In this document: positions 1-64,000 of the stretch, piece after piece | Layout of the letters: each line of letters begins with the position of its first letter | Numbering within the stretch: the first letter of the stretch is position 1 | NCBI GenBank assembly: GCA_021604505.1 | Contig: BQJC01000001.1 | Coordinates: 1,385,501-1,449,500, forward strand | Reading direction: 5' to 3' | Source of the DNA: Nitrospinaceae bacterium | GTDB taxonomy: Bacteria > Nitrospinota > Nitrospinia > Nitrospinales > VA-1 | DNA length: 64,000 bases | Position numbers and translations under genes: made by a program | The notes under the pieces: generated by a model | Databases searched by the model: none | Told to the model about the DNA's origin: nothing | Seen by the model: only the letters and a program-made list of their open reading frames with translations

Positions 1-2169
1 GTAATCGATTCCCAGGCGAACATTGGTGACCGGGTTTTTTAAATCTTCTTCACTGGGGGTTTTTTGTTTCAAAGAGCGGGCCACCTCTTTTGCCGTTGCA
101 GGCATCAATTGCATCAGCCCGATGGCGTTGGCTTTGGAAATAATTTTCGGATTGAAAGCGCTCTCCTGTCGCATGAGAGAAAGGACCAGTAAGGGGTCGA
201 GGTTATAGTTTTTCAATATTTCACGTACTTCCCCATGAAAGGCTTTGGGAAACAGTCCTTCGGAAAGAGACCGGGTGAGCCGGTCGTGATTGCCCCTGCT
301 GGTGATTTTCCATGAAAGGCGCATGGAGTCCTGAAAATTTCCTCCCAGTTTGAGCAAATGCACAATATAAAATGAAAATGCGGGATCGTCTTTCTTAAAG
401 GACAGTTTTGCCAGTTCCTCAACGCCGTGACCGCGAAAGCCGACAGCGATCAACTGTTCCGCGCGGCTCAATCGCTTGCGGTCGATTTCTCCCAGGCCAA
501 ACAATCGAAAGGCCACCTCCTGAGATGCATTCCGGGTCAGAAATTGTTTGAGGTCAAAACCGGATTCATCCTGAGTGAAAATGGTGTAGAAATGAAACGG
601 ATGCTTTTCCGCCAGACTTTTAAGCCCTTTGATTTTTTCCTTCTGATTTCCTAGTGCTCCCTGAGTTTGGGCCAGCCAATACTGACCCTCGACCTGGTAG
701 GAGGCATTCTTGTGAACTGCTTTTAAGCGCTTGTAAGCCGGAGAAGAATAAAATTCCTGAAGACGGATAAAATGCGCGCGTGCCAGATCGAATTTTTTCT
801 CAAGCCTGTAAATCCAGGGAATTTTGAATAACGCGGCAGTCGTGAAGGGACCGAAATCGTACTTTTTAAGCAGTTCCTCATAATATTCCACCGCTTTTGC
901 GTATTCTCCATTGTCCTCGGCAATACGCCCGAGATAAAACATGGCTTTGTGGCAAGCGGAGATTTCCAGGGGGTATTGTTTGATAATTTTTTCATAAAAG
1001 ACCGCCGCCCGGTCCGGAAACTCTTCTTTCCACAGAGCATACCCCAGGTCGTTGAGAGATCTGGCGGGATACAAACTGGTGATCTCGTCGATCAACCCAT
1101 TTCCATCATGATCTTTAAGGTAGGAAACCAGCAGGTGGTTCAATAATTTGGTCACTCCCTCCGCCTCTTGTATTCCGGGAACATTCTTGAGAACTTCGAG
1201 CCCTGATTTTAGGGTCGCTTCCTCATCGTCCTGATCGAGAGATTGATAGAAATTTCTCACCATCGGGTTTTGATAAGTAACTTTTTTCTTTTTCCGGGCG
1301 GTCCGGCGTTTATCGATTCGATCCGTTGCCGTGGGAGAAACAGGCGGCTTCAGCTTCAATCCCTTAAGATCAATTTTCCCTTTTTTTAGCCGGTCTTCAT
1401 AAACTCTGAAAAAATTGTAGGCTGGTTCCAGAGCTTCCGAGGACTCTGCATTAGTCAAAATAGAAGCGTAAATATCCGCCGCGCTTTTTAAATCGCCGGC
1501 GGATTGGTAATTTTTAGCCAGAGCGAGATTGACTTTCAACTTATGCTCATCATGATCCGGGAAATCCCGCATCAGGGACCGGCGAAAAGCCTGCCATGCC
1601 GCCCGGTAATTCAAGGCCTGAAAATAACCCTCGCCTAACAGATATTCGACTTCCGCAAGATCGCGGGAAACGTCAGTAAAAAAAGGGCTGTCCGGGTAGG
1701 AGTGGAAGATTTTCATCCGTAGTTTTTCGGATTTTTTGAATAAATCAATCGCCAGCGGATACTTCTTGTTTTCCAGTTCCTGCCGACCCTGTTCTTTGTA
1801 GGCCAATGCGAGGTAATGGATTCTAAAATCTTCCAAAATGAAATTTCCGACAATATTCTTTTCCAGGGTTTTACCGGCGGCCTGGTGATTTTTATTTAGA
1901 TAGTGAAGGTACCCGACCGCCAGGGCCAATAGATTTTTTTCATCCCGGGATTTTGTGTTGCTCCAGGTGTTTTCGTAGTGTTGAAGGGTTGTGGGAATTT
2001 CCTCTTCCTGAAGACGGTCGAGGTCAAAGTTATTCTCTCCGAGTACGGGAAGAATCGGCGGGAAAGGCTTGAGCGTATTAAAAATATCCAGGGATTGCGC
2101 AAAAAGAGGCCCCGCCTGGAGAAAGACTAAAAGAAAAAAAGGAAAGAATATTCTGTGGGGAAACGCCAT
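1..2169 (-). CDS. Soluble lytic murein transglycosylase with TPR-like superhelix (3' end outside window)
   Basis: The open frame runs off the window edge, so 723 codons are visible. It begins with a signal peptide (hydrophobic run IFFPFFLLVFL, cleavage near LFA-QS). A long alpha-helical TPR-like region follows, and the SLT catalytic domain starts in the last ~80 visible residues. The catalytic Glu lies in RQESAFNP, followed by the family motif AIGLMQLMPATA and then NVRLGIDY at the edge. Slt-type enzymes cleave the MurNAc-GlcNAc bond of peptidoglycan in the periplasm, releasing 1,6-anhydro products. The N-terminal helical part matches the Slt70 doughnut design in kind; similarity was judged by eye. 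The ATG at 2169 was chosen because the signal peptide starts there. Confidence 0.9.
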   Translation of the reverse strand, partial: MAFPHRIFFPFFLLVFLQAGPLFAQSLDIFNTLKPFPPILPVLGENNFDLDRLQEEEIPTTLQHYENTWSNTKSRDEKNLLALAVGYLHYLNKNHQAAGKTLEKNIVGNFILEDFRIHYLALAYKEQGRQELENKKYPLAIDLFKKSEKLRMKIFHSYPDSPFFTDVSRDLAEVEYLLGEGYFQALNYRAAWQAFRRSLMRDFPDHDEHKLKVNLALAKNYQSAGDLKSAADIYASILTNAESSEALEPAYNFFRVYEDRLKKGKIDLKGLKLKPPVSPTATDRIDKRRTARKKKKVTYQNPMVRNFYQSLDQDDEEATLKSGLEVLKNVPGIQEAEGVTKLLNHLLVSYLKDHDGNGLIDEITSLYPARSLNDLGYALWKEEFPDRAAVFYEKIIKQYPLEISACHKAMFYLGRIAEDNGEYAKAVEYYEELLKKYDFGPFTTAALFKIPWIYRLEKKFDLARAHFIRLQEFYSSPAYKRLKAVHKNASYQVEGQYWLAQTQGALGNQKEKIKGLKSLAEKHPFHFYTIFTQDESGFDLKQFLTRNASQEVAFRLFGLGEIDRKRLSRAEQLIAVGFRGHGVEELAKLSFKKDDPAFSFYIVHLLKLGGNFQDSMRLSWKITSRGNHDRLTRSLSEGLFPKAFHGEVREILKNYNLDPLLVLSLMRQESAFNPKIISKANAIGLMQLMPATAKEVARSLKQKTPSEEDLKNPVTNVRLGIDY

Positions 2170-2238
2170 TGGAAACTGGAGTCGGGAAGCGAAAACCGAA
2201 CCGCATTTTAAAGCCCGACTAAAAAGGAACAGATGCCC

Positions 2239-2259
2239 GTCGCTCCACGCAGGAGCGAC
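2239..2259. repeat. Perfect 8-bp inverted repeat (hairpin)
   Basis: GTCGCTCC and GGAGCGAC are separated by ACGCA in the gap between the transglycosylase and the next minus-strand gene. No T-tract follows on either strand, so it is not a typical intrinsic terminator. It could be a solitary palindromic repeat. Confidence 0.5.
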
Positions 2260-2306
2260 CGCGTTTCCTATATTAATTCATAAAGATAGAAATTGGCAGG
2301 AGAGAG

Positions 2307-2810
2307 TTATATTTTTTTGCCGAGGGACCGGCTCAAAGACACGATATAGTCTTTTTCGTCCTTATTGCCCAACGGAACCGATCGCATAAACTTTGCGGGC
2401 GTAGATGCCTTTGAAGCCGATTGTTCCGTTGGGGACGATGGGCTCAGCACCACTTCTTCGCCAATGTTCCATTTGCGGGGCGCCGAGGGGTCCTTTTCCA
2501 CGGCAACGATAATGATTTCGTGAGTTTGAGAGCTCCATTTGGAGTGGGGAGCCCGGTTATTTTGGTGCCGGCGTTCCTGGGTCGCTTTCACAGCCTGCGA
2601 TTGAAGCGATTCAGGGGCCTTGTTTCGCCGGTCGCTGCTTCTTTTATCTCCATTTCGCAAAATGATTCCTTTGCGTTTTTTTGGGGGAACGCTAAATCCC
2701 GAGGGTCCTTCGCTTCTCAACGCAGGAAGGGATTTGGAAGCAGATAAAATTCTTTCCACGACTTTATCGGGATCGGAAGCCTTGTTTCTGTCAATAGCAG
2801 CGACCAACAT
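2307..2810 (-). CDS. Hypothetical basic, low-complexity protein
   Basis: This frame encodes 167 aa if read from the ATG at 2810, which follows a good GAGAGGAG ribosome site. A longer frame to 2882 lacks one. The protein is rich in Lys, Arg and Ser, with no signal peptide, membrane segment or motif that I recognise. The middle part (about residues 40-95) looks disordered and the ends look more structured (MLVAAIDRN at the start, KDYIVSLSRSLGKKI at the end). Two opposite-strand frames overlap it but lack comparable start signals. I do not recognise the family. Confidence 0.5.
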   Translation of the reverse strand: MLVAAIDRNKASDPDKVVERILSASKSLPALRSEGPSGFSVPPKKRKGIILRNGDKRSSDRRNKAPESLQSQAVKATQERRHQNNRAPHSKWSSQTHEIIIVAVEKDPSAPRKWNIGEEVVLSPSSPTEQSASKASTPAKFMRSVPLGNKDEKDYIVSLSRSLGKKI

Positions 2811-2928
2811 GACAGATCTCCTCTCAAAAAAATTTAAGGTGATTATGCCAACTAATTTTACTGGATATTTATTTATCGGCAACCCTAAATTAAATCTTTA
2901 GCTTTTTTTTGTGAAAAACTTTATAAAA

Positions 2929-3435
2929 TCATCCCTTTTCTTTTAAGTAGTTGATAAAAAGAATTTTGAATGTCGATGTGAAGGGGTGATTTTTTTCGCC
3001 GAGAGAATCCTTTATTTCTTCCAAGGTCCAAAATCGGCCTTCTTGAATTTCATCAGGGTTGGGTTGTATCGGTTGGCGGGTTGTGCAGGTGTATGCGTGG
3101 ACATGTTCAAAGTGGCTCTCGGGGCAGGCTTTGATTTTCATGAAAGGCTGCAAAGGCTCTGAAATCGTCAGCTCTTCCATGAGTTCGCGATCGGCGGCGG
3201 TCTGGTAATCTTCACCGGCATCGACGTGGCCGGCGGATGACGTGTCCCAGAAGCCGGGGTTTTCATCTTTGGATAAAGCCCTTTTTTGCAGATAAAGATG
3301 CCCTTCCCGGTTAAAAACGAAAATGTGAACGGAGCGGTGGAGCAGTTTTTTTTGATGGATTTCCCGGCGCGTCGCCTGTCCGGTGACCCGATCGTCAATA
3401 TCCACCACGTCATATATTTCATCCTGGATGTTCAT
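2929..3435 (-). CDS. NUDIX hydrolase (YfcD / IPP-isomerase-like)
   Basis: The 168-aa protein carries a NUDIX box at residues 69-91: G, five residues, E, seven residues, then RELMEEL. The Gly usual near the end of the box is Thr here. The N-terminal part (DIDDRVTGQATR, then LLHRSVHIFVFN) resembles the YfcD and isopentenyl-diphosphate isomerase branch of the superfamily. NUDIX enzymes hydrolyse a nucleoside or other diphosphate linked to a second moiety, using Mg held by the Glu residues of the box. The actual substrate cannot be read from the sequence. It lies 53 bp downstream of the HPr-fusion gene on the same strand. Confidence 0.85.
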   Translation of the reverse strand: MNIQDEIYDVVDIDDRVTGQATRREIHQKKLLHRSVHIFVFNREGHLYLQKRALSKDENPGFWDTSSAGHVDAGEDYQTAADRELMEELTISEPLQPFMKIKACPESHFEHVHAYTCTTRQPIQPNPDEIQEGRFWTLEEIKDSLGEKNHPFTSTFKILFINYLKEKG

Positions 3436-3488
3436 AGATTCAATTGCTGGTTTGGGAAAGAGTGACGAGCGTCAGGTGCGCAATCTAT

Positions 3489-4811
3489 TCAAGCCGAATC
3501 CTTCAACTCCCTAAGATAGCTGAGTTGTTTGGGAATGTCCTGCTCTTCGCAATAGTTGTGCTTTGCGAGAATTTTGATGTCGTCCAGGACCCGCTTGCTT
3601 CCCTCGAATACGACCGTCTGGTATCCCTTGTCGGCAATCGCGCCTCCTGCCTGCAGAAGGCTCATGACCGATTTTGAGCTGTATTTTTCTTCATCGACGA
3701 TGAGAAAAAGATCTTCATCGTATTTGCGGGCGATGAGGGAAATATAGGTCGAAGGCCGGGCATGGAACCCAAGGGGTTGCGGGATCGGGACCTCAATGCG
3801 GTCAATTTTAATAAAATCCTTCATTATTTCTTCAGCCAGATCGCTTCCACTGGTCATGAAAACCCGGCTGTAATAAAACCCGAAATTGATGACCTGGCTC
3901 AACAGTTCTTCTTTGTCCACCATTTCCGTTATTTTTCGTTTGCACTCCCCTGGCCGGATTTCATCCTCGTGCCGTTCGTAAAAATGACACAACCACAAGA
4001 CCACCTCTAGAAGGTGGAGCGTCATGGAAATATGACCGCGAAGATTCTTGATCATCGCGTTGTCCTGTTCTAATTTGGTATTTTTGATATAGGTGTCGTA
4101 ATCCGATTGCAGGCTGTGGACGTGTTCTTTAAGCGCACGGGCTTTGGTCTCGTTTATTTTGTACGGGACCATTTTCTTAAGTTTCACCAGATTGGTGCTG
4201 AAATCGATTTTTATTTTTTCAATTTTTCGCGCGACCTTTTGGATCTTGTCGCAAAGTTCTATGATTTGTTCTTCTTCATCTTTGATTTCATCTTCAGCGA
4301 TGTTGCGCGGCAGCCGTTTGTTTGATTCTACGTCTGAAAACTCATGCGGGGGAACGGATTCCGTAGGGAAAACCAGCCCGTTGGCCGTGGCGGATTCAAT
4401 GACCTCCTGATAGATGTTCAGAATGGACTGATTTAAAAACAACAGGGCTTTTTTAGCCTGAGGCTGAAACTGGTCAATATTTTCTTTAGATTCATTTAAA
4501 TTGTAATACGGAAAACGGTCCAGCAGATGCCTGATAAAAAATGCAGAAATCCCCAGGTTTCGGATACAGGCAACGTATTCGGTAAAAAAAGACCATTTTT
4601 TGTTTTCCCGCGCTCCAAATTCGTCCAGAAAACTTTCCAGAAACTCGGCTTCCTGAATGAGGTTGGAGTAAAACTTTCTCGATATCCCCTTTTCCGAATT
4701 CATCTTGGAACCAAAGGAGTTATAGAATTTGAAAAAAAACTCGCTGGGTTCCTGGACCAGGGGCAGGAATTCATCCTCACTGATAAACTGCACAAGAGAT
4801 TTAGGTTCCAC
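3489..4811 (-). CDS. Large helical protein with C-terminal HPr domain
   Basis: The protein has 440 aa. Residues about 340-430 form an HPr-like domain: GFHARPS places the phospho-accepting His at 350, and SSKSVM places the regulatory Ser at 381. The 31-residue spacing equals that of His15 and Ser46 in canonical HPr. The first ~330 residues are helical and unrecognised, with a Glu/Lys-rich probable coiled coil around 172-215. Canonical HPr is only about 85-90 aa and carries phosphate between enzyme I and sugar EIIs, or acts as a regulator. No EI, EII or HPr kinase gene is visible in this window. No signal peptide is seen, so it is probably cytoplasmic. A regulatory rather than transport role is my inference. 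Confidence 0.8.
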   Translation of the reverse strand: MEPKSLVQFISEDEFLPLVQEPSEFFFKFYNSFGSKMNSEKGISRKFYSNLIQEAEFLESFLDEFGARENKKWSFFTEYVACIRNLGISAFFIRHLLDRFPYYNLNESKENIDQFQPQAKKALLFLNQSILNIYQEVIESATANGLVFPTESVPPHEFSDVESNKRLPRNIAEDEIKDEEEQIIELCDKIQKVARKIEKIKIDFSTNLVKLKKMVPYKINETKARALKEHVHSLQSDYDTYIKNTKLEQDNAMIKNLRGHISMTLHLLEVVLWLCHFYERHEDEIRPGECKRKITEMVDKEELLSQVINFGFYYSRVFMTSGSDLAEEIMKDFIKIDRIEVPIPQPLGFHARPSTYISLIARKYDEDLFLIVDEEKYSSKSVMSLLQAGGAIADKGYQTVVFEGSKRVLDDIKILAKHNYCEEQDIPKQLSYLRELKDSA

Positions 4812-5007
4812 AACTCATCTCCAAATATTAAGTTTTACAGGCCCCGTTTTAACAGCCTGCTATTATAAATCTTAACATTATTTTTCCCACAAAAGGAACC
4901 TGGCGGGGGGTTAGAAAGTTTATTCAGTTGCGTATTGAATCGTTGCGTGAGGTACGGCGGAGGGACTTCCCAATAAGAGATTCCTCAACTTCGGTTCGAT
5001 GGGAACT

Positions 5008-5553
5008 TCAGTGAATGAGGGATTTTTTAAAAATTTTGGCCGGCAGGTATTTTTGCCATATTTCGACAAACGATTCCGGGCTTTGGGGAACGCTGAAATG
5101 AGAAAACAGGAAATCGGGTTGCGAGGGGCGGCTGATCAGCTTCATTCCGGTTTCAACCAAGGTCTGGTTGCCTTTTTTTAAGTTGCAGGGTTTGCAGGCG
5201 ACCACCACATTGGTCCAGTTGGTCCCGCCGCCACGGGATTTAGGGTGGACATGATCCACAGTGAGGGAACTACTGCCGGAGTGTCCACAATATTGGCAGG
5301 TGTAGTTGTCCCGTCTTAAAATGTTCTTTTTGCTGAAAGAAACCCCTCTTTTCCGATTCCGGCGGATCATTTTCAAAGTGCGAATGACCGCAGGCAGAGG
5401 GTAACTTATCGAAGGCGACCGAACGACATAGCCATTGCTTTCAAGGTTTTCAGCTCTACCGCTCAAAACCATGATGAGGCCGCGCTTAGCGGTGCAAAAT
5501 TGCAGAGGTTCGTAGGAATAATTGAGAACCAGTATTTTGATCGATTCAAACAT
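5008..5553 (-). CDS. HNH endonuclease
   Basis: The protein has 181 aa from the ATG at 5553, which has GGAAAGG upstream; a start 24 bp earlier is possible but less typical. The N-terminal signature KILVLNYSYEPLQFC is usual for stand-alone bacterial HNH proteins. The HNH/zinc module contains CQYC (86-89), the DH pair (100-101) with HPKSRGG, an Asn near 115, and CKPC (120-123). This beta-beta-alpha metal fold cleaves DNA. These single-gene HNH proteins are widespread and their physiological role is mostly unknown. No partner gene suggesting restriction or a mobile intron lies next to it. Confidence 0.88.
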   Translation of the reverse strand: MFESIKILVLNYSYEPLQFCTAKRGLIMVLSGRAENLESNGYVVRSPSISYPLPAVIRTLKMIRRNRKRGVSFSKKNILRRDNYTCQYCGHSGSSSLTVDHVHPKSRGGGTNWTNVVVACKPCNLKKGNQTLVETGMKLISRPSQPDFLFSHFSVPQSPESFVEIWQKYLPAKIFKKSLIH

Positions 5554-5703
5554 AGGCCCTTTCCATCCATAACCCAAATTAACAGAATGGTTTCAGGAGT
5601 TTACAATTTAGACGCTGAGGCTGTCAATATGAATCCTGTGACAAGAGGGATAAGGTATAAAACCAAAAGAAAGCGACACGGAAATCATCCGGCGTCCATG
5701 GAA

Positions 5704-7122
5704 TCAGAGAATATTTCCGATTCCCAGGCGGCCTTCGGGATCCAAAGCGGCTTTAATGGTTCTCAACTCTTTCAGAACATCAGGGCCAACCATTTTGGCG
5801 AAATAGGCTTTTTTCAGTTTTCCCACCCCGTGTTCCGCGGAAACCGTGCCCTTCCACTCTAAAATTTGATCCACCAGACGGTCGTAGGTGGATTTTGCCC
5901 GCTCCAGTTCTTCAGGCCCTGGCAGGAGATTGATGTGCAGGTGATTGTCTCCCAGATGCCCGAACATGACAAATTCCAGTCCGCTCTCGGACAGTTCTCT
6001 GCGGTAAAAATGCATCATCTCCATGAAATGGGCATCGGCCACCGCCATATCGGTTCCGATTTTCACCCGTCCCAAGCGGCTGTTTTCTTCATTGATGAGC
6101 ACCGGAATGTCGTGGCGGAAATCGTGGAATTTTTGCCGGTCTTTTTCATTTTGAGCAAACCAGGAGTCGTCCAGCGCCACATTATGTTTTTCCAGAAACT
6201 CGAACCAGGCTTCCAGGACGAAATCGTAGTTCTGTTTTTTTAAAACGTCCTGCTCAAAGAAAAGAGCGGACCGGGCGCCATCAGGAATGTTCGGATGGCC
6301 GGGTTTGAGTTTCTTGAGGGAGCGCGAGTCGAAGTATTCCAGAGCGCAGGGAGAAATGGAACACTCTTTCAGTGAGCGAATGGTTTCCACCAGTTCCCAG
6401 CAGGCCTCCTCGCTGTCGAAAAACAGGACGCCGCTGACGAACTCCTCAGGCCGGGGAAGGAGTTTCAAGCGAATCCGTGTGAACAGCCCTAAGGTACCGT
6501 CCGAGCCAATGAAAAGGTCCAGCCAGTCCATTCCGGGTTGGACGTAATACCCGGCGGCATTTTTAAATTGCGGGCTTCTATAATTCGTTTTTGGGAAGTG
6601 AATTTCAGTCCTATCTTCCAATACGAGGGGTTTGGAAATGGATTGGCCGCGCTTTAAGGTCACCGTTTTTCCATTCGCCAGAACGATGTCCGCCTCCAGC
6701 ACATAATCGCGGGTCACGCCCAGTTTATAGCTTCTGGAACCTGACGCGTTGGTGGCCGTGGTTCCGCCGATGGAAGCCCAGGTTTCCGTAGGATTAGGCG
6801 GGTAAAAAAAAGCAGTGGATGCTAAATGGTCCTGCAGGTCTTTGAGAGTGACGGCCGGGCCGACATCAATCGCGGAATCTTCAATGTCTCCGATGATATT
6901 GAATTTCTCAAGCGATACGATGACTCCTTCCTTGGGAATCCGGGATGCCGTCAGGCCGGTTCCGGCGCCGGCAACGGTTACCGGACGGTCATCATTCTTA
7001 AGAAACCGGATCAGTTCCTCGGTGGTTTCCGGAATAATGACTTCGTCGGCACAGCCTCCGGAATAATTGGACGCGTCCTTCAAATAAGGAGCGATTGTCT
7101 GTGGGTCGTTTTTTCGAATCAT
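5704..7122 (-). CDS. FAD-linked oxidoreductase, GlcD / D-2-hydroxyacid dehydrogenase family
   Basis: The protein has 472 aa, normal for the family. An N-terminal PCMH-type FAD-binding domain shows PVTVAGAGTGLTASRIP near residue 48 and SIGGTTATNASGSRSYKLG near residue 117. The C-terminal cap domain ends with the family motif GTVSAEHGVGKLKK. Members oxidise D-2-hydroxyacids such as D-lactate, glycolate or D-2-hydroxyglutarate and pass electrons to quinone or another carrier. The gene lies 15 bp downstream of the VOC-fold gene in the same operon. No Fe-S subunit (GlcF) is fused or adjacent. The substrate is open. Confidence 0.87.
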   Translation of the reverse strand: MIRKNDPQTIAPYLKDASNYSGGCADEVIIPETTEELIRFLKNDDRPVTVAGAGTGLTASRIPKEGVIVSLEKFNIIGDIEDSAIDVGPAVTLKDLQDHLASTAFFYPPNPTETWASIGGTTATNASGSRSYKLGVTRDYVLEADIVLANGKTVTLKRGQSISKPLVLEDRTEIHFPKTNYRSPQFKNAAGYYVQPGMDWLDLFIGSDGTLGLFTRIRLKLLPRPEEFVSGVLFFDSEEACWELVETIRSLKECSISPCALEYFDSRSLKKLKPGHPNIPDGARSALFFEQDVLKKQNYDFVLEAWFEFLEKHNVALDDSWFAQNEKDRQKFHDFRHDIPVLINEENSRLGRVKIGTDMAVADAHFMEMMHFYRRELSESGLEFVMFGHLGDNHLHINLLPGPEELERAKSTYDRLVDQILEWKGTVSAEHGVGKLKKAYFAKMVGPDVLKELRTIKAALDPEGRLGIGNIL

Positions 7123-7137
7123 AACTGTTCACTGAGG

Positions 7138-7734
7138 TCATGCCCGTGTGGATTCCATCAATCCATCCGCTTGTGGAGGGAGAAAACCCATATAACCGTT
7201 GTGGCGTTCGATGAGTTCCAGAACCGAATACACTTTTCCGTTGCGTTCTTCCGGTTTGGTAAAGATCTGCCTGAGATCCGTCCCCGCTTCACCGACAATG
7301 TCAGCGGCAAACTCAATATTATTTTTCTTCATCGACGCAATGGCGGAATCGATATTTTCCACAAGAATTGCAATGTGGTGAAATACCTGGTCGCCGTGCG
7401 CTTTCACCCAATCGGGGATGAGACTGCCTTTGCCGCGTTCTCCGGAAAAAGCCTGGTCGATGAATAAAGCCGGGTAACCGGGTTTCCGGTAAACCTTGGC
7501 CCACCAGGTGTCGAATTCCAGCACGCCGATGGACTCGTCATAACGGAAGCCCAGGTCGATGGCTTCCTCAGCCCTTTTATTGACATCGAGGGTCCTGAGG
7601 GTACAATGGTCGACCAGCGGCATGAGTCCGACGCCGGAATTTTTTAGCGTTTCCGCCAGGTGGCGTGCGGCGGCGTTTCCCGCAAGGAAGCTTTCAATAT
7701 AATCTGAAAAAAACTGATCCGTGGCGGCGCTCAT
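7138..7734 (-). CDS. VOC-fold protein resembling HPPD / 2-oxoadipate dioxygenase C-terminus
   Basis: The 198-aa protein has the marks of the vicinal-oxygen-chelate fold: His43 in VDHCTLRTL, His119/His120 in FHHIAILV, and Glu173 in VLELIER. These would form a 2-His-1-Glu metal site. The stretch LRQIFTKP and the following YMGFLPP resemble the end of 4-hydroxyphenylpyruvate dioxygenase and DUF1338-type enzymes, but the protein is about half their length. The start codon directly abuts the stop codon of the upstream small membrane protein gene, and the FAD dehydrogenase gene follows by 15 bp. An oxidative or 2-oxoacid step feeding the dehydrogenase is plausible but inferred. Confidence 0.65.
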   Translation of the reverse strand: MSAATDQFFSDYIESFLAGNAAARHLAETLKNSGVGLMPLVDHCTLRTLDVNKRAEEAIDLGFRYDESIGVLEFDTWWAKVYRKPGYPALFIDQAFSGERGKGSLIPDWVKAHGDQVFHHIAILVENIDSAIASMKKNNIEFAADIVGEAGTDLRQIFTKPEERNGKVYSVLELIERHNGYMGFLPPQADGLMESTRA

Positions 7735-7920
7735 TTAATTAGGTTGCCCATCCTGTTTCTGGTTGTTACCATTCTTGGCGCCGGTTTTTTCATCTTCTTC
7801 CTGGCGCATTTTTTCATTTTGAATTTTTGGCTGGTTATGGATGAATTTGGCGTATTTGGGCAAGAGAATGACCATCACCACGGTGAAAATACTCACCAGA
7901 ATTAAAATTGCCGTTTCCAC
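7735..7920 (-). CDS. Small single-pass membrane protein
   Basis: The 61-aa protein has a membrane segment in residues ~4-25 (AILILVSIFTVVMVILL), followed by a charged, Asn/Gln/Lys-rich tail. Translation starts at a GTG preceded by a strong AGGAGG ribosome site. Its TAA stop touches the ATG of the VOC gene, which suggests translational coupling. It is the first gene of the minus-strand operon with the VOC protein and GlcD-like dehydrogenase. The family is not recognised; anchoring the oxidoreductase or assisting membrane electron transfer would be speculation. Confidence 0.65.
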   Translation of the reverse strand: METAILILVSIFTVVMVILLPKYAKFIHNQPKIQNEKMRQEEDEKTGAKNGNNQKQDGQPN

Positions 7921-8068
7921 GAATCCTCCTGATTGTTGTAAATTATAAATTTTTTCAATATTTTAGCATGTTCCACCGGCTGGTATTCAGCGAATATTCC
8001 AGTTTGTCTCATCGAGTCCCTATTAATACAAAGAATAATAACAACTTACCACCCGGAAACGCCCCCTC

Positions 8069-8926
8069 TTGAAATCAAAAATTGACATCTTTTTGAAGTG
8101 GTTCATCGTTGTGGACTTGATCGTCCTGATGATCAATTATCTGCATAACTACCTTGACGTTGCCTGGATTCCCGCATCGCCGGGAAGAAGACTGAACAAC
8201 CCATTGGCCGCGCTGCTGATAGCGGTGTTTTTGCGGGGCTGGGTGAATGTGGATTTTCGAACCCGGTGGCTGGCTAAATTAAAAATCGTTCTCACTGAAA
8301 CCCCTCAAAGAAATTATTTTTTTGCAGCGCTATTTCTCCTGATATTATTTTTTGAAGGGATGCATTTGATTTCTCCTCATAAAAGTTTGTGGGATTTAAA
8401 TATCGAAAAAGGTTATGGAACTTATTTTTCGACCATTCAGCTTTTTGTGTTGGGGGTGAGCGTTTTAATCGTCTCCCAGGAAAAAAGCAAAGACCCTCAA
8501 CCGGTTCCTAAAATTTGGGAATGGAACGGGTTCGCTTTCATTTTTTTATTTATATCGTTGGATGAATGCATTGGCCTGCATGACAAAATTGGCGTGGAGG
8601 TGGCGGGAACTCTCTCCAGGTGGCCGATTTTTAGCTCGGTTTTTGTGTGGCTGTGGATTTATGCTCCCCTGATCATCGGGGCGATTGTATTTTTTATCCG
8701 TTTTTTCCTGAGAATCAAAGGCGAGTACCGGACCGCCCGGAATTATTTTTATGCCGGGTTGTTTTCGTGGATCGTCGCCATTGCTCTCGAAGCGATCGCC
8801 AGGAAAAGCCTGTACCCCCGCAACCTGCTGATAGCGGCGGAAGAAGGTCTGGAAATGGCAGGGGCGACGCTGTTTCTCTTCGGTGTCGGGGTGTACCTTA
8901 AAAAGTTACAGGCGAGACCTAAATAA
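8069..8926 (+). CDS. Multi-pass integral membrane protein, function unknown
   Basis: The 285-aa protein has about seven hydrophobic segments. Conserved-looking polar motifs lie inside the hydrophobic part: SLDECIGLHDKIG around residue 167 and AAEEGLEMAGATLFLF near residue 255. The acidic/His pattern (DE..H and EEGLEM) recurs in a widespread family of uncharacterised membrane proteins that I know only by appearance. The frame begins at a TTG without an obvious ribosome site, so the true start may be up to ~20 codons downstream. The gene stands alone between divergent and convergent neighbours. Confidence 0.7.
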   Translation: MKSKIDIFLKWFIVVDLIVLMINYLHNYLDVAWIPASPGRRLNNPLAALLIAVFLRGWVNVDFRTRWLAKLKIVLTETPQRNYFFAALFLLILFFEGMHLISPHKSLWDLNIEKGYGTYFSTIQLFVLGVSVLIVSQEKSKDPQPVPKIWEWNGFAFIFLFISLDECIGLHDKIGVEVAGTLSRWPIFSSVFVWLWIYAPLIIGAIVFFIRFFLRIKGEYRTARNYFYAGLFSWIVAIALEAIARKSLYPRNLLIAAEEGLEMAGATLFLFGVGVYLKKLQARPK

Positions 8927-8947
8927 ATAGGCGCATGGCCTCTCTCC

Positions 8948-9619
8948 TCACTCTTTTTGGCGAGGCGTCTTCAAGATTTTCAGCGCAAGCGTCTCGGCCT
9001 CCGGTAGTTTGTCTTGAGCTAAAAGCCGGTTTATTTCCTCATTGCATAAAATAGATTCAAAGAACTGTTTCCTTTCATCAGAGTTGGGAAGAAAACTTTT
9101 CGCCTTTTCCCGCAGGCGGTGCAGCAAATGGATTTTTAAAATATCATCTGGCTGAATCAGGTCGTTCAAAGCAGGTTCGATTTTTTTCCTTAACTGTTTG
9201 GCCATCAGCGGACTTTTTCCGCTCGTGGAAATGGCTATTTGAACGGTATCCTTCACATTCAACACCGAGGGATGATGAAAATCACTGACTTCCGGGTCAT
9301 CGACGGCATAAGCGTAACAGCGCAGTTTTTTGGCGGACTCAACGATTTTCCGGTTTAAGGGTTTATCGTCGGTGGCCGCGATCACCAGAATCAGACGGTC
9401 GTGATCGCTGAGAAACTCCCCTCCCGAAACCATTTCCTTCCTTAACGAAAGCCGGCCCTCTTTTTCCCAGGCGCTGATTTCATCGGAAAAGTTTCCAGCC
9501 ACCACCAGAATTTCGCAATCCTGAAGCAGCAGAGCGTCCACCTTTCGGGTGGCTTCCCGGCCTCCCCCGACAACCACAACCTGCCTGCCTTTAAGATTTA
9601 AATCTATGATCATATGCAT
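8948..9619 (-). CDS. Precorrin-2 dehydrogenase / sirohydrochlorin ferrochelatase-type protein
   Basis: The 223-aa protein opens with a Rossmann nucleotide-binding site, [19 protein letters not shown]. It continues with the family features [37 protein letters not shown] and [18 protein letters not shown]. These match the CysG N-terminal/Met8p/SirC group, which oxidises precorrin-2 with NAD and in many members inserts iron to give siroheme. The uroporphyrinogen methyltransferase domain found in CysG is absent, so that step must be encoded elsewhere. The C-terminal ~60 residues are a poorly conserved tail. The start could be the first or third Met. Confidence 0.87.
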
Positions 9620-9710
9620 GGGATATTTGGTGGAAATCCCTCAGATCGTATCATATTGGAACCTCATAATTTACGATTTCCGGAAACTTCCCCAAACTAC
9701 GGGGAACGGC

Positions 9711-9739
9711 TTGACAGCCCCGAGGGACAAACGTATCCT
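9711..9739 (+). promoter_or_regulatory. Sigma70-type promoter for the MoxR gene
   Basis: TTGACA at 9711-9716 and TATCCT at 9734-9739 are separated by exactly 17 bp. The box lies about 40 bp upstream of the MoxR start. Found by eye; no transcription data. Confidence 0.5.
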
Positions 9740-9779
9740 GAACTACTGTAATGGATCAAAAATTCAAATTGATAATTCA

Positions 9780-10742
9780 ATGGAAAACTTTTTAGATAAA
9801 AAGAAAAACGCCCTTGAGACGGCAGTCGTCGGCGATGTCACGCTCAAAATGAGCCTTCCCGACGAAACGCAACCCGAATGGATCGGCCAGAACGAGGTTT
9901 TGAAGCAGATTCTCGCCTGCTGGCTGGTGGTCGGGGAAAAAGACTTCCCGCTTTCTCCGCGCATTGTGGGTATGCCGGGAATCGGGAAAACCACCCTGGC
10001 GATGGTCGCGGCTCTGAAGCGTGAACAGCCGTTATACATTTTTCAGTGCACCAGCGACACCCGTCCGGAGGATCTTCTGGTGACTCCGGTTCTGGCGGAA
10101 TCAGGAAAAATTTCCTACCACGCCTCGCCGCTGGTGAGCGCCATGATCACCGGAGGCATTTGTATTCTCGACGAAGGCAACCGCATGAACGAGAAAAGCT
10201 GGGCCTCGCTCGCGCCGCTTCTGGATCACCGCCGCTATGTGGAATCGATCATCGCCGGAATCCAGATTCACGCGCACCGGGAGTTCCGCGCCTGCGTCAC
10301 CATGAACCGCGACGAATCGACGTTTGAGATTCCCGACTACATCTTGTCCCGTCTACAGCCGACGCTCCCCCTGACGATGCCCAATCACCAGGACGAAATG
10401 GCGATTCTGCAATACCACCTGCCGTTCGTGGAAGACGACCTTTTGAAGATGACGGTCGATTTTCTGCAGCAGGCGCATCAACTGGATCTGGACTTTTCCC
10501 CACGCGATGGCATCCATATTTTGCAATACGCCGTCAAGCGTTTGAGCCAGGATAAAGACCATCCCCTGGCCAAGGATGCGATCTGGAAAGAAGCGATCAT
10601 CCGGGTTTTGGGCGAGGAGGCTCTGGATCTCGACGGACTGGCGTCCAAAAAGCGCCGGGCGCTGGGTTCCGATCAATTGCCGATGGGCCTTGGCGATTTC
10701 TTTTTCAATGAAGACAGCCCCCTGCACCCGGACAGCGACTAG
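9780..10742 (+). CDS. MoxR-family AAA+ ATPase
   Basis: The protein has 320 aa from the ATG at 9780. A longer frame would overlap the divergent dehydrogenase gene and read through the promoter, so I reject that start. Walker A is GMPGIGKT (64-71). Walker B is [12 protein letters not shown] with Asp131-Glu132, followed by the [15 protein letters not shown] segment typical of MoxR proteins. An SRLQP segment near residue 190 is the likely arginine finger. MoxR ATPases act as chaperones that remodel or mature partner proteins, usually encoded next to VWA-domain proteins. No VWA gene is present; the partner here appears to be the large protein at 10972. Confidence 0.85.
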
Positions 10743-10823
10743 CCAGCGTGACGCTGGACCAAATAGTAACGTTCGATGGGTTTCTTGCTGGCAGAACCCT
10801 GAATCATTGGGAAATCATTTGTT

Positions 10824-10934
10824 CGTCATTGCGAGCAAAGCGAAGGCGTAATATTTAACCTTAGCTCTCGTGCCCCGAAGGGGTAAATCCAGAAAATCTG
10901 GATCGCCGCGCCACTTTGTGGCTCGCGATGACGG
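10824..10934. repeat. Imperfect palindromic repeat element between the MoxR gene and its partner
   Basis: The left end CGTCATTGCGAGC (10824-10836) and the right end GCTCGCGATGACGG (10921-10934) are near-perfect inverted copies enclosing about 85 bp. This GTCATTGCGAGC element is familiar as a short dispersed non-coding repeat in many bacterial genomes. It occupies half of the gap between the two genes of the MoxR locus and may fold in the transcript. Confidence 0.6.
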
Positions 10935-10971
10935 ATTATGGAAAAATCTTCCCACCCGTCTGGGTTTGTAA

Positions 10972-12810
10972 ATGAATAACAAAAAAGACATCTTCACGAT
11001 CAGCGATAAAATCCGCGTCCTGCCCGTCGTGCACGGAAGCGGCAATTACACGACGCAGGTGAGAGAAGCCATTCTGTCCACAGGCGGCGACTGCCTGGCG
11101 GTGGCTCTGCCGCCGGAATTCCAATCGACCGTGGAGCAGGGCCTCAATCGCCTTCCCGCCGTCACCGTCAGTTGTCTGGAAGAAGCCGATGGCACTCGAA
11201 GCTACGTTCCCGTCGATCCCAGCCAGCCGGTCATCATGGGGTTGCGGATCGCGCGCCAGGAAGGAATGGCCACCGCGTTCATCGACTGGAGCACCGCATC
11301 CTTCGAGCCCCGGCAGATGCATTTTCCCGACACCTTCGCCCTGCGCGGAATGTCCATGGAAAAATTCAACGCCGCCCTTTTGCTTTCCCTGAAACGCCCG
11401 GAACCGGACAGTCAGCACGAAAAACGCGCCCGCTGGATGGGCTACCAGCTCCACCGTCTGGAGATGGACTATTCCCGGATCATCTTCATCTGCTCGGTTC
11501 TCGACTGGCCGTGGGTCAAGGAAGCCTATGACGAACGGCTCGAATACTCTCAACCCGAGATTGTCGATAGCTACCCACACCTTTACGGAGTGGATAAAAA
11601 CACGCTACTGTTCGCGTTGACCGAATTCCCTTACATCACCTACCTCTATGAAAAAAGACGGCAGGAATTGCGCTCCGACAAAAATGTACCGATCGACGGA
11701 GTGAAAGAGATCATTCTTAAGGCCCGCGAGCTTTTCTTGCAAAAGAAAAAGGTGCGCTACCACAACTTGACCACCCAGTCGTTTCAGGCGTATTTGCAAT
11801 ACGTGCGCAATTTGACCCTGATGGAATCGCGCTTGATGCCCGACCTGTACACCATGGTCACGGCGGCCAAGCAGATCGGCGGCGATCTGTTTGCCGTTTC
11901 GGTTCTGGACGCAGCGCGGGAATATCCCTTCAAAGAGGATGAGTCCCTCGATACTCTGGCGCTCGGAATCGATCAGGCGGTGTTCGATGAGGATCAAAAA
12001 ACGCCGGTGCGCATGAAGAACCGCCTGTCGGAAGTGATGTACGAATGGCGGACTCTCAATCTCAAACCGGAACCGGACATCAAAAAGCAGGAGAGCTGGA
12101 AATACCGCTGGAACCCGTACGGCCAGTGTTCCTGGCCGCCGGAAGATGAAAAAATCGAAAGCCTCAACACCCATGTCCGCGAACAGTCGAAACTGTTACT
12201 GAGCAACGACCTGGCCCGAACGGAGAAATTCACCTCATCCGTAAAAGACGGCATCGACATCCGCGACACCTTGCGAAACTGGCACACGGGAGACATCTAC
12301 GTTAAGGAAATTCCCCCATCGCGCGGGCAGGTGGAAATCGTCGTCTTTCTGTTCGATCCCGAACCCGATCCCATGCAGTACAGCTGGCGGCAGACCTGGT
12401 ACGCCGAGCACGACGACGAATCCACCCTGTGTTTTTTCGCCACCGAATACATGAACAACCTGGTCGGCCCTGGAATCGGCGAGTCCAACTACGGCGGTTG
12501 TATGATGATCTATCCCCCGCGCCCCATTCCCAATATCTGGGAAGACAAAAATATCAATCTGGCCGACACACTGGAGGAAAAATTACTGGAAGCGGCGTTT
12601 TATCATTCCCGGGAAAAGCACGTCACCGTCGTGGCCCCCTGCCCTCCCCGGCCCAGCTGGCGGCGGCTGGCGCGCCAGTATCATAAAAACCTGATCCACA
12701 TTCCCATGAAACGGTTTTCCAACCAGACCCTGGAACGCGTCCGGCGCTTTCACGTGCTGAACGGCAAGGAAATCCGCTCTTTCGCACAACGCTTCATTCA
12801 GGATATTTAG
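10972..12810 (+). CDS. Large TraB/DUF5682-like protein, partner of the MoxR ATPase
   Basis: The protein has 612 aa. The first ~190 residues look like the TraB/ChaN/DUF5682 group: a VLPVVHGSGNYTTQVREAI start, then a predicted strand-loop with LAVALPPE, and later KRARWMGYQLHRL followed by a hydrophobic strand IIFICSVLDW. In DUF5682 the latter strand normally ends in a His (GAWH-like), which I do not see here. The middle is helical. The C-terminal half (YRWNPYGQCSWPPEDE, then VEIVVFLFDPEPDPM and SNYGGCMMIYPP) matches nothing I know. DUF5682-like proteins are often encoded with MoxR ATPases and VWA proteins. It is soluble by appearance, and the start has only a weak ribosome site. Confidence 0.6.
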   Translation: MNNKKDIFTISDKIRVLPVVHGSGNYTTQVREAILSTGGDCLAVALPPEFQSTVEQGLNRLPAVTVSCLEEADGTRSYVPVDPSQPVIMGLRIARQEGMATAFIDWSTASFEPRQMHFPDTFALRGMSMEKFNAALLLSLKRPEPDSQHEKRARWMGYQLHRLEMDYSRIIFICSVLDWPWVKEAYDERLEYSQPEIVDSYPHLYGVDKNTLLFALTEFPYITYLYEKRRQELRSDKNVPIDGVKEIILKARELFLQKKKVRYHNLTTQSFQAYLQYVRNLTLMESRLMPDLYTMVTAAKQIGGDLFAVSVLDAAREYPFKEDESLDTLALGIDQAVFDEDQKTPVRMKNRLSEVMYEWRTLNLKPEPDIKKQESWKYRWNPYGQCSWPPEDEKIESLNTHVREQSKLLLSNDLARTEKFTSSVKDGIDIRDTLRNWHTGDIYVKEIPPSRGQVEIVVFLFDPEPDPMQYSWRQTWYAEHDDESTLCFFATEYMNNLVGPGIGESNYGGCMMIYPPRPIPNIWEDKNINLADTLEEKLLEAAFYHSREKHVTVVAPCPPRPSWRRLARQYHKNLIHIPMKRFSNQTLERVRRFHVLNGKEIRSFAQRFIQDI

Positions 12811-12944
12811 TCTCAAAGTTTCCATGTAAAATGTTACAATTTGGGCGAATTGAGATAAACAATTTGGGTTGAAACAAAGAATTTAAAAGGCAATACCAAC
12901 CGGAGTTGGGTGGTTTGCATTAGAAGACACAAAGGATCCAATGA

Positions 12945-13289
12945 ATGAATGATGCAATGTGGGCGATGGCCGGGGTGTTTGTAGGAGGATTACTTTCAGG
13001 AGTAATAAACTATTACCTTCAAAAAAACCAGTTCAAGCACAATAAAGAAATGTTCTTACTACAAAATAAAAGCGAGGGGGTAGTTAAAGACCTACTTGAG
13101 GAAAAACTCCATCACTGTAAATTCATAGACAGAACATTTGAACAGTTAAAAAAAAATATTGGTGGTTACACAGATGACGAGATAAGACGGTTTCTTCATG
13201 AAATTAAAGCAAAAAAGGTTTCACGCAAAGATGGAACCGAAATGTGGTATTTGGTTTCCAGAGAAATGGACAGGAACAAGATCACATAA
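12945..13289 (+). CDS. Hypothetical membrane-anchored protein, AT-rich
   Basis: The protein has 114 aa. Residues ~5-25 form one membrane segment (MAGVFVGGLLSGVINYYL), followed by a charged helical cytoplasmic part (NQFKHNKEMFLLQNK, then LEEKLHHCKFIDRTFEQLKK). The start at 12945 follows an AAAGGA site; an ATG four bases earlier is closed at once by a stop. Base composition is clearly more AT-rich than the flanking genes, which suggests a later acquisition. No family recognised. Confidence 0.5.
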   Translation: MNDAMWAMAGVFVGGLLSGVINYYLQKNQFKHNKEMFLLQNKSEGVVKDLLEEKLHHCKFIDRTFEQLKKNIGGYTDDEIRRFLHEIKAKKVSRKDGTEMWYLVSREMDRNKIT

Positions 13290-13588
13290 AGAAATATACA
13301 ACCCCCAGTGTGCAATGGATTCTCTAAGTGTTTTCCAATAATGTCCCAAAATTTCAATCCTTAAACGTTTAAATTTTGGCGCGTTCCGCCAATAACCCGG
13401 CATTTCCTTCCCCATTTCTTACCCTCCGATACCAGCAATAATCGTCAAACCTCTTTTAAATTAAAGCTTATGTCCCATCCGCCAAAGAAATCAGCCTTTG
13501 GCACGGGTAATGCATGATTTATCAATAGTTTGTATAAATTAACAAAAATTTTAAGTATTTCCCATTCAAACTCAATCGAGGTGATGAA

Positions 13589-14233
13589 ATGAACTCAATA
13601 CGAAGAAATTTCATTTTTACCCTGAGTCTGACGGCATTATTTGTTTTTGTATTGCCCAACGCCATTGTGGCCGCGGAAAAGGAAATCACTCATGCGCTCA
13701 AGAGAACGATCAAACAGGTCGTCGAAATCGTCTATGACGATGATTTGAAACGGAACCCGGATACTCGTCGAGTGCTCCTTCAAAGAGCCATCAACCAACA
13801 GTTTAACTTTAATCAAATGGGCGCTCGCGCCCTGGCGGAAAACTGGAATGCCAGAAGCGCCAAAGAACGACGGGCGTTCATCCTGCGGTTCAGGAACCTT
13901 CTGGAGCGATCCTATGTTCAGAGAATAGAATCGTATGAAGGCGGCAAAATCCGTTTCACCGACGAAGTGGTTAAGGGAAAATACGCGATCGTTAAAACCA
14001 GGATCGAGATGAAACGAAAATCCATCGATTTCGATTACAAAATGATTCGGGAAAACGGCCAATGGAAGGTGTATGACATTCTGGACCAGGGAGTCAGCAT
14101 CATTCGCAATTACCGCCATCAGCTGGCTAGCACACTAAAGAATGAATCCTTCAGCGACCTATTGAAAAAAATGGATAAGTCGAAGGAGGGAGGGCATTCC
14201 GTTCAGGTGGCCTGGAGAACCGGTTCCTATTGA
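13589..14233 (+). CDS. MlaC/Ttg2D-type periplasmic phospholipid carrier (copy 1)
   Basis: The 214-aa protein has a signal peptide (FIFTLSLTALFVFVLPNAIVAA) and then the MlaC domain: KRTIKQVVEIV, FNQMGARALAENW, RFRNLLERSYVQRIESY, and the end WKVYDILDQGVSIIRNYR. MlaC ferries phospholipid between the outer-membrane MlaA complex and the inner-membrane MlaFEDB transporter. No mlaA, B, D, E or F is nearby, so it is an orphan copy. A GAGGTGATGAAATG start region fits well. A close paralogue sits 5 kb downstream at 19227 with the same start context. The C-terminal ~25 residues differ from the paralogue. Confidence 0.87.
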   Translation: MNSIRRNFIFTLSLTALFVFVLPNAIVAAEKEITHALKRTIKQVVEIVYDDDLKRNPDTRRVLLQRAINQQFNFNQMGARALAENWNARSAKERRAFILRFRNLLERSYVQRIESYEGGKIRFTDEVVKGKYAIVKTRIEMKRKSIDFDYKMIRENGQWKVYDILDQGVSIIRNYRHQLASTLKNESFSDLLKKMDKSKEGGHSVQVAWRTGSY

Positions 14234-14350
14234 ATTGAGCATTCCTGCATCCGACGGTTCCATGTCTTGAACGGCAGGAAAATCCCGCATTTCGTTCAGG
14301 GCATGGAAACGTCGGTTATGCTGTAGAATAGGCTTGCATGAAAATATCTG

Positions 14351-15079
14351 ATGTCGAATGTTCAACAACATTATGAAACTCTTCTCGCCGATCATTACAC
14401 TTGGATGTTCGGCATGCCTTTCAAGGACAAGGTCGCCGAACAAGCGGAATTACTGAGCGAGGCCGGGATAAAAGTTCCCGGAGTGGCGGTCGATCTCGGT
14501 TGCGGCTCCGGGTTTCAGAGCGTTGCATTAGCAAAAATGGGCGCTGATAAAGTCTATGCCATCGACACCAGCGAAAAACTTCTGAGCGAACTCAACGGCC
14601 ACTCCAACGGTCCAGCGATTAAGACGATTTGCGGCAATCTTTTGGACTTCCCGTCATTGGTGCCCGAAAAACCCGACACGATCGTATGCATGGGAGACAC
14701 CCTGACGCATCTTCCCACCTGTGAGGCGGTTTCCGAATTGTTCCGGCGCGTTTCGAGCGTCCTTTCGAACTGCGGGCGTTTCGTGCTCAGTTACCGCGAT
14801 CTAACAAACTCACCATCCGGACTGGACAGGTTTATTTTGCTCAACAGTTCACGCGATAAAATCATGAGCTGTTTTCTGGAACGGTTTGATGACGTCGTCA
14901 GAGTTCACGATCTCATATATATTCGCGGGGAAGGCGAATGGAAACTCCTGAAGAGCGCTTATCCGAAGCTCATTCTGCCATTGAATGAAATCAAGCAGGA
15001 GTTGAACGATCGAGGATTGAAGCTCTATTTTGAAAAAAATCAACGTGGAATGAACATCCTCGCCCTGCAACGTGAATGA
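14351..15079 (+). CDS. SAM-dependent class I methyltransferase
   Basis: The protein has 242 aa. Motif I is VAVDLGCGSGFQSVALAKMG (about residues 46-65), followed by the acidic motif VYAIDTSEKLL and the motif IV/V region DTIVCMGDTLTHLP. This is the Rossmann-like fold that uses S-adenosylmethionine. The substrate cannot be read. It lies 117 bp after the first MlaC gene on the same strand and is followed by a gap, so operon membership is uncertain. Confidence 0.82.
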   Translation: MSNVQQHYETLLADHYTWMFGMPFKDKVAEQAELLSEAGIKVPGVAVDLGCGSGFQSVALAKMGADKVYAIDTSEKLLSELNGHSNGPAIKTICGNLLDFPSLVPEKPDTIVCMGDTLTHLPTCEAVSELFRRVSSVLSNCGRFVLSYRDLTNSPSGLDRFILLNSSRDKIMSCFLERFDDVVRVHDLIYIRGEGEWKLLKSAYPKLILPLNEIKQELNDRGLKLYFEKNQRGMNILALQRE

Positions 15080-15452
15080 CCGGTTGGACCCGCCTTGTAT
15101 TGGATTGCCAATAGGTAATTTCAGTGCCAATTGATAAGGAAATCTGTCACCTCCACCGATGCTTGATTCAGGATATTCAACCCCGCCTTTCTAATTCATG
15201 AAACTCGATTAAGAATCCTGATAGCTTGCATAAAAACAAATGTGGGTTATGGGACGAACACTTTTAGCATCATACAAAATATGAAGGAAAATTTTATCTT
15301 TGATCTACTAAGAAAGCATAGTTGCCTCTATATCCCCTAATTCCATAAAAAGTTATCTTTCATGAATATTTCCATTAATCCGGCCGGTCCAGCCCAAGTG
15401 CCGTTGTTGGAATGATTGAAAGTTACCTATTAAAAAACAAAAGAGGCGAGCA
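15080..15452. other. Intergenic gap, AT-rich, nothing identified
   Basis: The 373 bp hold no frame with a credible ribosome site, no tRNA-like clover-leaf and no clear hairpin followed by Ts. The promoter of the protease gene must lie here, but I cannot pick out a convincing pair of boxes. Confidence 0.5.
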
Positions 15453-16478
15453 ATGGCGAAAATCAATAAAATGTGTTTTGATAAAATTCTTCCTCAAGAA
15501 CTGGTTCGACCGCAACGCATGATGAGAATGGCCAACGGCCGTTTGCGTGCCATTGCTCCTAAAGGCAAAGAATGGGTTAACGGCTCCACGCTCAGAATAC
15601 GTTTCCTGAATGGCAATGCCGATCAAATAAAGATGGTTAAGGATATTGCTCCGGAATGGACCCGACATGCCAACCTGAAATTTGAATTCAGCGATGATCC
15701 ACAGGCGGAAATCCGAGTGACGTTCAATGAGAATGACGGCGCATGGTCTTACGTGGGAACCGACAACCTGGGAATTCCAACCCATGCCGCCACGCTCAAC
15801 CTGGGTTGGCAGGACCAGGGAGTCATTCTTCACGAGTTTGGCCATATGATTGGTCTAAGCCATGAACATCAGAGTCCTCTTGGTGGTATCGAATGGAATG
15901 AAGATGTCGTCATAAAAGACCTTTCGGGGCCACCGAATTTCTGGAACGAGACTCAGATCAGGCACAATGTGCTGAACAAATATAGCGTGGATCAAATCAA
16001 TGGCACTGAATTCGACGAGGAGTCGATCATGCTGTATGCATTCCCCAATGAATGGACCATTGGCGACTTGGAGACTCACGAAAATGAAAAGCTTTCGGCC
16101 CTTGACAAACAATTTATTAAAAGCGCCTCCATGTATCCTCCGATTGATGTTCCTAAACCGGTTGTCGAACTTCCGGTTGCGGAGTCAGTGAGAGGGGAAA
16201 TCAGTCAGGCAGGAGAAGAGGACTTATATCAATTTGTTGTCCGCAAGCCAGGAGTCCATACCATTCAAACCATGGGATCCATCGATGTGGTGATGAAACT
16301 TTTCGGTCCGGATAGTGAAACACGGCTTGTTGCGGAGGATGACGATGATGGCAGTGGGCGCAATTCCCTCATCACTGCAGACCTTGAGCGAGGGACCTAT
16401 TTTGCACAGGTTCGCCATTACAACGAAAGCCGGACGGGAAATTATCATATCCTGTGCACCGCTGAACCGGGAGCATAG
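15453..16478 (+). CDS. Metzincin zinc protease with C-terminal PPC domain
   Basis: The protein has 341 aa. The extended zinc signature HEFGHMIGLSH places ligands at His127, His131 and His137 with catalytic Glu128. A Met-turn candidate, SIMLYAF, sits near residue 191. This is the matrixin/astacin-type catalytic fold. Residues ~235-338 (VRGEISQAGEEDLYQFVV, then SLITADLERGTYFAQVRHYN) form a pre-peptidase C-terminal (PPC) beta-sandwich, typical of secreted proteases. No N-terminal signal peptide is visible, although relatives are generally exported. The start follows GAGGCGAG and is convincing. Export by another route, for example type I secretion, would be needed; no transporter is nearby. Confidence 0.85.
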   Translation: MAKINKMCFDKILPQELVRPQRMMRMANGRLRAIAPKGKEWVNGSTLRIRFLNGNADQIKMVKDIAPEWTRHANLKFEFSDDPQAEIRVTFNENDGAWSYVGTDNLGIPTHAATLNLGWQDQGVILHEFGHMIGLSHEHQSPLGGIEWNEDVVIKDLSGPPNFWNETQIRHNVLNKYSVDQINGTEFDEESIMLYAFPNEWTIGDLETHENEKLSALDKQFIKSASMYPPIDVPKPVVELPVAESVRGEISQAGEEDLYQFVVRKPGVHTIQTMGSIDVVMKLFGPDSETRLVAEDDDDGSGRNSLITADLERGTYFAQVRHYNESRTGNYHILCTAEPGA

Positions 16479-16479
16479 G

Positions 16480-16590
16480 ATGGATATTAAAATTGAATTG
16501 TATTCGGATGCTTTAACCGGGTTTTCAATTGAGTTTTCCCAAGGCTGTCGGGATTGCGTCATAGAGAATCTTCTTGTCCGTGACAGATGA
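16480..16590 (+). CDS. Possible 36-aa peptide translationally coupled to the protease
   Basis: The ATG lies 1 bp after the protease TAG stop, with GGGAGC at ribosome-site distance inside the protease 3' end. The frame is short, with two Cys in the middle (GCRDC). No family is recognised and the frame may be chance. Confidence 0.25.
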   Translation: MDIKIELYSDALTGFSIEFSQGCRDCVIENLLVRDR

Positions 16591-16690
16591 ACACATCAAT
16601 TTTCGAAATTTGATTCGAATTTCCCTAAAGCGGTTTTTCAACAGGCGCATCCGTTGCTGTATTTCAATATTCGCAAGCAGGAGGGATTGA

Positions 16691-16993
16691 ATGTCGACTA
16701 TAAAATCAGTTCAAAGAAAGCTCTGGGCAAAAGCTCAATACCGCGCCTCGGATATGGGGTTTGCCCCAGATTGTAGAGATCTTGTCGAAGGCACTATGGA
16801 AGATGCCGCGCGCCGCCTGAGTGACGATGGGTTTTTATCGGATCAGGACCAGGTGGCGATCGCTGAAGCAAATATAGAACGGTTCATTTCCGAGATGATG
16901 CTCGAAGCGCGGCGTCTTGGTTACAATGAGCTGCATGAAGACACTTTCGCTGCCGCCAAAAGTAAACTGTGTCCCCTTTGGCCAATCTGCTAG
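16691..16993 (+). CDS. Hypothetical protein, first of a four-gene run
   Basis: The 100-aa protein starts at an ATG with a strong CAGGAGGGA ribosome site. It is acidic and helical with no membrane segment. The pattern LSDDGFLSDQDQVAIAEANIERFISEM suggests an EF-hand-like or simple helical bundle, but no full calcium loop can be shown. The next gene begins 12 bp downstream, so they are probably co-transcribed. No family recognised. Confidence 0.55.
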   Translation: MSTIKSVQRKLWAKAQYRASDMGFAPDCRDLVEGTMEDAARRLSDDGFLSDQDQVAIAEANIERFISEMMLEARRLGYNELHEDTFAAAKSKLCPLWPIC

Positions 16994-17005
16994 AGGTCCA
17001 AATCA

Positions 17006-17380
17006 ATGCAAGATCAGGTTTCTAAAAAAATGCAAGAGCAGAGGAAACTGGCTTTTGATTTCGCCCGGGACACCACCAAACAATTAATTACCCTATCGAC
17101 AGTCATCATTGCCTTTACAGTGACTTTTTCAAAAGACTTCCTGGGAACACCGGACGATTTTGGTCGCTCTTTGGTCGTGGTTTCTTGGATAAGTTTCCTG
17201 GTTTCTGTTATATTCGGGGTGTGGACATTACTGGCGCTGACAGGAACACTTGAACCGGAAGGTGAAGGAAACGAGGCATCGATCCGCGGTAAGAATGTGA
17301 CTTTACCGTCCCTTCTCCAGATCATTTGTTTTCTCGTCGGGCTTGGTTTTACAGTATGGTTTGGCGTGAGAACCGCATAG
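17006..17380 (+). CDS. Three-helix membrane protein, unknown function
   Basis: The 124-aa protein has a charged N-terminus (KKMQEQRKLAFDFARDTTKQ) and hydrophobic segments at about residues 28-42, 55-80 and 100-120. The second and third flank a short acidic loop (EPEGEGNEASIRGKN). The layout resembles small membrane proteins of unknown role. An AGAGGT site precedes the start. It sits between a small hypothetical gene and the BNR-repeat gene in a same-strand run. Confidence 0.6.
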   Translation: MQDQVSKKMQEQRKLAFDFARDTTKQLITLSTVIIAFTVTFSKDFLGTPDDFGRSLVVVSWISFLVSVIFGVWTLLALTGTLEPEGEGNEASIRGKNVTLPSLLQIICFLVGLGFTVWFGVRTA

Positions 17381-17434
17381 AAAACCTTACCTTGAAAGTT
17401 TCCTTTAATCCAAAACTTTGACCAGGGAATCTTA

Positions 17435-18643
17435 ATGGCATCCACCGCCAGGAAGCCGGCCTCTCGAAAAAAACGGACAAAAACCCCGGCAAAGCGAGCC
17501 TCAAGTTCAAAGAGCGTCTCCCGGCTGGTGATCCTCGTCGCGACCCGCAAGGGAGCGTGGCTGTATCATGGCGACGCTAAAAGAAAAACCTGGCGGGTGG
17601 ACGGACCGCACTTTCTGGGGCATATCATCAATCATCTCGTCCTCGATCCGCGCGATGGCAGGACGCTTCTGGCGGCGGCATCGACAGGTCACCTCGGCCC
17701 GACCCTCTTTCGCTCAACGAATCTCGGACGCACCTGGAAAGAATCCGAAAAGCCCCCGGCATTCGCCAAAGCGCTGAACGGCCATTCAGGCCGCGCCGTC
17801 AATCACACCTTCTGGCTCACCCCGGGCCACGCAAGCGAACCAGGCATTTGGTATGCGGGGACCTCTCCGCAGGGACTGTTTCGTTCTGAGGATGGCGGCA
17901 TCACCTGGGCGCCTTTTTCTTCGATTAACGACGATCCGCAATACAGAGAATGGATGGGCAGTGAACAGGACGGCACTCCGGATGGACCGAAACTGCACTC
18001 CATACTGGTTGACCCACGCGACCCCGCTCACCTGTATTTTGCCATGTCGGGCGGCGGCGTGCACGAATCGGTCGACGGCGGCGCAACCTGGAAGCCTTTG
18101 GTCAAGGGGATGGAAGTGGTTGCGGGGTTCGATCCGGACGATATCGGTTTTCACGATCCACATTGTGTCCGCTTGTGTCCCAGCGAACCGGACCGATTAT
18201 ATCAGCAGAATCATTGCGGCATTTACCGGATCGACCGACCGTCGGACACCTGGGTGCGGATCGGAAAAAAGATGCCCAAGCGCGTCGGCGACGTTGGTTT
18301 TCCGATGGTCGTGCACCCGCGCGATGCAAAAACCGTTTGGGTGTTCCCGATGGACGGCGGGACCGTCTGGCCGCGAACCAGCCCGAATGGACTGGCCTGT
18401 GTCTATGTCACCCGCAATGGCGGAAAAACCTGGAAGCGGCTCGAATCTGGTCTCCCTGAAGACCAGGCCTGGTGGACGGTGAAACGCCAGGCGATGACCG
18501 CAGATGCGCAGGAGAATATCGGATTATATTTTGGAACCACGAGTGGCGAGTTGTGGATGAGCCGCAATGAAGGCGACCGCTGGTCCTGCATCGCGCGTCA
18601 TCTTCCCGAAATCTATTCCGTGGAAACCGCGGAAATTCGCTGA
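17435..18643 (+). CDS. BNR/Asp-box beta-propeller (sialidase/VPS10-like fold)
   Basis: The protein has 402 aa. A Lys/Arg/Ser/Ala-rich leader (residues ~1-28) precedes a beta-propeller. Asp-box type repeats are visible: STNLGRTWKES, SEDGGITWAPF, SVDGGATWKPL, TRNGGKTWKRL and SRNEGDRWSCI. Such propellers bind glycans or proteins; catalytic sialidase residues cannot be confirmed by eye. A MoaD/ThiS-like gene follows by 47 bp. From memory, this BNR + MoaD pairing recurs in other bacteria, which would point to a conserved but uncharacterised partnership. There is no hydrophobic signal sequence, so it is probably cytoplasmic. Confidence 0.8.
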   Translation: MASTARKPASRKKRTKTPAKRASSSKSVSRLVILVATRKGAWLYHGDAKRKTWRVDGPHFLGHIINHLVLDPRDGRTLLAAASTGHLGPTLFRSTNLGRTWKESEKPPAFAKALNGHSGRAVNHTFWLTPGHASEPGIWYAGTSPQGLFRSEDGGITWAPFSSINDDPQYREWMGSEQDGTPDGPKLHSILVDPRDPAHLYFAMSGGGVHESVDGGATWKPLVKGMEVVAGFDPDDIGFHDPHCVRLCPSEPDRLYQQNHCGIYRIDRPSDTWVRIGKKMPKRVGDVGFPMVVHPRDAKTVWVFPMDGGTVWPRTSPNGLACVYVTRNGGKTWKRLESGLPEDQAWWTVKRQAMTADAQENIGLYFGTTSGELWMSRNEGDRWSCIARHLPEIYSVETAEIR

Positions 18644-18690
18644 GACTTTGTCCCGACGGTCGAAAGATTTGCTCTATCGAGGTCGTTTCA

Positions 18691-18948
18691 ATGAAAGTGC
18701 TGATTCCTACCCCGCTGTATTCTTATACGGCCAAACAGGAGGTCGAAGCGGTCGGCACGACCCTGGCTGAACTTCTCGCCGACCTCGACCGTCAGTTCCC
18801 CGGACTGCGATTCCGCGTGGTGGACGAACAGGACCGGATCAGAAAACACATGCGGTTCTTCGTCAACGGCCAGCAGACTTTCGATCTGACACACGCCCTT
18901 CACCCTGAAGATGCAGTGCAGATTGTTCAGGCGTTGAGCGGCGGATGA
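18691..18948 (+). CDS. MoaD/ThiS-family ubiquitin-like protein
   Basis: The 85-aa protein has the beta-grasp pattern of sulfur carriers: KVLIPTPLYSYT, the LAELLADLDRQFPGLR helix, MRFFVNGQQTF, LHPEDAVQIVQALSGG. It ends in the Gly-Gly tail that is adenylated and thiocarboxylated in MoaD, ThiS and relatives. A GAGGT site precedes the ATG. No moaE, moeB, thiF or thiG lies nearby, so it is unlikely to be the main molybdopterin or thiamine carrier. It is the last gene of the 16691-18948 run, after the BNR protein. Confidence 0.83.
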   Translation: MKVLIPTPLYSYTAKQEVEAVGTTLAELLADLDRQFPGLRFRVVDEQDRIRKHMRFFVNGQQTFDLTHALHPEDAVQIVQALSGG

Positions 18949-19226
18949 GACCCTGCCAATCAGTCCCATGAGGCATTCCCGATTTCCCTGTGGATCTGCA
19001 AAATGTATGAAAATGTTTACATAACCGCTCTAAAAGTACAATATCCCTTAAATTAAGACCCTTCCAAAAGTTTAGGTTCACACCATAAAACTTGAAATTC
19101 CGGGCTTTATTTTGCCTCTCATAAACTCGTACTTTTGGCATGAGGGGTGCATTGCAATTCATCACTCCACAAAAATTTAAGTCTATTCTGCAATGGTTTT
19201 CCTTAAAATTTTAATGAGGTGATGGT

Positions 19227-19841
19227 ATGAAAAGTGAGCGAAGCATATTAAATTTGATTCTGGCTACTGTGGCCCTTTTTGTGTTTTCAGCCCCGCAAGC
19301 GATCATGGCTGGTGAAACTCAGGTCACCAAAGATTTGAAACAAACGATCGATCAGGTCATTGAGATTGTCAATGACGAGAAGCTGAAACAGGATCCGAAA
19401 GCCCGGCGGGAACTTCTTCGCGACACCATTAACGAACGTTTCAATTACAATCAAATGGCCGTTCGGGCGCTTGCTGAAAACTGGAACCCCAGAACCCCCG
19501 AAGAGAGGAAAGAGTTCACCGAAATGTTCCAGAAGCTTTTGGAACGTTCTTACGCTAAAAAAATTGAAACCTTTGGCAGTGGAAAAGTGGACTACAAAGA
19601 TGAAGTGATTAAAGGCAAGTACGCGATGGTGAAGACCACCGTGGAACAACGAGGGAAATCCGTCAGCCTGGATTATAAATTGATTCAGGAAAATGGCGAG
19701 TGGAAAGTCTATGACTTTGTGGTCAAGGGAGTCAGTGTGATCCGTAATTACCGCAACCAGTTTTCGAAAACGCTCAAAAATCAATCCTTCAGCGAACTAA
19801 TGAAGAAAATGGAAGCCACTGAGGAAGAAAACACCATTTAA
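19227..19841 (+). CDS. MlaC/Ttg2D-type periplasmic phospholipid carrier (copy 2)
   Basis: The 204-aa protein has a signal peptide (ILATVALFVFSAPQAIMA) and the MlaC domain: KQTIDQVIEIV, FNYNQMAVRALAENW, MFQKLLERSYAKKIETF, WKVYDFVVKGVSVIRNYR. By eye more than half of its residues match the copy at 13589, and both starts share GAGGTGATG plus an AT-rich leader with AAAATTTAAGT-like sequence. It is probably a recent duplicate. As with copy 1, no other Mla component is nearby. Confidence 0.87.
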   Translation: MKSERSILNLILATVALFVFSAPQAIMAGETQVTKDLKQTIDQVIEIVNDEKLKQDPKARRELLRDTINERFNYNQMAVRALAENWNPRTPEERKEFTEMFQKLLERSYAKKIETFGSGKVDYKDEVIKGKYAMVKTTVEQRGKSVSLDYKLIQENGEWKVYDFVVKGVSVIRNYRNQFSKTLKNQSFSELMKKMEATEEENTI

Positions 19842-19889
19842 ACTGAGGTTTGTGAGGGAGTTTGGCTGTAAGATGGGGAAAGATCTGGA

Positions 19890-20480
19890 TCAGTTCAGGG
19901 TGTCTGGCGAACCGCGGCCGCCAAAGGAAAACAGGTGGTTGGCGTTCATTTGCGCAACCGCCAGAGATTCCTGAACCGGGTCGGAAAAGGAGCGGTCAAA
20001 CTCGTGCAGATATTTGATCACCGAAATCATCCAGTCAGCGTCACGTGGGGCCTGGATGACCGCAATATTCTGATCCTCATACTCTTTACAGATTTTATCC
20101 GCTGCCTTGCCGACCGCAGGCAGCGTTTTTTTCTTTTGAATGGTCAGGGGCCTCACCGGGTCGACCTGAACGACTTCCAGCCCTTGATACTCTTCAGGAA
20201 CGTCCTCCGTAATGAATTCTTCAATGGGAACCCCGTTTAAATCCATCCATCCCGGTTTCGCAAGGGAGGCCACATAAAGCGGCGCGCGTTGAATGGTGGC
20301 ATGCTCGGCGTAGCCTTCGCGGAGGATGGTTTTATCTTTACCCGCCTTGCCAAAGACCACGAAGTCCCAGCGTCCGTAGGTCATGCTCTTTTGCCGCTGA
20401 ATGATGACCGTTTCCTCAACGGCCTTTTCAATAGCCTCGAATGCTTTTTTGTCTTTTGCTTTCAATTTGATTTGCGGCAT
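19890..20480 (-). CDS. Conserved-looking hypothetical protein
   Basis: The 196-aa soluble protein starts at an ATG with an excellent GAAGGAGGGA ribosome site. Its parts look well ordered: KKAFEAIEKAVEETVIIQRQ (helix), RWDFVVFGKAGK (strand) and VEYAEHAT-like polar segments. No signal peptide or membrane span. It converges on the second MlaC gene. I do not recognise the family. Confidence 0.65.
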   Translation of the reverse strand: MPQIKLKAKDKKAFEAIEKAVEETVIIQRQKSMTYGRWDFVVFGKAGKDKTILREGYAEHATIQRAPLYVASLAKPGWMDLNGVPIEEFITEDVPEEYQGLEVVQVDPVRPLTIQKKKTLPAVGKAADKICKEYEDQNIAVIQAPRDADWMISVIKYLHEFDRSFSDPVQESLAVAQMNANHLFSFGGRGSPDTLN

Positions 20481-20568
20481 GTTCCCTCCTTCCAGAAGCA
20501 GGTTCCTTAATTAATTATAATATAAATTGTTAACGATATTGCGAAACCTTTTGTCAGAATAATTAAAT

Positions 20569-20596
20569 TTAACCCGGACGCTAATTTTGTTATACT
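20569..20596 (+). promoter_or_regulatory. Possible sigma70 promoter for murJ
   Basis: TTAACC at 20569-20574 and TATACT at 20591-20596 with a 16-bp spacer lie about 75 bp upstream of the murJ start. Only the -10 box is strong. Confidence 0.35.
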
Positions 20597-20671
20597 CTCA
20601 GCTCCTTTAAGGGTGCAGATCATACAGGAAGAATCCATTCACTGTTCCCACCGAACCTTCCTTCCCATTGC

Positions 20672-22237
20672 ATGGAGAATAACAAAAAAGTAAGCAAAGC
20701 GGCGGGAGCTGTCAGCGGCATGACCCTCCTTTCCAGGGTATTTGGAATGGTGCGGGATCTCGTGGTCGCCATGCAGTTTGGCTCATCCGCCGCCGCGGAT
20801 GCCTTTTTTGTCGCTTTTCGCATTCCCAATATGCAGAGGAAGATTCTCGGCGAAGGCGCGGTCAGCGCGGCTTTTATCCCGGTATTCACCGATCTTTTGA
20901 AAACCAGGGGGAAGAACGCCGCCTGGGAAATGACCGCCAACCTGCTGAACATTCTTTTCGTCATTCTGGTGACCGTTACCCTGGCGATGGTTGTTTTCAG
21001 TCCGGCAGTCGTTACCGTATTTGCGCCCGGCTTTTTAGATGACCCGGAAAAATTTGATCTGACGGTGAAACTGACCCGTTGGATGGCCCCCTATCTGATC
21101 TTTATCGGCGTGGCGGCATTTTGTATGGGCATTTTGAACACCTTCCAGGTTTTTGCCCTTCCTGCCGCCGCGCCGGTCCTGCTCAATATCAGCATGATTC
21201 TCGGGGTGCTTTTCGTTTCGCCGTTGATGGAAGAGCCGATCCTGGGCCTGGCTGTAGGGGTTCTGGTTGGCGGCGTTTTACAGTTTCTAGTGCAACTCCC
21301 TGCAACCTTCCGCAAGGGATTGAGATTAGTCAAAACATTCAAGCCACGGCACCCCGAGATCGTCAGGATCGGCAAATTGATGGTCCCGGTCATGTTCGGA
21401 CTGGCCGTTTACGAATTCAATATGCTGGTCGATACCCTCCTCGCGTCACTGCTTCCGGGAGGCTCCATATCGTATTTATACTACGGCAACCGGCTGGTGC
21501 AACTGCCGCTGGGAGTGTTCGGGGTGGCGCTGGGAGTGGCCATCCTGCCCATGTTGTCCCAGCAGGCCGCAAATAAAGATTTTTCGGAACTGAAAAAAAC
21601 CCTCTCTTTCGGAATTCGATTTATTTTATTCATTACGGTTCCCGCCACGGTAGGGCTGATCGTTTTGAAGTTTCCCATCATCAACGTGCTCTGGGAGCGC
21701 GGAGAGTTTTTGCGGGCCTCGACCGACGGGACAGCCATCGCGCTGTTGTATTACTCGCTGGGGCTCTGCGCTTTTTGCGGAATCAAGGTGGTCGTGCCGG
21801 CTTTTTACTCGCTCCAGGACACAAAAACCCCGGCAAGAATAGGTGTCTATTCGATGCTTCTCAATGTCGTGTTGAACGTCGTTTTGATGGGACCCCTGCA
21901 ACATGGAGGTCTGGCTCTTGCCACCTCAATTTCGGCTTTTTTTAATGTTTTACTGCTGATCTATTTTTTGAAAAAACGCCTGGGGTTGATCGGTGGACGC
22001 CTGATACTCACGACCACCATCAAATTAGCCCTGTCCTCCACCCTGATGGGGATTCTCATTTATTATTGCGACCAGGCCTTTTTTGATCCCTTGGCGCCGA
22101 TCGGAGAGCGGGTTTTAGTATTGACGGGTTGCATTTTTACCGGGGTATTCAGCTTTGGAGTTTTATCCTATCTCCTGAAAAATGAAGAATTGACCTTTCT
22201 CCTGGAGCTGTTCCGAAACCGTTTGCGAAAAGCCTGA
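20672..22237 (+). CDS. murJ: Lipid II flippase MurJ
   Basis: The 521-aa protein is a MATE-like polytopic membrane protein with about 14 hydrophobic segments. The N-terminus carries the MviN/MurJ signature: TLLSRVFGMVRDLVVAMQFG, then AADAFFVAFRIPN and GEGAVSAAFIPVF. Arg residues in the FGMVRD and FRIPN segments match those lining the lipid II cavity in the family. MurJ moves the peptidoglycan precursor lipid II to the periplasmic face. The gene stands alone before thrH and is the only cell-wall precursor gene in the window apart from the transglycosylase. Confidence 0.93.
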   Translation: MENNKKVSKAAGAVSGMTLLSRVFGMVRDLVVAMQFGSSAAADAFFVAFRIPNMQRKILGEGAVSAAFIPVFTDLLKTRGKNAAWEMTANLLNILFVILVTVTLAMVVFSPAVVTVFAPGFLDDPEKFDLTVKLTRWMAPYLIFIGVAAFCMGILNTFQVFALPAAAPVLLNISMILGVLFVSPLMEEPILGLAVGVLVGGVLQFLVQLPATFRKGLRLVKTFKPRHPEIVRIGKLMVPVMFGLAVYEFNMLVDTLLASLLPGGSISYLYYGNRLVQLPLGVFGVALGVAILPMLSQQAANKDFSELKKTLSFGIRFILFITVPATVGLIVLKFPIINVLWERGEFLRASTDGTAIALLYYSLGLCAFCGIKVVVPAFYSLQDTKTPARIGVYSMLLNVVLNVVLMGPLQHGGLALATSISAFFNVLLLIYFLKKRLGLIGGRLILTTTIKLALSSTLMGILIYYCDQAFFDPLAPIGERVLVLTGCIFTGVFSFGVLSYLLKNEELTFLLELFRNRLRKA

Positions 22238-22251
22238 GGCTACGCTGCCCC

Positions 22252-22279
22252 TTGTTTTCATCTGTTCTTCCTCTATAAT
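22252..22279 (+). promoter_or_regulatory. Sigma70-type promoter for thrH
   Basis: TTGTTT at 22252-22257 and a consensus TATAAT at 22274-22279 with a 16-bp spacer lie 36 bp before the thrH start. Confidence 0.5.
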
Positions 22280-22315
22280 GTCCGCCCAACCATTGTCTGA
22301 AAGGAAACGTGTCGA

Positions 22316-22939
22316 ATGATTGCCTGTCTGGATCTTGAAGGGGTCCTGGTGCCCGAAGTGTGGATCGCCTTTGCGAAAAAAACCGGGATCGAAAAACTCC
22401 GCCTCACCACGCGGGACATCCCGGATTATAACGAGTTGATGCGTGGCCGGCTGAAAATCCTCGAGGAGAATAACCTGAAACTGACGGACATTGAAGACGT
22501 GATCCGCGGCATTGCTCCCCTGCCGGGAGCGTATGAGTTTTTGCAATGGCTTCAGTCGGAATTTCAGGTGATCATTTTATCGGACACATTTTATGAATTT
22601 GCCGGGCCTTTGATGGCGCAACTGGGAAACCCCACGTTGTTTTGCCACAGTCTCCTTGTGGATGGTGAAGGAAGAATCACTGACTACCGATTGCGGATCA
22701 CCGATGGCAAGACCAAGGCGGTCCGGGCGCTGAAGAATCTAAACTTTCAGGTGATTGCCGCCGGGGATTCCTACAACGACACGGGAATGTTGCAAGAAGC
22801 CAATGCCGGGATTCTATATTGTCCGCCGGATAACGTGATCGAGGAATTTCCGCAATTCAAAGTGACACAAAATTACGGGGAATTTAAAGAGGCATTGCTC
22901 GCCACGCGTGAGGCTTTGCTGACAACCACGGCACCCTAG
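22316..22939 (+). CDS. thrH: ThrH: phosphoserine phosphatase / homoserine phosphotransferase
   Basis: The 207-aa HAD-superfamily protein has motif I CLDLEGVLVPEVW (Asp nucleophile near residue 6), motif II ILSDTFYEF, and motif III/IV IAAGDSYNDTGML. The pattern EGVLVPE with a short cap matches ThrH, which dephosphorylates phosphoserine and can transfer the phosphate to homoserine. ThrH can thus serve serine synthesis and give an alternative route towards threonine. The gene has its own promoter and converges on the SH3-protein gene. Confidence 0.88.
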   Translation: MIACLDLEGVLVPEVWIAFAKKTGIEKLRLTTRDIPDYNELMRGRLKILEENNLKLTDIEDVIRGIAPLPGAYEFLQWLQSEFQVIILSDTFYEFAGPLMAQLGNPTLFCHSLLVDGEGRITDYRLRITDGKTKAVRALKNLNFQVIAAGDSYNDTGMLQEANAGILYCPPDNVIEEFPQFKVTQNYGEFKEALLATREALLTTTAP

Positions 22940-22942
22940 CCG

Positions 22943-23461
22943 TCATTTTATTTCTGTGTCCAGATCATCCTTGATGATCCATCCGACTTTCCCGCCACCG
23001 GTTATTTTCCACCAGTCCTCGTTGCCTTCGAGAATGGTGACCTTGGCTCCCTTTTTCAGAACCGTCAGGGTTTTCCCGTCATTGGATGGTTTCTCCCGCA
23101 CTTTCGACTGATCGGCTTTGATGTGGTGGCTTGTCGTGAAATCCACCGCGTGTGGTTTTGCGACTTTCTTCCCGGATTTCGATTTCATGACAGGGCCCTC
23201 CTCCACCGGGGCTTCTTCCCGGCTGTCCCACAATTGCAGATCCAGCTTAAAGATAGCGAGGGCGGAGAATAAAGCGACGATCAGAAAAATTCTAAAAAAA
23301 GTCTGGCCAAATCCAATACCCTCATCCGGTTCTTCCTCGGGAATATTGGGCGGGCCGCAATGCGGACAAAACGCGGCCCCTGCAGGAATCGGTTCCCGGC
23401 AGTGAGAACAATATTCCTGCCCCCCTCTTTTTTTGGCGTTTCCAATCAAAGAATCTTTCAT
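22943..23461 (-). CDS. Zinc-ribbon / membrane-anchored / SH3 protein
   Basis: The protein has 172 aa. Residues ~17-35 form a double-Cys zinc ribbon (CSHC, then CPHC). One membrane helix follows (FFRIFLIVALFSALAIFKL). The C-terminal ~60 residues are a bacterial SH3-like domain (KVREKPSNDGKTLTVLKKGAKVTIL, WWKITGGGKVGWIIKDDL). The layout puts the ribbon in the cytoplasm and the SH3 domain in the periplasm, where such domains often bind peptidoglycan. Role unknown. The M32 carboxypeptidase gene lies 15 bp upstream on the same strand. Confidence 0.8.
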   Translation of the reverse strand: MKDSLIGNAKKRGGQEYCSHCREPIPAGAAFCPHCGPPNIPEEEPDEGIGFGQTFFRIFLIVALFSALAIFKLDLQLWDSREEAPVEEGPVMKSKSGKKVAKPHAVDFTTSHHIKADQSKVREKPSNDGKTLTVLKKGAKVTILEGNEDWWKITGGGKVGWIIKDDLDTEIK

Positions 23462-23476
23462 TGCCAGTTTTCCCTC

Positions 23477-24991
23477 TTAATCCAGTTGATAGACGGCTTG
23501 ATACTTATTTTTGAGATAATCGATAAAAATGTCAGGGTTGAGGGGTTCTCCGGTGACTTGCAGGACCAGTTCCTGAGGGGTGTATAGCCTGCCCTGACGG
23601 TGGATTTTTTCGTTCAGCCAGTTTTTAATGGGGGAAAAATCCCCCTTCTCGATATGTTTCTCCGTTTCCGGGACTTCGCGGACCAGAGTTCCATAAAACT
23701 GACAGGCATACATGGCGCCCAACGTGTATGAAGGGAAATAACCAAAAGACCCACTGCTCCAGTGCACATCCTGAAGGACTCCCAGCGTATCCGTAGGAGG
23801 TTTGACGCCCAGGTAGTTTAACATTTTATCGTTCCAGATTTCCGGCAAATCATCCACGGTCATTGAGCCGTCGAACAAACCCTTTTCAATTTCAAATCTC
23901 AGGATCACGTGCAGGGGATAAGTCAACTCGTCGGCTTCCACGCGGATGAACGAAGGCTGGCAGGTGTTGATGGCTTTATACAGCGCATCAGCAGGCACTC
24001 CGTTGAGATTGTCCGGAAACGTAGCGCGAAACGTATCGAGGTAGCGGGTACAAAATGCCAGGCTCTGCGCGATCATTCGCTCCCAGAAAAGCGATTGCGA
24101 TTCATGAATCCCCATCGTCAACGGTTCAGAAACCGGCAGGTCGCGGCCCTCCGCCATGCGGCCCTGCTCGTAAAGCCCGTGCCCCGTCTCGTGAATGACC
24201 GCATACAACGATTCGATAAAATCGCTGTCCTTGTAACGGGTGGTGATGCGAACGTCCGTCGGGTGTCCTCCTCCGCAGAACGGATGGACGGAAACATCCA
24301 TGCGTCCCTGATCAAAAGCGAACCCCATGTCCGTGCTGATCTTTCTGCCCAGCGCTTCCTGCTTGTCCACCGGAAACGTGCCCTGTAAAAAAGAAGTGTC
24401 CGGCTGCGGTTTGTCCTGAATAGCCTGAATCAGCGGGATCAGTTCCGCCTTCAATCGTTCAAAGATAGGAGCGATCTCCGCCATCGTGGTCCCGCGCTCA
24501 AAATCGTCGATGTTCGCGTCGTAAGGCGCAAGGTCGGGAAAGACACACTTGGCCCACTGTTTTTTTAAGTCCAGAAAGCGCTTGAGGACCGGCGCGAAAT
24601 CGGAAAACCGGTTGTCCTTGCGGGCATTGGCCCAGACGAGGTGGCCCCTTGAACTCAGCTCGGCCATTTCCTGGACCAACTTCTTTGGGACTTTGGTCTC
24701 CATGTCGTAGTCCCGCTGAGCTTCACGGATGTTGCACCACTCATGGGCGTTGAAAGCCGAAGGATCTTCTTTTTGCAGTTTGTCCAGACATTCGCCCAGC
24801 CTGGGGTCCGTGTCTCTTTCATGAATCACCCCGGCCAGGGCGGAGATCTGTTTCGCGCGCGCCTCCCCCGCACCGGAGGGCATGATCACCTCCTGATCCC
24901 AATGCAAAGTGCTCATCACTCCTTCGAGGCGGGAGATTTCCTCCAACTTTTCGACTAAATCTTCGTATGCGCTATTTACAACCGTTGTCAT
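23477..24991 (-). CDS. M32-family metallocarboxypeptidase (Taq type)
   Basis: The 504-aa protein is of normal length for M32. The zinc site is the HETGH in VIHETGHGLYEQG near residue 267. The family segments LHWDQEVIMPSGAGEARAKQ near the start and GIHESQSLFWERMIAQS after the zinc site are both present. These cytosolic enzymes remove C-terminal amino acids from peptides and depend on zinc or cobalt. A zinc-ribbon/SH3 protein gene follows directly on the same strand. Confidence 0.92.
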   Translation of the reverse strand: MTTVVNSAYEDLVEKLEEISRLEGVMSTLHWDQEVIMPSGAGEARAKQISALAGVIHERDTDPRLGECLDKLQKEDPSAFNAHEWCNIREAQRDYDMETKVPKKLVQEMAELSSRGHLVWANARKDNRFSDFAPVLKRFLDLKKQWAKCVFPDLAPYDANIDDFERGTTMAEIAPIFERLKAELIPLIQAIQDKPQPDTSFLQGTFPVDKQEALGRKISTDMGFAFDQGRMDVSVHPFCGGGHPTDVRITTRYKDSDFIESLYAVIHETGHGLYEQGRMAEGRDLPVSEPLTMGIHESQSLFWERMIAQSLAFCTRYLDTFRATFPDNLNGVPADALYKAINTCQPSFIRVEADELTYPLHVILRFEIEKGLFDGSMTVDDLPEIWNDKMLNYLGVKPPTDTLGVLQDVHWSSGSFGYFPSYTLGAMYACQFYGTLVREVPETEKHIEKGDFSPIKNWLNEKIHRQGRLYTPQELVLQVTGEPLNPDIFIDYLKNKYQAVYQLD

Positions 24992-25387
24992 GATGTTCTC
25001 GAATTTATTGGGTTAATCCCTGATCGGGGAAGGATCACTTCAGTGATGAAACCTTAAATTTACCACAACACCCACAGGGTGACGACACAAAGATCGCAAA
25101 GAAAACAATAGGGCTGAAAAAGGATCGATAGGATTAATAGGATGAACCAAATTAATCCTTCTCCCCTTCAAGGGGAGAGGGCTGGTGAGGGGTGGTAGCT
25201 CCTCCCTTCTTTGAAGCACCCCTTCTTTTAAGGTTGCGCCATTTTCAAAGGCTCGCGATAGGGTTATGGAAGTCCTCCTGCGATGGGGGGGGAGGAAAGG
25301 GCGAATCCACATGACACAGGCAAAAAAACTGATATAATCCGGTCCATTCTGTTAATCCTGTCTAATAAAAATTATTGAGTTAGAACT
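24992..25387. other. Intergenic gap with a palindromic repeat
   Basis: The gap contains the CTCCCCTT-C-AAGGGGAG palindrome (listed separately) but no convincing gene. An 90-codon minus-strand frame through it is generated by the repeat. Confidence 0.5.
25155..25195. repeat. GC-rich dispersed palindromic repeat, copy A
   Basis: CTCCCCTT (25161-25168) and AAGGGGAG (25170-25177) are perfect inverted arms around one C, followed by AGGGCTGGTGAGGGG. A relative of the same CTCCCC/GGGGAG + GTGAGGGG family lies at 49895. Confidence 0.6.
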
Positions 25388-25633
25388 ATGGAAAATGAAA
25401 CGGTGAAGACCATCGAGGGTCGGTTGGAGATTCTCTACAAGGGTGTGATCAGTGAAGAGAACTCGGTGCAGTACTATGAAAGCCTCATCGAAAAAACTTT
25501 CGGCGACGCGGAGGAAGACATCGGCAAGCGGCGTATGTATGAAGATCTCAAGCAGGAAGAAGTGAAGCACGTCGAAAAATTCCGTTCCCTCATTAAGCAC
25601 TGGGAAGAAAAATTGGATGAATTGAAAAAATGA
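25388..25633 (+). CDS. Small two-helix ferritin-like protein
   Basis: The 81-aa protein has two helices bearing ferritin-type residues: a Glu-Glu pair in GVISEENSVQYYESL (residues ~20-34) and EEVKHVEKF with an E..H motif (~57-65). It resembles half of a rubrerythrin-type four-helix bundle, so a dimer would rebuild a di-iron site, as in encapsulated ferritins. That is inference. It sits directly upstream of the iron-uptake operon but is separated by 270 bp and a promoter. No encapsulin gene is visible. Confidence 0.6.
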   Translation: MENETVKTIEGRLEILYKGVISEENSVQYYESLIEKTFGDAEEDIGKRRMYEDLKQEEVKHVEKFRSLIKHWEEKLDELKK

Positions 25634-25683
25634 CCTCCCTCTGCGGTCTCAGCGTTCACTACGGTTAAATTAAATCCCCCCGA

Positions 25684-25702
25684 CCCCCTTTATGAAAGGG
25701 GG
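25684..25702. repeat. Perfect 8-bp inverted repeat
   Basis: CCCCCTTT and AAAGGGGG around ATG, 50 bp after the ferritin-like gene. The downstream sequence is not T-rich, so terminator function is doubtful; it looks like a dispersed repeat. Confidence 0.45.
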
Positions 25703-25760
25703 AGAAGATCACAAGACTATAAACCCCGTATTTTCATAGGTTTTTGCCTTCGCTTAATCA

Positions 25761-25789
25761 TTGACAAGATTGCCCCCATGAAATAGAAT
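25761..25789 (+). promoter_or_regulatory. Strong sigma70-type promoter of the iron-uptake operon
   Basis: TTGACA at 25761-25766 and TAGAAT at 25784-25789 with an exact 17-bp spacer. The Fur-box match begins one base after the -10 box, so a bound repressor would block RNA polymerase. Confidence 0.7.
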
Positions 25790-25804
25790 TGATAACAATT
25801 CTCA
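25790..25804 (+). promoter_or_regulatory. Fur box (7-1-7 match)
   Basis: TGATAACAATTCTCA matches the Fur 7-1-7 consensus TGATAATnATTATCA at 12 of its 14 defined positions. A partly overlapping perfect palindrome, AGAATTG-N4-CAATTCT, covers 25785-25802. The site lies at the presumed transcription start of the cytochrome c-FTR1 gene and predicts iron repression by the Fur encoded at 54492. Confidence 0.68.
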
Positions 25805-25906
25805 TTTTTATTTTAATGCGAAAGGCCTGCGAAGCCCATTGGAATCAAAGCCCGTTTTAACCACTTGATTAACCATACATTTCTCTAACTATCCATAAAT
25901 ACACCC

Positions 25907-28048
25907 ATGAGAAAAAATCCCCGCCCCACCCTGCTGTTGAACGTTTTGATGATCGCCTTGTGTTTTTCCCCGATTCATGCGCAAGCGGCCACGGAATCCC
26001 TGGAAAGCACGATCAAAAAGATCATCATGATGATGAACATCGTCGGTGTCGAGTATGAAGCCGGCATCGTCGATGGAAAAATCGTCAACGCCGCCGAATA
26101 TGAAGAGAGCAAGGTTTTTCTGCAACAGTCGGAGAACCGTTTTAAACGGCTTCCCGCTCCCAAGGCAGGTGCCGAGGCAACGGCCCCTCTCCTTGCAAAT
26201 TTTACCGATCTGGCGGAAAAGATTCAGTCCAAGGTGGATGCCGCGGAAGTCTATGCACTGGTCAATACGATCAATGCGGGCATCAAAAAGGCTTATGACA
26301 TTAAAATCAGCCAGACGCCAGCCAACCCCGTGTCTCTCGCTAACGGCAAAACGATTTTCGAAAACAAATGCGCGGTGTGCCACGGACTGACGGGCAAAGG
26401 CGACGGCCCCATCGCCGCGCAGTTGGACCCGGCTCCTGCCGTTCTCGCCGACCCTCAGCTCACCGGCGACGATCACACGGTGGCTTTCGACAATTTCCAG
26501 GTCATTAACGTGGGCATCGCCAACACCGCCATGGTCGGCTGGGCGGATTTTCTGTCGGAGCAGGATTTATGGGATGTCACTTACTATGTCCGTTCCTTTT
26601 CCAATGAAAACGTGAAGTTGCCATTAATCACGGCGGGCCTCGCCGGCGCGGATGGTGTGAACGAAGGGGACGGTTCCAAACAAGCGGCTGCCGCTGTGGC
26701 CGAATCCCGCAATTTGCTGGACACCAGCCTTGAGATTTTTAAAAAGGGCGATATCCAGACGGCGGCGGACACGGCTTTCGACGCCTACCTCGCCTACGAG
26801 GGGATCGAAGCGGGACTGATCAGCAAAAAGAAGGAACTGGGTCTCCGGCTTGAATCGGCTTTCAGCCGTTATCAGGGAGAAATCAAACGCCAGGCCGCGC
26901 TACCGCACGTTGAAAAAATTCACGCGACCCTGCACACCGATCTTTCCGAGGCACTGGAAATCCTTCAGAAAAAAGTCAGCTTCACCGGGCTGTTCATCCA
27001 ATCGTTTTCCATCATCGTCCGTGAAGGATTCGAAGCGATCCTGATCATTGCCGCGTTGATTGCTTTTCTGGTCAAGTCGCGCAATCAGGATAAATTGAAA
27101 TCCATTTACACCGGCGTGATTCTTGGAATCGTCGGAAGTTTTTTGACCGCCTATGTTGTCCACGAAGTTCTGCATCTCAGCGTGTCCAGCCAGGAATTGC
27201 TGGAGGGCTGGATCATGCTGGTCGCCGTGGTGGTACTGTTCTGGGTCAGTTACTGGCTGGTATCCAAAATTGAAGCCGAGAAATGGCAGTCATACATCAC
27301 CAAAAAAATGAAAACCGCGGTCTCCACCGGAAGCGCCTTTGCTTTGGGCGGCGTGGCCTTTTTGTCCGTTTACCGGGAAGGATTTGAAACCGTCCTGTTC
27401 TACAAAGCGCTTTACTTGTATGCCGGAGAAGGGACCGCAGGCATTATCCCCGGATTCCTTGTCGGGTGCGCCGTTTTGGGCGTTGTATATTATCTGATCA
27501 ATAAGGTGGGGCTGAAGGTTCCGATCAAGTGGTTTTTTGCTTTCACCAGTGTTTTTCTTTACTTCATGGCATTCACATTTATGGGAAAAGGTCTGCACGA
27601 GTTGCAGATGGGGCAGTCGCTGAGCATGACGCAGGCTGACTTTGCGCCGCATATTTCATGGCTGGGAATGTACCCCACGTGGGAAACCTTCATCGGGCAG
27701 ATGGTTCTGGTTCTGGCTTATGTGGCCGCACTGGTATACACCTTCGGGATCAAACCGGAAGTGGAAACCGAACAGCTCAAAAAGGAAACTTCTCATATTC
27801 AAAAAGACATCACCGTGGTGCACGATCTGGTGGAACATATCTCGCATCACGCCAAGCGCTGTGAAATTTTCCTGAAAGACACCAAGGATCAGGATTTGAA
27901 GGAACTTTCCGGGCATCTCAAGGAAATCGACGAGAAAATCCACGAGCTTTTTGACCATGTTTCATTTGTGGAAAACCGGCTTCACGATGAATTTGAAAAG
28001 CTGGGTCAACGAGCCATGCCCGCGGAAGGCAAGAAAGGGCTGTCTTGA
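25907..28048 (+). CDS. Cytochrome c - FTR1 iron permease fusion
   Basis: The protein has 713 aa. A signal peptide ([19 protein letters not shown]) leads into a periplasmic helical part. A cytochrome c domain follows with CAVCH (Cys155, Cys158, His159) and a likely Met209 ligand in TAMVGW. The FTR1 permease has the two REGFE motifs at 372-376 and 490-494 within membrane helices; these Glu residues carry iron in the family. Residues ~637-700 form a cytoplasmic or periplasmic helical tail with HD..EHIS..H...C (His639 to Cys652). FTR1 imports ferric iron coupled to ferrous oxidation, and the fused cytochrome could take the electron. The stop overlaps the next gene by TTGA. Confidence 0.88.
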
Positions 28049-29604
28049 AAATTCGGTTTTTTAAAAATACCCGCAATTTTCACAAATGGATCGGGTTGGT
28101 TTGCGCCGTGTTTTTTATCATCCTTTCCCTCTCCGGCTTCATCCTCATGCATTACGAGGGCTTGGGTTTAAACGAAGTCGAAGTCAGCGGTAAATTCCTC
28201 CCCGACAAATATTTTCAAATCGAATCATCCAAGCGCAGTATTCAGACCATTGCGGCAACCCCGGAAGATTTTATTTACGTAGGCACAGATCACGGTCTTT
28301 ACCGCTCCCAGGATGGCGGAAATACGTGGACGGAACTCAAGGAAGGTTTGTTCCATCAAAATATTAAAATCCTGACCGTAGATCCGATAGAAAGTGGCGT
28401 CATTTATGCCGGAACGCCAGGCGGGATCTTTAAAACCGAAAATGGCGGCGACCACTGGACCGACTGGATCGACGCCGCCAGCGGCCTGTCCAATGCTGAT
28501 GTGAACGATATTGCCATCCACCCCAAAGATTCGGAAAAATTATACGCGGCGACCGAAGGAGGGCTCTTTTTTTCAGAGGATGCCGGCGGGTCCTGGGAAA
28601 TTTTATTTGGCGGGAACGACGCGGAAAAAGGAATCGCCGTGACCCTGGTCCGTTTATCTTCCGTGAACTCAGAGGCAGTCTATATCGGCACCCAAAGCGG
28701 AATGTATCGAAGCGTCGATGCGGGAAAAAACTGGGAACCGGTTTGGAAGGACCAAATTTCCGATGCACTCACAATGGTTTCTTTGAAAACCGAACCTGAA
28801 TTTTTTTACATCGGAACCCGCGACGGTCTTTTTAAATCGTTTAACCAGGGCCGCAATTGGGAAAAAGACAAGCATAAGGAAATAGACGAAGTGTCTTCCC
28901 TGCTTGTGAACCCTGAAGACATTGCCAATCTTACGGTCTCTACGGGGGAAAGGATTCTTGTGTCCCCCGATGGCGGGGATTCATGGGAACAGATCGAGTT
29001 CGATCCGGACCGGCAGTCCACAGGCGCGTCTTCATTCCCGCGGCTCACTGGAATTTACCAGATCGGGCCACCCTCCCCTGTTTTTATCGCCGGGACCACA
29101 TCCGGGTTGTTTCTATCCACCGACGGCGGAAAAAACTGGCAGGAGCAAGAGCTTTCAAATTCTGGAAAACAACCGCAAGAAAGAAAAATGGATTTAGTAA
29201 AACTATTCACGGAGATTCACACCGGTCGATTTTTCGGTTCCTATTTTGTCTTGCTAGTCGATTTAGCCACATTGGGCCTGATCCTGCTGGTCATTTCCGG
29301 AATCTGGGTGGGCATTGCTCGCAAAAAAATGAGGAAGGGGAAAAAAGGACAGCCGGCGGGAGAACTGGAAACCGAATTATTGATCAATGTGCAGGAGACC
29401 GCGGACGATCTTTCCGTCGAAACCCACGAGATCCACGACATGATTGAGCATATCAGCAATCACCTGGAGAAATGCAAATCCGTTTATATGTCGAAAGAGA
29501 AAAAAGAGATCGAGGAAATCGACAGGCACATCACGACGCTGGACAAAAAGATGCATCACTTGATGGAGCGCATCGGTGAGTTTGAAAAATATTCGCAGAA
29601 TTGA
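28045..29604 (+). CDS. PepSY-TM-like protein with BNR-repeat propeller
   Basis: The protein has 519 aa and starts at a TTG that overlaps the FTR1 stop. An N-terminal helix ([20 protein letters not shown]) and a second near residue 400 ([10 protein letters not shown], then [11 protein letters not shown]) match the PepSY-associated helix pair found in iron-related membrane proteins. Between them lies a periplasmic propeller with seven Asp-box type repeats, such as [22 protein letters not shown] and [11 protein letters not shown]. The C-terminal tail contains HD..EHIS..H...C (His464 to Cys477), the same motif with the same spacing as the FTR1 tail. A shared role in iron delivery or reduction is inferred. 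Confidence 0.8.
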
Positions 29605-29634
29605 AAGACGGGTTTTTCTGGAAATGTCAGGGTG

Positions 29635-29898
29635 TCAGTGAATCAACCGTTCGCCCTTGCTGGAACCCGCATCCTTTGAACCCAGATCGCGGGGAAATTC
29701 CATCTTCTTGAATTCTTCCCAGTCATCGCGGCATAAATTGAATCCCACATAATCCAGGGCTTGCATGATCTCCGAGTCGGCAAATTTTTCACCGCCTTCA
29801 TTTGCTTCCTGAATGGCTTCTTCAATGGATTCGCATAACTTGACGAACCGTTCTTCGTCATCACAAAACATCATATCTTTCATAAAATCGAATGCCAT
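29635..29898 (-). CDS. Small acidic hypothetical protein
   Basis: The 87-aa acidic protein begins after an AAGGGGGG ribosome site. It contains Glu-rich helices (EERFVKLCESIEEAIQEANEGG) and ends in a basic stretch. No membrane segment and no recognised domain. It converges on the iron operon. Confidence 0.6.
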   Translation of the reverse strand: MAFDFMKDMMFCDDEERFVKLCESIEEAIQEANEGGEKFADSEIMQALDYVGFNLCRDDWEEFKKMEFPRDLGSKDAGSSKGERLIH

Positions 29899-29943
29899 CT
29901 TAGCCCCCCTTGAAAAACCTTATAAACAGCCTGCTTGCATATT

Positions 29944-30600
29944 TTAAGATATCTTAGAGTAAAAACTCCTCAGTGCCAACAAAAAAACTTCGATTTCATT
30001 TTGTATCAAAGAAAAACTTTTTTCCCGCATTCGGGATGGGGATAGAATCGATCCCCCCAGCGCAACAGCATCGGCGCCTGCTGAAAGATAGTCGGAAACA
30101 TTCTCCGGATTGATTCCCCCCACCGCCATCAATCGAATGTCTTGAAACGGGCCTTTGATGATTTTAAAATAGTTCGGACCCATTTGGGAAGCGGGAAATA
30201 CCTTGACCATTACGGCTCCCGCGTTCCAGGCCTTTTCAATTTCAGTGGGTGTGAGAGCCCCCGGAAAATAAGCGAGATTTTGTTCCTTGCAAAATGCCGC
30301 CACCTCTTCATTCAATGTGGGAGCGACGATAAACTGCGCGCCGGAATCAGCGGCTATTCGCGCATCGTCAATCGAAAGCACCGTGCCGGCGCCCAGACAC
30401 ATGGAACTTGAATAGAGTTTATCGGCTTGTTCGATGAGACGAGGGGCATTGGGCGTGTTCAAGGTCACTTCCGCAAATCGAAGCCCTCCTGCGATCATCG
30501 CGTCCAGGACACCTGTGAGCGAGTCTTCAGTCACCCCACGCAAGATACCCATCACGGGTTCTTCCTGAAACCGGGATAGATTGAATCCGGACACGGGCAT
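29944..30600 (-). CDS. eda: KDPG/KHG aldolase
   Basis: The 218-aa TIM-barrel protein has the Eda signatures: EEPVMGILRG, RFAEVTLNTPNA (catalytic Glu region), CLGAGTVL, and the Schiff-base Lys in AVMVKVFPASQMGP near residue 136. It ends with LMAVGGINPENVSDYLSAGADAVALGG. It cleaves 2-keto-3-deoxy-6-phosphogluconate to pyruvate and glyceraldehyde 3-phosphate, or acts on related 2-keto acids. The HMGL-like aldolase gene ends 7 bp upstream on the same strand, so the two are co-transcribed. No edd is in view, so Entner-Doudoroff use is not proven. Confidence 0.88.
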   Translation of the reverse strand: MPVSGFNLSRFQEEPVMGILRGVTEDSLTGVLDAMIAGGLRFAEVTLNTPNAPRLIEQADKLYSSSMCLGAGTVLSIDDARIAADSGAQFIVAPTLNEEVAAFCKEQNLAYFPGALTPTEIEKAWNAGAVMVKVFPASQMGPNYFKIIKGPFQDIRLMAVGGINPENVSDYLSAGADAVALGGSILSPSRMREKSFSLIQNEIEVFLLALRSFYSKIS

Positions 30601-30607
30601 GAGTGGG

Positions 30608-31558
30608 TTAAATGTCCGCCTCGGTGGTCAGCTTTTCATAAAACCCTAAGTAGTCATCCTTCTTTTCCGACTGCCGGAGTTTCATAGCCGCTCTGGGGTG
30701 TAAATCCAGAACGCCGGTAATCATATAGGGAATGGTGTATCCCCATTCTATTTCCTGCTGAAGTTTGACAAAGTCGGATTCCAGCACACCAAGAATCGGA
30801 CGGACATTGAATTTTGGATTCTTCAAAAAGCCCAACAGTAATTCGAGGGGACAATTCCCGGCCGCGCGGCCGATTCCTAAAATGGTTCCATCCAGATAGT
30901 TGATGTTTTGAATGATTGCTTCAATGGTATTGGCAAACGCCAGTTGCTGGTTGTTGTGCGCATGAATGCCAATTTCCCGGGATTTTAAAATATCCCTGTA
31001 TTTCTTTGCAAGATAGGCAATTTGTTCGGAATAAAGAGCGCCAAAGCTATCCACCAGGTAAACCACATCCACTTCACTTTCTTTTTCCACCTGCTCCAGC
31101 GCTTCATCCAGTTCGCGTTCACGCGCGTGCGATACGGCCATGATGTTGACCGTCGTCTCATAACCTTTCGATTTCAAGGTATTGACCAGGTTGATGGCCT
31201 TGTCGATATCCTTGACATAAGAGGCGACCCGCATCATATCGACATAACTTTCGCTGGCGGGTAAAACATCCTCAGGATTGAAACGGCCGATATCGGCCAT
31301 GACGGAAATTTTGCACTTTTTCTCGGTATCGCCGACGACCCGCTCGAGATCTTGTTCCGAGCAAAATTTCATCGGCCCAAACTCTTCGCGTTTGAACTGT
31401 TTTTCATCGGCCTTATAGCCCAGTTCAATGTAATCCACTCCGGAATCATTCACGGCGCGAAAAACACGACGGACCAGATCATCTTCAAACAGATGATTGT
31501 TCATCAAACCACCATCGCGGATGGTGCAATCCAATACTTTGATTTCTTTACGGTACAT
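30608..31558 (-). CDS. HMGL-like aldolase (4-hydroxy-2-oxovalerate aldolase type)
   Basis: The protein has 316 aa from the ATG at 31558, which has GGGGAG upstream; the frame could extend 17 codons further without a ribosome site. The TIM-barrel signatures are VLDCTIRDGGL near residue 8, a DSFGALY strand, and the metal-binding IHAHNNQQLAFAN. These are the DRE-TIM metallolyase motifs (HMG-CoA lyase, DmpG, isopropylmalate synthase). Stand-alone relatives are annotated as aldolase catalytic-domain proteins, with no known substrate. Coupled to the KDPG aldolase gene, it suggests a small 2-oxoacid module. Confidence 0.82.
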   Translation of the reverse strand: MYRKEIKVLDCTIRDGGLMNNHLFEDDLVRRVFRAVNDSGVDYIELGYKADEKQFKREEFGPMKFCSEQDLERVVGDTEKKCKISVMADIGRFNPEDVLPASESYVDMMRVASYVKDIDKAINLVNTLKSKGYETTVNIMAVSHARERELDEALEQVEKESEVDVVYLVDSFGALYSEQIAYLAKKYRDILKSREIGIHAHNNQQLAFANTIEAIIQNINYLDGTILGIGRAAGNCPLELLLGFLKNPKFNVRPILGVLESDFVKLQQEIEWGYTIPYMITGVLDLHPRAAMKLRQSEKKDDYLGFYEKLTTEADI

Positions 31559-31813
31559 TCTTAATAGCTCCCCAGAGAGATCATTCCCCGGATAATTTAG
31601 AGTTCGCAATGATTAATACTAAAAAGGTTGAATTCGTTGATTATATTTTGATTAAATCTTTGGGTCAATCCCATTGTGAAGAAAATTTCGTTTAACCTCT
31701 TTTTTTCCGGGGATTTAGTTTTAAAATGACATCCGTGCACGGAATATACAGTACGCGATAGGCTGATCGTAAATTCTTGAAAAAATTTTATTTAAACACG
31801 GACAGGTGGGAAT

Positions 31814-32230
31814 ATGAACTATTGGCTGGTAAAGCAGGAACCTTCTAAGTACAGCTGGGAGCAGTTTGTGCAGGATAAAAAGACCTATTGGGATGGTGTG
31901 AGAAATTACCAGGCCCGCAACAACTTGCAATCCATGGAAAAAGGCGATCTGGTTTTTTTCTATCACAGCGTGGTGGGAAAAGAAATTGTGGGGATCGCTG
32001 AAGTAACAAAACCGGCATATCAAGATCCCACCACCGATGATGTACGCTGGGTGGTGGTGGACTTAAAAACCCTCATGCCCATGAAAATTCCGGTCACCCT
32101 GGAGGACATCAAGTCGCATCCTGATCTGCAATCCATTGCCCTTGTCAAACAATCGCGTTTGTCGGTTCTTCCTCTGACTAAAAAAGAGTTCACGCTCATT
32201 TTAAACATGGGAAAAACCAAACTGCAATGA
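31814..32230 (+). CDS. EVE-domain protein
   Basis: The 138-aa protein is a single EVE domain: the start MNYWLVKQEPSKYSWEQF, then WDGVRNYQARNNLQSMEKGDLVFFYHS and IVGIAEV. The EVE fold is PUA-like and binds modified bases. In bacteria EVE proteins often sit with restriction or toxin genes, but no such neighbour exists here, which fits the common stand-alone housekeeping type. Base recognised unknown. Confidence 0.9.
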   Translation: MNYWLVKQEPSKYSWEQFVQDKKTYWDGVRNYQARNNLQSMEKGDLVFFYHSVVGKEIVGIAEVTKPAYQDPTTDDVRWVVVDLKTLMPMKIPVTLEDIKSHPDLQSIALVKQSRLSVLPLTKKEFTLILNMGKTKLQ

Positions 32231-32320
32231 AGAGCGGTGGCGCGCCGGGCCGGGGAAAATGATTGACTAAAATTTTCCCGGAGTATAGATTGATGCTCAA
32301 ACCTCCTTCGGGTGAAATTC

Positions 32321-32524
32321 ATGAGCAAAACAATTGGCATTTTATTTTTTCTTTGTCTGTTACTCGCCTGCGGTGGTAAAGAAGAAACAAAAAAAACCGC
32401 TCCCGGTGCAACGGCCCCCGTGGCCGGGCAAAGTCAAGACGAGCATATCAGCGGTGATGAAACTTCCACGGGCCATGTCTCTGGGGCTCCCTCCCCATCT
32501 GATTCCCATGTGAGCGGAAATTAA
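32321..32524 (+). CDS. Small lipoprotein with HVSG repeats
   Basis: The protein has 67 aa from the ATG at 32321, preceded by GGGTGA. A signal peptide ends in the lipobox LLAC with Cys17. The mature part is only ~50 residues, low in complexity, with three spaced copies of a HISG/HVSG motif (EHISGD, GHVSGA, SHVSGN). The next gene starts 1 bp after its stop, so they are coupled. Function not recognised. Confidence 0.7.
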   Translation: MSKTIGILFFLCLLLACGGKEETKKTAPGATAPVAGQSQDEHISGDETSTGHVSGAPSPSDSHVSGN

Positions 32525-32525
32525 A

Positions 32526-33197
32526 TTGGGTCGTGCATTTCTCATTCCGGTAATTTTTCTAGGTTTCTCCGCCTTGCCTGCGGTAGAAAGCCTGGCGCAA
32601 CCCAAATCTGCCAATTGCCTGAAACTCGTACTTCCCCTGGATAAAACACGGGAAGACGTGCAGTCTGAAGGAGGTGTTTGGGGAATTTTTTCTAAAAATC
32701 CCGCAATGAACCGTCATTCTTCAAAAGCCATCGCAGTCGACTCGAAAATGAGCCGATTGATTTCGACCCTGACCTATCTTTGTAAAACCAGGTCAGGAGT
32801 CCCGTTGAACGAACTGGCAAGTTATGTCTCCAGGAAAGTGGCGGAACTGGGCGAAGAACGTTTTAAAAACCTGCACGTCACCCTTGGGAAGCCCGAAAAA
32901 GAGATAGAAAGCTGGCTGGTCTATACAAAAATCGCCAAAGCGAACAGGAAAAGGGTATTAGAATTTGAAAAAATAAAAATTTCGATTCAGGATGCCGGTC
33001 GCCTTGTTAAAGCATACCGGACCTTGTTCACAGAATTCATGAACGGAGATGAAGTGGAAACGCTCTTGTCCAGAACCACTTCACTGAATAAAAAAGTTGA
33101 AGAATTTTTCATCCAGGACCCGTACATAGCGTTAGCCATTTTCGAAGAATCTCAAGTCCCTTTTTGGGACATCGATGAAAACTACGGCGGATCTTAA
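32526..33197 (+). CDS. Exported hypothetical protein
   Basis: The 223-aa protein starts at a TTG 1 bp after the lipoprotein stop. A signal peptide (FLIPVIFLGFSALPAVESLA) is followed by a mostly helical mature part. Two Cys residues (CLKLV and LCKTR) may pair in the periplasm. No family recognised. Tight coupling to the lipoprotein suggests that they act together in the envelope. Confidence 0.68.
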   Translation: MGRAFLIPVIFLGFSALPAVESLAQPKSANCLKLVLPLDKTREDVQSEGGVWGIFSKNPAMNRHSSKAIAVDSKMSRLISTLTYLCKTRSGVPLNELASYVSRKVAELGEERFKNLHVTLGKPEKEIESWLVYTKIAKANRKRVLEFEKIKISIQDAGRLVKAYRTLFTEFMNGDEVETLLSRTTSLNKKVEEFFIQDPYIALAIFEESQVPFWDIDENYGGS

Positions 33198-33235
33198 AAA
33201 ATTTTGAACCGAATCCAGTGACAGGAGGAAGAAAA

Positions 33236-34039
33236 ATGGGGAGTTTTTTGGTTATTGGCGCCACCGGAGTCATGGGAACCTCAGCCATTCAGGCCATCCG
33301 TAAGGTGCATGGAAAGGATGCCGTGATTGTCGGCAATTGGTACGGCAAGGAAATTCCGGGATTTCAGATAGACGACGTCGATCACACCCTCTTTGGAGAC
33401 ATCAACGACCCGCAATGTATCAAATCCATAAAATCCGTAACCGCCGGCAAGTTTGACATGATGTTTTACGCCACGGCATTGGGGGACGTGGGGACACCCA
33501 TCAGGGAAGCCACGCAGGAGCAAATTGACAAATCCAACAAGCTGTCATTTCTTCCTATACTGAATCTGGAAGAGACATTTGATATTGGCACCATCGTGGC
33601 CTATTCGACCTTTTATGTGATTCGCCATCAACTCGCCACTTATGGGGCCATGGGCTATTCCAAGGAAGCGATCGAAAAATGGACCGTGGAAAAGGGAAAA
33701 TCCAGGCATGCCTGCATACGGGCCGGATTGTTCGAATCGACTTCTTCACGCGGCATCAAACTGCTTCTAAGAAAAGCGGCCAAGAATCCGGAAAATCTGA
33801 AAGATCCCCTGCTTCGCTCCTATTTTGAGAACAAAAGCTCAAAAGAAGGCATTAAAGAATTTGAAGAGGGAATATTTCGCGAGGAAAAAGAAGCATACGG
33901 CGATGCAAGAACCACGCAGGAAGATTTGTATCAAGCCCACCTGGATCTGTTCCAATCAAAAAATCCCGTTTTCGTCAACGTTTGCGGCAAGCGAATCTGG
34001 CACACGGACACACCCCTTCTCCTGAAGGATTATCTGTAA
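33236..34039 (+). CDS. Rossmann-fold reductase, SDR-like
   Basis: The protein has 267 aa from the ATG at 33236, which follows AGGAGGAAG. The nucleotide-binding motif is FLVIGATGVMGTSAIQ at the start. A YATALGD strand and a candidate catalytic YSKEA (Tyr and Lys three apart: GAMGYSKEA near residue 143) follow. The pattern fits short-chain dehydrogenase/reductases acting on an acyl or carbonyl substrate with NAD(P)H. It resembles enoyl-reductase-like members, but the substrate is open. Confidence 0.7.
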   Translation: MGSFLVIGATGVMGTSAIQAIRKVHGKDAVIVGNWYGKEIPGFQIDDVDHTLFGDINDPQCIKSIKSVTAGKFDMMFYATALGDVGTPIREATQEQIDKSNKLSFLPILNLEETFDIGTIVAYSTFYVIRHQLATYGAMGYSKEAIEKWTVEKGKSRHACIRAGLFESTSSRGIKLLLRKAAKNPENLKDPLLRSYFENKSSKEGIKEFEEGIFREEKEAYGDARTTQEDLYQAHLDLFQSKNPVFVNVCGKRIWHTDTPLLLKDYL

Positions 34040-34199
34040 AAATTTAAAAATTAATAAAGAAAATAAAGTCCGAAAACTCAGCGGTTCTCAGACAAATTGG
34101 GAATTAGATAGCCTTTGTAAATAAAGGAGTTATGGATTTATTGCCGAATTTGTTCTATACTTCAACATCCACCTAATTAATAGCTTTACTCAGGTTTTT

Positions 34200-35984
34200 G
34201 TGTTGAATAAAGAAACAAAACCGTCTTTTTTTCCTTCTCCGCCGCCATTGTCCTACGACGAAGCGCTGAACAATCTGCTGGGAAGCGTGGTTCAGGACGT
34301 AAAAAGCTACGCGGACCGTCTGCATTCCCAAATCCAAAAACTATCCGATATAGGCCGGGCGCTGTCGAGCGTGACCGATATCAACTTGTTGCTGGAAATG
34401 ATCGTTGATCAGGCGAGAAGCTTTACAAATGCCGATGCCGGGACCCTGTACATCATGGAAGGCAATCGACTGCGGTTCCGAATCGTGCAAAATGACACGT
34501 TGAATATTCGCATGGGCGGAAAAGATGGCGAGGCCATTCCTTTTTCCCCGGTTGAATTGAAAGAATCGAATGTCTCCGCTTTTGTGGCTCTCAACGGAAT
34601 ATCAGTGAATATTCCGGATGTTTACGATACGACCCTGTTCGATTTCACCGATCCGAAAAACTTTGACCGCGCGACGGGTTACCGGACCCAATCCATGCTG
34701 GTGGTGCTATTAAAAAATCACGAGGATGATGTCATCGGTGTCCTTCAGCTTCTCAACGCCAAAGACCCCGACACCGGAGAAGTCATGGCTTTTTCCGCGG
34801 ATTGCGAGAATTTGACCGAGGGACTGGCATCGCAGGCGGCCATTGCCATATCAAAAATAAATCTGATCAACGATATGGAAAACCTGTTCGAGGCTTTTGT
34901 TAAGGTCATGGCCACGGCCATTGACGCCAAGTCTCCGAACACCGGCGGGCATATTCGCCGGGTGGCGCATTTGACATTGACCATGGCGGAAACCATCCAT
35001 CAGAAAAAAGAAGGCTGTTTCAAAGACGTTTCTTTCAATGCAGACGCCATGCATGAACTGCGGATTGCTTCCTGGATGCACGATATCGGCAAGGTGACGA
35101 CGCCGGTTGAGATCATGGAAAAGGCCACCAAACTGCAAACCATCTTTGACCGCATTCATCTCATTGACCTTAGAATGTCTCTGTTGCGGGAAAAAACGGA
35201 AAAGGAAGGGCTGCAAAGAAAATTGCAACTGATGGAACATGGGGCCGATGGAATTGAGTTGGGAAGAGCAGAGGAGGAAACAAAAATAAGGATCGAGGAA
35301 ATTGAGGAAATCCGTCAATTTCTCCAGAACTGCAACGAACCCAGCCAGTGGCTCGATGAAAAGAGCATCAAACGCCTGCAAACCATTGCCAATATGAGTT
35401 ACATCGATCACACGGGAAATCCGATCCCCTACCTTACCGAAGACGAATTGGAGAATTTATCGATACGCAAAGGAAGTATCAATCATCGGGAACGCGAAAA
35501 AATCAAGGAGCACGCCTACATCACCTTGAAGATGCTCCAGCAGATCCCGTTCACCAAGAAAATACGAAATATTCCGCACTTCGCGGCGGCGCATCACGAA
35601 TGTATCGATGGCAGTGGGTATCCATTAGGTTTAAGGGGGGATGAGATTCCATTTGAAGGAAAGCTGATGGCGGTAACGGATATTGCGGAAGCGTTGACCG
35701 CTTCGGACCGGCCTTACAAGTCAGCCCTCAGCCTGGAAAAAGTCAATGAAATTTTGCGGGCCATGGCGGAAGATGGGAAATTGGACCCCGATTTAGTGAA
35801 ACTGTTCATTGAAGAAGGGGTCTATCAAAAATACAAAAACAAATATGAACCCGATCTTCAGAAGACATCAAATGATTTTTCGGAGAACAATGATAATCGT
35901 AAAACCGACCCGCCAGATCTCCCATCAGAAAAAACATTGAATGTCTTGCAACCCGCTATTAAATTAACCAGAAAAGCTTTATAG
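34200..35984 (+). CDS. GAF - HD-GYP cyclic-di-GMP phosphodiesterase
   Basis: The 594-aa protein starts at GTG (or the adjacent TTG). Residues ~50-220 form a GAF sensor domain. The HD-GYP domain begins with GGHIRRVAHLTLTMAE (~249), has the HD pair in SWMHDIGKV (294-295), and ends with HHECIDGSGYPLGLRGDEIPFEGK and DALTAS-like DIAEALTASDRPYK. HD-GYP enzymes hydrolyse cyclic di-GMP to pGpG or GMP. About 120 residues, Glu/Arg-rich and helical, separate the HDIGKV part from the next conserved part, more than is usual. No membrane segment is present, so it is a soluble sensor. Confidence 0.9.
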   Translation: MLNKETKPSFFPSPPPLSYDEALNNLLGSVVQDVKSYADRLHSQIQKLSDIGRALSSVTDINLLLEMIVDQARSFTNADAGTLYIMEGNRLRFRIVQNDTLNIRMGGKDGEAIPFSPVELKESNVSAFVALNGISVNIPDVYDTTLFDFTDPKNFDRATGYRTQSMLVVLLKNHEDDVIGVLQLLNAKDPDTGEVMAFSADCENLTEGLASQAAIAISKINLINDMENLFEAFVKVMATAIDAKSPNTGGHIRRVAHLTLTMAETIHQKKEGCFKDVSFNADAMHELRIASWMHDIGKVTTPVEIMEKATKLQTIFDRIHLIDLRMSLLREKTEKEGLQRKLQLMEHGADGIELGRAEEETKIRIEEIEEIRQFLQNCNEPSQWLDEKSIKRLQTIANMSYIDHTGNPIPYLTEDELENLSIRKGSINHREREKIKEHAYITLKMLQQIPFTKKIRNIPHFAAAHHECIDGSGYPLGLRGDEIPFEGKLMAVTDIAEALTASDRPYKSALSLEKVNEILRAMAEDGKLDPDLVKLFIEEGVYQKYKNKYEPDLQKTSNDFSENNDNRKTDPPDLPSEKTLNVLQPAIKLTRKAL

Positions 35985-36004
35985 GCTTCCAGTCCGAAAA
36001 GGAT

Positions 36005-36244
36005 CTATTTTTTCTTGGGCCGGTACGGTCCGGTGCGCATGAAATTGTCGTTCATTTTTACATGCTCGTCGATTTGAACCTCGTTATTTGACTCTGATCC
36101 AATCATTTTGTCATATTTTTTGAACGCCTCGCTTTTGGATTTTTCTGAAAGCAGGGAGGATCGTTTTTTGCGAACACGGGTTTTACGGTTTTTCAGACCT
36201 TCGTTGTATTTCTGTTTATCTTCATGTGAAATATTTATAACCAT
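36005..36244 (-). CDS. Small basic hypothetical protein
   Basis: The 79-aa, Lys/Arg-rich protein (KNRKTRVRKKRSS) starts after a CAGTGAGG site and ends in TGPYRPKKK. Nothing recognisable; nucleic-acid binding is possible from charge alone. It converges on the HD-GYP gene. Confidence 0.5.
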   Translation of the reverse strand: MVINISHEDKQKYNEGLKNRKTRVRKKRSSLLSEKSKSEAFKKYDKMIGSESNNEVQIDEHVKMNDNFMRTGPYRPKKK

Positions 36245-36337
36245 AACGCCTCACTGGGAAATATAAAAAACTCACACTCATTTTACCGAATTGTTATAAA
36301 ATAAGCCATTTTTGATTCAAGATGATAGAAAAAAATC

Positions 36338-37690
36338 ATGCCTGTTGAAACGATCCAAACACTTTTAAATGATCAGACCCTGTCGCGGCAGGAGATTGAA
36401 GCCCGGTTGAACGGAATGGATCACTTTGAAATCGCCCGCCGCCTTCATGAGTTTCCTCAAGAGGATAAAATCCATATATTTCATTTTCTGGACAGCGATG
36501 TAAAACGCCAGGAATTGATCTACGAAACCGATCAGGACAGCCGCATGGAAATCCAGGAATCCCTGGATCCCGACTATCTGGCTAAACTGCTCAGAGACAT
36601 GCCGGAGGACGAAGCCACCGACCTCCTCATGGAGCACCCTGAGGAAACCCGCGATGAAATTCTGGAGAAAATACCCGCCAGGGAAGCCGATGTCATCAAA
36701 GACCTGATTTCCTACGGTGAGGAAACAGCAGGCGGGCTAATGCAAACTTCTTTCCATGGGATTTATGAAGATCAAACCGCCGCTGATATTTTGATGAAAC
36801 TCAAGCGCGACCGCGGTCAGGAAGCGGCGCCTTATTTCTATGTTTTGAGCAAGAATAATGAGTTATTGGGGTATTTCAAACTGAGAGATTTGTTGAATGT
36901 TTCAGCAATCGCCCACCCCACCGAATTCATGAGGAAAGAGACTCCAAAGGTATTGTTGACCGACCCTTGCGATAAAGTGGCCAGTTTGATGGACCATGAA
37001 CATTTGAGCACCATTCCTGTGGTCAATGAAAAAAACGTGATTCAGGGGGTGGTGACCTTCGACGACGTGATTCGAACCATTCAGGACATTGCCAGCGAAG
37101 ACATATTCACCATGGTGGGAACCGCAAAGATTGACCCGTTTGCCAAAAAAATCGGCAAAAAGATCTGGGCGCGGGCGCCCTGGTTATTCACCACCTTTAT
37201 CGGAGGATTGTTCAGCGCTTTCATCATCAGCAGTTACCAGATTTCCCTGGTGGAATTTTCGACGATCATCATGTTCATTCCATTTGTGATTGGTCTCTCG
37301 GGAAATATAGCGATTCAGGGCGCAACGGTTATCGTCCGGGGAATGGCCACTGGCGACATCCAGCAGGACAATATCAAACGGGTGATACGAAGTGAACTGG
37401 CAGTCGGATGCTTCAATGGGCTTATCTTCGGAGTGCTTTGTGCCGTGCTTTTAACCTCAGTTTCCGGGGCGTTTATTCAAATCAACCCTCTTCTGGGTCT
37501 CACGGTAGGGTTGGGAATCATTATGGCGGTGGGGCTTTCCAGTTTATTAGGGTCTTTAACACCCATCGTTTTTTTAAGAGCGGGAATCGATCCCGCCATC
37601 AGCACCGGACCCGTGGTCATTGTTTTAAACGATATTTTGGGCCTGGCCATTTACCTGGCCACCGCAGGATTTATTTATTCCATGGTCTGA
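36338..37690 (+). CDS. mgtE: Magnesium transporter MgtE
   Basis: The 450-aa protein has the MgtE layout. An acidic helical N domain (residues ~1-130) contains LLRDMPEDEATDLLMEHPEE and the ETAGGLM hinge. Two CBS domains follow (~135-255). The membrane part has five helices from residue ~285 with PFVIGLSGNIAIQGATVIVRG and the end VIVLNDILGLAIYLATAGFIYSM. MgtE is a homodimeric Mg-gated Mg channel of the inner membrane. It converges on the lipoyl-like gene by 12 bp. Confidence 0.93.
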   Translation: MPVETIQTLLNDQTLSRQEIEARLNGMDHFEIARRLHEFPQEDKIHIFHFLDSDVKRQELIYETDQDSRMEIQESLDPDYLAKLLRDMPEDEATDLLMEHPEETRDEILEKIPAREADVIKDLISYGEETAGGLMQTSFHGIYEDQTAADILMKLKRDRGQEAAPYFYVLSKNNELLGYFKLRDLLNVSAIAHPTEFMRKETPKVLLTDPCDKVASLMDHEHLSTIPVVNEKNVIQGVVTFDDVIRTIQDIASEDIFTMVGTAKIDPFAKKIGKKIWARAPWLFTTFIGGLFSAFIISSYQISLVEFSTIIMFIPFVIGLSGNIAIQGATVIVRGMATGDIQQDNIKRVIRSELAVGCFNGLIFGVLCAVLLTSVSGAFIQINPLLGLTVGLGIIMAVGLSSLLGSLTPIVFLRAGIDPAISTGPVVIVLNDILGLAIYLATAGFIYSMV

Positions 37691-37702
37691 CCATTACCTA
37701 GA

Positions 37703-37951
37703 TCATTCTTTCGATTCGTCCACCTCGATTTCGATCAGCGGCGTGTCCACCTCCACATAGTCGCCCTCCGAGACGTAAAACTCTTTAATGACCCCATCCA
37801 ATTCCGACAAAAGGGTGAAATAGCCTTCCGAGATGATTTCCGCCACGGCGGTCCCTTTAATCACTTTATCTCCCTGGCGAACCAGATATTTATCGATTTT
37901 TCCAGAAGTCATCGTCGGGTACATAGGCGACATGAGAATATAGTCCAGCAT
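37703..37951 (-). CDS. Biotinyl/lipoyl-like domain protein without the modified lysine
   Basis: The protein has 82 aa from the ATG at 37951, which follows GGAGAG; an upstream in-frame start at 37963 is weaker. The fold pattern (GKIDKYLVRQGDKVIKGTAVAEI, then LLSELDGVIKEFYVSEGDYVEVDTPLIEIEV) is that of a single lipoyl/biotinyl carrier domain. The hairpin that normally holds the modified Lys (EMDK or EAMKM) reads ISEGYFTLLS, with no Lys. It is therefore either a structural domain or a non-acylated relative, possibly a glycine-cleavage-type or other carrier remnant. No partner enzyme in view. Confidence 0.68.
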   Translation of the reverse strand: MLDYILMSPMYPTMTSGKIDKYLVRQGDKVIKGTAVAEIISEGYFTLLSELDGVIKEFYVSEGDYVEVDTPLIEIEVDESKE

Positions 37952-38104
37952 AAATCTCTCCAAAATATGAATTTACTGAGGTTTCACGAGCGGCCAATAA
38001 ATAATAAAAGAAACCTCTGTTTTTTTCAATTTCAACTATAATGAATGGTTTCAGAATAGGGTGCTAATCACCGAAATAATCACCGCTTTTCAACGAGGTA
38101 ACCT

Positions 38105-38314
38105 TTGAAACTGCAAGTTGGCGACGTCCTGTTCGAGCCCATGTCGCAAAACGTGGGAGAGATCACCAAGATCACTCCGCATCCCGATGGGAAGCTGGTC
38201 ATGATTCGCTGGCGGGTGGAGGATCACCTTTCCCACGTCTCGGAACACTTCCACAAAAAAGTGGTTCGCTGCATCAAAAATGGCGAATTTGAACACACCC
38301 CGAAAATGGATTGA
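38105..38314 (+). CDS. Small hypothetical protein
   Basis: The 69-aa protein starts at a TTG after ACGAGGT. It has a beta-rich pattern: KLQVGDVLFEPMSQNVGEITKI, then PDGKLVMIRWRVED. The last third is His-rich (DHLSHVSEHFHKK), which could bind metal, but no family is recognised. Confidence 0.55.
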   Translation: MKLQVGDVLFEPMSQNVGEITKITPHPDGKLVMIRWRVEDHLSHVSEHFHKKVVRCIKNGEFEHTPKMD

Positions 38315-38326
38315 GCCCCCTTCGAA

Positions 38327-38611
38327 TTACTTCGTATACACCGTGTGCGAGGGCCTGCTCGCAAGGATGTTTTCTTTTCCCCAATTGACCACGCCCTTGA
38401 ATTTATCCGACTGAATGAACCCGTTAAAAGCCGCTTCCGAGCTCCAGTCCGAAACGATCAGATAAGATTGCGGGTCATTCACGTCCTTGTATAAATAGGA
38501 TTCCGAATGCCCTTCCATTTCTTCCATGACTTTGAGAACGTTCGTAAATGCGTCCTCAAAAATTTGTTCCTTGCCGGGGATCATTTTATAATTCATTCCA
38601 ATCGTGACCAT
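38327..38611 (-). CDS. ABM-domain monooxygenase-like protein
   Basis: The 94-aa protein is one antibiotic-biosynthesis-monooxygenase (ABM) ferredoxin-like domain. It starts MVTIGMNYKMIPGKEQIFEDAF and has the characteristic DPQSYLIVSDWSSEAAFNGFIQS helix-strand. Small dimeric members include heme-degrading (IsdG/HmoB-like) and quinone-oxidising types; the heme ligand cannot be assigned by eye. It is a single gene between the radical SAM gene and a small hypothetical gene. Confidence 0.8.
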   Translation of the reverse strand: MVTIGMNYKMIPGKEQIFEDAFTNVLKVMEEMEGHSESYLYKDVNDPQSYLIVSDWSSEAAFNGFIQSDKFKGVVNWGKENILASRPSHTVYTK

Positions 38612-38668
38612 GGTGCAAATTCCCTTTCGTGAAATCGTACAGACGGTTTAATTTTTTTAGGACCCCAA

Positions 38669-39685
38669 TCATGCAATGAGTTGCAACCGATCGCAATCAT
38701 TCTCTGCATGCAGAGTGATTTTTTCCAGGCCAAACATTTCCTTCAGTTTGCGGATATTTTCCCGCTTGTGCCCGACATAAATCGATGTGGTGTTCAACGG
38801 TACCCTAAATTTAACGGCTCCAGTCAATTTTTTGCGTCCTCGGATACGCTCGATCATTTCATCCAGCCCAATTCGGCAATCCACCAGATAGCGCAAAGAA
38901 GGATGATACGGGCCATCGACATAATTTTCAAGCATGGAAGGATCGGGGTGCAGGCCCATGCGGATGACGGGAATATCATTTTTCCGGTACCGTTTGACCG
39001 CCGTTTTGAGATTCTCGACGGTACGCTCAAGACTCCAGGGAGTGTATTTTCCCTCACGGTACATCTCGAATAATTTTGTATTGCGAATCACCAGAGTGGG
39101 ATACAGGCGCACAAAATCCGGGTTCAACTTCAGAGTATCCTCCACGGATTTTAAGAAAGTCCGGTCAGTATCCCCCGGCAGTCCCGGCATCAATTGCAGT
39201 CCCAGCCGGAAGCCATTGCTTCGGATCGCCGCCACGGCGGATTCCATAGTTTCCCAGGTGCACGGCCTGCCAGAGTGGTCGAGCACATTTGGGTCGGTGG
39301 ATTGAATTCCCAACTCGACCGTTTTTACACGATACTTTTTCAACAAAGCCAAACGATCCGGATCGATATACAACGGATGCGTCGACAACCGAATGGCATT
39401 CACCCAGCCTTGCTCAACCCAGGGTTGGACCAGACCCAGCAAATGCTCCTGTCTCCTGGCAGGCAGTCCCGTAAAACTGCCTCCATAGAAAGCCACCTCC
39501 CGGTTTTTGGGAAGCTCACTGAGAGATTTATTTCCAAAATAAGTCCTGAGAGTATCGCGAAACATTTTTTCATCGGCTTTTTCCTGACTTCCAGTGATAT
39601 CCACCTGATTGCAAAACACACAGCGGTAGGGGCACCCCTGGTGGGGGATGAACACCGGTAAAATCATATGAGTTTTATTTTTCAT
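38669..39685 (-). CDS. Elp3-like radical SAM protein
   Basis: The protein has 338 aa from the ATG at 39685; a longer frame upstream overlaps the cupin gene completely. The 4Fe-4S site is CPYRCVFC (CxxxCxxC). A GGSFTGLP segment and VELGIQSTDPNVLDHSGR follow, both typical of Elp3/oxygen-independent-coproporphyrinogen-like radical SAM proteins. A GLQLMPGLPGDT motif and a PTLVIRNTKL segment also fit. The acetyltransferase half of true Elp3 is absent. The reaction is unknown; tRNA or other RNA modification is one possibility. It overlaps the cupin gene by 11 bp. Confidence 0.85.
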   Translation of the reverse strand: MKNKTHMILPVFIPHQGCPYRCVFCNQVDITGSQEKADEKMFRDTLRTYFGNKSLSELPKNREVAFYGGSFTGLPARRQEHLLGLVQPWVEQGWVNAIRLSTHPLYIDPDRLALLKKYRVKTVELGIQSTDPNVLDHSGRPCTWETMESAVAAIRSNGFRLGLQLMPGLPGDTDRTFLKSVEDTLKLNPDFVRLYPTLVIRNTKLFEMYREGKYTPWSLERTVENLKTAVKRYRKNDIPVIRMGLHPDPSMLENYVDGPYHPSLRYLVDCRIGLDEMIERIRGRKKLTGAVKFRVPLNTTSIYVGHKRENIRKLKEMFGLEKITLHAENDCDRLQLIA

Positions 39686-40061
39686 TTTGCGCCGTATCAA
39701 TCCCCTGACTGGGATAAGAAACCTCCAGAACCAGACATTCCTGTTCGCAGATAAATGGCCCGTGCACTTCACCCGGTGGCCGACTGGCATAATGGCCCGC
39801 TTCCAGCCACATATCAAAAGCTTTATCGTAAAGCCTGCCGGAAATAATATAGATTTCTTCCGGGTAATCATGCGACTTACTGCCAAAGCGTTTCGTGTCA
39901 GCGCCTGCTTTAAATCGGGTCAACCGCGTGTAATCACCGGTGACATCATCCATCGCTAAAGTCAATTGCTCCAGCATGCCGTCCGTGCCTTCGATCGATT
40001 CCCATTTACTGACGTTTTCCGCAGCCAGCACATTCCAGTAGGTTGTGGTATTTTTACTCAT
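39675..40061 (-). CDS. Cupin-domain protein (ChrR-like)
   Basis: The protein has 128 aa from the ATG at 40061; the longer frame to 40121 reads into the next gene. It is a cupin beta-barrel with a loose motif (EEIYIISGRLYD) and a His near the end (GEVHGPF). The motif DMWLEAGHYASRPPGEVHG fits ChrR-type anti-sigma cupins. Role unknown. The radical SAM gene overlaps its 3' end by 11 bp, suggesting co-translation. Confidence 0.68.
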   Translation of the reverse strand: MSKNTTTYWNVLAAENVSKWESIEGTDGMLEQLTLAMDDVTGDYTRLTRFKAGADTKRFGSKSHDYPEEIYIISGRLYDKAFDMWLEAGHYASRPPGEVHGPFICEQECLVLEVSYPSQGIDTAQNEK

Positions 40062-40077
40062 ACCGTTTCTAAACAGG

Positions 40078-40455
40078 CTAGTAATACTCCTCCAGGTCAA
40101 ATAACTCCAGCTCTTTGGCAAGGGAATAAAATTCCGGATCGCGAATGATTTTATTCTTGGCCGTTTGCGCGGCGGAGCCTTTCACCAGAAAAGGAATTCC
40201 GGAGGCGAGAAGAAACAGAACCATTCCCCACCAGGAAAATCCGATTTCCACAGGGCTCAAGGCAAACTCCGCTTTGGTCATGATCCAGATTCCAAGCCCG
40301 GCAAGGGTTGAGGCAAAAAGGCCCCAGACAATCAGCGACCGTTTTTTGCCTTTTCCCAGGTGGCCTTTCCAGGCGGCGTGCAGGGCTTTTTTGTCATCGA
40401 CGATGACCCTGACATTGCCCGTGAACCAGAGTTTTTCAAATGCCGACCGATCCAT
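40078..40455 (-). CDS. Two-helix membrane protein, unknown
   Basis: The 125-aa protein has two hydrophobic segments near residues 40-60 and 75-93, and an acidic C-terminus (KELELFDLEEYY). The start follows CAGGGA. Its 3' end lies just upstream of the cupin gene, so the two are likely co-transcribed. No family recognised. Confidence 0.6.
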   Translation of the reverse strand: MDRSAFEKLWFTGNVRVIVDDKKALHAAWKGHLGKGKKRSLIVWGLFASTLAGLGIWIMTKAEFALSPVEIGFSWWGMVLFLLASGIPFLVKGSAAQTAKNKIIRDPEFYSLAKELELFDLEEYY

Positions 40456-40504
40456 ATTTCCCTGGGGTTATAATGAGCCAACCTTTTAGATAGAATCTTA
40501 TCTG

Positions 40505-40540
40505 CAAAAAACAAAAGCTCCAGAACGAACCGGAGCTTTG
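40505..40540 (-). terminator. Intrinsic terminator of the fab-rnc-hspQ operon
   Basis: Perfect 8-bp stem AAAGCTCC/GGAGCTTT (40514-40521 with 40532-40539). On the minus strand the stem is followed by TTTTGTTTTTTG, a clear U-tract. It lies about 65 bp beyond the hspQ stop. Confidence 0.8.
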
Positions 40541-40606
40541 AACCACACGAAAATACAAACAAATTTAAAAACCGTAAACCGGATGAGTGCGCCAGTTATA
40601 TCCAGA

Positions 40607-40849
40607 TCAATTTAAAATGATCTGGTCGATCTCCAGATTGCGCTCCGCCACATACGTATAGTTCGTTCCATTGTGAACCCGTACATGGTACCAGGGCTGG
40701 TCTTTTGGGGGGCGGCTCTTGGCCATCTTCTCATACCATTCTTCGGAGTTTTTGAATTCAAGGTCCACGCCGACGATGATTCCCCGGTAGTCAAACTGTT
40801 TGTGATGAATGAGATGACCGATACAAAATTTCGCTTTCGTTGCACTCAT
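40607..40849 (-). CDS. hspQ: HspQ-like heat-shock protein (hemimethylated-DNA-binding fold)
   Basis: The protein has 80 aa from the ATG at 40849, which follows GGAG. It has the strong HspQ/YccV signature: AKFCIGHLIHHKQFDYRG, then DLEFKNSEEWYEKMAKSRPPKDQPWYHV, and TYVAERNLE at the end. HspQ adjusts Lon protease activity in enterobacteria and was first described as binding hemimethylated DNA. Here it ends the fatty-acid cluster, 43 bp after rnc, and an intrinsic terminator follows. Confidence 0.87.
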   Translation of the reverse strand: MSATKAKFCIGHLIHHKQFDYRGIIVGVDLEFKNSEEWYEKMAKSRPPKDQPWYHVRVHNGTNYTYVAERNLEIDQIILN

Positions 40850-40892
40850 GGAAATCAATCTCCTATCTTTTAAGATCTGATGCGAAACCAAC

Positions 40893-41600
40893 TCATTTGC
40901 TGTTGTATTTTTCCAAAGCCATTTTAGCGGCGGCCTGTTCGGCCTCTTTTTTACTTCGTCCGATTCCCTTGCCCTTTTTTACATCCTTGACCAACACAAC
41001 AACCTCAAACTGCTTTTCATGATCCGGCCCGATTTCCTTGCTCACCTTATAAGCCGGAATGCAGGATAATTTGTTTTGGGTGTATTCCTGCAAGTCGCTT
41101 TTATAATCCTTGGTTGCCCTGGTTTCCGCAAACTTTTTAATCTCTATTTTGATTTTCGGAAGCAGGACCTTCGCCGCTGTTTCCAGATCGCTGTCATAAT
41201 AGATGGCTCCAGCTACGGCCTCATAGGCATTCGCCAGGAGAGACGCCTTGTTTCTACCGCCCGACATTTCTTCTCCCTTTCCGAGGAGCAGAAACGTTCC
41301 TAAATCCCATTTCCGGGCAAGTTCCGCCAGACAGGTTTCATTGACGACCGCCGCTCTTATTTTAGAAAGTGTTCCTTCCTTATAATCGCTGTATTTGCGC
41401 ACCATGTAGTCGCTGACGACGAGGTCGAGAACGGAATCGCCGAGAAACTCGAACCGTTCATTGTGCTTGAGGTTTTCACCCGTTTCATTGACATAGGATT
41501 TATGCGTGAGCCCCTTGTTCAGAAGTTTTATTTCCTGGAAATGGTAACCAAGATTTTTCTGAAGTTTTTCAAGTTCTTGCCTGCGCTCCTTAGCTACCAT
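40893..41600 (-). CDS. rnc: Ribonuclease III
   Basis: The 235-aa protein has the RNase III catalytic signature NERFEFLGDSVLDLVVSDY near residue 42, with the second acidic cluster further on (ANAYEAVAGAIYYDSD). A C-terminal double-stranded RNA-binding domain ends in GIGRSKKEAEQAAAKMALEKY. The enzyme cleaves double-stranded RNA in rRNA maturation. It is the gene after fabF in the acyl-carrier operon, a common arrangement. The fabF stop is only 15 bp upstream. Confidence 0.95.
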   Translation of the reverse strand: MVAKERRQELEKLQKNLGYHFQEIKLLNKGLTHKSYVNETGENLKHNERFEFLGDSVLDLVVSDYMVRKYSDYKEGTLSKIRAAVVNETCLAELARKWDLGTFLLLGKGEEMSGGRNKASLLANAYEAVAGAIYYDSDLETAAKVLLPKIKIEIKKFAETRATKDYKSDLQEYTQNKLSCIPAYKVSKEIGPDHEKQFEVVVLVKDVKKGKGIGRSKKEAEQAAAKMALEKYNSK

Positions 41601-41615
41601 AAATCCTGGCGAAAA

Positions 41616-42854
41616 TTAATTCAACCACTGCTTGAAAATTAAAACCCCGTTGGTCCCGCCAAATCCAAAGGAATTGGATAACGCGTATTGAATTTGTTTC
41701 TCCCGCGCCTGGTTGGGAACATAATCCAGATCGCATTGCGGATCGGGAGTGGCGTAATTGATAGTCGGCGGTATGACGCCCTCTTTCAATGCCATGAGAG
41801 TGAAAATCGCCTCGACCCCGCCTGCGGCCCCTAAAAGGTGCCCGGTCATGGATTTTGTGGAACTGACGGCCAGTTTTTTAGCCTTTTCGCCGAAAACCGT
41901 TTTAATCGCACTGGTCTCCGTCGCATCCGCCGCGGTGGACGTTCCGTGGGCGTTGACATAACCGATATCCTCTTTGTTGACGCCGCCGTTTTTCAAAGCC
42001 AATTCCATACACCGGGCGGCTCCCCCGCCTTCAGGGTCGGTCGCGGTGATGTGATAGGCATCGCTGTTGAGTCCGTATCCGGCGATCTCGCCGTAAATCT
42101 TCGCGCCCCTTTTTTTCGCGCTTTCCAATTCTTCGAGAACCACCACGCCACAGCCTTCACCCATCACGAAACCATCGCGATCGCGGTCGAAAGGCCGGCT
42201 GGCGCCTTGAGGATCATCGTTGCGGGTGGAGAGCGCCTTGGCCGCGCTGAATCCGCCCACACCAAGCGGAGTGATGACCGATTCGGTTCCCCCGGCGATC
42301 ATGGCGTCCACATCGCCATACTGAATCATTTTCGCGGCATCGCCGATAGCATGGGTCCCGGTGGCGCATGCGGTCACCACACAGGAATTAGGCCCCTTGG
42401 TGCCAAAATGAATGGAGATTTGTCCTGAAGCCAGATTGGCGATCAGCATGGGAATGAAAAAAGGAGTGATTTTTTTCACGCCTTTATCTTTATAGATGTC
42501 GTGGTACTTTTCAATGGCCGGCAATCCGCACAACCCGACCCCGACCAGGACTCCGATTCGCTCGGCGTTTTCTTCCGTCACCTCGTACCCGGAATCGGCA
42601 AGAGCAAACTGACTCGATACAAGCGCATAATGGATAAAGGTATCCATTTTTTTAACATCTTTGTGATTGATGTATTTCTCCGGCTCAAATCCTTTGACTT
42701 CGCCGGCAATTTTAACGGGAAAGGAATCCGTATCGAACTTAGTGATCGGGCCGACACCTGATTTGCCTCCGGTGACCGCCGCCCAGTTTTCCTCAAGCCC
42801 GATTCCCAGGGGGGAGATGATGCCCATCCCGGTCACGACAACACGTCTTTTCAT
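41616..42854 (-). CDS. fabF: 3-oxoacyl-ACP synthase II
   Basis: The 412-aa protein has the FabF catalytic set: Cys in VVTACATGTHAIGDA, His in VNAHGTSTAADATE, His in KSMTGHLLGAAG. It condenses malonyl-ACP with a growing acyl-ACP, the elongation step. acpP lies 30 bp upstream and rnc follows. Length and motifs are fully normal. Confidence 0.96.
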   Translation of the reverse strand: MKRRVVVTGMGIISPLGIGLEENWAAVTGGKSGVGPITKFDTDSFPVKIAGEVKGFEPEKYINHKDVKKMDTFIHYALVSSQFALADSGYEVTEENAERIGVLVGVGLCGLPAIEKYHDIYKDKGVKKITPFFIPMLIANLASGQISIHFGTKGPNSCVVTACATGTHAIGDAAKMIQYGDVDAMIAGGTESVITPLGVGGFSAAKALSTRNDDPQGASRPFDRDRDGFVMGEGCGVVVLEELESAKKRGAKIYGEIAGYGLNSDAYHITATDPEGGGAARCMELALKNGGVNKEDIGYVNAHGTSTAADATETSAIKTVFGEKAKKLAVSSTKSMTGHLLGAAGGVEAIFTLMALKEGVIPPTINYATPDPQCDLDYVPNQAREKQIQYALSNSFGFGGTNGVLIFKQWLN

Positions 42855-42884
42855 GAAACAAATATAGATTCGGGGTTGATCAAT

Positions 42885-43118
42885 TCAATTGGTGTGGCTC
42901 TTAATATAGTCAATGGCATTGGCCACAGAAGCTATTTTTTCCGCTTCTTCATCGGGAATTTCAATGTCGAATTCCTCCTCAAGAGCCATTACCAATTCCA
43001 CGGTATCCAGGGAATCGGCCCCCAAATCATCAATGAACGATGCTTCCGGGGAGACTTGTTTTTCATCCACGCCCAATTGGTCAACAATTATTTCTTTAAC
43101 TTTTTCTTCAACTGACAT
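42885..43118 (-). CDS. acpP: Acyl carrier protein
   Basis: The 77-aa acidic protein has the phosphopantetheine attachment Ser in [18 protein letters not shown]. It carries the growing acyl chain in fatty-acid synthesis. It lies between fabG and fabF. Confidence 0.96.
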
Positions 43119-43141
43119 AATGTTCTAACTCCTAAAAATTA

Positions 43142-43882
43142 TTACATCAACATCCCGCCATTGACATTTATCACCTGACCGGTAATGTAACCTGCCCGGT
43201 CGGAAACCAGAAACGCTACACAACGTGCTATATCCTCAGGCAATCCCAACCGGGCCAATGGAATCTGATCGATGAGTTTTTGCTTTACCGTCTCGTCCAG
43301 AACCCGGGTCATTTCCGTATCAATAAAGCCAGGGGCAATCGCATTGACCGTGATTCCGCGCGCGGCGGACTCTCGGGCGGTCGTTTTGGTCAAACCGATC
43401 AAACCCGCTTTCGAGGCGGAGTAATTGGCCTGGCCAAAATTTCCCATCACTCCCACAATGGAAGCGATGTTGACGATGGTTCCCTTTTTGGCCTTCATCA
43501 TTTGCTTGACAGCCTGCTGACTGCACAAGAAACTTCCTTTAAGATTGATCGATAAAACGAGATCCCAATCTTCTTCCTTCATTCGAACCATCAAACCATC
43601 GCGGGTGATTCCGGCATTGTTGACCAGTATGTCCAGAGGCTTGTGGTCTTTTAGGATGGAGCCGAAAACCTCCTGGACGTTTTCCGCGCTGGAAACATCC
43701 AGCCGGACCGCAGAGGCGGAGCCGCCGTTCTTTTTGATCGCCTCGGCGGATGCTTGCGCACCATCCACGTTCACGTCCGCTAGAATAACATGGGCGCCTT
43801 GCGCCGCGAGCTCTTCGCCGATGGTCAACCCGATTCCCTGAGCCCCTCCCGTTATCAAAGCCAAACGATCTTTAAGTTCCAT
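43142..43882 (-). CDS. fabG: 3-oxoacyl-ACP reductase
   Basis: The 246-aa classical SDR has LITGGAQGIGLTIGEEL at the NADPH site, NNAGITRDGL, a Ser in VNIASIVGVMG, and the YSASKAG catalytic Tyr-Lys. It reduces 3-oxoacyl-ACP to 3-hydroxyacyl-ACP. The C-terminal ITGQVINVNGGMLM is typical. It is followed closely by acpP. Confidence 0.95.
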   Translation of the reverse strand: MELKDRLALITGGAQGIGLTIGEELAAQGAHVILADVNVDGAQASAEAIKKNGGSASAVRLDVSSAENVQEVFGSILKDHKPLDILVNNAGITRDGLMVRMKEEDWDLVLSINLKGSFLCSQQAVKQMMKAKKGTIVNIASIVGVMGNFGQANYSASKAGLIGLTKTTARESAARGITVNAIAPGFIDTEMTRVLDETVKQKLIDQIPLARLGLPEDIARCVAFLVSDRAGYITGQVINVNGGMLM

Positions 43883-43902
43883 CTATATATCCTGAATGTT
43901 CA

Positions 43903-44844
43903 TCAGCCTTGTTTAAGGGCGGTAACGGTTTGTTCCAGGGAAGCGGAATCATGGACCTGGTAACATTTGATGTTTTTGTCAAACCGCTTCATCAGTCCCG
44001 AGAGAACCTTGCCGGGTCCCAATTCGATCACGGTTTGAATCCCCTGCTCCGCCATTGCTTTCATCGTTTCAGCCCATCGCACGGGACTGCACACTTGGTG
44101 TCTCAAAGCCAGCTTTGCTGCATCGCCTTTTAAATTGGGTTTTGCCTCGACGTTGGTGATAACTGGAAAGGACAGATCTAGAAACTCGGTTTTTTCAAGT
44201 TCCTGCTGAAGCTTGATTTCGGCCGGTTTCATCAAGGGACAATGAAAGGGTGCGCTGACCGGCAGCATGACCGCTCTTTTTGCCCCTGACTCCTTAGCCT
44301 CCTGCGATACCTGCTCCACGGCGCCCTTGTGCCCGGCAATGACCGTTTGCTCAGGGCTGTTCAAATTAGCCGGTTGCACCAGCTGACCGTCTTTGGTCGC
44401 TTTTTCGCAAAGCTCGGTAATTTTTTCCACCGGCAACCCGATGATTGCGGCCATGGCGCCCACACCGATAGGAACCGCCTCTTGCATGAAACGTCCGCGA
44501 AGGGAAACCAGCCGGACGGCATCCCTAAAACTTAAAGCGCCAGCGGCTACCAGCGCGGAAAATTCCCCGAGACTGTGCCCCGCCGCAAGTACGCAATCTA
44601 TATCATGTCCCCTCAATATTTTCAAGGCTATAATACTGTGCACGAGGATGGCCGGTTGAGTGTTTTCGGTGAGGGTCAGGGTTTCTTCCGGCCCCTCGAA
44701 GCAGATCGATTTTAAATCTTTTCCCAGAACTTCATTTGCCTCGTCAAACATCCCACGCGCTTCCGCCCGCGAATCGAAAAACTCTTTTCCCATGCCGACG
44801 AACTGCGACCCCTGGCCGGGAAAAACAAATGCAATGTTTACCAT
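43903..44844 (-). CDS. fabD: Malonyl-CoA:ACP transacylase
   Basis: The protein has 313 aa from the ATG at 44844; a longer frame adds a segment with no family character. It starts MVNIAFVFPGQGSQFVGMG, with the catalytic Ser in GHSLGEFSALVAAG and His in SAPFHCPLM. It transfers malonyl from CoA to ACP. The gene overlaps the end of fabH by 7 bp. Confidence 0.95.
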   Translation of the reverse strand: MVNIAFVFPGQGSQFVGMGKEFFDSRAEARGMFDEANEVLGKDLKSICFEGPEETLTLTENTQPAILVHSIIALKILRGHDIDCVLAAGHSLGEFSALVAAGALSFRDAVRLVSLRGRFMQEAVPIGVGAMAAIIGLPVEKITELCEKATKDGQLVQPANLNSPEQTVIAGHKGAVEQVSQEAKESGAKRAVMLPVSAPFHCPLMKPAEIKLQQELEKTEFLDLSFPVITNVEAKPNLKGDAAKLALRHQVCSPVRWAETMKAMAEQGIQTVIELGPGKVLSGLMKRFDKNIKCYQVHDSASLEQTVTALKQG

Positions 44845-45839
44845 CGGATCACCGCCGCTCCCCAGGTGAGGCCCGCGCCAACCACCATGATCAGCATCAG
44901 GCACCCGGGCTGAATTCGTCCCGACTCCCTGGCTTCATTGATCGCAATCGGAATGGAAGCCGCCGACGTGTTGCCGTATTTATGAATATTGACGAACACT
45001 TTTTCAGAAGGAATCTGCAGTTTTGCCGTGACAGCATCGATGATTCTTCTATTCGCCTGATGGGGAACGACCAAATCCACGTCTTCCCTGGAAAGGCCGT
45101 TGGACTCCAGAGCTTCGAGACATACCTCAGTCATGCGTTTCACGGCAACCTTGAACGTGGCGTTGCCTGACATTTTGATGAAAAAATGATCGGGGTTGGC
45201 ACACTCTCCAGAGGCGTGATTGCGCCCGATCCCTTTGGGGACCTCGATCAGACTGGCCAGATTTCCGTCGGAATAAATATGTGAAGACAGGACCCCGCAT
45301 GTTTCAGCCCCTTCTTTGCGGCTGAGGACGACCCCCCCTGCCCCGTCGCCGAACAAAATACAGGTGTTGCGGTCCGTCCAATCCACGATCCGGGAATTGA
45401 CTTCGCTGCCAATGACCAGAACATGTCGGTAACGTCCGCTCTTAATGTATTGCTCGGCAATGGAAAGCCCATAGACGAACCCGGAACACACGGCCACGAC
45501 ATCGAAGGCCGCCGACTTGCTGGCCCCCAGTTCCTTTTGCACAAAACAGGCGGTGGCGGGAAAGAGAATGTCCGGGGTGGACGTGCAGACGATGATCATG
45601 TCCAGATCGTCGGCAGTGATTCCCGCTGATTCGAGCGCCTTGCGGCCCGCATGCGCGGCCAGCACCGAGGCCGATTCACTTTCATGGGCGATTCTTCTTT
45701 CGCTGATCCCCGTGCGGGTGCGAATCCATTCATCGGACGTGTCCAGGGTCTTTTCCAGGTCGAAATTGGTCAATACTTTTTCCGGCAGATAAGAACCCGT
45801 TCCGGCTATATTTGCCGTATACATGGAGTTTTCAGGCAT
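44838..45839 (-). CDS. fabH: 3-oxoacyl-ACP synthase III
   Basis: The 333-aa protein has Cys in DVVAVCSGFVYGLS, HQANRRIID and GNTSAASIPIAI, the Cys-His-Asn triad of FabH. It starts fatty-acid chains by joining acetyl-CoA and malonyl-ACP. The start may be the first or sixth codon. It lies between plsX and fabD, the usual order. Confidence 0.95.
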   Translation of the reverse strand: MPENSMYTANIAGTGSYLPEKVLTNFDLEKTLDTSDEWIRTRTGISERRIAHESESASVLAAHAGRKALESAGITADDLDMIIVCTSTPDILFPATACFVQKELGASKSAAFDVVAVCSGFVYGLSIAEQYIKSGRYRHVLVIGSEVNSRIVDWTDRNTCILFGDGAGGVVLSRKEGAETCGVLSSHIYSDGNLASLIEVPKGIGRNHASGECANPDHFFIKMSGNATFKVAVKRMTEVCLEALESNGLSREDVDLVVPHQANRRIIDAVTAKLQIPSEKVFVNIHKYGNTSAASIPIAINEARESGRIQPGCLMLIMVVGAGLTWGAAVIRW

Positions 45840-45860
45840 CAGGGGATTGAAATTGTGAGT

Positions 45861-47006
45861 TTAGGATTTTGAATCGGAAGATTCCGGTTTTTCTTCTGCA
45901 GGTTTCACGGGTTCAACAGGTTCCGCCGGGGTTGAGTTATTGTTTTTTTCCTCTTCCCCTTCACCAAAAGCGATGGTCTTGATTTGTTTCCAAATCCCGC
46001 TTTTTTGCCCTTCTAGATTATATTCGATATCGTCTTGAATGTGCGTGTTGATTTTCTTTTCGATCAACTCCTGCGCCCGGAGGATCGCATTTTTGATGGC
46101 CTTCGGAGACGAGCTTCCGTGAGCGATGATGCACACGCCGTTGACACCCAGAAGTGGAGCGCCTCCGGTTTCAGAATAGTCGACCTTTTTCTTGAATTTC
46201 GCCAGATGCGGTTTAAGAAAAAAATAACCCAGCTTGCTCGCCCAGTTGGATTGAAACAGAAGTTTTAAATTGGTGCCGATCATTTCCGCCAGGCTTTCGC
46301 TGATTTTTAGCGCGACGTTTCCGGTGAACCCGTCGCACACGATGACGTCAGCGTTGCCGCGGTAAACTTCCTTGCCTTCCACATTGCCGATGAAATTGAT
46401 GTGGCTTTTCTTCAGCATCTGAAAAACTTCCTTGGTGATTTCGTTCCCCTTGCCGTCTTCCTCGCCGATGCTCAGCAAACCGACACCGGGCTCTTCCTTG
46501 CCCAGAATATATTTGGCGTAGACATGGCCCATGATTCCGAATTCGAACAATTGCAGAGGTTTGCAATCAACATTCGCCCCGGCATCCAGCAAGATAGCCG
46601 TGCCCGTAAGTGTGGGAAGCTGAATCGCAATCGCCGGACGGTCCACCCCCTTTAAGGGTCGTAAAATGATAGTCGAGTAAGCCAGAACCGCTCCCGTGTT
46701 GCCGGCGCTGACAAAAGCCTCGGCCTCGCCTTTTTTCACCAGGTCCACGCCGATTTTCATCGAGGACTTTTTTTTATTGCGCAACACCTTGGCGGGAACT
46801 TCGTGCATTTCCACCACTTCTTCAGCGTGTTCTATGCGAATGGGAAGATCGGCATGGTCCTCGAATTTGTCGAGCTCGGCCTGGACCAGGTCGGTCACAC
46901 CGGTCAGGATGATTTCCGTTCCGTGCTCCCTTGCCGCAAGAACGGCTCCCGCCACGACCGATTCCGGGGCGTGATCGCCTCCCATGGCATCAACAGCGAT
47001 TTTCAT
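45861..47006 (-). CDS. plsX: Phosphate acyltransferase PlsX
   Basis: The 381-aa protein starts MKIAVDAMGGDHAPESVVAGA, then has SAGNTGAVLAYST and the C-terminal GVNGVCIIAHGSSSPKAIKNAI. It makes acyl-phosphate from acyl-ACP for PlsY in phospholipid synthesis. The final ~40 residues (EEEKNNNSTPAEPVEPVKPAEE) are an acidic, proline-rich tail absent from typical PlsX and probably disordered. Confidence 0.93.
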   Translation of the reverse strand: MKIAVDAMGGDHAPESVVAGAVLAAREHGTEIILTGVTDLVQAELDKFEDHADLPIRIEHAEEVVEMHEVPAKVLRNKKKSSMKIGVDLVKKGEAEAFVSAGNTGAVLAYSTIILRPLKGVDRPAIAIQLPTLTGTAILLDAGANVDCKPLQLFEFGIMGHVYAKYILGKEEPGVGLLSIGEEDGKGNEITKEVFQMLKKSHINFIGNVEGKEVYRGNADVIVCDGFTGNVALKISESLAEMIGTNLKLLFQSNWASKLGYFFLKPHLAKFKKKVDYSETGGAPLLGVNGVCIIAHGSSSPKAIKNAILRAQELIEKKINTHIQDDIEYNLEGQKSGIWKQIKTIAFGEGEEEKNNNSTPAEPVEPVKPAEEKPESSDSKS

Positions 47007-47163
47007 TTTGATCGGCCGCTCCCTGCATTAAAAGAAGGATGCTGTTTAATTGAAGAAATAAGGTTGGTTCAAAGTCCAGATTGAATTTATCGAGGCGCTC
47101 TTAATGCAATGAAATGAAAGCGCATGAATCAGGAATGATTTTTCCGTACCGGGTCAACAAGAA

Positions 47164-47346
47164 TTAAACCGCTTCCACGGACATAATTTCTCTTCCCTTG
47201 TAAAATCCGCAGTGCAGGCAAATGTGATGCGGTTTCTTGGTCTCACGGCATTGCGGACATTCGCCGAAGGCCGGGAAACTGAGTTTATCGTGCGAGCGCC
47301 TGTTGCCCTGTCTCGATTTGGACATTTTTTTCTTAGGTACAGCCAT
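47164..47346 (-). CDS. rpmF: Ribosomal protein bL32
   Basis: The 60-aa protein starts MAVPKKKMSKSRQGNRRSH and carries a four-Cys zinc knuckle (CPQC and CLHC). It precedes plsX in the common DUF177-rpmF-plsX order. Confidence 0.96.
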   Translation of the reverse strand: MAVPKKKMSKSRQGNRRSHDKLSFPAFGECPQCRETKKPHHICLHCGFYKGREIMSVEAV

Positions 47347-47365
47347 TGCTTCTCTTCTCCTGTAA

Positions 47366-47908
47366 TTACTTCAGTTTATCTTTTAACGACTTTAAAACTT
47401 CCAACCGGGGATCGACCGGCGCCTCCTGACTGCACCCGCACGGCCCCAGGTTTAAATTCTTTCCGCAATTCGAGCACAACCCCTTGCAGTCTTTTTTACA
47501 CAAACAGACCAAAGGAAGCGCTAACAAAATCTGGTCGTGCACCGCCTGGGTGATGTCCACCCGGTTCCCATCGTGATACTCGATATCGATGTCGGAAGCG
47601 TGCAGTTCCACTTCCCCGTGTTCATTATCCGGCTCTGCCTCTGGAACAAAGTGAGCGGTGACCGCGCTTTTGACAGGAAACTTGAACGGCTCCAGGCAAC
47701 GCGAACAGGTGACCGAAAGTTCCGTGTCGACCTTTCCGGATAAATGAATATCCTTGCCACTTCTTCGAAGCGTCCCGGAAACTTCGATATCCCGGACCAG
47801 CGGACACTCCGGGTGATCCCTTTCAAAATTCTCTTTATTCTCCCGTACCGCGAACTCTAAAACGTCATCGCGAATTTCATCTATATTAAAAAACATTTTT
47901 CGAATCAA
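47366..47908 (-). CDS. DUF177/YceD-family 23S rRNA accumulation protein
   Basis: The 180-aa protein has the YceD core VTCSRCLEPFKFPVKSAVTA and the C-terminal cluster CLCKKDCKGLCSNCG, with zinc-binding Cys residues. Relatives support 23S rRNA accumulation and are usually co-transcribed with rpmF, as here. It is the first gene of the operon seen in this window. Confidence 0.9.
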   Translation of the reverse strand: MIRKMFFNIDEIRDDVLEFAVRENKENFERDHPECPLVRDIEVSGTLRRSGKDIHLSGKVDTELSVTCSRCLEPFKFPVKSAVTAHFVPEAEPDNEHGEVELHASDIDIEYHDGNRVDITQAVHDQILLALPLVCLCKKDCKGLCSNCGKNLNLGPCGCSQEAPVDPRLEVLKSLKDKLK

Positions 47909-48027
47909 GCGGAACGAAACTTTAAGAACCCTTTAGATATCCGTAGGTTCAACGGGAGGATATGTAGAGGGATGGTAGCTTCAAATAAAAACCCAGTCAA
48001 GCGAAATGTAGGCTCAGGCAGAACCCG

Positions 48028-48906
48028 TCAAGCTCTGGGATGGAACCGGTCGTGCACCTCCCGCATCCGTTCCTCCAGAATATGCGTGTAAATCTGAGTG
48101 GTGGAAATATCCGAATGACCCAGCATTTCCTGCACCGACCGCAAATCCGCCCCGCGTTCCAGCAGATGCGTTGCAAAAGCGTGCCTTAGCGTGTGCGGAG
48201 AGATATTGGCGCTGATATTGGCTTTCAAAGCATAGGTTTTTAAAATTTTCCAGAACCCCTGGCGGGTCATTTTACTGCCGCGCCGGGTGATAAACAGCTC
48301 GTGCGCCGTGTTTCCCTTCAAAAAGACCCGCCGGGCGATTAAAAGATAGTCCTGAACGGCATCCTGGGCAACCGAGCCGATGGGAACCACCCTCTCCTTC
48401 GACCCCTTCCCCATCGACCGCAGAAACCCGACCTCAAGATCGACATCCACGACCTTTAAAGAAACCAACTCCGAAACGCGAAGGCCCGTAGCGTAGAGAA
48501 TCTCCAGCATGGCCTTATCGCGCACCCCAAACAGAGTTTTCGGGTCGGGACAAGCCAGAAGCGCTTCCACATCGTCCAGAGAGAGAAAATCCGGGAGTTT
48601 GCGCCACAATTTGGGCGATTCCAGGATTTCCGCCGGATTGTCCTTCAGATGCTGCTCATCGCATAAAAATTTGAAGAACGACTTCAAAGACGACAAATAC
48701 CGGGCCGTGGACCGGGAATTCTGCCCGTCCTCCCGGCACTTCAGAAGAAACGCGCGGATATTCGAGGAACCGATGGTCGCCCAGGGCCGGTCGCCGATGA
48801 AGTCCATGAACCGGGAAATATCCCGGCCATACGCCTCCACCGTGTTGGCGGAGTGGCGTTTCTCAAATTTCAAAAAATCCGTGTATTCCTTGAGGATAGA
48901 GGTCAT
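48028..48906 (-). CDS. xerD: Xer-type tyrosine recombinase
   Basis: The 292-aa protein has the N-terminal SAM-like core-binding domain (LKFEKRHSANTVEAYGRDISRFMDF) and a catalytic domain with ATGLRVSELVSL, HTLRHAFATHLLERGADLRSVQEMLGHSDIST and the Tyr in QIYTHI. The length fits XerC/XerD, which resolve chromosome dimers at dif. Whether it is XerC or XerD cannot be settled from this window. The start at 48906 lacks a clear ribosome site, and an unrelated AT-rich gene ends 12 bp upstream. Confidence 0.88.
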   Translation of the reverse strand: MTSILKEYTDFLKFEKRHSANTVEAYGRDISRFMDFIGDRPWATIGSSNIRAFLLKCREDGQNSRSTARYLSSLKSFFKFLCDEQHLKDNPAEILESPKLWRKLPDFLSLDDVEALLACPDPKTLFGVRDKAMLEILYATGLRVSELVSLKVVDVDLEVGFLRSMGKGSKERVVPIGSVAQDAVQDYLLIARRVFLKGNTAHELFITRRGSKMTRQGFWKILKTYALKANISANISPHTLRHAFATHLLERGADLRSVQEMLGHSDISTTQIYTHILEERMREVHDRFHPRA

Positions 48907-48918
48907 TATTGAATATTT

Positions 48919-49617
48919 TTAAATTTTATCGTTTGAAGTTGATATTCCTAATTCCGCAAGCATTCTTTTTACTCCTCGCCCAACCCGTGAAGCATCACTG
49001 CTAAGAACATATTCACCTGAATCAACCACATATGATATGTTTAGATATCCATCACTAATGGCGCCAACAACATCTTTGGGATATTGAAGTAAGGTCTCTG
49101 CTGCGTCCCATGTGGTTCTTAGCAACGATTCAACATCAATAACTTCCGGGTGAGCTATATGCTTGTTTCTCAGCTTCACTAGAGGATCAAGTGTCTTTTT
49201 CATGCCCTTGGGTTTTTTAGATAAAAGTCTGTCAGCCACATATATGGTTTTTTCTTTTGCATCTAACTTAATGAGTTTGGAAATATCCGTTCCAAGGCGA
49301 GTCATCTGGTTATCTAAACGGTATGAATCAATAATTTCAAGCTGCTCAGCATTTTCTTTCAAAAAATTCAATACTCCCGGTACGCTTCTTAGCGGAAAGT
49401 CTTTCGGCTTCTCATAAAGTTTCGAAATAGACAATACGAATCGGTCTATACATAAAGATTGAAAGGTAGCAAATACCTCGCCGTATGTGGAATCGTTTAC
49501 TTCCTTTGAAACATCCCCTATGGTGTTAAATAAGCTTAACGCTTGCTCCGCTCTGAATATATCTGACACAGGTCCTTCTTTTACCAGATCCATCAATTTG
49601 TCTTTGGGTAATTCCAC
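48919..49617 (-). CDS. HEPN/AbiU2-like protein, AT-rich
   Basis: The 232-aa protein starts at a GTG. Residues ~147-153 read RNKHIAH, the R-X5-H signature of HEPN domains, in a helical context (LDPLVKLRNKHIAHPEVIDVESL). The N-terminal helices (FATFQSLCIDRFVLSISKLYEK) resemble AbiU2-type proteins. HEPN proteins are RNases in many toxin and phage-defence systems. Base use is much more AT-rich than the flanking genes, suggesting transfer. It lies 12 bp upstream of the recombinase gene. Function is inferred from the motif alone. Confidence 0.6.
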   Translation of the reverse strand: MELPKDKLMDLVKEGPVSDIFRAEQALSLFNTIGDVSKEVNDSTYGEVFATFQSLCIDRFVLSISKLYEKPKDFPLRSVPGVLNFLKENAEQLEIIDSYRLDNQMTRLGTDISKLIKLDAKEKTIYVADRLLSKKPKGMKKTLDPLVKLRNKHIAHPEVIDVESLLRTTWDAAETLLQYPKDVVGAISDGYLNISYVVDSGEYVLSSDASRVGRGVKRMLAELGISTSNDKI

Positions 49618-50046
49618 CCGCTTCTAACTCCAACTATTTAGTTCCGGACAATTATACTATTCAATAAGTTACATGACATTAAAAATGTCTATTGGGGAAA
49701 TCTCCCTGATCTGGTATCCTATATGCTGATAGGCCCATCCTGAGTTATTGCTGAATCCCATTGAGAATCGGCAGTTTTTGTCTGCTGAGTGTGTTTTTTC
49801 CCACCGGAAGCCATTAATACCCAACATTGCGGCTATTAATCGAAACAAGGGGCCGGATTAACTTCCTCAGGGTCTGGTGAAAGTAAAGCGTTTGCCCCTC
49901 ATCCCAGCCTTCTCCCCAGAGGGGAGAAGGAGTTTCTTCCTCGCCCCCTTGGGGGAGCACCCAGGGGGTGACGGATTCAGGTGAGGGGGGATGTTGAGTC
50001 TTTTTCATATTAAGAAAAGTTTTAATTAAAGAAGGTTAAGAAAATT
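49618..50046. other. Intergenic gap with palindromic repeat and no gene
   Basis: The first ~270 bp show nothing clear. Then comes the GC-rich palindromic repeat (49895-49988), listed separately, and the typA leader with an AAGG-like ribosome site. A minus-strand frame across it is repeat-derived. Confidence 0.5.
49895..49988. repeat. GC-rich dispersed palindromic repeat, copy B
   Basis: CCTTCTCCCC and GGGGAGAAGG (49908-49917 and 49921-49930) are perfect 10-bp arms around AGA. A second hairpin follows (CCCCCTTGGGGGA), and the outer ends CCCCTC/GTGAGGGG pair. It is the same family as the copy at 25155. Confidence 0.6.
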
Positions 50047-51876
50047 ATGAATCAAGAGAAGATTCGCAATGTGGGCATCATCGCCCACGTCGATCACGGC
50101 AAAACCACGTTGGTCGACACCTTGTTACGGCAAAGCGGCATGTTCCGCGAAAATGAAGTCACCGGCGACCTGATCATGGACAGCAACGAGCTGGAACGCG
50201 AACGCGGCATCACCATTTTTTCCAAAAACGCCGCCATCCGTTACAAGGGCTACAAGATCAATATCGTCGACACTCCCGGCCATGCGGATTTCGGCGGTGA
50301 GGTGGAACGCATTTTGAAAATGGTCAACGGCGTTCTGTTGCTGGTGGATGCCGTCGAAGGCCCGATGCCGCAAACCCGCTTTGTTCTCAAAAAGTCTCTC
50401 GATCTCGGTCTGCGCCCGATTGTCGTGGTCAACAAAATTGACCGGGAAGGCGCCGACCCGGAGCGGGTCGTCAATCAGGTCTTCGATTTATTCGTGAGCC
50501 TGGATGCCTCCGATGAACAGTTGGATTTTTCCATCATCTACACGTCCGCCAAGAACGGCATTTCCCGGCTGGAACCCAACGAGCCGGATGCGGACATGAC
50601 CCAGGTGCTCGACCTCATCGTCGATAAAGTCGGCGAAGATCATGGCGACCCCGCAGGCGCTTTCCAGATGCTGGTGTCGTCGATCGACTACAGCGACTAT
50701 CTGGGCCGGATCGCCATTGGAAAGATATCGCGCGGGTCCGTCAACCTGAAAAACAACTACACTCTGATCAAACGATCGGGCGATATGGAGCAGTTCAAGA
50801 TTTCCAAGTTGCTGACTTTCGAGGGTCTGCAAAAAAAGGAATCCTCCAGCGCGGTGATGGGAGACATTATCGGCATCGCCGGGATGAAGGACGTCGACAT
50901 CGGCGAAACCATCACCGACACGGCGAACCCGGAGGCGCTTCCCGTCATTGAAATCGACGAGCCGACGCTTTCCATCAATTTCATGGCCAACACCTCGCCG
51001 TTTTCCGGGCAGGAAGGCAAGTTCGTGACTTCCAGTCAATTGCGCGACCGTCTGTTTCGCGAGGTCAAATCCAATGTCGCCTTGCGGGTCGCGGAAACCG
51101 AGATGCAGGACACGTTCAAGGTTTCGGGCAGAGGGGAATTGCATCTGACCATCCTCATCGAAACCATGCGCCGCGAGGGTTACGAGTTTTCCATTTCCCG
51201 GCCCGAGGTGGTCATGAAGGAGGAGGACGGCAAAAAGCTGGAACCTGAGGAATTTGTGACCATCGATCTGGAAGAAGCCTATATGGGAAACGTCATGGAG
51301 TCGATGGGCAAGAGAAAAGGTGCTCTCAAAAACATGACCCCTGTGGGGGATGGCTCCCTGCGACTGGAGTTTGTGGTCCCGACCCGCGGGTTGTTCGGTT
51401 TCACCTCGGAATTTCTGACCATGACCAAGGGAACGGGGATCATCAACCGGAATTTTCACAATTTCATCCCCTATTGCGGCGAAATCGCCTCTAGAATCAA
51501 TGGCGCTCTGATTGCCCTGGAAACCGGCAAGACCACGGGATATTCCCTGTTCAACCTGCAGGAACGAGGCACCTTGCTGGTCGGTCCCGGACAGCAGGTG
51601 TATCTTGGGCAGATCGTTGGCGAAAACGCCAAGGACAACGACCTGGTGGTCAATGTCTGCAAGGAGAAAAAGCTGACCAATATGCGGGCGTCCGGATCGG
51701 ATGTGAATATCATCCTCACGCCGCCCAAGATCATGAGTCTGGAGCAGATCCTGGGATTCCTGAACGAAGACGAGCTGGCGGAAATCACGCCCACCAGCAT
51801 CCGTTTGCGTAAGAGGCTCCTGGATGAGAACGACAGAAAACGCAATTCCCGGTCCAGCAAGGCGTCCGTCGGTTAA
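50047..51876 (+). CDS. typA: Ribosome-associated GTPase TypA/BipA
   Basis: The 609-aa translation-factor GTPase has G1 [13 protein letters not shown]3 [16 protein letters not shown]4 [12 protein letters not shown] and the effector-side ERERGITIF. Domains resembling EF-G domains II, III and V follow, then the TypA-specific C-terminal part ([20 protein letters not shown]). It acts on the ribosome under stress and in 50S assembly. The long opposite-strand frame (50488-52995) across it and fbp is a shadow. Confidence 0.95.
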
Positions 51877-52011
51877 TTCGTCGGCCCGGCTTACAGAATC
51901 ACGGGGCGGGTAATTCGTTTGCCCCACCCGGCGGAATGCGGTAAAATCAGCATCGCTTCCCGTCAGATCACCGCATTGCATCGTATTAATTAATAGAAAG
52001 ATTGGAATTTT

Positions 52012-53031
52012 ATGGAAAGAACGACTCTGGTTCAACACGTCCGCCAGCAGGAAAAAATGAATCCCGAAGCCACCGGGGAGTTCACCAGTTTGATGAATGA
52101 ACTGATGGTCGCCTCCAAAATCGTTTCTTTGGAGGTCAATAAAGCCGGTATCGGCGAAGATATTCTCGGCCTGACGGGAAAAATCAATGTTCAGGGGGAA
52201 GAAGTCCAGAAGCTCGATGAGTTCGCGGACATGACTTTCACCAAGATCATCGGCCAGTCGGGCACGGTCTGCGCCATCACCTCCGAAGAGCTGGAATACC
52301 CGGTGATCATTCCCCCTGAAAGGAAACCGGGGAAATATATTTTCATGATGGACCCTCTGGACGGCTCGTCCAATATCGACGTCAACGTCGGCATCGGCAC
52401 CATTTTTTCCGTTTACCGCAAAAAGAGTAAAGGCGATAAAGTCACTGAAGAGGATCTTCTGCAACGGGGAGATCAGCAGGTCGCGGCAGGTTATATCATG
52501 TATGGTTCGAGCACCGTGTTCGTTTACACGTCGGGCCGGGGAGTGCACGGTTTCACGCTCGATCCCGCACTGGGCGAGTTCTTCCTCTCGCATCCAGACA
52601 TCCACATTCCGCAACAGGGCTCCACATATAGTATCAATGAGGGCAACACGGAGATCTGGTGCGAGGAGCAGAAAAACTTTATCTCGCATTTGAAAGAAAA
52701 AGATACCGCGACAGGCCGGCCCTACACCCTGCGTTACATCGGCACGCTGGTTTCGGATTTTCACCGTACGTTGCTGAAGGGCGGAATCTTCATGTATCCG
52801 AAGGACAAAAAAAATCTGAATGGCAAATTGCGTTTTGCGTTTGAGGCCGCACCCCTTGGGTTCATCATTCAGAACGCCGGTGGCCGGGCCTCCACCGGAG
52901 AACAAAATATTCTGGACATGACCCCCACGGAAATTCATCAGCGTGTGCCTCTTTACATCGGAAGCCTGCGTGATATCGAACTCGCTGAGAAACACCTGGC
53001 CACCCGCGTTAACGAAGGAAAATGCGCCTGA
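52012..53031 (+). CDS. fbp: Fructose-1,6-bisphosphatase, class I
   Basis: The 339-aa protein has the metal/active-site segment FMMDPLDGSSNIDVNVGIGTIF and, later, KGGIFMYPKDKKNLNGKLRFAFEAAPLGFIIQNAGG. It removes the 1-phosphate from fructose 1,6-bisphosphate, a step of gluconeogenesis and of carbon fixation by the Calvin cycle. Nothing else in the window tells which. The gene stands alone between typA and hisS. Confidence 0.94.
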   Translation: MERTTLVQHVRQQEKMNPEATGEFTSLMNELMVASKIVSLEVNKAGIGEDILGLTGKINVQGEEVQKLDEFADMTFTKIIGQSGTVCAITSEELEYPVIIPPERKPGKYIFMMDPLDGSSNIDVNVGIGTIFSVYRKKSKGDKVTEEDLLQRGDQQVAAGYIMYGSSTVFVYTSGRGVHGFTLDPALGEFFLSHPDIHIPQQGSTYSINEGNTEIWCEEQKNFISHLKEKDTATGRPYTLRYIGTLVSDFHRTLLKGGIFMYPKDKKNLNGKLRFAFEAAPLGFIIQNAGGRASTGEQNILDMTPTEIHQRVPLYIGSLRDIELAEKHLATRVNEGKCA

Positions 53032-53109
53032 TCAGGCTTCTCGATGAAGGTGTGATGGACCCCGTTTTAAATTTTCCTCCACAACAACCTCTTCAGCCAT
53101 CCATCTAAA

Positions 53110-54369
53110 ATGAAAATTCAGAGCATCCGCGGCGTCAAAGACATTCTTCCTGGAGACATAGAGAAATGGCAATGGGCGGAGGAAATTGCCCGCGATGTGT
53201 TTTCCAGATATGGATTTAAAGAAATCCGTCTGCCCATTTTCGAAAAAACCCAGCTCTTTTCAAGGAGTATAGGGGAGACCACCGATATCGTCGAAAAAGA
53301 GATGTACACCTTCACCGACCGCAGTGGAGAGCAGATCACCCTGCGTCCGGAAGGAACCGCCTCTGTCGTGCGAGCCTACATCGAACATAAAATGTACAAC
53401 CCGCCGTCGGTCGTCAAACTGTATTACATGGGCCCCATGTTCCGTTATGAACGTCCGCAGGCAGGGCGCTTCCGGCAGTTTTATCAGATCGGCATCGAGG
53501 CCATGGGAACAGACAACCCGGTCATCGATGTGGAAGTCATGACCCTGTTGATGGAGTTTTTTCGGCGCCTGGGTCTGAGCGACCTGGAACTCCAGATCAA
53601 CAGCCTCGGATGCAGCGACTGCCGCCCCAAATACCGGGAGGTGCTCAAGACAGCGATTCAGGGGCATCTCGATGAACTGTGCAGCAATTGCAACCAGCGC
53701 TATGAGAGAAATCCCCTGAGAGTTCTCGACTGCAAGGTGGAGCGCGACCGGGAAATCGCCAAGGGCCTGCCCAAAACGGCGGAGCATTTGTGCAAAACAT
53801 GTCAGACCAATTTCTCCCAGGTGCAGACCTTTTTGGATTCCATCGGAACCCCCTATTCCTTGAATCCCCTCCTGGTGCGCGGATTGGATTATTATTCGCG
53901 GACCACGTTTGAGGTCGTTTCCACAGGTTTGGGAGCGCAGAATGCGATTTGCGGAGGGGGACGCTATGACTCCCTGGTCCAGGAATTTGACGGCCCCTCG
54001 ACACCCTGCTTCGGGTTTGCCCTGGGCATGGAACGTTTGATATCACTCCTTCCGGTTGAGAACAAAACTTCAGACACCCGGCCCGATATTTTTGTCGTCA
54101 GTCTGGGCGATGAGGCCAAACGTCAAAGCTTCAAAATCATCCACGAATTGCGGAAAGAAGGGTTCATCATCGATCAGGATTACGAGGGCGGCAGCATGAA
54201 AAGCCAGATGAGAAAAGCCAATAAGTCCTTTTGCAGATACGCCCTCATCATCGGTGAAAATGAAATAAAAACCGGGAAATTTTTGCTGAAAAATATGGAG
54301 TCCAGTTCCCAGGCCGAAGTCCCGGCAGAAAATCTAACTGAGGAAATAAAAAATCAGCTCACCGGCTGA
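53110..54369 (+). CDS. hisS: Histidyl-tRNA synthetase
   Basis: The 419-aa class II synthetase has motif 2 FRYERPQAGRFRQFYQIGIE, the His-binding loop GLDYYSRTTFEV, AICGGGRYDSLV, and motif 3 FGFALGMERL. The C-terminal anticodon-binding domain follows (PDIFVVSLGD, then RYALIIGENE). It charges tRNA-His in translation. fur follows by about 120 bp. Confidence 0.95.
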   Translation: MKIQSIRGVKDILPGDIEKWQWAEEIARDVFSRYGFKEIRLPIFEKTQLFSRSIGETTDIVEKEMYTFTDRSGEQITLRPEGTASVVRAYIEHKMYNPPSVVKLYYMGPMFRYERPQAGRFRQFYQIGIEAMGTDNPVIDVEVMTLLMEFFRRLGLSDLELQINSLGCSDCRPKYREVLKTAIQGHLDELCSNCNQRYERNPLRVLDCKVERDREIAKGLPKTAEHLCKTCQTNFSQVQTFLDSIGTPYSLNPLLVRGLDYYSRTTFEVVSTGLGAQNAICGGGRYDSLVQEFDGPSTPCFGFALGMERLISLLPVENKTSDTRPDIFVVSLGDEAKRQSFKIIHELRKEGFIIDQDYEGGSMKSQMRKANKSFCRYALIIGENEIKTGKFLLKNMESSSQAEVPAENLTEEIKNQLTG

Positions 54370-54420
54370 TAGCACCCAATCTCGTCTCATAGGCTTAAAT
54401 TGTTATTGATAACGCAAACG

Positions 54421-54449
54421 TTGACCCCGTAAAAGCCTCATGGTAAATT
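54421..54449 (+). promoter_or_regulatory. Probable promoter of fur
   Basis: TTGACC at 54421-54426 and TAAATT at 54444-54449 with a 17-bp spacer, 42 bp before the fur start and just upstream of the Fur-box match. Confidence 0.45.
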
Positions 54450-54465
54450 AGCGGGTGTAACATTT

Positions 54466-54480
54466 TGAAAATTATTCTCA
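54466..54480 (+). promoter_or_regulatory. Fur box upstream of fur
   Basis: TGAAAATTATTCTCA matches the Fur 7-1-7 consensus at 12 of its 14 defined positions and lies 11 bp before the fur start. It suggests autoregulation. It shares the ATTCTCA right half with the iron-operon box at 25790. Confidence 0.62.
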
Positions 54481-54491
54481 ATAATTAAAAA

Positions 54492-54920
54492 ATGGCCAGC
54501 AAAGAATTGGAAGTTCTGGAAGATTTTATTTCCCAGAACAATTTAAAGATCACCCGGCAACGGCGGGCCGTGCTGAAAGCGTTTCTTGAACACGAGGAGC
54601 ATGTCAGCGCCGAAGAACTCTATCGACTGGTCACCGCTACCGAACCCAAAGTGGGCCTGGCCACCGTGTACCGGACATTGGCCCTGTTGACCAAAAGCGG
54701 CCTGGCCTCGGAACTGGATTTCGGCGACGGGCAAAAACGCTACGAACACAAATACATGCACAGCCATCACGACCACATGATCTGCACCGAATGCGGGAAG
54801 ATCATCGAGTTCAACCACCCCCTCATCGAAAAATTTCAAGAAGAAGTGGCCGCCCGCAACGGCTTCACCATCACATCCCACAAACTGGACATGTTCGGCA
54901 TCTGCAGCGAGTGTCGTTGA
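54492..54920 (+). CDS. fur: Ferric uptake regulator
   Basis: The 142-aa protein has an N-terminal winged helix (LKITRQRRAVLKAFLEHEEHVSAEELYRLV, GLATVYRTLALLTKSGLA) and the C-terminal metal-binding dimer part: HSHHDHMICTECGKIIEF, and CSECR at the end. The Cys pairs hold structural zinc. Fur-Fe(II) represses iron genes; a Fur box precedes this gene and the iron-permease operon. A Fur-family relative with another metal is possible, but sites and operon content favour iron. Confidence 0.9.
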   Translation: MASKELEVLEDFISQNNLKITRQRRAVLKAFLEHEEHVSAEELYRLVTATEPKVGLATVYRTLALLTKSGLASELDFGDGQKRYEHKYMHSHHDHMICTECGKIIEFNHPLIEKFQEEVAARNGFTITSHKLDMFGICSECR

Positions 54921-55112
54921 CCCCCTGCCCTCCCTGCACTGTTCCTCACGGCGGGAATGAATATTATAGGGGTGATATAATACAAAAATAAGATACCTTT
55001 TCCCGGCGCTTTCAAATTTCAATGGACACAACCGCCGGATGAGGTTCACAATCAGGCGTAAAATTAAGAAGGGCATGCCCCTCAGACTCTCTTATAGGAA
55101 AGGATAGGATTT

Positions 55113-56006
55113 ATGACAGGAAACAATCGTGTCGGTTTTGTAGGAGTCGGCCGCATGGGCGCCAATATGGCCAAGCATCTCAAGGACGTGGGTTATGTCA
55201 TCACGGCGGTTCAGGATCGCAATATGACAGGCGCCGAATCATTAGCGCGGGAATTGGGTTGCGAAGCGGCGCCTTCGCCTGCCCGGGTTGCCGAATTAAG
55301 CGATGTCGTGCTGACGGTGGTACCGGATGATGCCGCCATGTACGAGATCTACGCGGAGGCAAGTCCCGCAAGCCTGCTGTGCCATGCAAAGGGCCGGTTG
55401 TTCATTAATTTCGCAACGGTCAACTCAGAAGTCCAAATCAAGATCGAAGCCCTCGTCGAGCGGAACGGGGGGGCCAATCTTGAAGCGCTTATGGCCAGCA
55501 GCATTACCCAGGCGCGGGACGGAACACTCTATCTTATGTGTGGAGGAAAAGAGCCGGTCTTTAAACAAGCTCATTCAATACTTCAGGCTCTGAGCTCAAA
55601 TCTCCTTTATACCGGTCCTGCCGGTGAAGCAGCCAAGGTAAAAGCGCTCGTCAATATGGTCATGAACTGCAACACCGAAGCGTTGGCGGAGGGATTGGGC
55701 CTCGGAGAGGCTCTCGGGCTGGACCTGACAATGCTTCGCGAGGTCTTTGGCCAAACGGGTGCGGCATCGCGCGTTCTTGAAACAGACGGTGAAGACATGC
55801 AAAAACGGGATCATGAGTGCTATTTCTCCGCCGCCCATGCGGCAAAAGATTGCGGGATCGCCCTCAACCTGGCACAGTCAGCCGGGTTACAGTTACCGGT
55901 GGCCCAAGCCACTTTTGAACAATACCAGCGTCTCGTAAATGCTGGCAAAGGCGAACTCGACAAGTCGGGTGTGGCTGAATTGGTGTTTAAGGGACGAATG
56001 AAATAG
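55113..56006 (+). CDS. NAD-dependent beta-hydroxyacid dehydrogenase (GLYR/HIBADH family)
   Basis: The 297-aa protein starts MTGNNRVGFVGVGRMGANMAKHL, the dinucleotide-binding G-x-G-x-x-G of the beta-hydroxyacid dehydrogenase family. The catalytic Lys is in AAKVKALVNMVMNCNTEALAEGL near residue 175. Members oxidise 3-hydroxyisobutyrate or reduce tartronate semialdehyde or glyoxylate. The exact substrate is open. The XRE-MBL gene follows by 65 bp on the same strand. Confidence 0.87.
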   Translation: MTGNNRVGFVGVGRMGANMAKHLKDVGYVITAVQDRNMTGAESLARELGCEAAPSPARVAELSDVVLTVVPDDAAMYEIYAEASPASLLCHAKGRLFINFATVNSEVQIKIEALVERNGGANLEALMASSITQARDGTLYLMCGGKEPVFKQAHSILQALSSNLLYTGPAGEAAKVKALVNMVMNCNTEALAEGLGLGEALGLDLTMLREVFGQTGAASRVLETDGEDMQKRDHECYFSAAHAAKDCGIALNLAQSAGLQLPVAQATFEQYQRLVNAGKGELDKSGVAELVFKGRMK

Positions 56007-56071
56007 CGGGAGAGTTTTAAATCGGTCTAAACTGAAAATGATACCAATTCCTTATCCAGGAGAAGAACATA

Positions 56072-56902
56072 ATGCAGCTCGAAGATGAACTGGGAGATAT
56101 TCTACAAAAGGCCCGGGACGGCAAAACATGGTCGACAGACGACCTTGCACGGGCAACGGACCTCCCGGATGACGACATTCGGCGAATAGAAAACTACGAA
56201 TGGACACCGGAGGATTCGGTGGTATTAGAGCTTGCCAGGGTTTTGGATTTAGACGGGCCCGCCCTGATTGAAATTGCTCAGGAGCGATGGATACCAAAAA
56301 AACCCGCCGATGATCCAAATTTTGATCTGATTTGCCTGAATGTATTTATGGGGGAGTATCCTGTAAATTGTTACTTGCTACGCTGTAAGGAGACGGGAGA
56401 AACCGCGGTGGTGGATACCGGGGCAAACCCAAAAACGATCATCAACAAGGCCCGCGAGATGGGCGTTCGTCCAAACAGGATCCTGTTAACCCATGCCCAC
56501 CCGGATCACGCCGGCGGACTGGGGCAACTCAGCGATGCTTTTGATTGTCCTACCTACATTGACCAAAATGAACCGCAACCCAAAGGAAGCCGCAATTTCA
56601 AAATTGTCAAGGACGGGGATGAATTGACGCTTGGTAAATTGAGAATCCGATGCATAGAGACACCTGGCCATACAACGGGTGGCGTCTCTTATCTAATAAA
56701 CCAAACCTTGCTATCAGGAGACGTGATCTTCGCCGGATCCATGGGACGCGCCAATTCCTCCTGGAGCGAACTGTTTAATTCCATCACGCAAAAAGTACTG
56801 CGTCTGCCGGATGCGACCGCCCTTCACCCAGGCCATGGGCCCGCGACTACAGTGGGGCAAGAGAAAGAGAACAATCCATTTTTCGTTGGACGCGTGGAAT
56901 AG
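56072..56902 (+). CDS. XRE-type HTH fused to metallo-beta-lactamase hydrolase
   Basis: The 276-aa protein joins an N-terminal helix-turn-helix-like part (about 15-70: TWSTDDLARATDLPDDDIRRIENYEW, LELARVLDLD) to a metallo-beta-lactamase fold. The metal ligands are HAHPDH (141-146), His200 (TPGH), Asp217 (SGDVIF) and His255 (LHPGHGP), a full two-metal set of the glyoxalase II-like branch. Glyoxalase II-like enzymes hydrolyse thioesters. The HTH suggests DNA binding or protein contact. It follows a beta-hydroxyacid dehydrogenase gene. Confidence 0.82.
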   Translation: MQLEDELGDILQKARDGKTWSTDDLARATDLPDDDIRRIENYEWTPEDSVVLELARVLDLDGPALIEIAQERWIPKKPADDPNFDLICLNVFMGEYPVNCYLLRCKETGETAVVDTGANPKTIINKAREMGVRPNRILLTHAHPDHAGGLGQLSDAFDCPTYIDQNEPQPKGSRNFKIVKDGDELTLGKLRIRCIETPGHTTGGVSYLINQTLLSGDVIFAGSMGRANSSWSELFNSITQKVLRLPDATALHPGHGPATTVGQEKENNPFFVGRVE

Positions 56903-57076
56903 ATTGTAGGTCTTCAAACAAAAATGGAACAATTGAGGTAAAAAGTTTAGAGGTACTTTTTGTTAAATTTTTATTAGCCAATTGACCACTTATGGCCGTT
57001 AGCAGACATGTCCGCTCTCGTGTGGTTAAATCCGCCACGTGTTATTTTGAACAATTGCACCGGTTTCTTTCGTCAT

Positions 57077-57196
57077 TTAGAGCGGGGCACGGGGAGGAAT
57101 CACCGGGCTATCACCCAGCCCCATGAACATCATCACGAACAAAACTACCACCAGTGCCAGGACTAAAATCAGAACCGCCTTGGCTCCTTTACTCAT
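57077..57196 (-). CDS. Small 39-aa single-pass membrane protein
   Basis: The frame starts at an ATG 57196 with a clear CAGGAG ribosome site and encodes MSKGAKAVLILVL and so on: a basic start, one membrane helix (residues ~7-25) and a proline-rich tail (SPVIPPRAPL). It is too short for ordinary gene calls but has all the signs of translation. Function unknown. Confidence 0.6.
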   Translation of the reverse strand: MSKGAKAVLILVLALVVVLFVMMFMGLGDSPVIPPRAPL

Positions 57197-57388
57197 AACT
57201 TAACTCCTGAGTTATAAACCACGCAAAATAATTATAGCCCCTTCGCATATAACGCGGGAAGCCAAAACCCCAAAATGTTATTCCGTTTCCAGTAAAGTCG
57301 TAACCACACACAACCACCCTCAGGGGCCTTCGGGCTTCTGGGAGATTGGCTATAAGGTATAATATGACTTTAATGTCTGCTATCGAGG

Positions 57389-57432
57389 GATAAAGGGGTC
57401 AGATAAAGGGGTCAAGTCTTTTCTTGACTACA
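57389..57432. repeat. REP-like hairpin 1 (at the 3' end of the intact RAYT gene)
   Basis: GTCAAG (57411-57416) and CTTGAC (57423-57428) enclose TCTTTT. Repeated AAAGGGGTCA lies outside it. The RAYT stop codon lies inside this hairpin. Confidence 0.8.
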
Positions 57433-58392
57433 TATTCTCATCAATGAACTATATTTTTTTCCCAGCCCTTTATCCTCTTTTATTTTATTTCGAAATCTCC
57501 AGCAATGCGTCCCAACCGTTCGGTAATTTGAAAACCCAAAATAATGCCCCAGTTCGGAAAGTTTCAAACCAGACAGCTCCTTTGACAGCAACAAAGCCAT
57601 CAACCGCGGGATATTCTCGGTTCCGCGCTTCCCCTGAAAAAAACAGGATTCATCGACCTTGAACGCGCGGCAAATTTCCCGCTTGATAAGAACCACAACG
57701 CCTTCCCCTCGGATTTTCCTTTTCTCCGTCACCTCAATATCAGGATGGCTAAATAGGTACTTTTCTTTAATCCTCTCGATGAAATCGGCGTCGCCTAAAA
57801 TACTGCCCTGTTTTTTCGAACCATAATACTTTTCAATTTCCTCACTCTCATTTTCAGCCATGAAACGTTTGTACCGCTCGACAGCCGTCTTCTTTTTTCT
57901 CGAAAAATAGCTCAATGCAAAATCCGTATTCAACCCCAGTATCGAATCCCTTTGACCAATATAGGATTTATGACTGCTCCAGTTAAATCCACTCAAGCGG
58001 TCGACCATCTTTGCTTTCACCGGGTTCTTGTGTATATAGCGCACCACCTCAATAAAATAGGCGTCGTCCTGCACCAGGATGCTCTTGAACCGACCGCGAT
58101 ACAACGGGCCATCCCGGCGGTGTTTTCTGTTGTAACGCTGGGTATACACCCCATTCAGATGCCTCATAAACCGGGAGAGATTACCGGAAGGCGTACGAAT
58201 CAGGAGATGGTAATGATTGGGCATCAAACAATAGGCATAAAGATTCACATTGAACAAGCGGCAACCTTCTGCCAGGGTAGATAGAAAAGTCTCGTAATCC
58301 TTTTTATCTGAAAATATCAGGTTCCGGTTCAACCCACGATTCATCACATGATAAAAAGCGCCCTCAAACTCTATCCGTAAAGGTCGACTCAT
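57412..58392 (-). mobile_element. Intact REP-associated tyrosine transposase (RAYT, IS200-like Y1)
   Basis: The 326-aa protein has an N-terminal Y1 transposase: FYHVMNRGLNR, CLMPNHYHLLIRT with the HUH-type pair His60/His62, and RYIHKNPVKA with candidate nucleophile Tyr119. The C-terminal part (EVTEKRKIRGEGVVVLIKREICRAFKV, then LSELGHYFGFSNYRTV) resembles a DnaA-like helix-turn-helix. RAYTs bind and cut REP hairpins as single strands and move or spread them. Hairpins of the GTCAAG-N6-CTTGAC type flank it on both sides (57411, 58424). The stop lies in the hairpin. Confidence 0.92.
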
Positions 58393-58423
58393 GGCTCCCT
58401 TTTAAGGCTTCTTCGTAAATGTA

Positions 58424-58441
58424 GTCAAGAAAAGACTTGAC
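58424..58441. repeat. REP-like hairpin 2
   Basis: GTCAAG (58424-58429), AAAAGA, CTTGAC (58436-58441), followed by CCCCTTTATCCCCTTTA. It lies just upstream of the intact RAYT start (minus strand). Confidence 0.8.
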
Positions 58442-58499
58442 CCCTTTATCCCCTTTATGAGATCCGGCGTCCGCTGATCGGTTCCCGCTTCCCCGATCG

Positions 58500-58736
58500 T
58501 GTCCCAGGGCGCTGGTGATCGTCGCTCCCTGGGGAATGTTCACTCCATTGAAACGCATGCCGACGTTCAGGTGAAAACCGCCGTCGTGAGTCAGTTCAAG
58601 ATCGGAACTGGTCAGCGACATGGACCCGGTTTCCCATTCTTCCGCATCGTCCGTACTTGCCGAAACCTGGATGTCGAGAGTGGTTGTGGCGGCTACTACG
58701 GATGGCGGGTCATATTGCGGTGGGAGAATCTAAGGA
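58500..58736 (-). pseudogene. Fragment of an exported/adhesin-like beta-sandwich protein
   Basis: Read on the minus strand, this segment gives VVAATTTLDIQVSASTDDAEEW, then SLTSSDLELTHDGG and VGMRFNGVNIPQGATITSA. This is the well-known DNRLRE-like/carbohydrate-binding opening found in large bacterial surface proteins. It has no start and breaks off at ~58500 into REP sequence. The fragment lies between hairpins 2 and 3, so it was probably trapped by repeat-mediated rearrangement. Confidence 0.7.
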
Positions 58737-58754
58737 GATGGAAAAGAGAATGTA

Positions 58755-58815
58755 GTCAAGAAAAGACCTGACCCCTTTACCCCTTTACACGAATTGTCCT
58801 AAGTCAAGACTTGAC
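58755..58815. repeat. REP-like hairpins 3 and 3b
   Basis: GTCAAG-AAAAGA-CCTGAC (58755-58772, one mismatch), then a shortened GTCAAG-A-CTTGAC (58803-58815). The CCCCTTTACCCCTTTA tract follows the first. Confidence 0.75.
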
Positions 58816-59366
58816 CCCTTACCTTTTTCAGACATGAAACTTTTGTACCGTTCGACAGCCGTCTTCTTTTTTCTTGAAAAATAGCTCAATGCAAAATCCG
58901 TATTCAACCCCAATATCGAATCCTTTTTACCCATATAGGATTTATGACTGCTCCAATTAAATCCACTCAAGCGGTCGACCATCTTGGCTTTCACCGGGTT
59001 CTTGTGTATATAGCGCACCACCTCAATAAAATAGGCGTCGTCCTGCACCAGGATGCTCTTGAAACGACCGCGATACAACGGGCCATCCCGGCGGTGTTCC
59101 CTGTTGTAACGCTGGGTATACACCCCATTCAGATGCCTCATAAACCGGGAGAGATTACCGGAGGGCGTACGAATCAAAAGATGGTAATGATTGGGCATCA
59201 AACAATAGGCGTACAGATTCACGTTGAACAAACGGCAACCTTCTTCCAGGGTAGAAAGAAAAGTCTCGTAATCCTTTTTATCTGAAAATATCAAGGTCCG
59301 GTTCAACCCGCGATTCATCACATGATAAAAAGCGCCCTCAACCTCTATGCGTAATGGTCGACTCAT
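58785..59366 (-). pseudogene. Truncated RAYT copy (N-terminal half)
   Basis: The first ~184 residues are nearly identical to the intact RAYT (PNHYHLLIRT, RYIHKNPVKAKM present). The frame then runs into REP sequence at about 58830 and ends GKGSSLDLGQFV. The HUH and Tyr elements remain, but the DnaA-like C-terminal part is lost. A short protein could still be made. Confidence 0.88.
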
Positions 59367-59398
59367 GGTTCCATTTTTAAATCTTCTTGGAAGGTGTA

Positions 59399-59416
59399 GT
59401 CAAGAAAAGACCTGAC
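59399..59416. repeat. REP-like hairpin 4
   Basis: GTCAAG (59399-59404), AAAAGA, CCTGAC (59411-59416), followed by CCCCTTTAAA. It lies upstream of the truncated RAYT copy. Confidence 0.78.
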
Positions 59417-59462
59417 CCCTTTAAATTACTTTATTATTCTTTAAGCTTTAGCTTTACTTTAT

Positions 59463-59834
59463 TTATTTCTGACCCCTTCTAATCTCCGGAGGCTCTATTG
59501 AAAGAACTTCCAAACAGGAACTTGAAGTGGCAACCACATAATGCTTGTACAATTCAGAATCCACAAGTATTTCAAAACGGGAAGCTAAATTAGAAGGTTC
59601 AATAATAAACGTTGATCCGATTTTCTTTTCAATACTCTTTATAATAACCCAATAATTTGTCAGGTGCTCTTCATCAGCAATAACATATGGGCCAACAATC
59701 CCAGGCTCCATAATTACTTCAAATAAAGCTCCAGAATCTGTTGCAACCTTAAATATTGGCGGTGTTTGATCTATCAGACTAACAAAGTCAAGATTATAGT
59801 CCGAAATTTCGGTTTCCCAACGAATTATTTTCAT
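59463..59834 (-). CDS. AT-rich orphan gene between RAYT fragments (possible immunity-like protein)
   Basis: The 123-aa protein shows regular strand/helix alternation (IFKVATDSGALFEVIMEPG, NYWVIIKSIEKKIG, RFEILVDSELYKHYVVATSSS) and no signal peptide. Base use is far more AT-rich than the surroundings. No family recognised. A 66-codon frame overlaps its 5' end on the same strand (59794-59994). Small, AT-rich, single-domain proteins beside Rhs remnants (one lies at 60641) are often immunity proteins, but that is inference only. Confidence 0.5.
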   Translation of the reverse strand: MKIIRWETEISDYNLDFVSLIDQTPPIFKVATDSGALFEVIMEPGIVGPYVIADEEHLTNYWVIIKSIEKKIGSTFIIEPSNLASRFEILVDSELYKHYVVATSSSCLEVLSIEPPEIRRGQK

Positions 59835-59989
59835 TCTTAAACTTTCTAAGGACTATTAAATCTAAAAATAGTTTGTCCAACTTTTCTTTCGGAAACACTG
59901 ATAGTATTCCCATTTTTAGAATCGGTCCGTAATGTAAAATTCCTACTTCCGTAAGATGAAGGGGTCTGAAGGGGTCAAGTTTTGAAGGG

Positions 59990-60007
59990 GTCAAGTCTTT
60001 TCTTGAC
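59990..60007. repeat. REP-like hairpin 5
   Basis: GTCAAG (59990-59995), TCTTTT, CTTGAC (60002-60007), with two further AAGGGGTC units just outside. The stop of the third RAYT copy lies inside it. Confidence 0.8.
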
Positions 60008-60507
60008 TATATATCCTCATTAATGAGCTAATATTTTTTTGCAACCCTTTATCCCCTTTTATTTTATTTCTAAATCTCCAACAATGTGTTCCAACGGTTC
60101 GATAATTTGAAAGCCCAAAATAATACCCTAGCTCGGAAAGTTTTAAACCAGACAGCTCCTTTGACAACAACAAAGCCATCAACCGTGGGATATTCACGGT
60201 TCCGCGCTTCCCCTGGAACAAACAGGATTCATCGACCTTGAACGTGCGGCATATTTCCCTCTTGACAAGAACCACAACTCCTTCCCCACGGATTTTTCTT
60301 TTCTCCGTCACCTCAATATCAGGATCGCTGAATAGGTACTTTTCTTTTATCCTGTCGATGAAATCGGCGTCGCCTAAAATACTGCCCTGTTTTTTAGATT
60401 CATAAAACTCTACAATCTCCTCACTCTCTTTTTCAGCCATGAAACTTTTGTACCGTTCGACAGCCGTCTTCTTTTTTCTCGAAAAATAGCTCAATGCAAA
60501 ATCCGTA
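59991..60507 (-). pseudogene. Truncated RAYT copy (C-terminal half)
   Basis: From about TDFALSYFSRKKKTAVERYKSFM onward this frame matches residues ~157-326 of the intact RAYT closely, ending LMRIYSQEKT. Upstream of 60507 the similarity stops and unrelated sequence begins. The HUH catalytic part is missing, so it is inactive. Together with the N-terminal half downstream, no single full gene can be restored, because both halves share about 30 residues. Confidence 0.88.
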
Positions 60508-60640
60508 TGACCTTTCCCCCATAAACTGGACGGTTTTGAAGTAGAGTTTTCCTGTATTTTGAGCCTCACCCATTTTCTGTGCCGATGTATTTGAATCGCA
60601 CATCCTGTGAGAGCCGACGTCTAAGAAGGTGTCGCTGGGG

Positions 60641-60811
60641 TTAACAGGCAAGGTCCTGCTCGTTATGGCCGGAGCCAACTGTGACGACGCCGGTCGAGCC
60701 CAGATGATCGGGATGATAGTAGCTTACCGCAGCGCCTGAGGTCATATTGCTGTTGGCGTCATAGCCGTAGACACGGAATGGGTTATTGTCCGGATTCTGT
60801 AGTCGATGCAG
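60641..60811 (-). pseudogene. Rhs/YD-repeat protein remnant
   Basis: On the minus strand the frame reads LHRLQNPDNNPFRVYGYD, then ANSNM and SYYHPDHLGSTGVVTV, and stops at 60641. PFRVYGYD and YYHPDHLGST are typical Rhs core sequences. There is no start or complete core. The fragment enters the 3' end of the FGE-like gene in a different frame, so a deletion or fusion has joined the two. Confidence 0.78.
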
Positions 60812-61685
60812 AGAAGGATTGTGCGCAACGAAACCCGATGTAGTTGTAGATCTCGTTGATGGCCTGACCGTAGGTGGTCACTTTGGGAAAAACGCGGTTT
60901 TTCGGATGCACCCAGATGCGGTTGGTGATACGCAGGGCTCCCGCCGACGAATCAAAGGCTCCACCGCGGATGACTTTGTGTTCACCCGATTTGGGCCCCT
61001 TGGGGTTGTTTTTTCCCCGGATCTGATAATACGGCTCGTACCAGTCATCGACCCATTCCCAGACATTTCCCATCATGTCGTACAGCCCGTACTGATTCGG
61101 CAGTTTCTGGCCAACGGGATGGGTCACGTCCTTTGAATTGTCAGCGTACCAGGCATAGCTTTCATCCATCATATTGCCCCAGTAGTAACGGGAATCGGCA
61201 CCGCCCCGGGCGGCATACTCCCATTCCGCCTCGGTCGGCAGACGGCACTGGCTATTGGATTTCTCCAGAAACTCCTGAACCTCGACGTAATTCACTTGTT
61301 CCAAAGGAAGGTCCGGGCCAATGAATTTGGACGGATTGTATCCGGTCACTTTTTCCCATCGAGCCTGGGTCACTTCATGCTTGTCCATGAAAAAATCATC
61401 GACGCACACTTCATGCTCGGGCTTTTCATCCTCCTGGGCATAGTCGTTGCCCATGATGAAACACCCTCCCTTGATGAACACCATACCTTCAGGAGCCTGT
61501 TTGGCTTTTTGCTGATCTTCAGGGGATAAAGTAACCGGAACCACTTTTTCCACGCTCTTCGTTGGTTCGGGCACATCGGATTCGGAAACCGCGGCTTCAT
61601 CGCCGGTTCCTGTGTCCTCATCTTTGGAACAGCCCGCTCCAAAAAGCAGAATCAGGCTCAATAGGGATAAAATTAGAAAACGCAT
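60783..61685 (-). CDS. Formylglycine-generating-enzyme-like lipoprotein
   Basis: The protein has 300 aa from the ATG at 61685; the frame is open to 61724 but the putative -10 box lies there. A lipoprotein signal (FLILSLLSLILLFGAGC) is followed by an acidic linker. The FGE-sulfatase domain has GMVFIKGGCFIMG, CRLPTEAEWEYAARGG, GNVWEWVDDWY and HKVIRGGAFDSS, and ends IGFRCAQ. Related proteins convert Cys to formylglycine in FGE itself, but most bacterial lipoprotein members lack known activity. The last ~11 residues overlap an Rhs remnant, so the original C-terminus may be altered. Confidence 0.82.
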   Translation of the reverse strand: MRFLILSLLSLILLFGAGCSKDEDTGTGDEAAVSESDVPEPTKSVEKVVPVTLSPEDQQKAKQAPEGMVFIKGGCFIMGNDYAQEDEKPEHEVCVDDFFMDKHEVTQARWEKVTGYNPSKFIGPDLPLEQVNYVEVQEFLEKSNSQCRLPTEAEWEYAARGGADSRYYWGNMMDESYAWYADNSKDVTHPVGQKLPNQYGLYDMMGNVWEWVDDWYEPYYQIRGKNNPKGPKSGEHKVIRGGAFDSSAGALRITNRIWVHPKNRVFPKVTTYGQAINEIYNYIGFRCAQSFSASTTESGQ

Positions 61686-61714
61686 TGATTTAGGTGGCAT
61701 TAGGTAAACGGAGA

Positions 61715-61742
61715 ATGATACCACGATGCAGGGTATTTACAA
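61715..61742 (-). promoter_or_regulatory. Promoter for the FGE-like lipoprotein gene
   Basis: On the minus strand TTGTAA (61742-61737) and TATCAT (61720-61715) are separated by 16 bp. This places the transcription start near 61708 and argues for translation from 61700 or 61685 rather than 61724. Confidence 0.45.
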
Positions 61743-61875
61743 TAAATAATGCAATGAATTTTACCACACATAACCCCTTCCAAAACTCTATCTATTTGAC
61801 AAAAAAGGGATAAATAACAAAAAAAAGCAACATTTTTCTCAAAATTTAGGGTTTTGTGCCGTTAAAGAAGCGACT

Positions 61876-64000
61876 ATGGAAAATAACGGCACATTGAAAG
61901 CAGTTCGTTTCATTTCCCTACCTCTTGTATCGGGCTGGAAACCCTTGATCGCGGCGCTCGTTATATTGCACGGATTCGGTTGCGCTTCCTCCAAAGGGCC
62001 GGCGGATTTTCCAGAGGAAACTCATTCGGAACGCTCTTTTTTGAAAAAGACAGCCGATTTCGTCACGCCTCGCAAAAAGTCACCCTCTCTCCTTCCCTAT
62101 CAAAAAGATTTGCGGCAGGCCCGCTATCAATACAATCTGCAAAATTATGACCTGGCGGAATTTTATCTGAAAAAAACCTTGTTGCAGGTTGGCGATGAGC
62201 CTTCGGCGCTGAAACTTCTTGCCTGGACCTATTTCTTCCAGAAGCGTTACGACAAAGCACTACTGGCTTTCGAACGCAACCACACGATCCATCCGCGGGA
62301 ACCCTCCTTTTTGATCGGAATGGGATGGTGTTATTTGAGCTTGAACAATCACCAACAGGCCCTCAAAACGTTTTCAAAAGCGGAGAAATTTTCTGACCGC
62401 ATTTATGATCTTCACAAAGGCAAAGCCATCATCCACCTAAAACAAAAAAATCCTGAGAAAGCGTTGCCTTCCCTGAAAAAAATATACAGTCCCTACGAGG
62501 TCGAATCCATTTTAACCTTTTGGCAAAGCCATGAAGATCTGAAAGCGGATGCAGCCCTGCCAGTGCTTCCCACTCAATCCGGGGACCCTTCGCTTTTCAC
62601 CTTGCCGGTAGAACACCCCCGGTATCGGAGCATTCTATGGCCTTTGAACCGGCATGAAGATGAGGCCCTGGAAAAAGCATGGCGTTATTTTCGCAAAAAA
62701 CTCTACCGGAGATCGCTCAAAGCGTTTCAGGATCTGCCGGAACCTTTGTTTCATTCCCTGGATGCCCAGAATGGCATGGCCTGGAGTTACCTTAAACTGA
62801 AAAAAATCGTAAAAGCCGAGCAGGTTTTTAAAAGTTTGTCCCGAAGACATCCCAATTTCATCGGCATTGTGAAAGGCATGCAGGAGTCCAAAAACATCAA
62901 AATGAAAAAAGGCGCTTTTGCTGAATACTATCTGGATCTGGGGAAGGCGCGGATCGCGGAGAAAAAATTTGAAGACTTAGTGGATGAGTACCCCGATTGG
63001 GCTTATCCCTACACGCAACTCGGAATGCTCGAGCTGAAAAACGGCAATCTTGAAGAAGCCAACGAATATTTTCAAGAATCCCTGGAGTTGGAACCTGGAA
63101 ATCAGGAAGGGCTCAAGGGACTTGAGGAGTTAGAGAAAATCAAAGCGCCAAAGCTGTATGCCGCAAACCAGGCGCGCAAAGCGGGGGATCATAAGGAAGC
63201 CGCATCGCTCTATTTCCACTATATTGAAGGCCAGCAGATCCAGGAACGTCTGACCGAACCTCAGGCCAGCGCCTACAGCGGACTGGGGTGGAGCCAGTAT
63301 GAAAAGGGACAATACGCCCTGGCCATCGAAAAATTCAAACAGGCCCGCAGACATAAAAAGTATCAAGCGGATGCCATCAAAGGACTCGGGTTTTCTTATT
63401 CCCGGTTAAAAAAATACAGGGAAGCCGCGTACTATTTAGAAATCGCTCACAGAATTTTTCCTGAGGAAGAACAAGTTTCGCATCGTCTGGACTGGGTTAT
63501 CTTAAAGAGTTGGAGAACCCCGAAAGCGCAACGCTATTTCGAAAAGGAATTGCAAACAAATCCGCTACGCCCTTCTTTGTACATGGGACTGGGCTGGGTG
63601 AATTTCCAACAAGACAAACCGGATCTGGCGGTGGAATATTTTTTGAAATCGATTTCCCTCGACCCGGATTCCGCCGTGTCCGAGGAGTTTTCCGAATTTC
63701 TGAGAAGCCAGCGCTTCGGTTGGCAGGTATATAACCGCCTGGGATGGGCTTATTACCACCAAAAAGATTTTGAAAAATCCAGCGAGATGTTCAAGGTGTC
63801 GATCCGGGAGCGTCCCGATCAGTCAGAAGCCAACAAAGGCATGGGCTACAATTTATACCAAACAAAACAGTATGAGACCGCCATCGAATATTTAAAGAAA
63901 GCTCTTGCCATCAATCAAAAACCCAATCCGGTGGTGGAAACCGTCAGCGATGACATGGGCCCTTTCAAAAAGCAGACCACCGTGCGAAGCAAACTGGCAA
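61876..64000 (+). CDS. TPR-repeat lipoprotein, truncated by window end
   Basis: At least 708 residues are visible. A lipoprotein-type signal ends in LHGFGC (Cys38), followed by a short linker and many tetratricopeptide repeats, such as ALLAFERNHTIHPREPSFLIGMGWCYLSL, then EEANEYFQESLELEPGN and YETAIEYLKKALAINQK. TPR superhelices bind peptides or proteins; lipid anchoring suggests a periplasmic or outer-membrane scaffold. The gene runs off the window end, so any C-terminal domain is unseen. It is divergent from the FGE-like gene. Confidence 0.85.
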   Translation, partial: MENNGTLKAVRFISLPLVSGWKPLIAALVILHGFGCASSKGPADFPEETHSERSFLKKTADFVTPRKKSPSLLPYQKDLRQARYQYNLQNYDLAEFYLKKTLLQVGDEPSALKLLAWTYFFQKRYDKALLAFERNHTIHPREPSFLIGMGWCYLSLNNHQQALKTFSKAEKFSDRIYDLHKGKAIIHLKQKNPEKALPSLKKIYSPYEVESILTFWQSHEDLKADAALPVLPTQSGDPSLFTLPVEHPRYRSILWPLNRHEDEALEKAWRYFRKKLYRRSLKAFQDLPEPLFHSLDAQNGMAWSYLKLKKIVKAEQVFKSLSRRHPNFIGIVKGMQESKNIKMKKGAFAEYYLDLGKARIAEKKFEDLVDEYPDWAYPYTQLGMLELKNGNLEEANEYFQESLELEPGNQEGLKGLEELEKIKAPKLYAANQARKAGDHKEAASLYFHYIEGQQIQERLTEPQASAYSGLGWSQYEKGQYALAIEKFKQARRHKKYQADAIKGLGFSYSRLKKYREAAYYLEIAHRIFPEEEQVSHRLDWVILKSWRTPKAQRYFEKELQTNPLRPSLYMGLGWVNFQQDKPDLAVEYFLKSISLDPDSAVSEEFSEFLRSQRFGWQVYNRLGWAYYHQKDFEKSSEMFKVSIRERPDQSEANKGMGYNLYQTKQYETAIEYLKKALAINQKPNPVVETVSDDMGPFKKQTTVRSKLA

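What the first reader, a model, noticed from the sequence alone, without database searches (positions are those of the whole stretch)
9711..12810. MoxR ATPase paired with a large TraB/DUF5682-like protein and no VWA partner
MoxR ATPases normally come with VWA-domain proteins. Here the only co-oriented partner is a 612-aa protein whose N-terminus looks TraB/DUF5682-like and whose C-terminal ~400 residues are unrecognised. A promoter with a 17-bp spacer precedes the ATPase. This could be a minimal or variant MoxR system.
Basis: partly seen in the sequence, partly recalled or inferred. Interest (0 to 1): 0.6.

Follow-up and report, generated by a model that had tools for sequence, protein, structure and literature searches.

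The report
MoxR ATPase with non-VWA TraB-fold partner
Two neighbouring genes encode a ring-type molecular motor and a large partner protein that occur together across several bacterial phyla, and the partner carries an old enzyme fold with its catalytic residues exchanged instead of the adaptor domain such motors normally use.

Summary
The window encodes a MoxR-type AAA+ ATPase (A, 9780-10742) followed by a 612-aa protein (B, 10972-12810), with no VWA gene beside them. B matches no Pfam or NCBIfam family, yet its N-terminal domain is a TIKI/TraB/EreA/ChaN-fold domain: profile-profile 97-98% against the DUF5682 N-domain, and a confident AlphaFold model (pLDDT 92) with ChaN, HopBA1 and EreC among its best matches. 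A and B belong together: in 246 Planctomycetota genomes all 38 with B also have A (A alone in 2), and in 15 of the 38 they lie apart; of 60 relatives 43 have both and 16 neither. The pair occurs in Nitrospinota, Nitrospirota, Latescibacterota, Gemmatimonadota, Planctomycetota and on a Neochlamydia plasmid. It is not the known YehL-YehM(DUF5682)-YehP(VWA) system: A forms its own clade, no YehP relative was found beside it, and the rest of B is unrelated. Within the B family the TIKI catalytic signature was exchanged once, in concert: 17 of 64 sequences keep E/E/G (16 also H); 47, this one included, keep none. The C-terminal part holds 20 of 29 invariant residues, six acidic. I read it as a MoxR remodeller whose VWA adaptor is replaced by a TIKI-fold protein; client unknown.

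The parts
9711..9739 (+). promoter-like site, TTGACA - 17 nt - TATCCT, upstream of gene A
   Evidence: consensus match, not above chance on its own; both hexamers and the spacing kept in 2 of 3 close relatives, missing in the third
9780..10742 (+). gene A: MoxR-type AAA+ ATPase, 320 aa, Walker A at 9969-9995 (GMPGIGKTT), conserved C-terminal tail GLGDFFF..DSPLHPD
   Evidence: monophyletic clade of 30 rows; alignments; tails
10743..10971 (+). intergenic spacer made largely of dispersed repeats, strongly self-complementary
   Evidence: 30 matches in own genome; relatives lack it or differ; folding z -3.7
10972..12810 (+). gene B: 612-aa partner protein, no named family
10999..11556 (+). B residues 10-195: TIKI/TraB/EreA/ChaN-fold domain with exchanged catalytic signature (H21 and R152 kept; A45, A153, S175, D178 in place of E, E, G, H)
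11686..11925 (+). B residues 239-318: three-helix region, weakly like the lid helices of magnesium chelatase BchI and MCM
   Evidence: Z 5-6 for a helical element: may be only a common arrangement
11929..12807 (+). B residues 320-612: C-terminal part of unknown fold; most conserved part, invariant E391 D392 E396 D426 E479 E483
   Evidence: no profile match to DUF5682 C-part, YehP or YehL

Best explanation
A and B form a dedicated two-component MoxR-type remodelling machine in which B, not a VWA protein, is the co-factor. Shown: B goes with A in distribution (linked or not); A is a separate MoxR-clade lineage with intact ATPase motifs; B starts with a TIKI/TraB-fold domain whose hydrolase signature was exchanged once in the lineage of this window; the C-terminal part is the invariant core; no VWA gene is linked to the pair. 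Inferred: A forms a hexameric ring; B docks on or in it, most likely through its C-terminal part, whose invariant acidic cluster could do the metal-dependent client grip that the VWA MIDAS site does elsewhere; the TIKI-fold N-domain, probably no longer a hydrolase here, binds the client or a ligand; ATP hydrolysis by A is passed through B to remodel a housekeeping client.
For: Co-occurrence: 38 of 38 B genomes have A among 246 Planctomycetota, A alone in 2; 15 of the 38 unlinked, seven of these with both genes on one contig hundreds of kb or more apart; 43 of 44 B genomes among 60 have A, the exception being cut at a contig start, and 16 have neither; A elsewhere in 5 of 6 genomes tested whose fetched B locus lacked it. 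Fold: AF2 pLDDT 92.0; VIA Z 8.4 ChaN, 7.1 HopBA1, 6.9 EreC; viral TraB E 1.7e-4; hhalign 97-98% to the DUF5682 N-domain with negative controls. Switch: 17 versus 47 of 64 sequences, one branch with 100/100 support. C-part conservation. VWA scans: one hit in 168 A-B loci, not adjacent; positive controls ring. AAA motifs.
Against: No physical interaction, oligomer, client or activity was shown. The fold of the C-terminal part could not be tested alone. Two Planctomycetota genomes have A without B found. A trans-acting VWA protein is not excluded: two of the five VWA_2 domains of the own genome lie on contig C3, which carries none of the four MoxR-like genes listed.
Confidence: 0.6

Rival explanations
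1. B is still an enzyme in its N-domain: an ATPase-regulated TIKI-type hydrolase or protease whose active site was re-tooled (H21, R152, C174, D178) rather than lost.
For: H21 kept in 59 of 64, R152 in 63, C174 in 58; D178 in 46 of 47 switched sequences; 17 of 64 relatives keep E/E/G and 16 of them also H.
Against: The Glu at the DUF5682 E35 position and the second His, which by position correspond to members of the 2His/2Glu set of the RRSP paper (PMC6254334, passages; correspondence by spacing, not by a direct alignment here), are gone in all 47. The same paper notes a TIKI-fold toxin domain that lacks the motif and showed no such activity.
Confidence: 0.2
2. A works with a VWA partner encoded elsewhere, and B is the client or a third component.
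For: MoxR proteins generally co-occur with a VWA cofactor (PMC3893208, passages); the genome has VWA genes away from A.
Against: Three of the five VWA_2 domains lie beside another MoxR gene; no VWA is linked to A-B in 168 loci bar one distant hit.
Confidence: 0.15
3. It is a reduced member of the YehL-YehM-YehP-YehQ (MoxR-DUF5682-VWA-SWIM) family that lost VWA and SWIM.
For: Same gene order, MoxR then TIKI-domain protein; N-domain homology; A and YehL come out as sisters, weakly (80/68).
Against: A and YehL are each monophyletic with long stems; B's middle and C-terminal parts do not match DUF5682; five genomes (G097, G144, G162, G205, G209) hold both DUF5682 and B.
Confidence: 0.08
4. It is a conflict or anti-phage system like the MoxR-vWA ternary systems.
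For: MoxR-vWA pairs are recurrent cores of such systems (PMC7159879, passages); one copy of A-B sits on a Neochlamydia plasmid within a few kb of an AbiEi-type antitoxin-domain gene and a recombinase.
Against: Present in 25 of 30 good-quality relatives, so near-core in this order; no PADLOC match for A or B of the window; no recurrent effector gene beside it in the loci mapped.
Confidence: 0.08

Closest known systems
YehL-YehM-YehP-YehQ (MoxR-DUF5682-VWA-SWIM), E. coli
   Same: MoxR-type ATPase gene directly followed by a large protein with a homologous TIKI/TraB-type N-domain
   Different: No VWA or SWIM gene; A outside the YehL clade; B's other parts unrelated; catalytic signature exchanged
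CbbQ/CbbO, NorQ/NorD (CGN MoxR-VWA pairs)
   Same: A's best sequence matches of known structure include CbbQ and NorQ, E 2.8e-8 to 2.8e-5; likely ring remodeller with one dedicated large partner (inference)
   Different: Partner has no recognisable VWA domain; A is separate from the CGN rows in the tree
TIKI/TraB/EreA/ChaN superfamily
   Same: Fold of B residues 1-193
   Different: Glu and second His replaced in the window's lineage; coupled to an AAA+ ATPase
McrB-McrC
   Same: Precedent for a non-VWA partner in the pore of a MoxR-like AAA+ ring (PMC9976466, passages)
   Different: No sequence relation to McrC tested or claimed; no restriction context seen

Membership tests
MoxR-clade AAA+ ATPases (gene A) | AAA_5-type ATPase domain with Walker A and B | tested here: met
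   Pfam AAA_5 64.3 bits, cut-off 22; GMPGIGKTT and ILDEGNR invariant or nearly so
MoxR-clade AAA+ ATPases (gene A) | VWA cofactor gene near (general, not universal, feature) | tested here: not met
   YehP profile 0 hits, general VWA profile 1 non-adjacent hit in 168 A-B loci; controls ring
YehL subfamily (gene A) | falls inside the YehL clade | tested here: not met
   30 A rows and 12 YehL rows each one clade, 100/99 and 100/100; APE0892, APE2220 and PA2707 subfamilies not included
DUF5682 / YehM (gene B) | Pfam PF18934 score over cut-off | tested here: not met
   best E 0.0033 among 64 members, 16.3 bits against a cut-off of 26 for that member
DUF5682 / YehM (gene B) | homologous N-terminal domain | tested here: met
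   hhalign 97.1% and 98.0%
DUF5682 / YehM (gene B) | homologous C-terminal part and VWA gene next door | tested here: not met
   hhalign 1.2% for the C-part; YehP relative found in 17 of 17 DUF5682 loci examined, E. coli included, none beside A-B
TIKI/TraB/EreA/ChaN superfamily (B residues 1-193) | shared fold | tested here: met
   VIA Z 9.7 to 5.9 for the best rows, mostly this superfamily (several under 8, so read); viral TraB E 1.7e-4, probability 1.00
TIKI/TraB/EreA/ChaN superfamily (B residues 1-193) | 2His/2Glu catalytic set | tested here: not met
   window has H21 but A45 and D178 at the positions aligned to the YehM Glu and second His
VWA proteins (B residues 320-612) | VWA sequence profile | tested here: not met
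   hhalign with YehP 0.2%
VWA proteins (B residues 320-612) | VWA fold | tested here: inconclusive
   the PDB second look barely covers this part; domain not folded alone

The most novel reading that the evidence does not exclude
A-B is an undescribed MoxR subfamily whose partner replaces the VWA adaptor by a new C-terminal enzymatic or metal-gripping domain (invariant E391, D392, E396, D426, E479, E483), while the TIKI-fold N-domain changed from hydrolase to recognition module in one concerted step that can be placed on the tree.
Probability: 0.35. Interest if true: 0.8.

Novelty: new variant of a known kind. Interest (0 to 1): 0.62.

Why it matters
MoxR ATPases are understood almost wholly through their VWA partners. 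A pair found in at least six phyla by record labels, kept together even when the genes are far apart, near-core in the relatives of this genome, and built on another partner fold would show that the VWA domain is replaceable and would say what the ring really needs from a partner. The coexistence of sequences with the intact TIKI signature and a sister group that exchanged it gives a natural experiment: the same machine with and without a putative hydrolase site.

Tried and rejected
Direct Pfam/NCBIfam/PADLOC scans of B gave nothing useful. A weak Ribonuclease_T2 match (E 0.14) was set aside as chance. PDB sequence search with the B profile gave one hit at E 0.6. The first AF2 model from 17 close relatives was poor in the C-terminal half (pLDDT 61); only the 64-row alignment gave a good one. 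Foldseek against the PDB gave nothing at E 0.001 or better; no known fold was found for residues 320-612, but that is not evidence of a new fold. The helical part 239-318 resembles AAA lid helices at Z 5-6 only, too weak to build on.

Gene context as a key to the client led nowhere: downstream of B lies NAD-dependent DNA ligase in Nitrospirota (15 of 91 mapped loci, counted as cluster-9 proteins over 600 aa; the cluster's 18 include three shorter proteins, at least one of another kind; one was checked by Pfam) or a GNAT acetyltransferase in Nitrospinota (15 of 91; one checked by Pfam), and other loci differ. The window has neither next to B. A link to nitrite oxidation was considered and dropped because the pair also occurs in Planctomycetota, Latescibacterota and Gemmatimonadota. 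The best 80 of 181 relatives were kept by the tool; the other 101 were not seen. ORFs in the context maps are mechanical and not all are genes.

The A-YehL sister relation has weak support (80/68) and long branches, so common origin of the two MoxR-TIKI pairs is left open. Literature: DUF5682 in no paper of the library; MoxR with TraB 12 papers, none on this by their listing; further searches (listings only). Passages were read of PMC7159879, PMC6254334, PMC3893208, PMC9976466 and PMC8195603; no paper was read whole.

Full report
What is there. Gene A (9780-10742, +) encodes a 320-aa MoxR-type AAA+ ATPase and gene B (10972-12810, +) a 612-aa protein. A matches AAA_5; its nearest proteins of known structure by profile are midasin, a CbbQ/NirQ/NorQ-type protein, NorQ and CbbQ. 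B matches nothing in Pfam or NCBIfam. No neighbour among ten scanned between 5008 and 18640 is a VWA protein. The genome is by its relatives a member of Nitrospinota (records).

The pair is real. Among 60 genomes (the own one and relatives) 44 have B and 43 have A at E 1e-30 or better; 43 have both, 16 neither, and the one B without A runs off a contig start. Same-genus genome G003 (92% complete) lacks both. Of 80 B loci fetched by protein search 69 carry A. Of 14 genomes then tested 13 have a strong A; among these 14 are six whose B locus lacked A, five with A elsewhere. In 246 Planctomycetota genomes B is in 38 and A in 40; all 38 have A; 23 pairs are adjacent and 15 apart, seven of the 15 with both genes on one contig (G097, G121, G142, G178, G253, G266, G310). 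The Fisher values (1e-42; 1e-13) ignore kinship and are not probabilities. B also occurs in 28 of 198 Nitrospirota genomes, in 20 of 64 genomes of the group of G068 (a record labelled Gemmatimonadetes; the group also holds genomes reached from Latescibacterota-labelled records), and on Neochlamydia plasmid pS13, where A and B stand next to each other without a VWA gene.

What B is. AF2 with 64 aligned relatives gives pLDDT 92.0, pTM 0.82. Residues 1-193 match a Tetrahymena complex IV subunit (Z 9.7), ChaN (8.4), HopBA1 (7.1), EreC (6.9) and other members of the TIKI/EreA/ChaN fold. Several Z values are under 8, the level at which chance arrangements occur, but the viral library puts a TraB family protein first at E 1.7e-4, and profile-profile comparison aligns B 12-186 to the DUF5682 N-domain at 97.1%, 98.0% for the domains alone, against 0.1-3.2% for eleven other pairings and 1.0% for A.

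An active-site switch. Aligned to E. coli YehM, the invariant or nearly invariant H11, E35, R175, E176, G199 and H202 of DUF5682 fall on B residues 21, 45, 152, 153, 175 and 178. Of 64 B sequences 17 have E45, E153 and G175 together (16 also H178, one L); the other 47 have none of the four, with D178 in 46 and E in one. H21 and R152 stay in both groups. The two groups lie on either side of one branch with 100/100 support. In the A tree, where other MoxR rows serve as outside reference, rows from the unswitched group come off first, so the switched state is probably derived. The Neochlamydia protein, read by eye, has the unswitched residues. The RRSP paper (PMC6254334, passages) gives 2His/2Glu as the catalytic set of active TIKI enzymes and names a family member that lacks it, so a fold used without this catalysis has precedent.

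The rest of B. Twenty of the 29 columns invariant in 64 sequences lie in residues 376-515, six of them acidic: E391, D392, E396, D426, E479, E483 (one of the 64 rows is cut near residue 525). Mean conservation is highest in the C-terminal part in both groups. No fold match is claimed. A's C-terminal tail (GLGDFFF..D.LHPD) is kept in most switched-group rows and partly outside, and could be a docking peptide (inference).

No linked VWA. In 17 DUF5682 loci, E. coli included, a YehP-type VWA match was found in all 17 and a YehL match in 16. In 168 A-B loci (1.91 Mb, overlapping and redundant) the YehP profile finds nothing and a general VWA profile finds one protein, in L120 about 2.7 kb beyond B, while the control loci ring. 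The own genome has five VWA_2 domains: three beside another MoxR gene at C1:1544448, two on C3. VWA_CoxE gives none.

Reading. The most economical view is a MoxR remodeller whose VWA adaptor has been replaced by B. Distribution, fold of the N-domain, signature switch and lack of a linked VWA are shown; ring, docking, client and direction of force are inferred from NorQD and McrBC (PMC9976466, passages). It is not a YehL/DUF5682 system by the tests made, though its N-domain is related. Defence is unlikely given near-core presence (25 of 30 good relatives).

Noticed in passing
window 10743-10971: The A-B spacer holds pieces of dispersed repeats (30 matches in the genome, in two main stretches of the spacer), one with long inverted ends (CGTCATTGCGAGC..GCTCGCGATGACG); a small non-coding mobile element is likely.
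   Followed up: partly
window 13589-14233 and 19227-19841: Two similar MlaC-like proteins about 5 kb apart (the first confirmed by Pfam; the second by eye).
   Followed up: no
L032 10088-10267 (G002) and G004:C438: A second, broken copy of the last 60 or so codons of B (58-73% identical, with a stop): in G002 just downstream of B, in G004 on another contig.
   Followed up: no
L050 / L093 (G005): In a single-contig genome A and B are both incomplete in the match and over 1 Mb apart: decay or sequencing error.
   Followed up: no
L035, L056 and others, directly after B: GNAT acetyltransferase gene overlapping or within a few bases of B in 15 of 91 mapped loci; absent next to B in the window.
   Followed up: partly
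G079:C151 and G224:C1: Two Planctomycetota genomes with a strong A but no B found.
   Followed up: no
window 15453-16478: Astacin-like metalloprotease with a PPC domain.
   Followed up: no

Follow-up and report, generated by a model that had tools for sequence, protein, structure and literature searches.

A small helical tail domain shared by an FTR1 iron permease and a putative ferric reductase of Nitrospinota, with a probable role in binding iron or bringing partners together at the cytosolic face of the membrane

Several described systems come close to the tail domain reported here. The FeoB-associated Cys-rich protein (PF12669) is likewise a small module with putative iron-binding residues, found either as a separate gene behind feoB or joined to FeoB at its C-terminal end (PMC8749426). 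It is, however, a membrane peptide with a Cys-rich motif, whereas the tail domain is helical, has His, Asp and Glu as its characteristic residues, and has at most one conserved Cys; the tail domain has no Pfam match to PF12669. FeoC is another small cytoplasmic accessory of an iron permease, with an uneven distribution and an unclear role (PMC8749426), but the tail domain also occurs fused to FTR1 and PepSY proteins, and its stand-alone form has no match in Pfam. In yeast, the cytosolic tails of the iron permease Ftr1 and its redox partner Fet3 contact each other (PMC11817551); the yeast motifs are RRGH and YGMM, and we claim no sequence likeness to the bacterial tails. Finally, the cytochrome c/FTR1 family of iron permeases has the same fusion as the permease described below and is about 31% identical to it; with the best plasmid-borne members, from Pseudomonadota, the alignment stops at about residue 599, short of the tail. 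One such tailless permease, on a Sphingobium plasmid, has an ArsR-type regulator on one side and a gene for arsenic resistance on the other (L146 5049-6953).

The window, the whole stretch of 64,000 nucleotides that was analyzed, contains two overlapping genes of an iron operon on the forward strand. The first (25907-28048) encodes an FTR1 iron permease of 713 amino acids with an N-terminal cytochrome c domain and a C-terminal tail (Pfam: PF03239, 1.4e-28; Cytochrom_C, 4.6e-11). Its REGFE motifs lie at residues 372 and 490, and R372-E376, R490-G492 and E494 are invariant among relatives, as is appropriate for an FTR1 permease. The second gene (28045-29604) has a TTG start that overlaps the FTR1 stop by 4 bp, and encodes a PepSY_TM protein of 519 amino acids with a periplasmic BNR propeller and a C-terminal tail (Pfam: PF03929, 1.1e-9, plus a Sortilin-Vps10/BNR match); H13 and H392, which support its place among PepSY_TM proteins, are invariant in 26 relatives. 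Ferric reductase activity is known for a VciB-like PepSY homologue (PMC8238504), and by analogy the PepSY/BNR protein is a putative ferric reductase.

Upstream of the operon, a sigma-70-like promoter (TTGACA-17-TAGAAT, 11 of 12 consensus positions, 25761-25789, forward strand) directly precedes a Fur box, TGATAACAATTCTCA, which matches TGATAATNATTATCA at 12 of 14 positions (25790-25804, forward strand). The promoter is a consensus match, of which three were found in the region with 3.4 expected, but its position immediately ahead of the Fur box sets it apart. By count alone, the Fur box is not above chance in the window; most relatives, however, have such a box about as far upstream of FTR1, and several of these match at 14 of 14 positions. 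Further upstream, an 81-residue helical protein (25388-25633, forward strand) matches rubrerythrin weakly (E = 0.024), contains an ExxH motif and is kept at the same place in nine relatives; it is possibly a half-size ferritin-like member of the same iron locus.

The original prediction, that the two operon proteins share the motif HD-x2-EHIS-x-H-x3-C with an identical His-to-Cys spacing, holds to the residue: the motif occupies FTR1 residues 639-652 (H639, E643, H644, H648 and C652; 27821-27862) and PepSY/BNR residues 464-477 (H464, E468, H469, H473 and C477; 29434-29475), and the spacing is 13 in both. The likeness runs about 30 residues beyond the motif into a second conserved stretch, in which E666, H670, D675 and H679 of FTR1 (27902-27943) correspond to E491, H495, D500 and H504 of PepSY/BNR (29515-29556); in the numbering of our 59-column alignment, the matched columns past the motif are E34, H38, D43, K45 and H47. 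The shared domain is about 55 residues long and is aligned over FTR1 residues 633-691 (27803-27979), where the structural model has a hairpin, and over PepSY/BNR residues 458-516 (29416-29592). We recognize the domain by a profile match together with H16, H38, D43 and H47, all of which were found.

Is the likeness greater than that of any two coiled coils? The two tails match each other with E = 1e-10 (BLASTP), and in the 3.6-Mb genome to which the window belongs, the FTR1 tail matches only itself and the PepSY tail (3.6e-7), with the next match at 0.38. Against a profile built from FTR1 tails only, the PepSY tail scores 35.3 bits, a value reached by one of 25,000 shuffles that preserve its hydrophobic pattern, so that the prospect of tails aligning no better than random coiled coils, which had been raised as a way for the prediction to fail, did not materialize. 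The score falls to 10.7 bits when His and Cys are masked. The tails thus have more in common than a generic coiled coil, and the His/Cys pattern makes up most of the signal. From the pair alone, convergence is conceivable; with the intermediate homologues described below, common descent appears more likely.

Searches of Pfam, NCBIfam and PDB sequences with the tails gave no fitting family and only weak coiled-coil matches. In the genome searches, the matches with E no better than 4e-4 were to UvrB, SMC and similar coiled coils; these, and weak matches to seryl-tRNA synthetase-like proteins, were rejected as chance coiled coils. None of the heme-binding families in Pfam or NCBIfam matches the tail, a plasmid collection contained neither a tail nor a tailed PepSY protein, and the literature searches found no paper on the domain. 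As far as the searched libraries and literature show, the tail domain is undescribed, although the kind of system to which it belongs is known.

Among 81 tail sequences, which are related by descent so that the counts are not independent, H16 and H38 are invariant, and H12 (77/81), D43 (77/81), H7 (75/81) and H47 (74/81) are conserved at 91-95%. The Cys is less general. C20 occurs in 35 of the 36 FTR1 tails from Nitrospinota, in 27 of the 28 PepSY/BNR tails and in 8 of the 9 other FTR1 tails, two FTR1 versions being without it, and is absent from all five short PepSY tails and all three stand-alone proteins. The stand-alone proteins have also lost H7, and two of the three have lost E11.

An AlphaFold2 model of the FTR1 fusion, made with 28 relatives, has low confidence in the membrane part and moderate confidence in the tail (pLDDT about 72), which is predicted to form a hairpin: one helix covers residues 592-656, the other 662-703, and the break falls at 657-661. 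The PepSY model consists of one long helix, with tail pLDDT mostly below 50; in neither model is the fold confident. Independently of both models, the conserved column pairs 7:47, 11:43, 16:38 and 20:34 each sum to 54, which places a turn at column 27, or residue 659, where the FTR1 model has its break. Against a simple random null, such pairing has p = 0.007, or 0.002 if the turn is fixed, for columns chosen after seeing them. Indels between homologues fall in the predicted turn. By helix geometry, two side-chain clusters would lie on different flanks of the hairpin, one made up of H12, H16 and C20 with H38, and the other of H7 and E11 with D43 and H47. Hemerythrin-type iron sites use the spacings HxxxE, HxxxH and HxxxxD. 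The tail domain has these same spacings, but with only two helices; membership of the hemerythrins was rejected, there being no Pfam hemerythrin match and two helices in the tail model versus a four-helix bundle.

Hydropathy and positive charges predict that both tails are cytosolic. The cytochrome c domain of the FTR1 fusion, which lies N-terminal to the helices of the permease, must be periplasmic. The same orientation, N-out/C-in, is reported for yeast Ftr1 (PMC11817551).

Within the phylum Nitrospinota, the tail profile matches 52 of 77 genomes, and the two kinds of tail, FTR1 and PepSY, make up distinct conserved lineages, 64-83% and 20-29% identical, respectively, to the FTR1 tail of the window. 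One tailed FTR1 outside the order (G041) has no CxxCH cytochrome c match. Short tailed PepSY_TM proteins of about 215 residues, without the propeller, are encoded in four genomes of a single family (f9) beside genes for an FMN-binding protein and a porin-like protein. Wherever PepSY/BNR occurs, in 40 genomes, FTR1 is tailed, and PepSY/BNR is absent from all seven genomes whose FTR1 is tailless; eight genomes (one of them a contig-end case) encode a tailed FTR1 but no PepSY/BNR, and in three genomes (G009, G032 and G026) flanking genes on the reverse strand lie closely 3′ of the FTR1 stop. The tail and the PepSY gene thus probably came or went together, in a single piece. In a genome lacking PepSY/BNR (G024), the Cys of the FTR1 tail is replaced by Ser. 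Two genomes of the genus g7 keep an intact FTR1 tail, but in G020 the tail of PepSY/BNR is cut off and in G023 it has lost the Cys (L063 608-1939, L056 1659-3275). In another genome (G005), PepSY/BNR is split, with its start after FTR1 beside a run of N and its tail end about 1.05 Mb away (L139 5496-6215, L052 7309-8049), which is probably an assembly fault.

The domain extends to a second phylum, so that the pair is not without further homologues, the other outcome that would have told against the original prediction. Among 387 sampled genomes, a single confident match lay outside Nitrospinota (G245, 3e-9). In that second phylum, about eleven genomes of one class have a tailed FTR1, which in several adjoins genes for a NapH-like ferredoxin and P19 (PF10634, 8.5e-63), and one genome (G680) has a short tailed PepSY_TM protein beside FeoB and an iron-dependent repressor with a FeoA domain. 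In three genomes of another class, the tail is a stand-alone protein of 81-105 residues, encoded just downstream of a DtxR-like regulator, FeoA and FeoB (FeoB by Pfam). A further sample of 393 genomes around G438 gave no new context. The porin-like and FMN-binding gene cluster occurs in both phyla, with a tailed PepSY in f9 and none in G438 (L133, L134, L136, L162). All confident matches in the sampled genomes lie in FTR1 proteins, in PepSY_TM proteins or directly after FeoB, and the expected recurrence beside FTR1 or in iron proteins is thus borne out.

What might the domain do? Iron binding on the cytosolic side is indicated by its consistent occurrence with three iron-uptake systems, by the Fur box and by the conserved His, Asp, Glu and Cys residues. 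Since it recurs only at iron-uptake genes in the second phylum, the shared domain probably either binds iron or brings partners together on that side. The analysis establishes the shared domain, its conservation, its confinement to iron-uptake loci among the sampled genomes and the conserved Fur box; we infer a hairpin, its cytosolic location, iron as the ligand, a role in hand-off or sensing, and pairing of the tails. The tails would be copies of one small helix-turn-helix domain at the C-termini of inner-membrane iron-uptake proteins, in which H12, H16 and often C20 would face H38 across the hairpin near the turn, and H7 and E11 would face D43 and H47 near the open end. Such a domain would most likely bind iron on its arrival in the cytosol, take over or sense the iron released by the permease, and then hand it on or adjust uptake; matching domains on the permease and the putative ferric reductase may also help the two to associate. 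We lean slightly toward this reading, a cytosolic iron-binding hairpin at the exit of iron-uptake proteins that receives, senses or hands on iron and may aid permease-reductase association. The broader proposal, that it is a portable cytosolic iron-receiving module common to three unrelated iron-uptake systems (FTR1, the PepSY reductase and FeoB), binding iron as it leaves the membrane protein, is more tentative, and we rate it somewhat below even. Counting against an iron-receiving role are the moderate to low fold confidence, the loss of C20, H7 or E11 in some versions, and the dispensability of the tail in the seven genomes with a tailless FTR1; the matched conservation could also serve packing or protein contacts rather than metal.

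Contacts of this kind are the basis of a different explanation, in which the two tails pair as a heterodimeric four-helix bundle that holds permease and reductase together, with His and Cys in the interface. The association of tail and PepSY/BNR (a tailed FTR1 in 40 of 40 genomes with PepSY/BNR, no PepSY/BNR in 7 of 7 with a tailless FTR1) speaks for such pairing, as does the occurrence of C20 in FTR1 tails and in the PepSY tails of FTR1 operons but not in short PepSY tails, and yeast Fet3 and Ftr1 offer a precedent in their interaction via C-terminal cytoplasmic regions (PMC11817551). Because the tail and the PepSY gene are contiguous, however, a single deletion or gain explains the co-loss; for this reason, and because tails also persist alone, we rejected the co-loss as proof of dependence. 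The eight genomes with a tailed FTR1 and no PepSY/BNR, and the FTR1 tails and stand-alone copies of the second phylum, which have no adjoining PepSY partner, also make pairing as the main role rather unlikely. The tail is not only a matched handle between FTR1 and PepSY/BNR, because it is kept in several genomes without PepSY/BNR and is present in other systems.

It is also conceivable that His and Cys bind heme or redox iron at a cytosolic entry site for electrons that feed the PepSY transmembrane reductase, in the position that an NAD-binding domain occupies in other PepSY proteins. PepSY-like proteins have been linked to ferric reduction and to electron transfer across the membrane, and an NAD-binding domain is present in 1077 of them (PMC8238504); moreover, the short tailed PepSY genes adjoin FMN_bind genes. 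Electron entry would not be needed on permeases or after FeoB, however, where the domain also occurs, and with a Cys that is not general and no match to a heme-binding family, we consider this reading very improbable. Heme is in any case the less likely ligand, because the Cys is dispensable in the short PepSY and FeoB-linked versions. Hardly more credible is a structural zinc site or a simple coiled-coil tail unconnected with iron. The tails do match coiled-coil families and PDB coils weakly, and the low-confidence helix of the PepSY model would fit this reading, but the invariant His residues recur at the same places in five architectures, the tail is restricted to iron loci in the sampled genomes, and most of the profile score is lost on masking His and Cys. 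Of the common metal-binding, heme-binding or interaction domain first proposed, then, an uncatalogued domain at iron loci stands, heme has become less likely, and interaction between this pair alone is not supported as its general function.

Finally, we note that little is known of the cytosolic recipients of the iron that bacterial permeases bring in. The tail domain, compact and unannotated, is joined to a permease in one case, to a putative ferric reductase in another and stands free after FeoB in a third, and offers a small soluble protein with which iron binding and hand-off can be tested. In the operon described here, it would bind the permease and the reductase into one unit. If the proposal is true, an iron-receiving module would represent a poorly known step of bacterial iron uptake.
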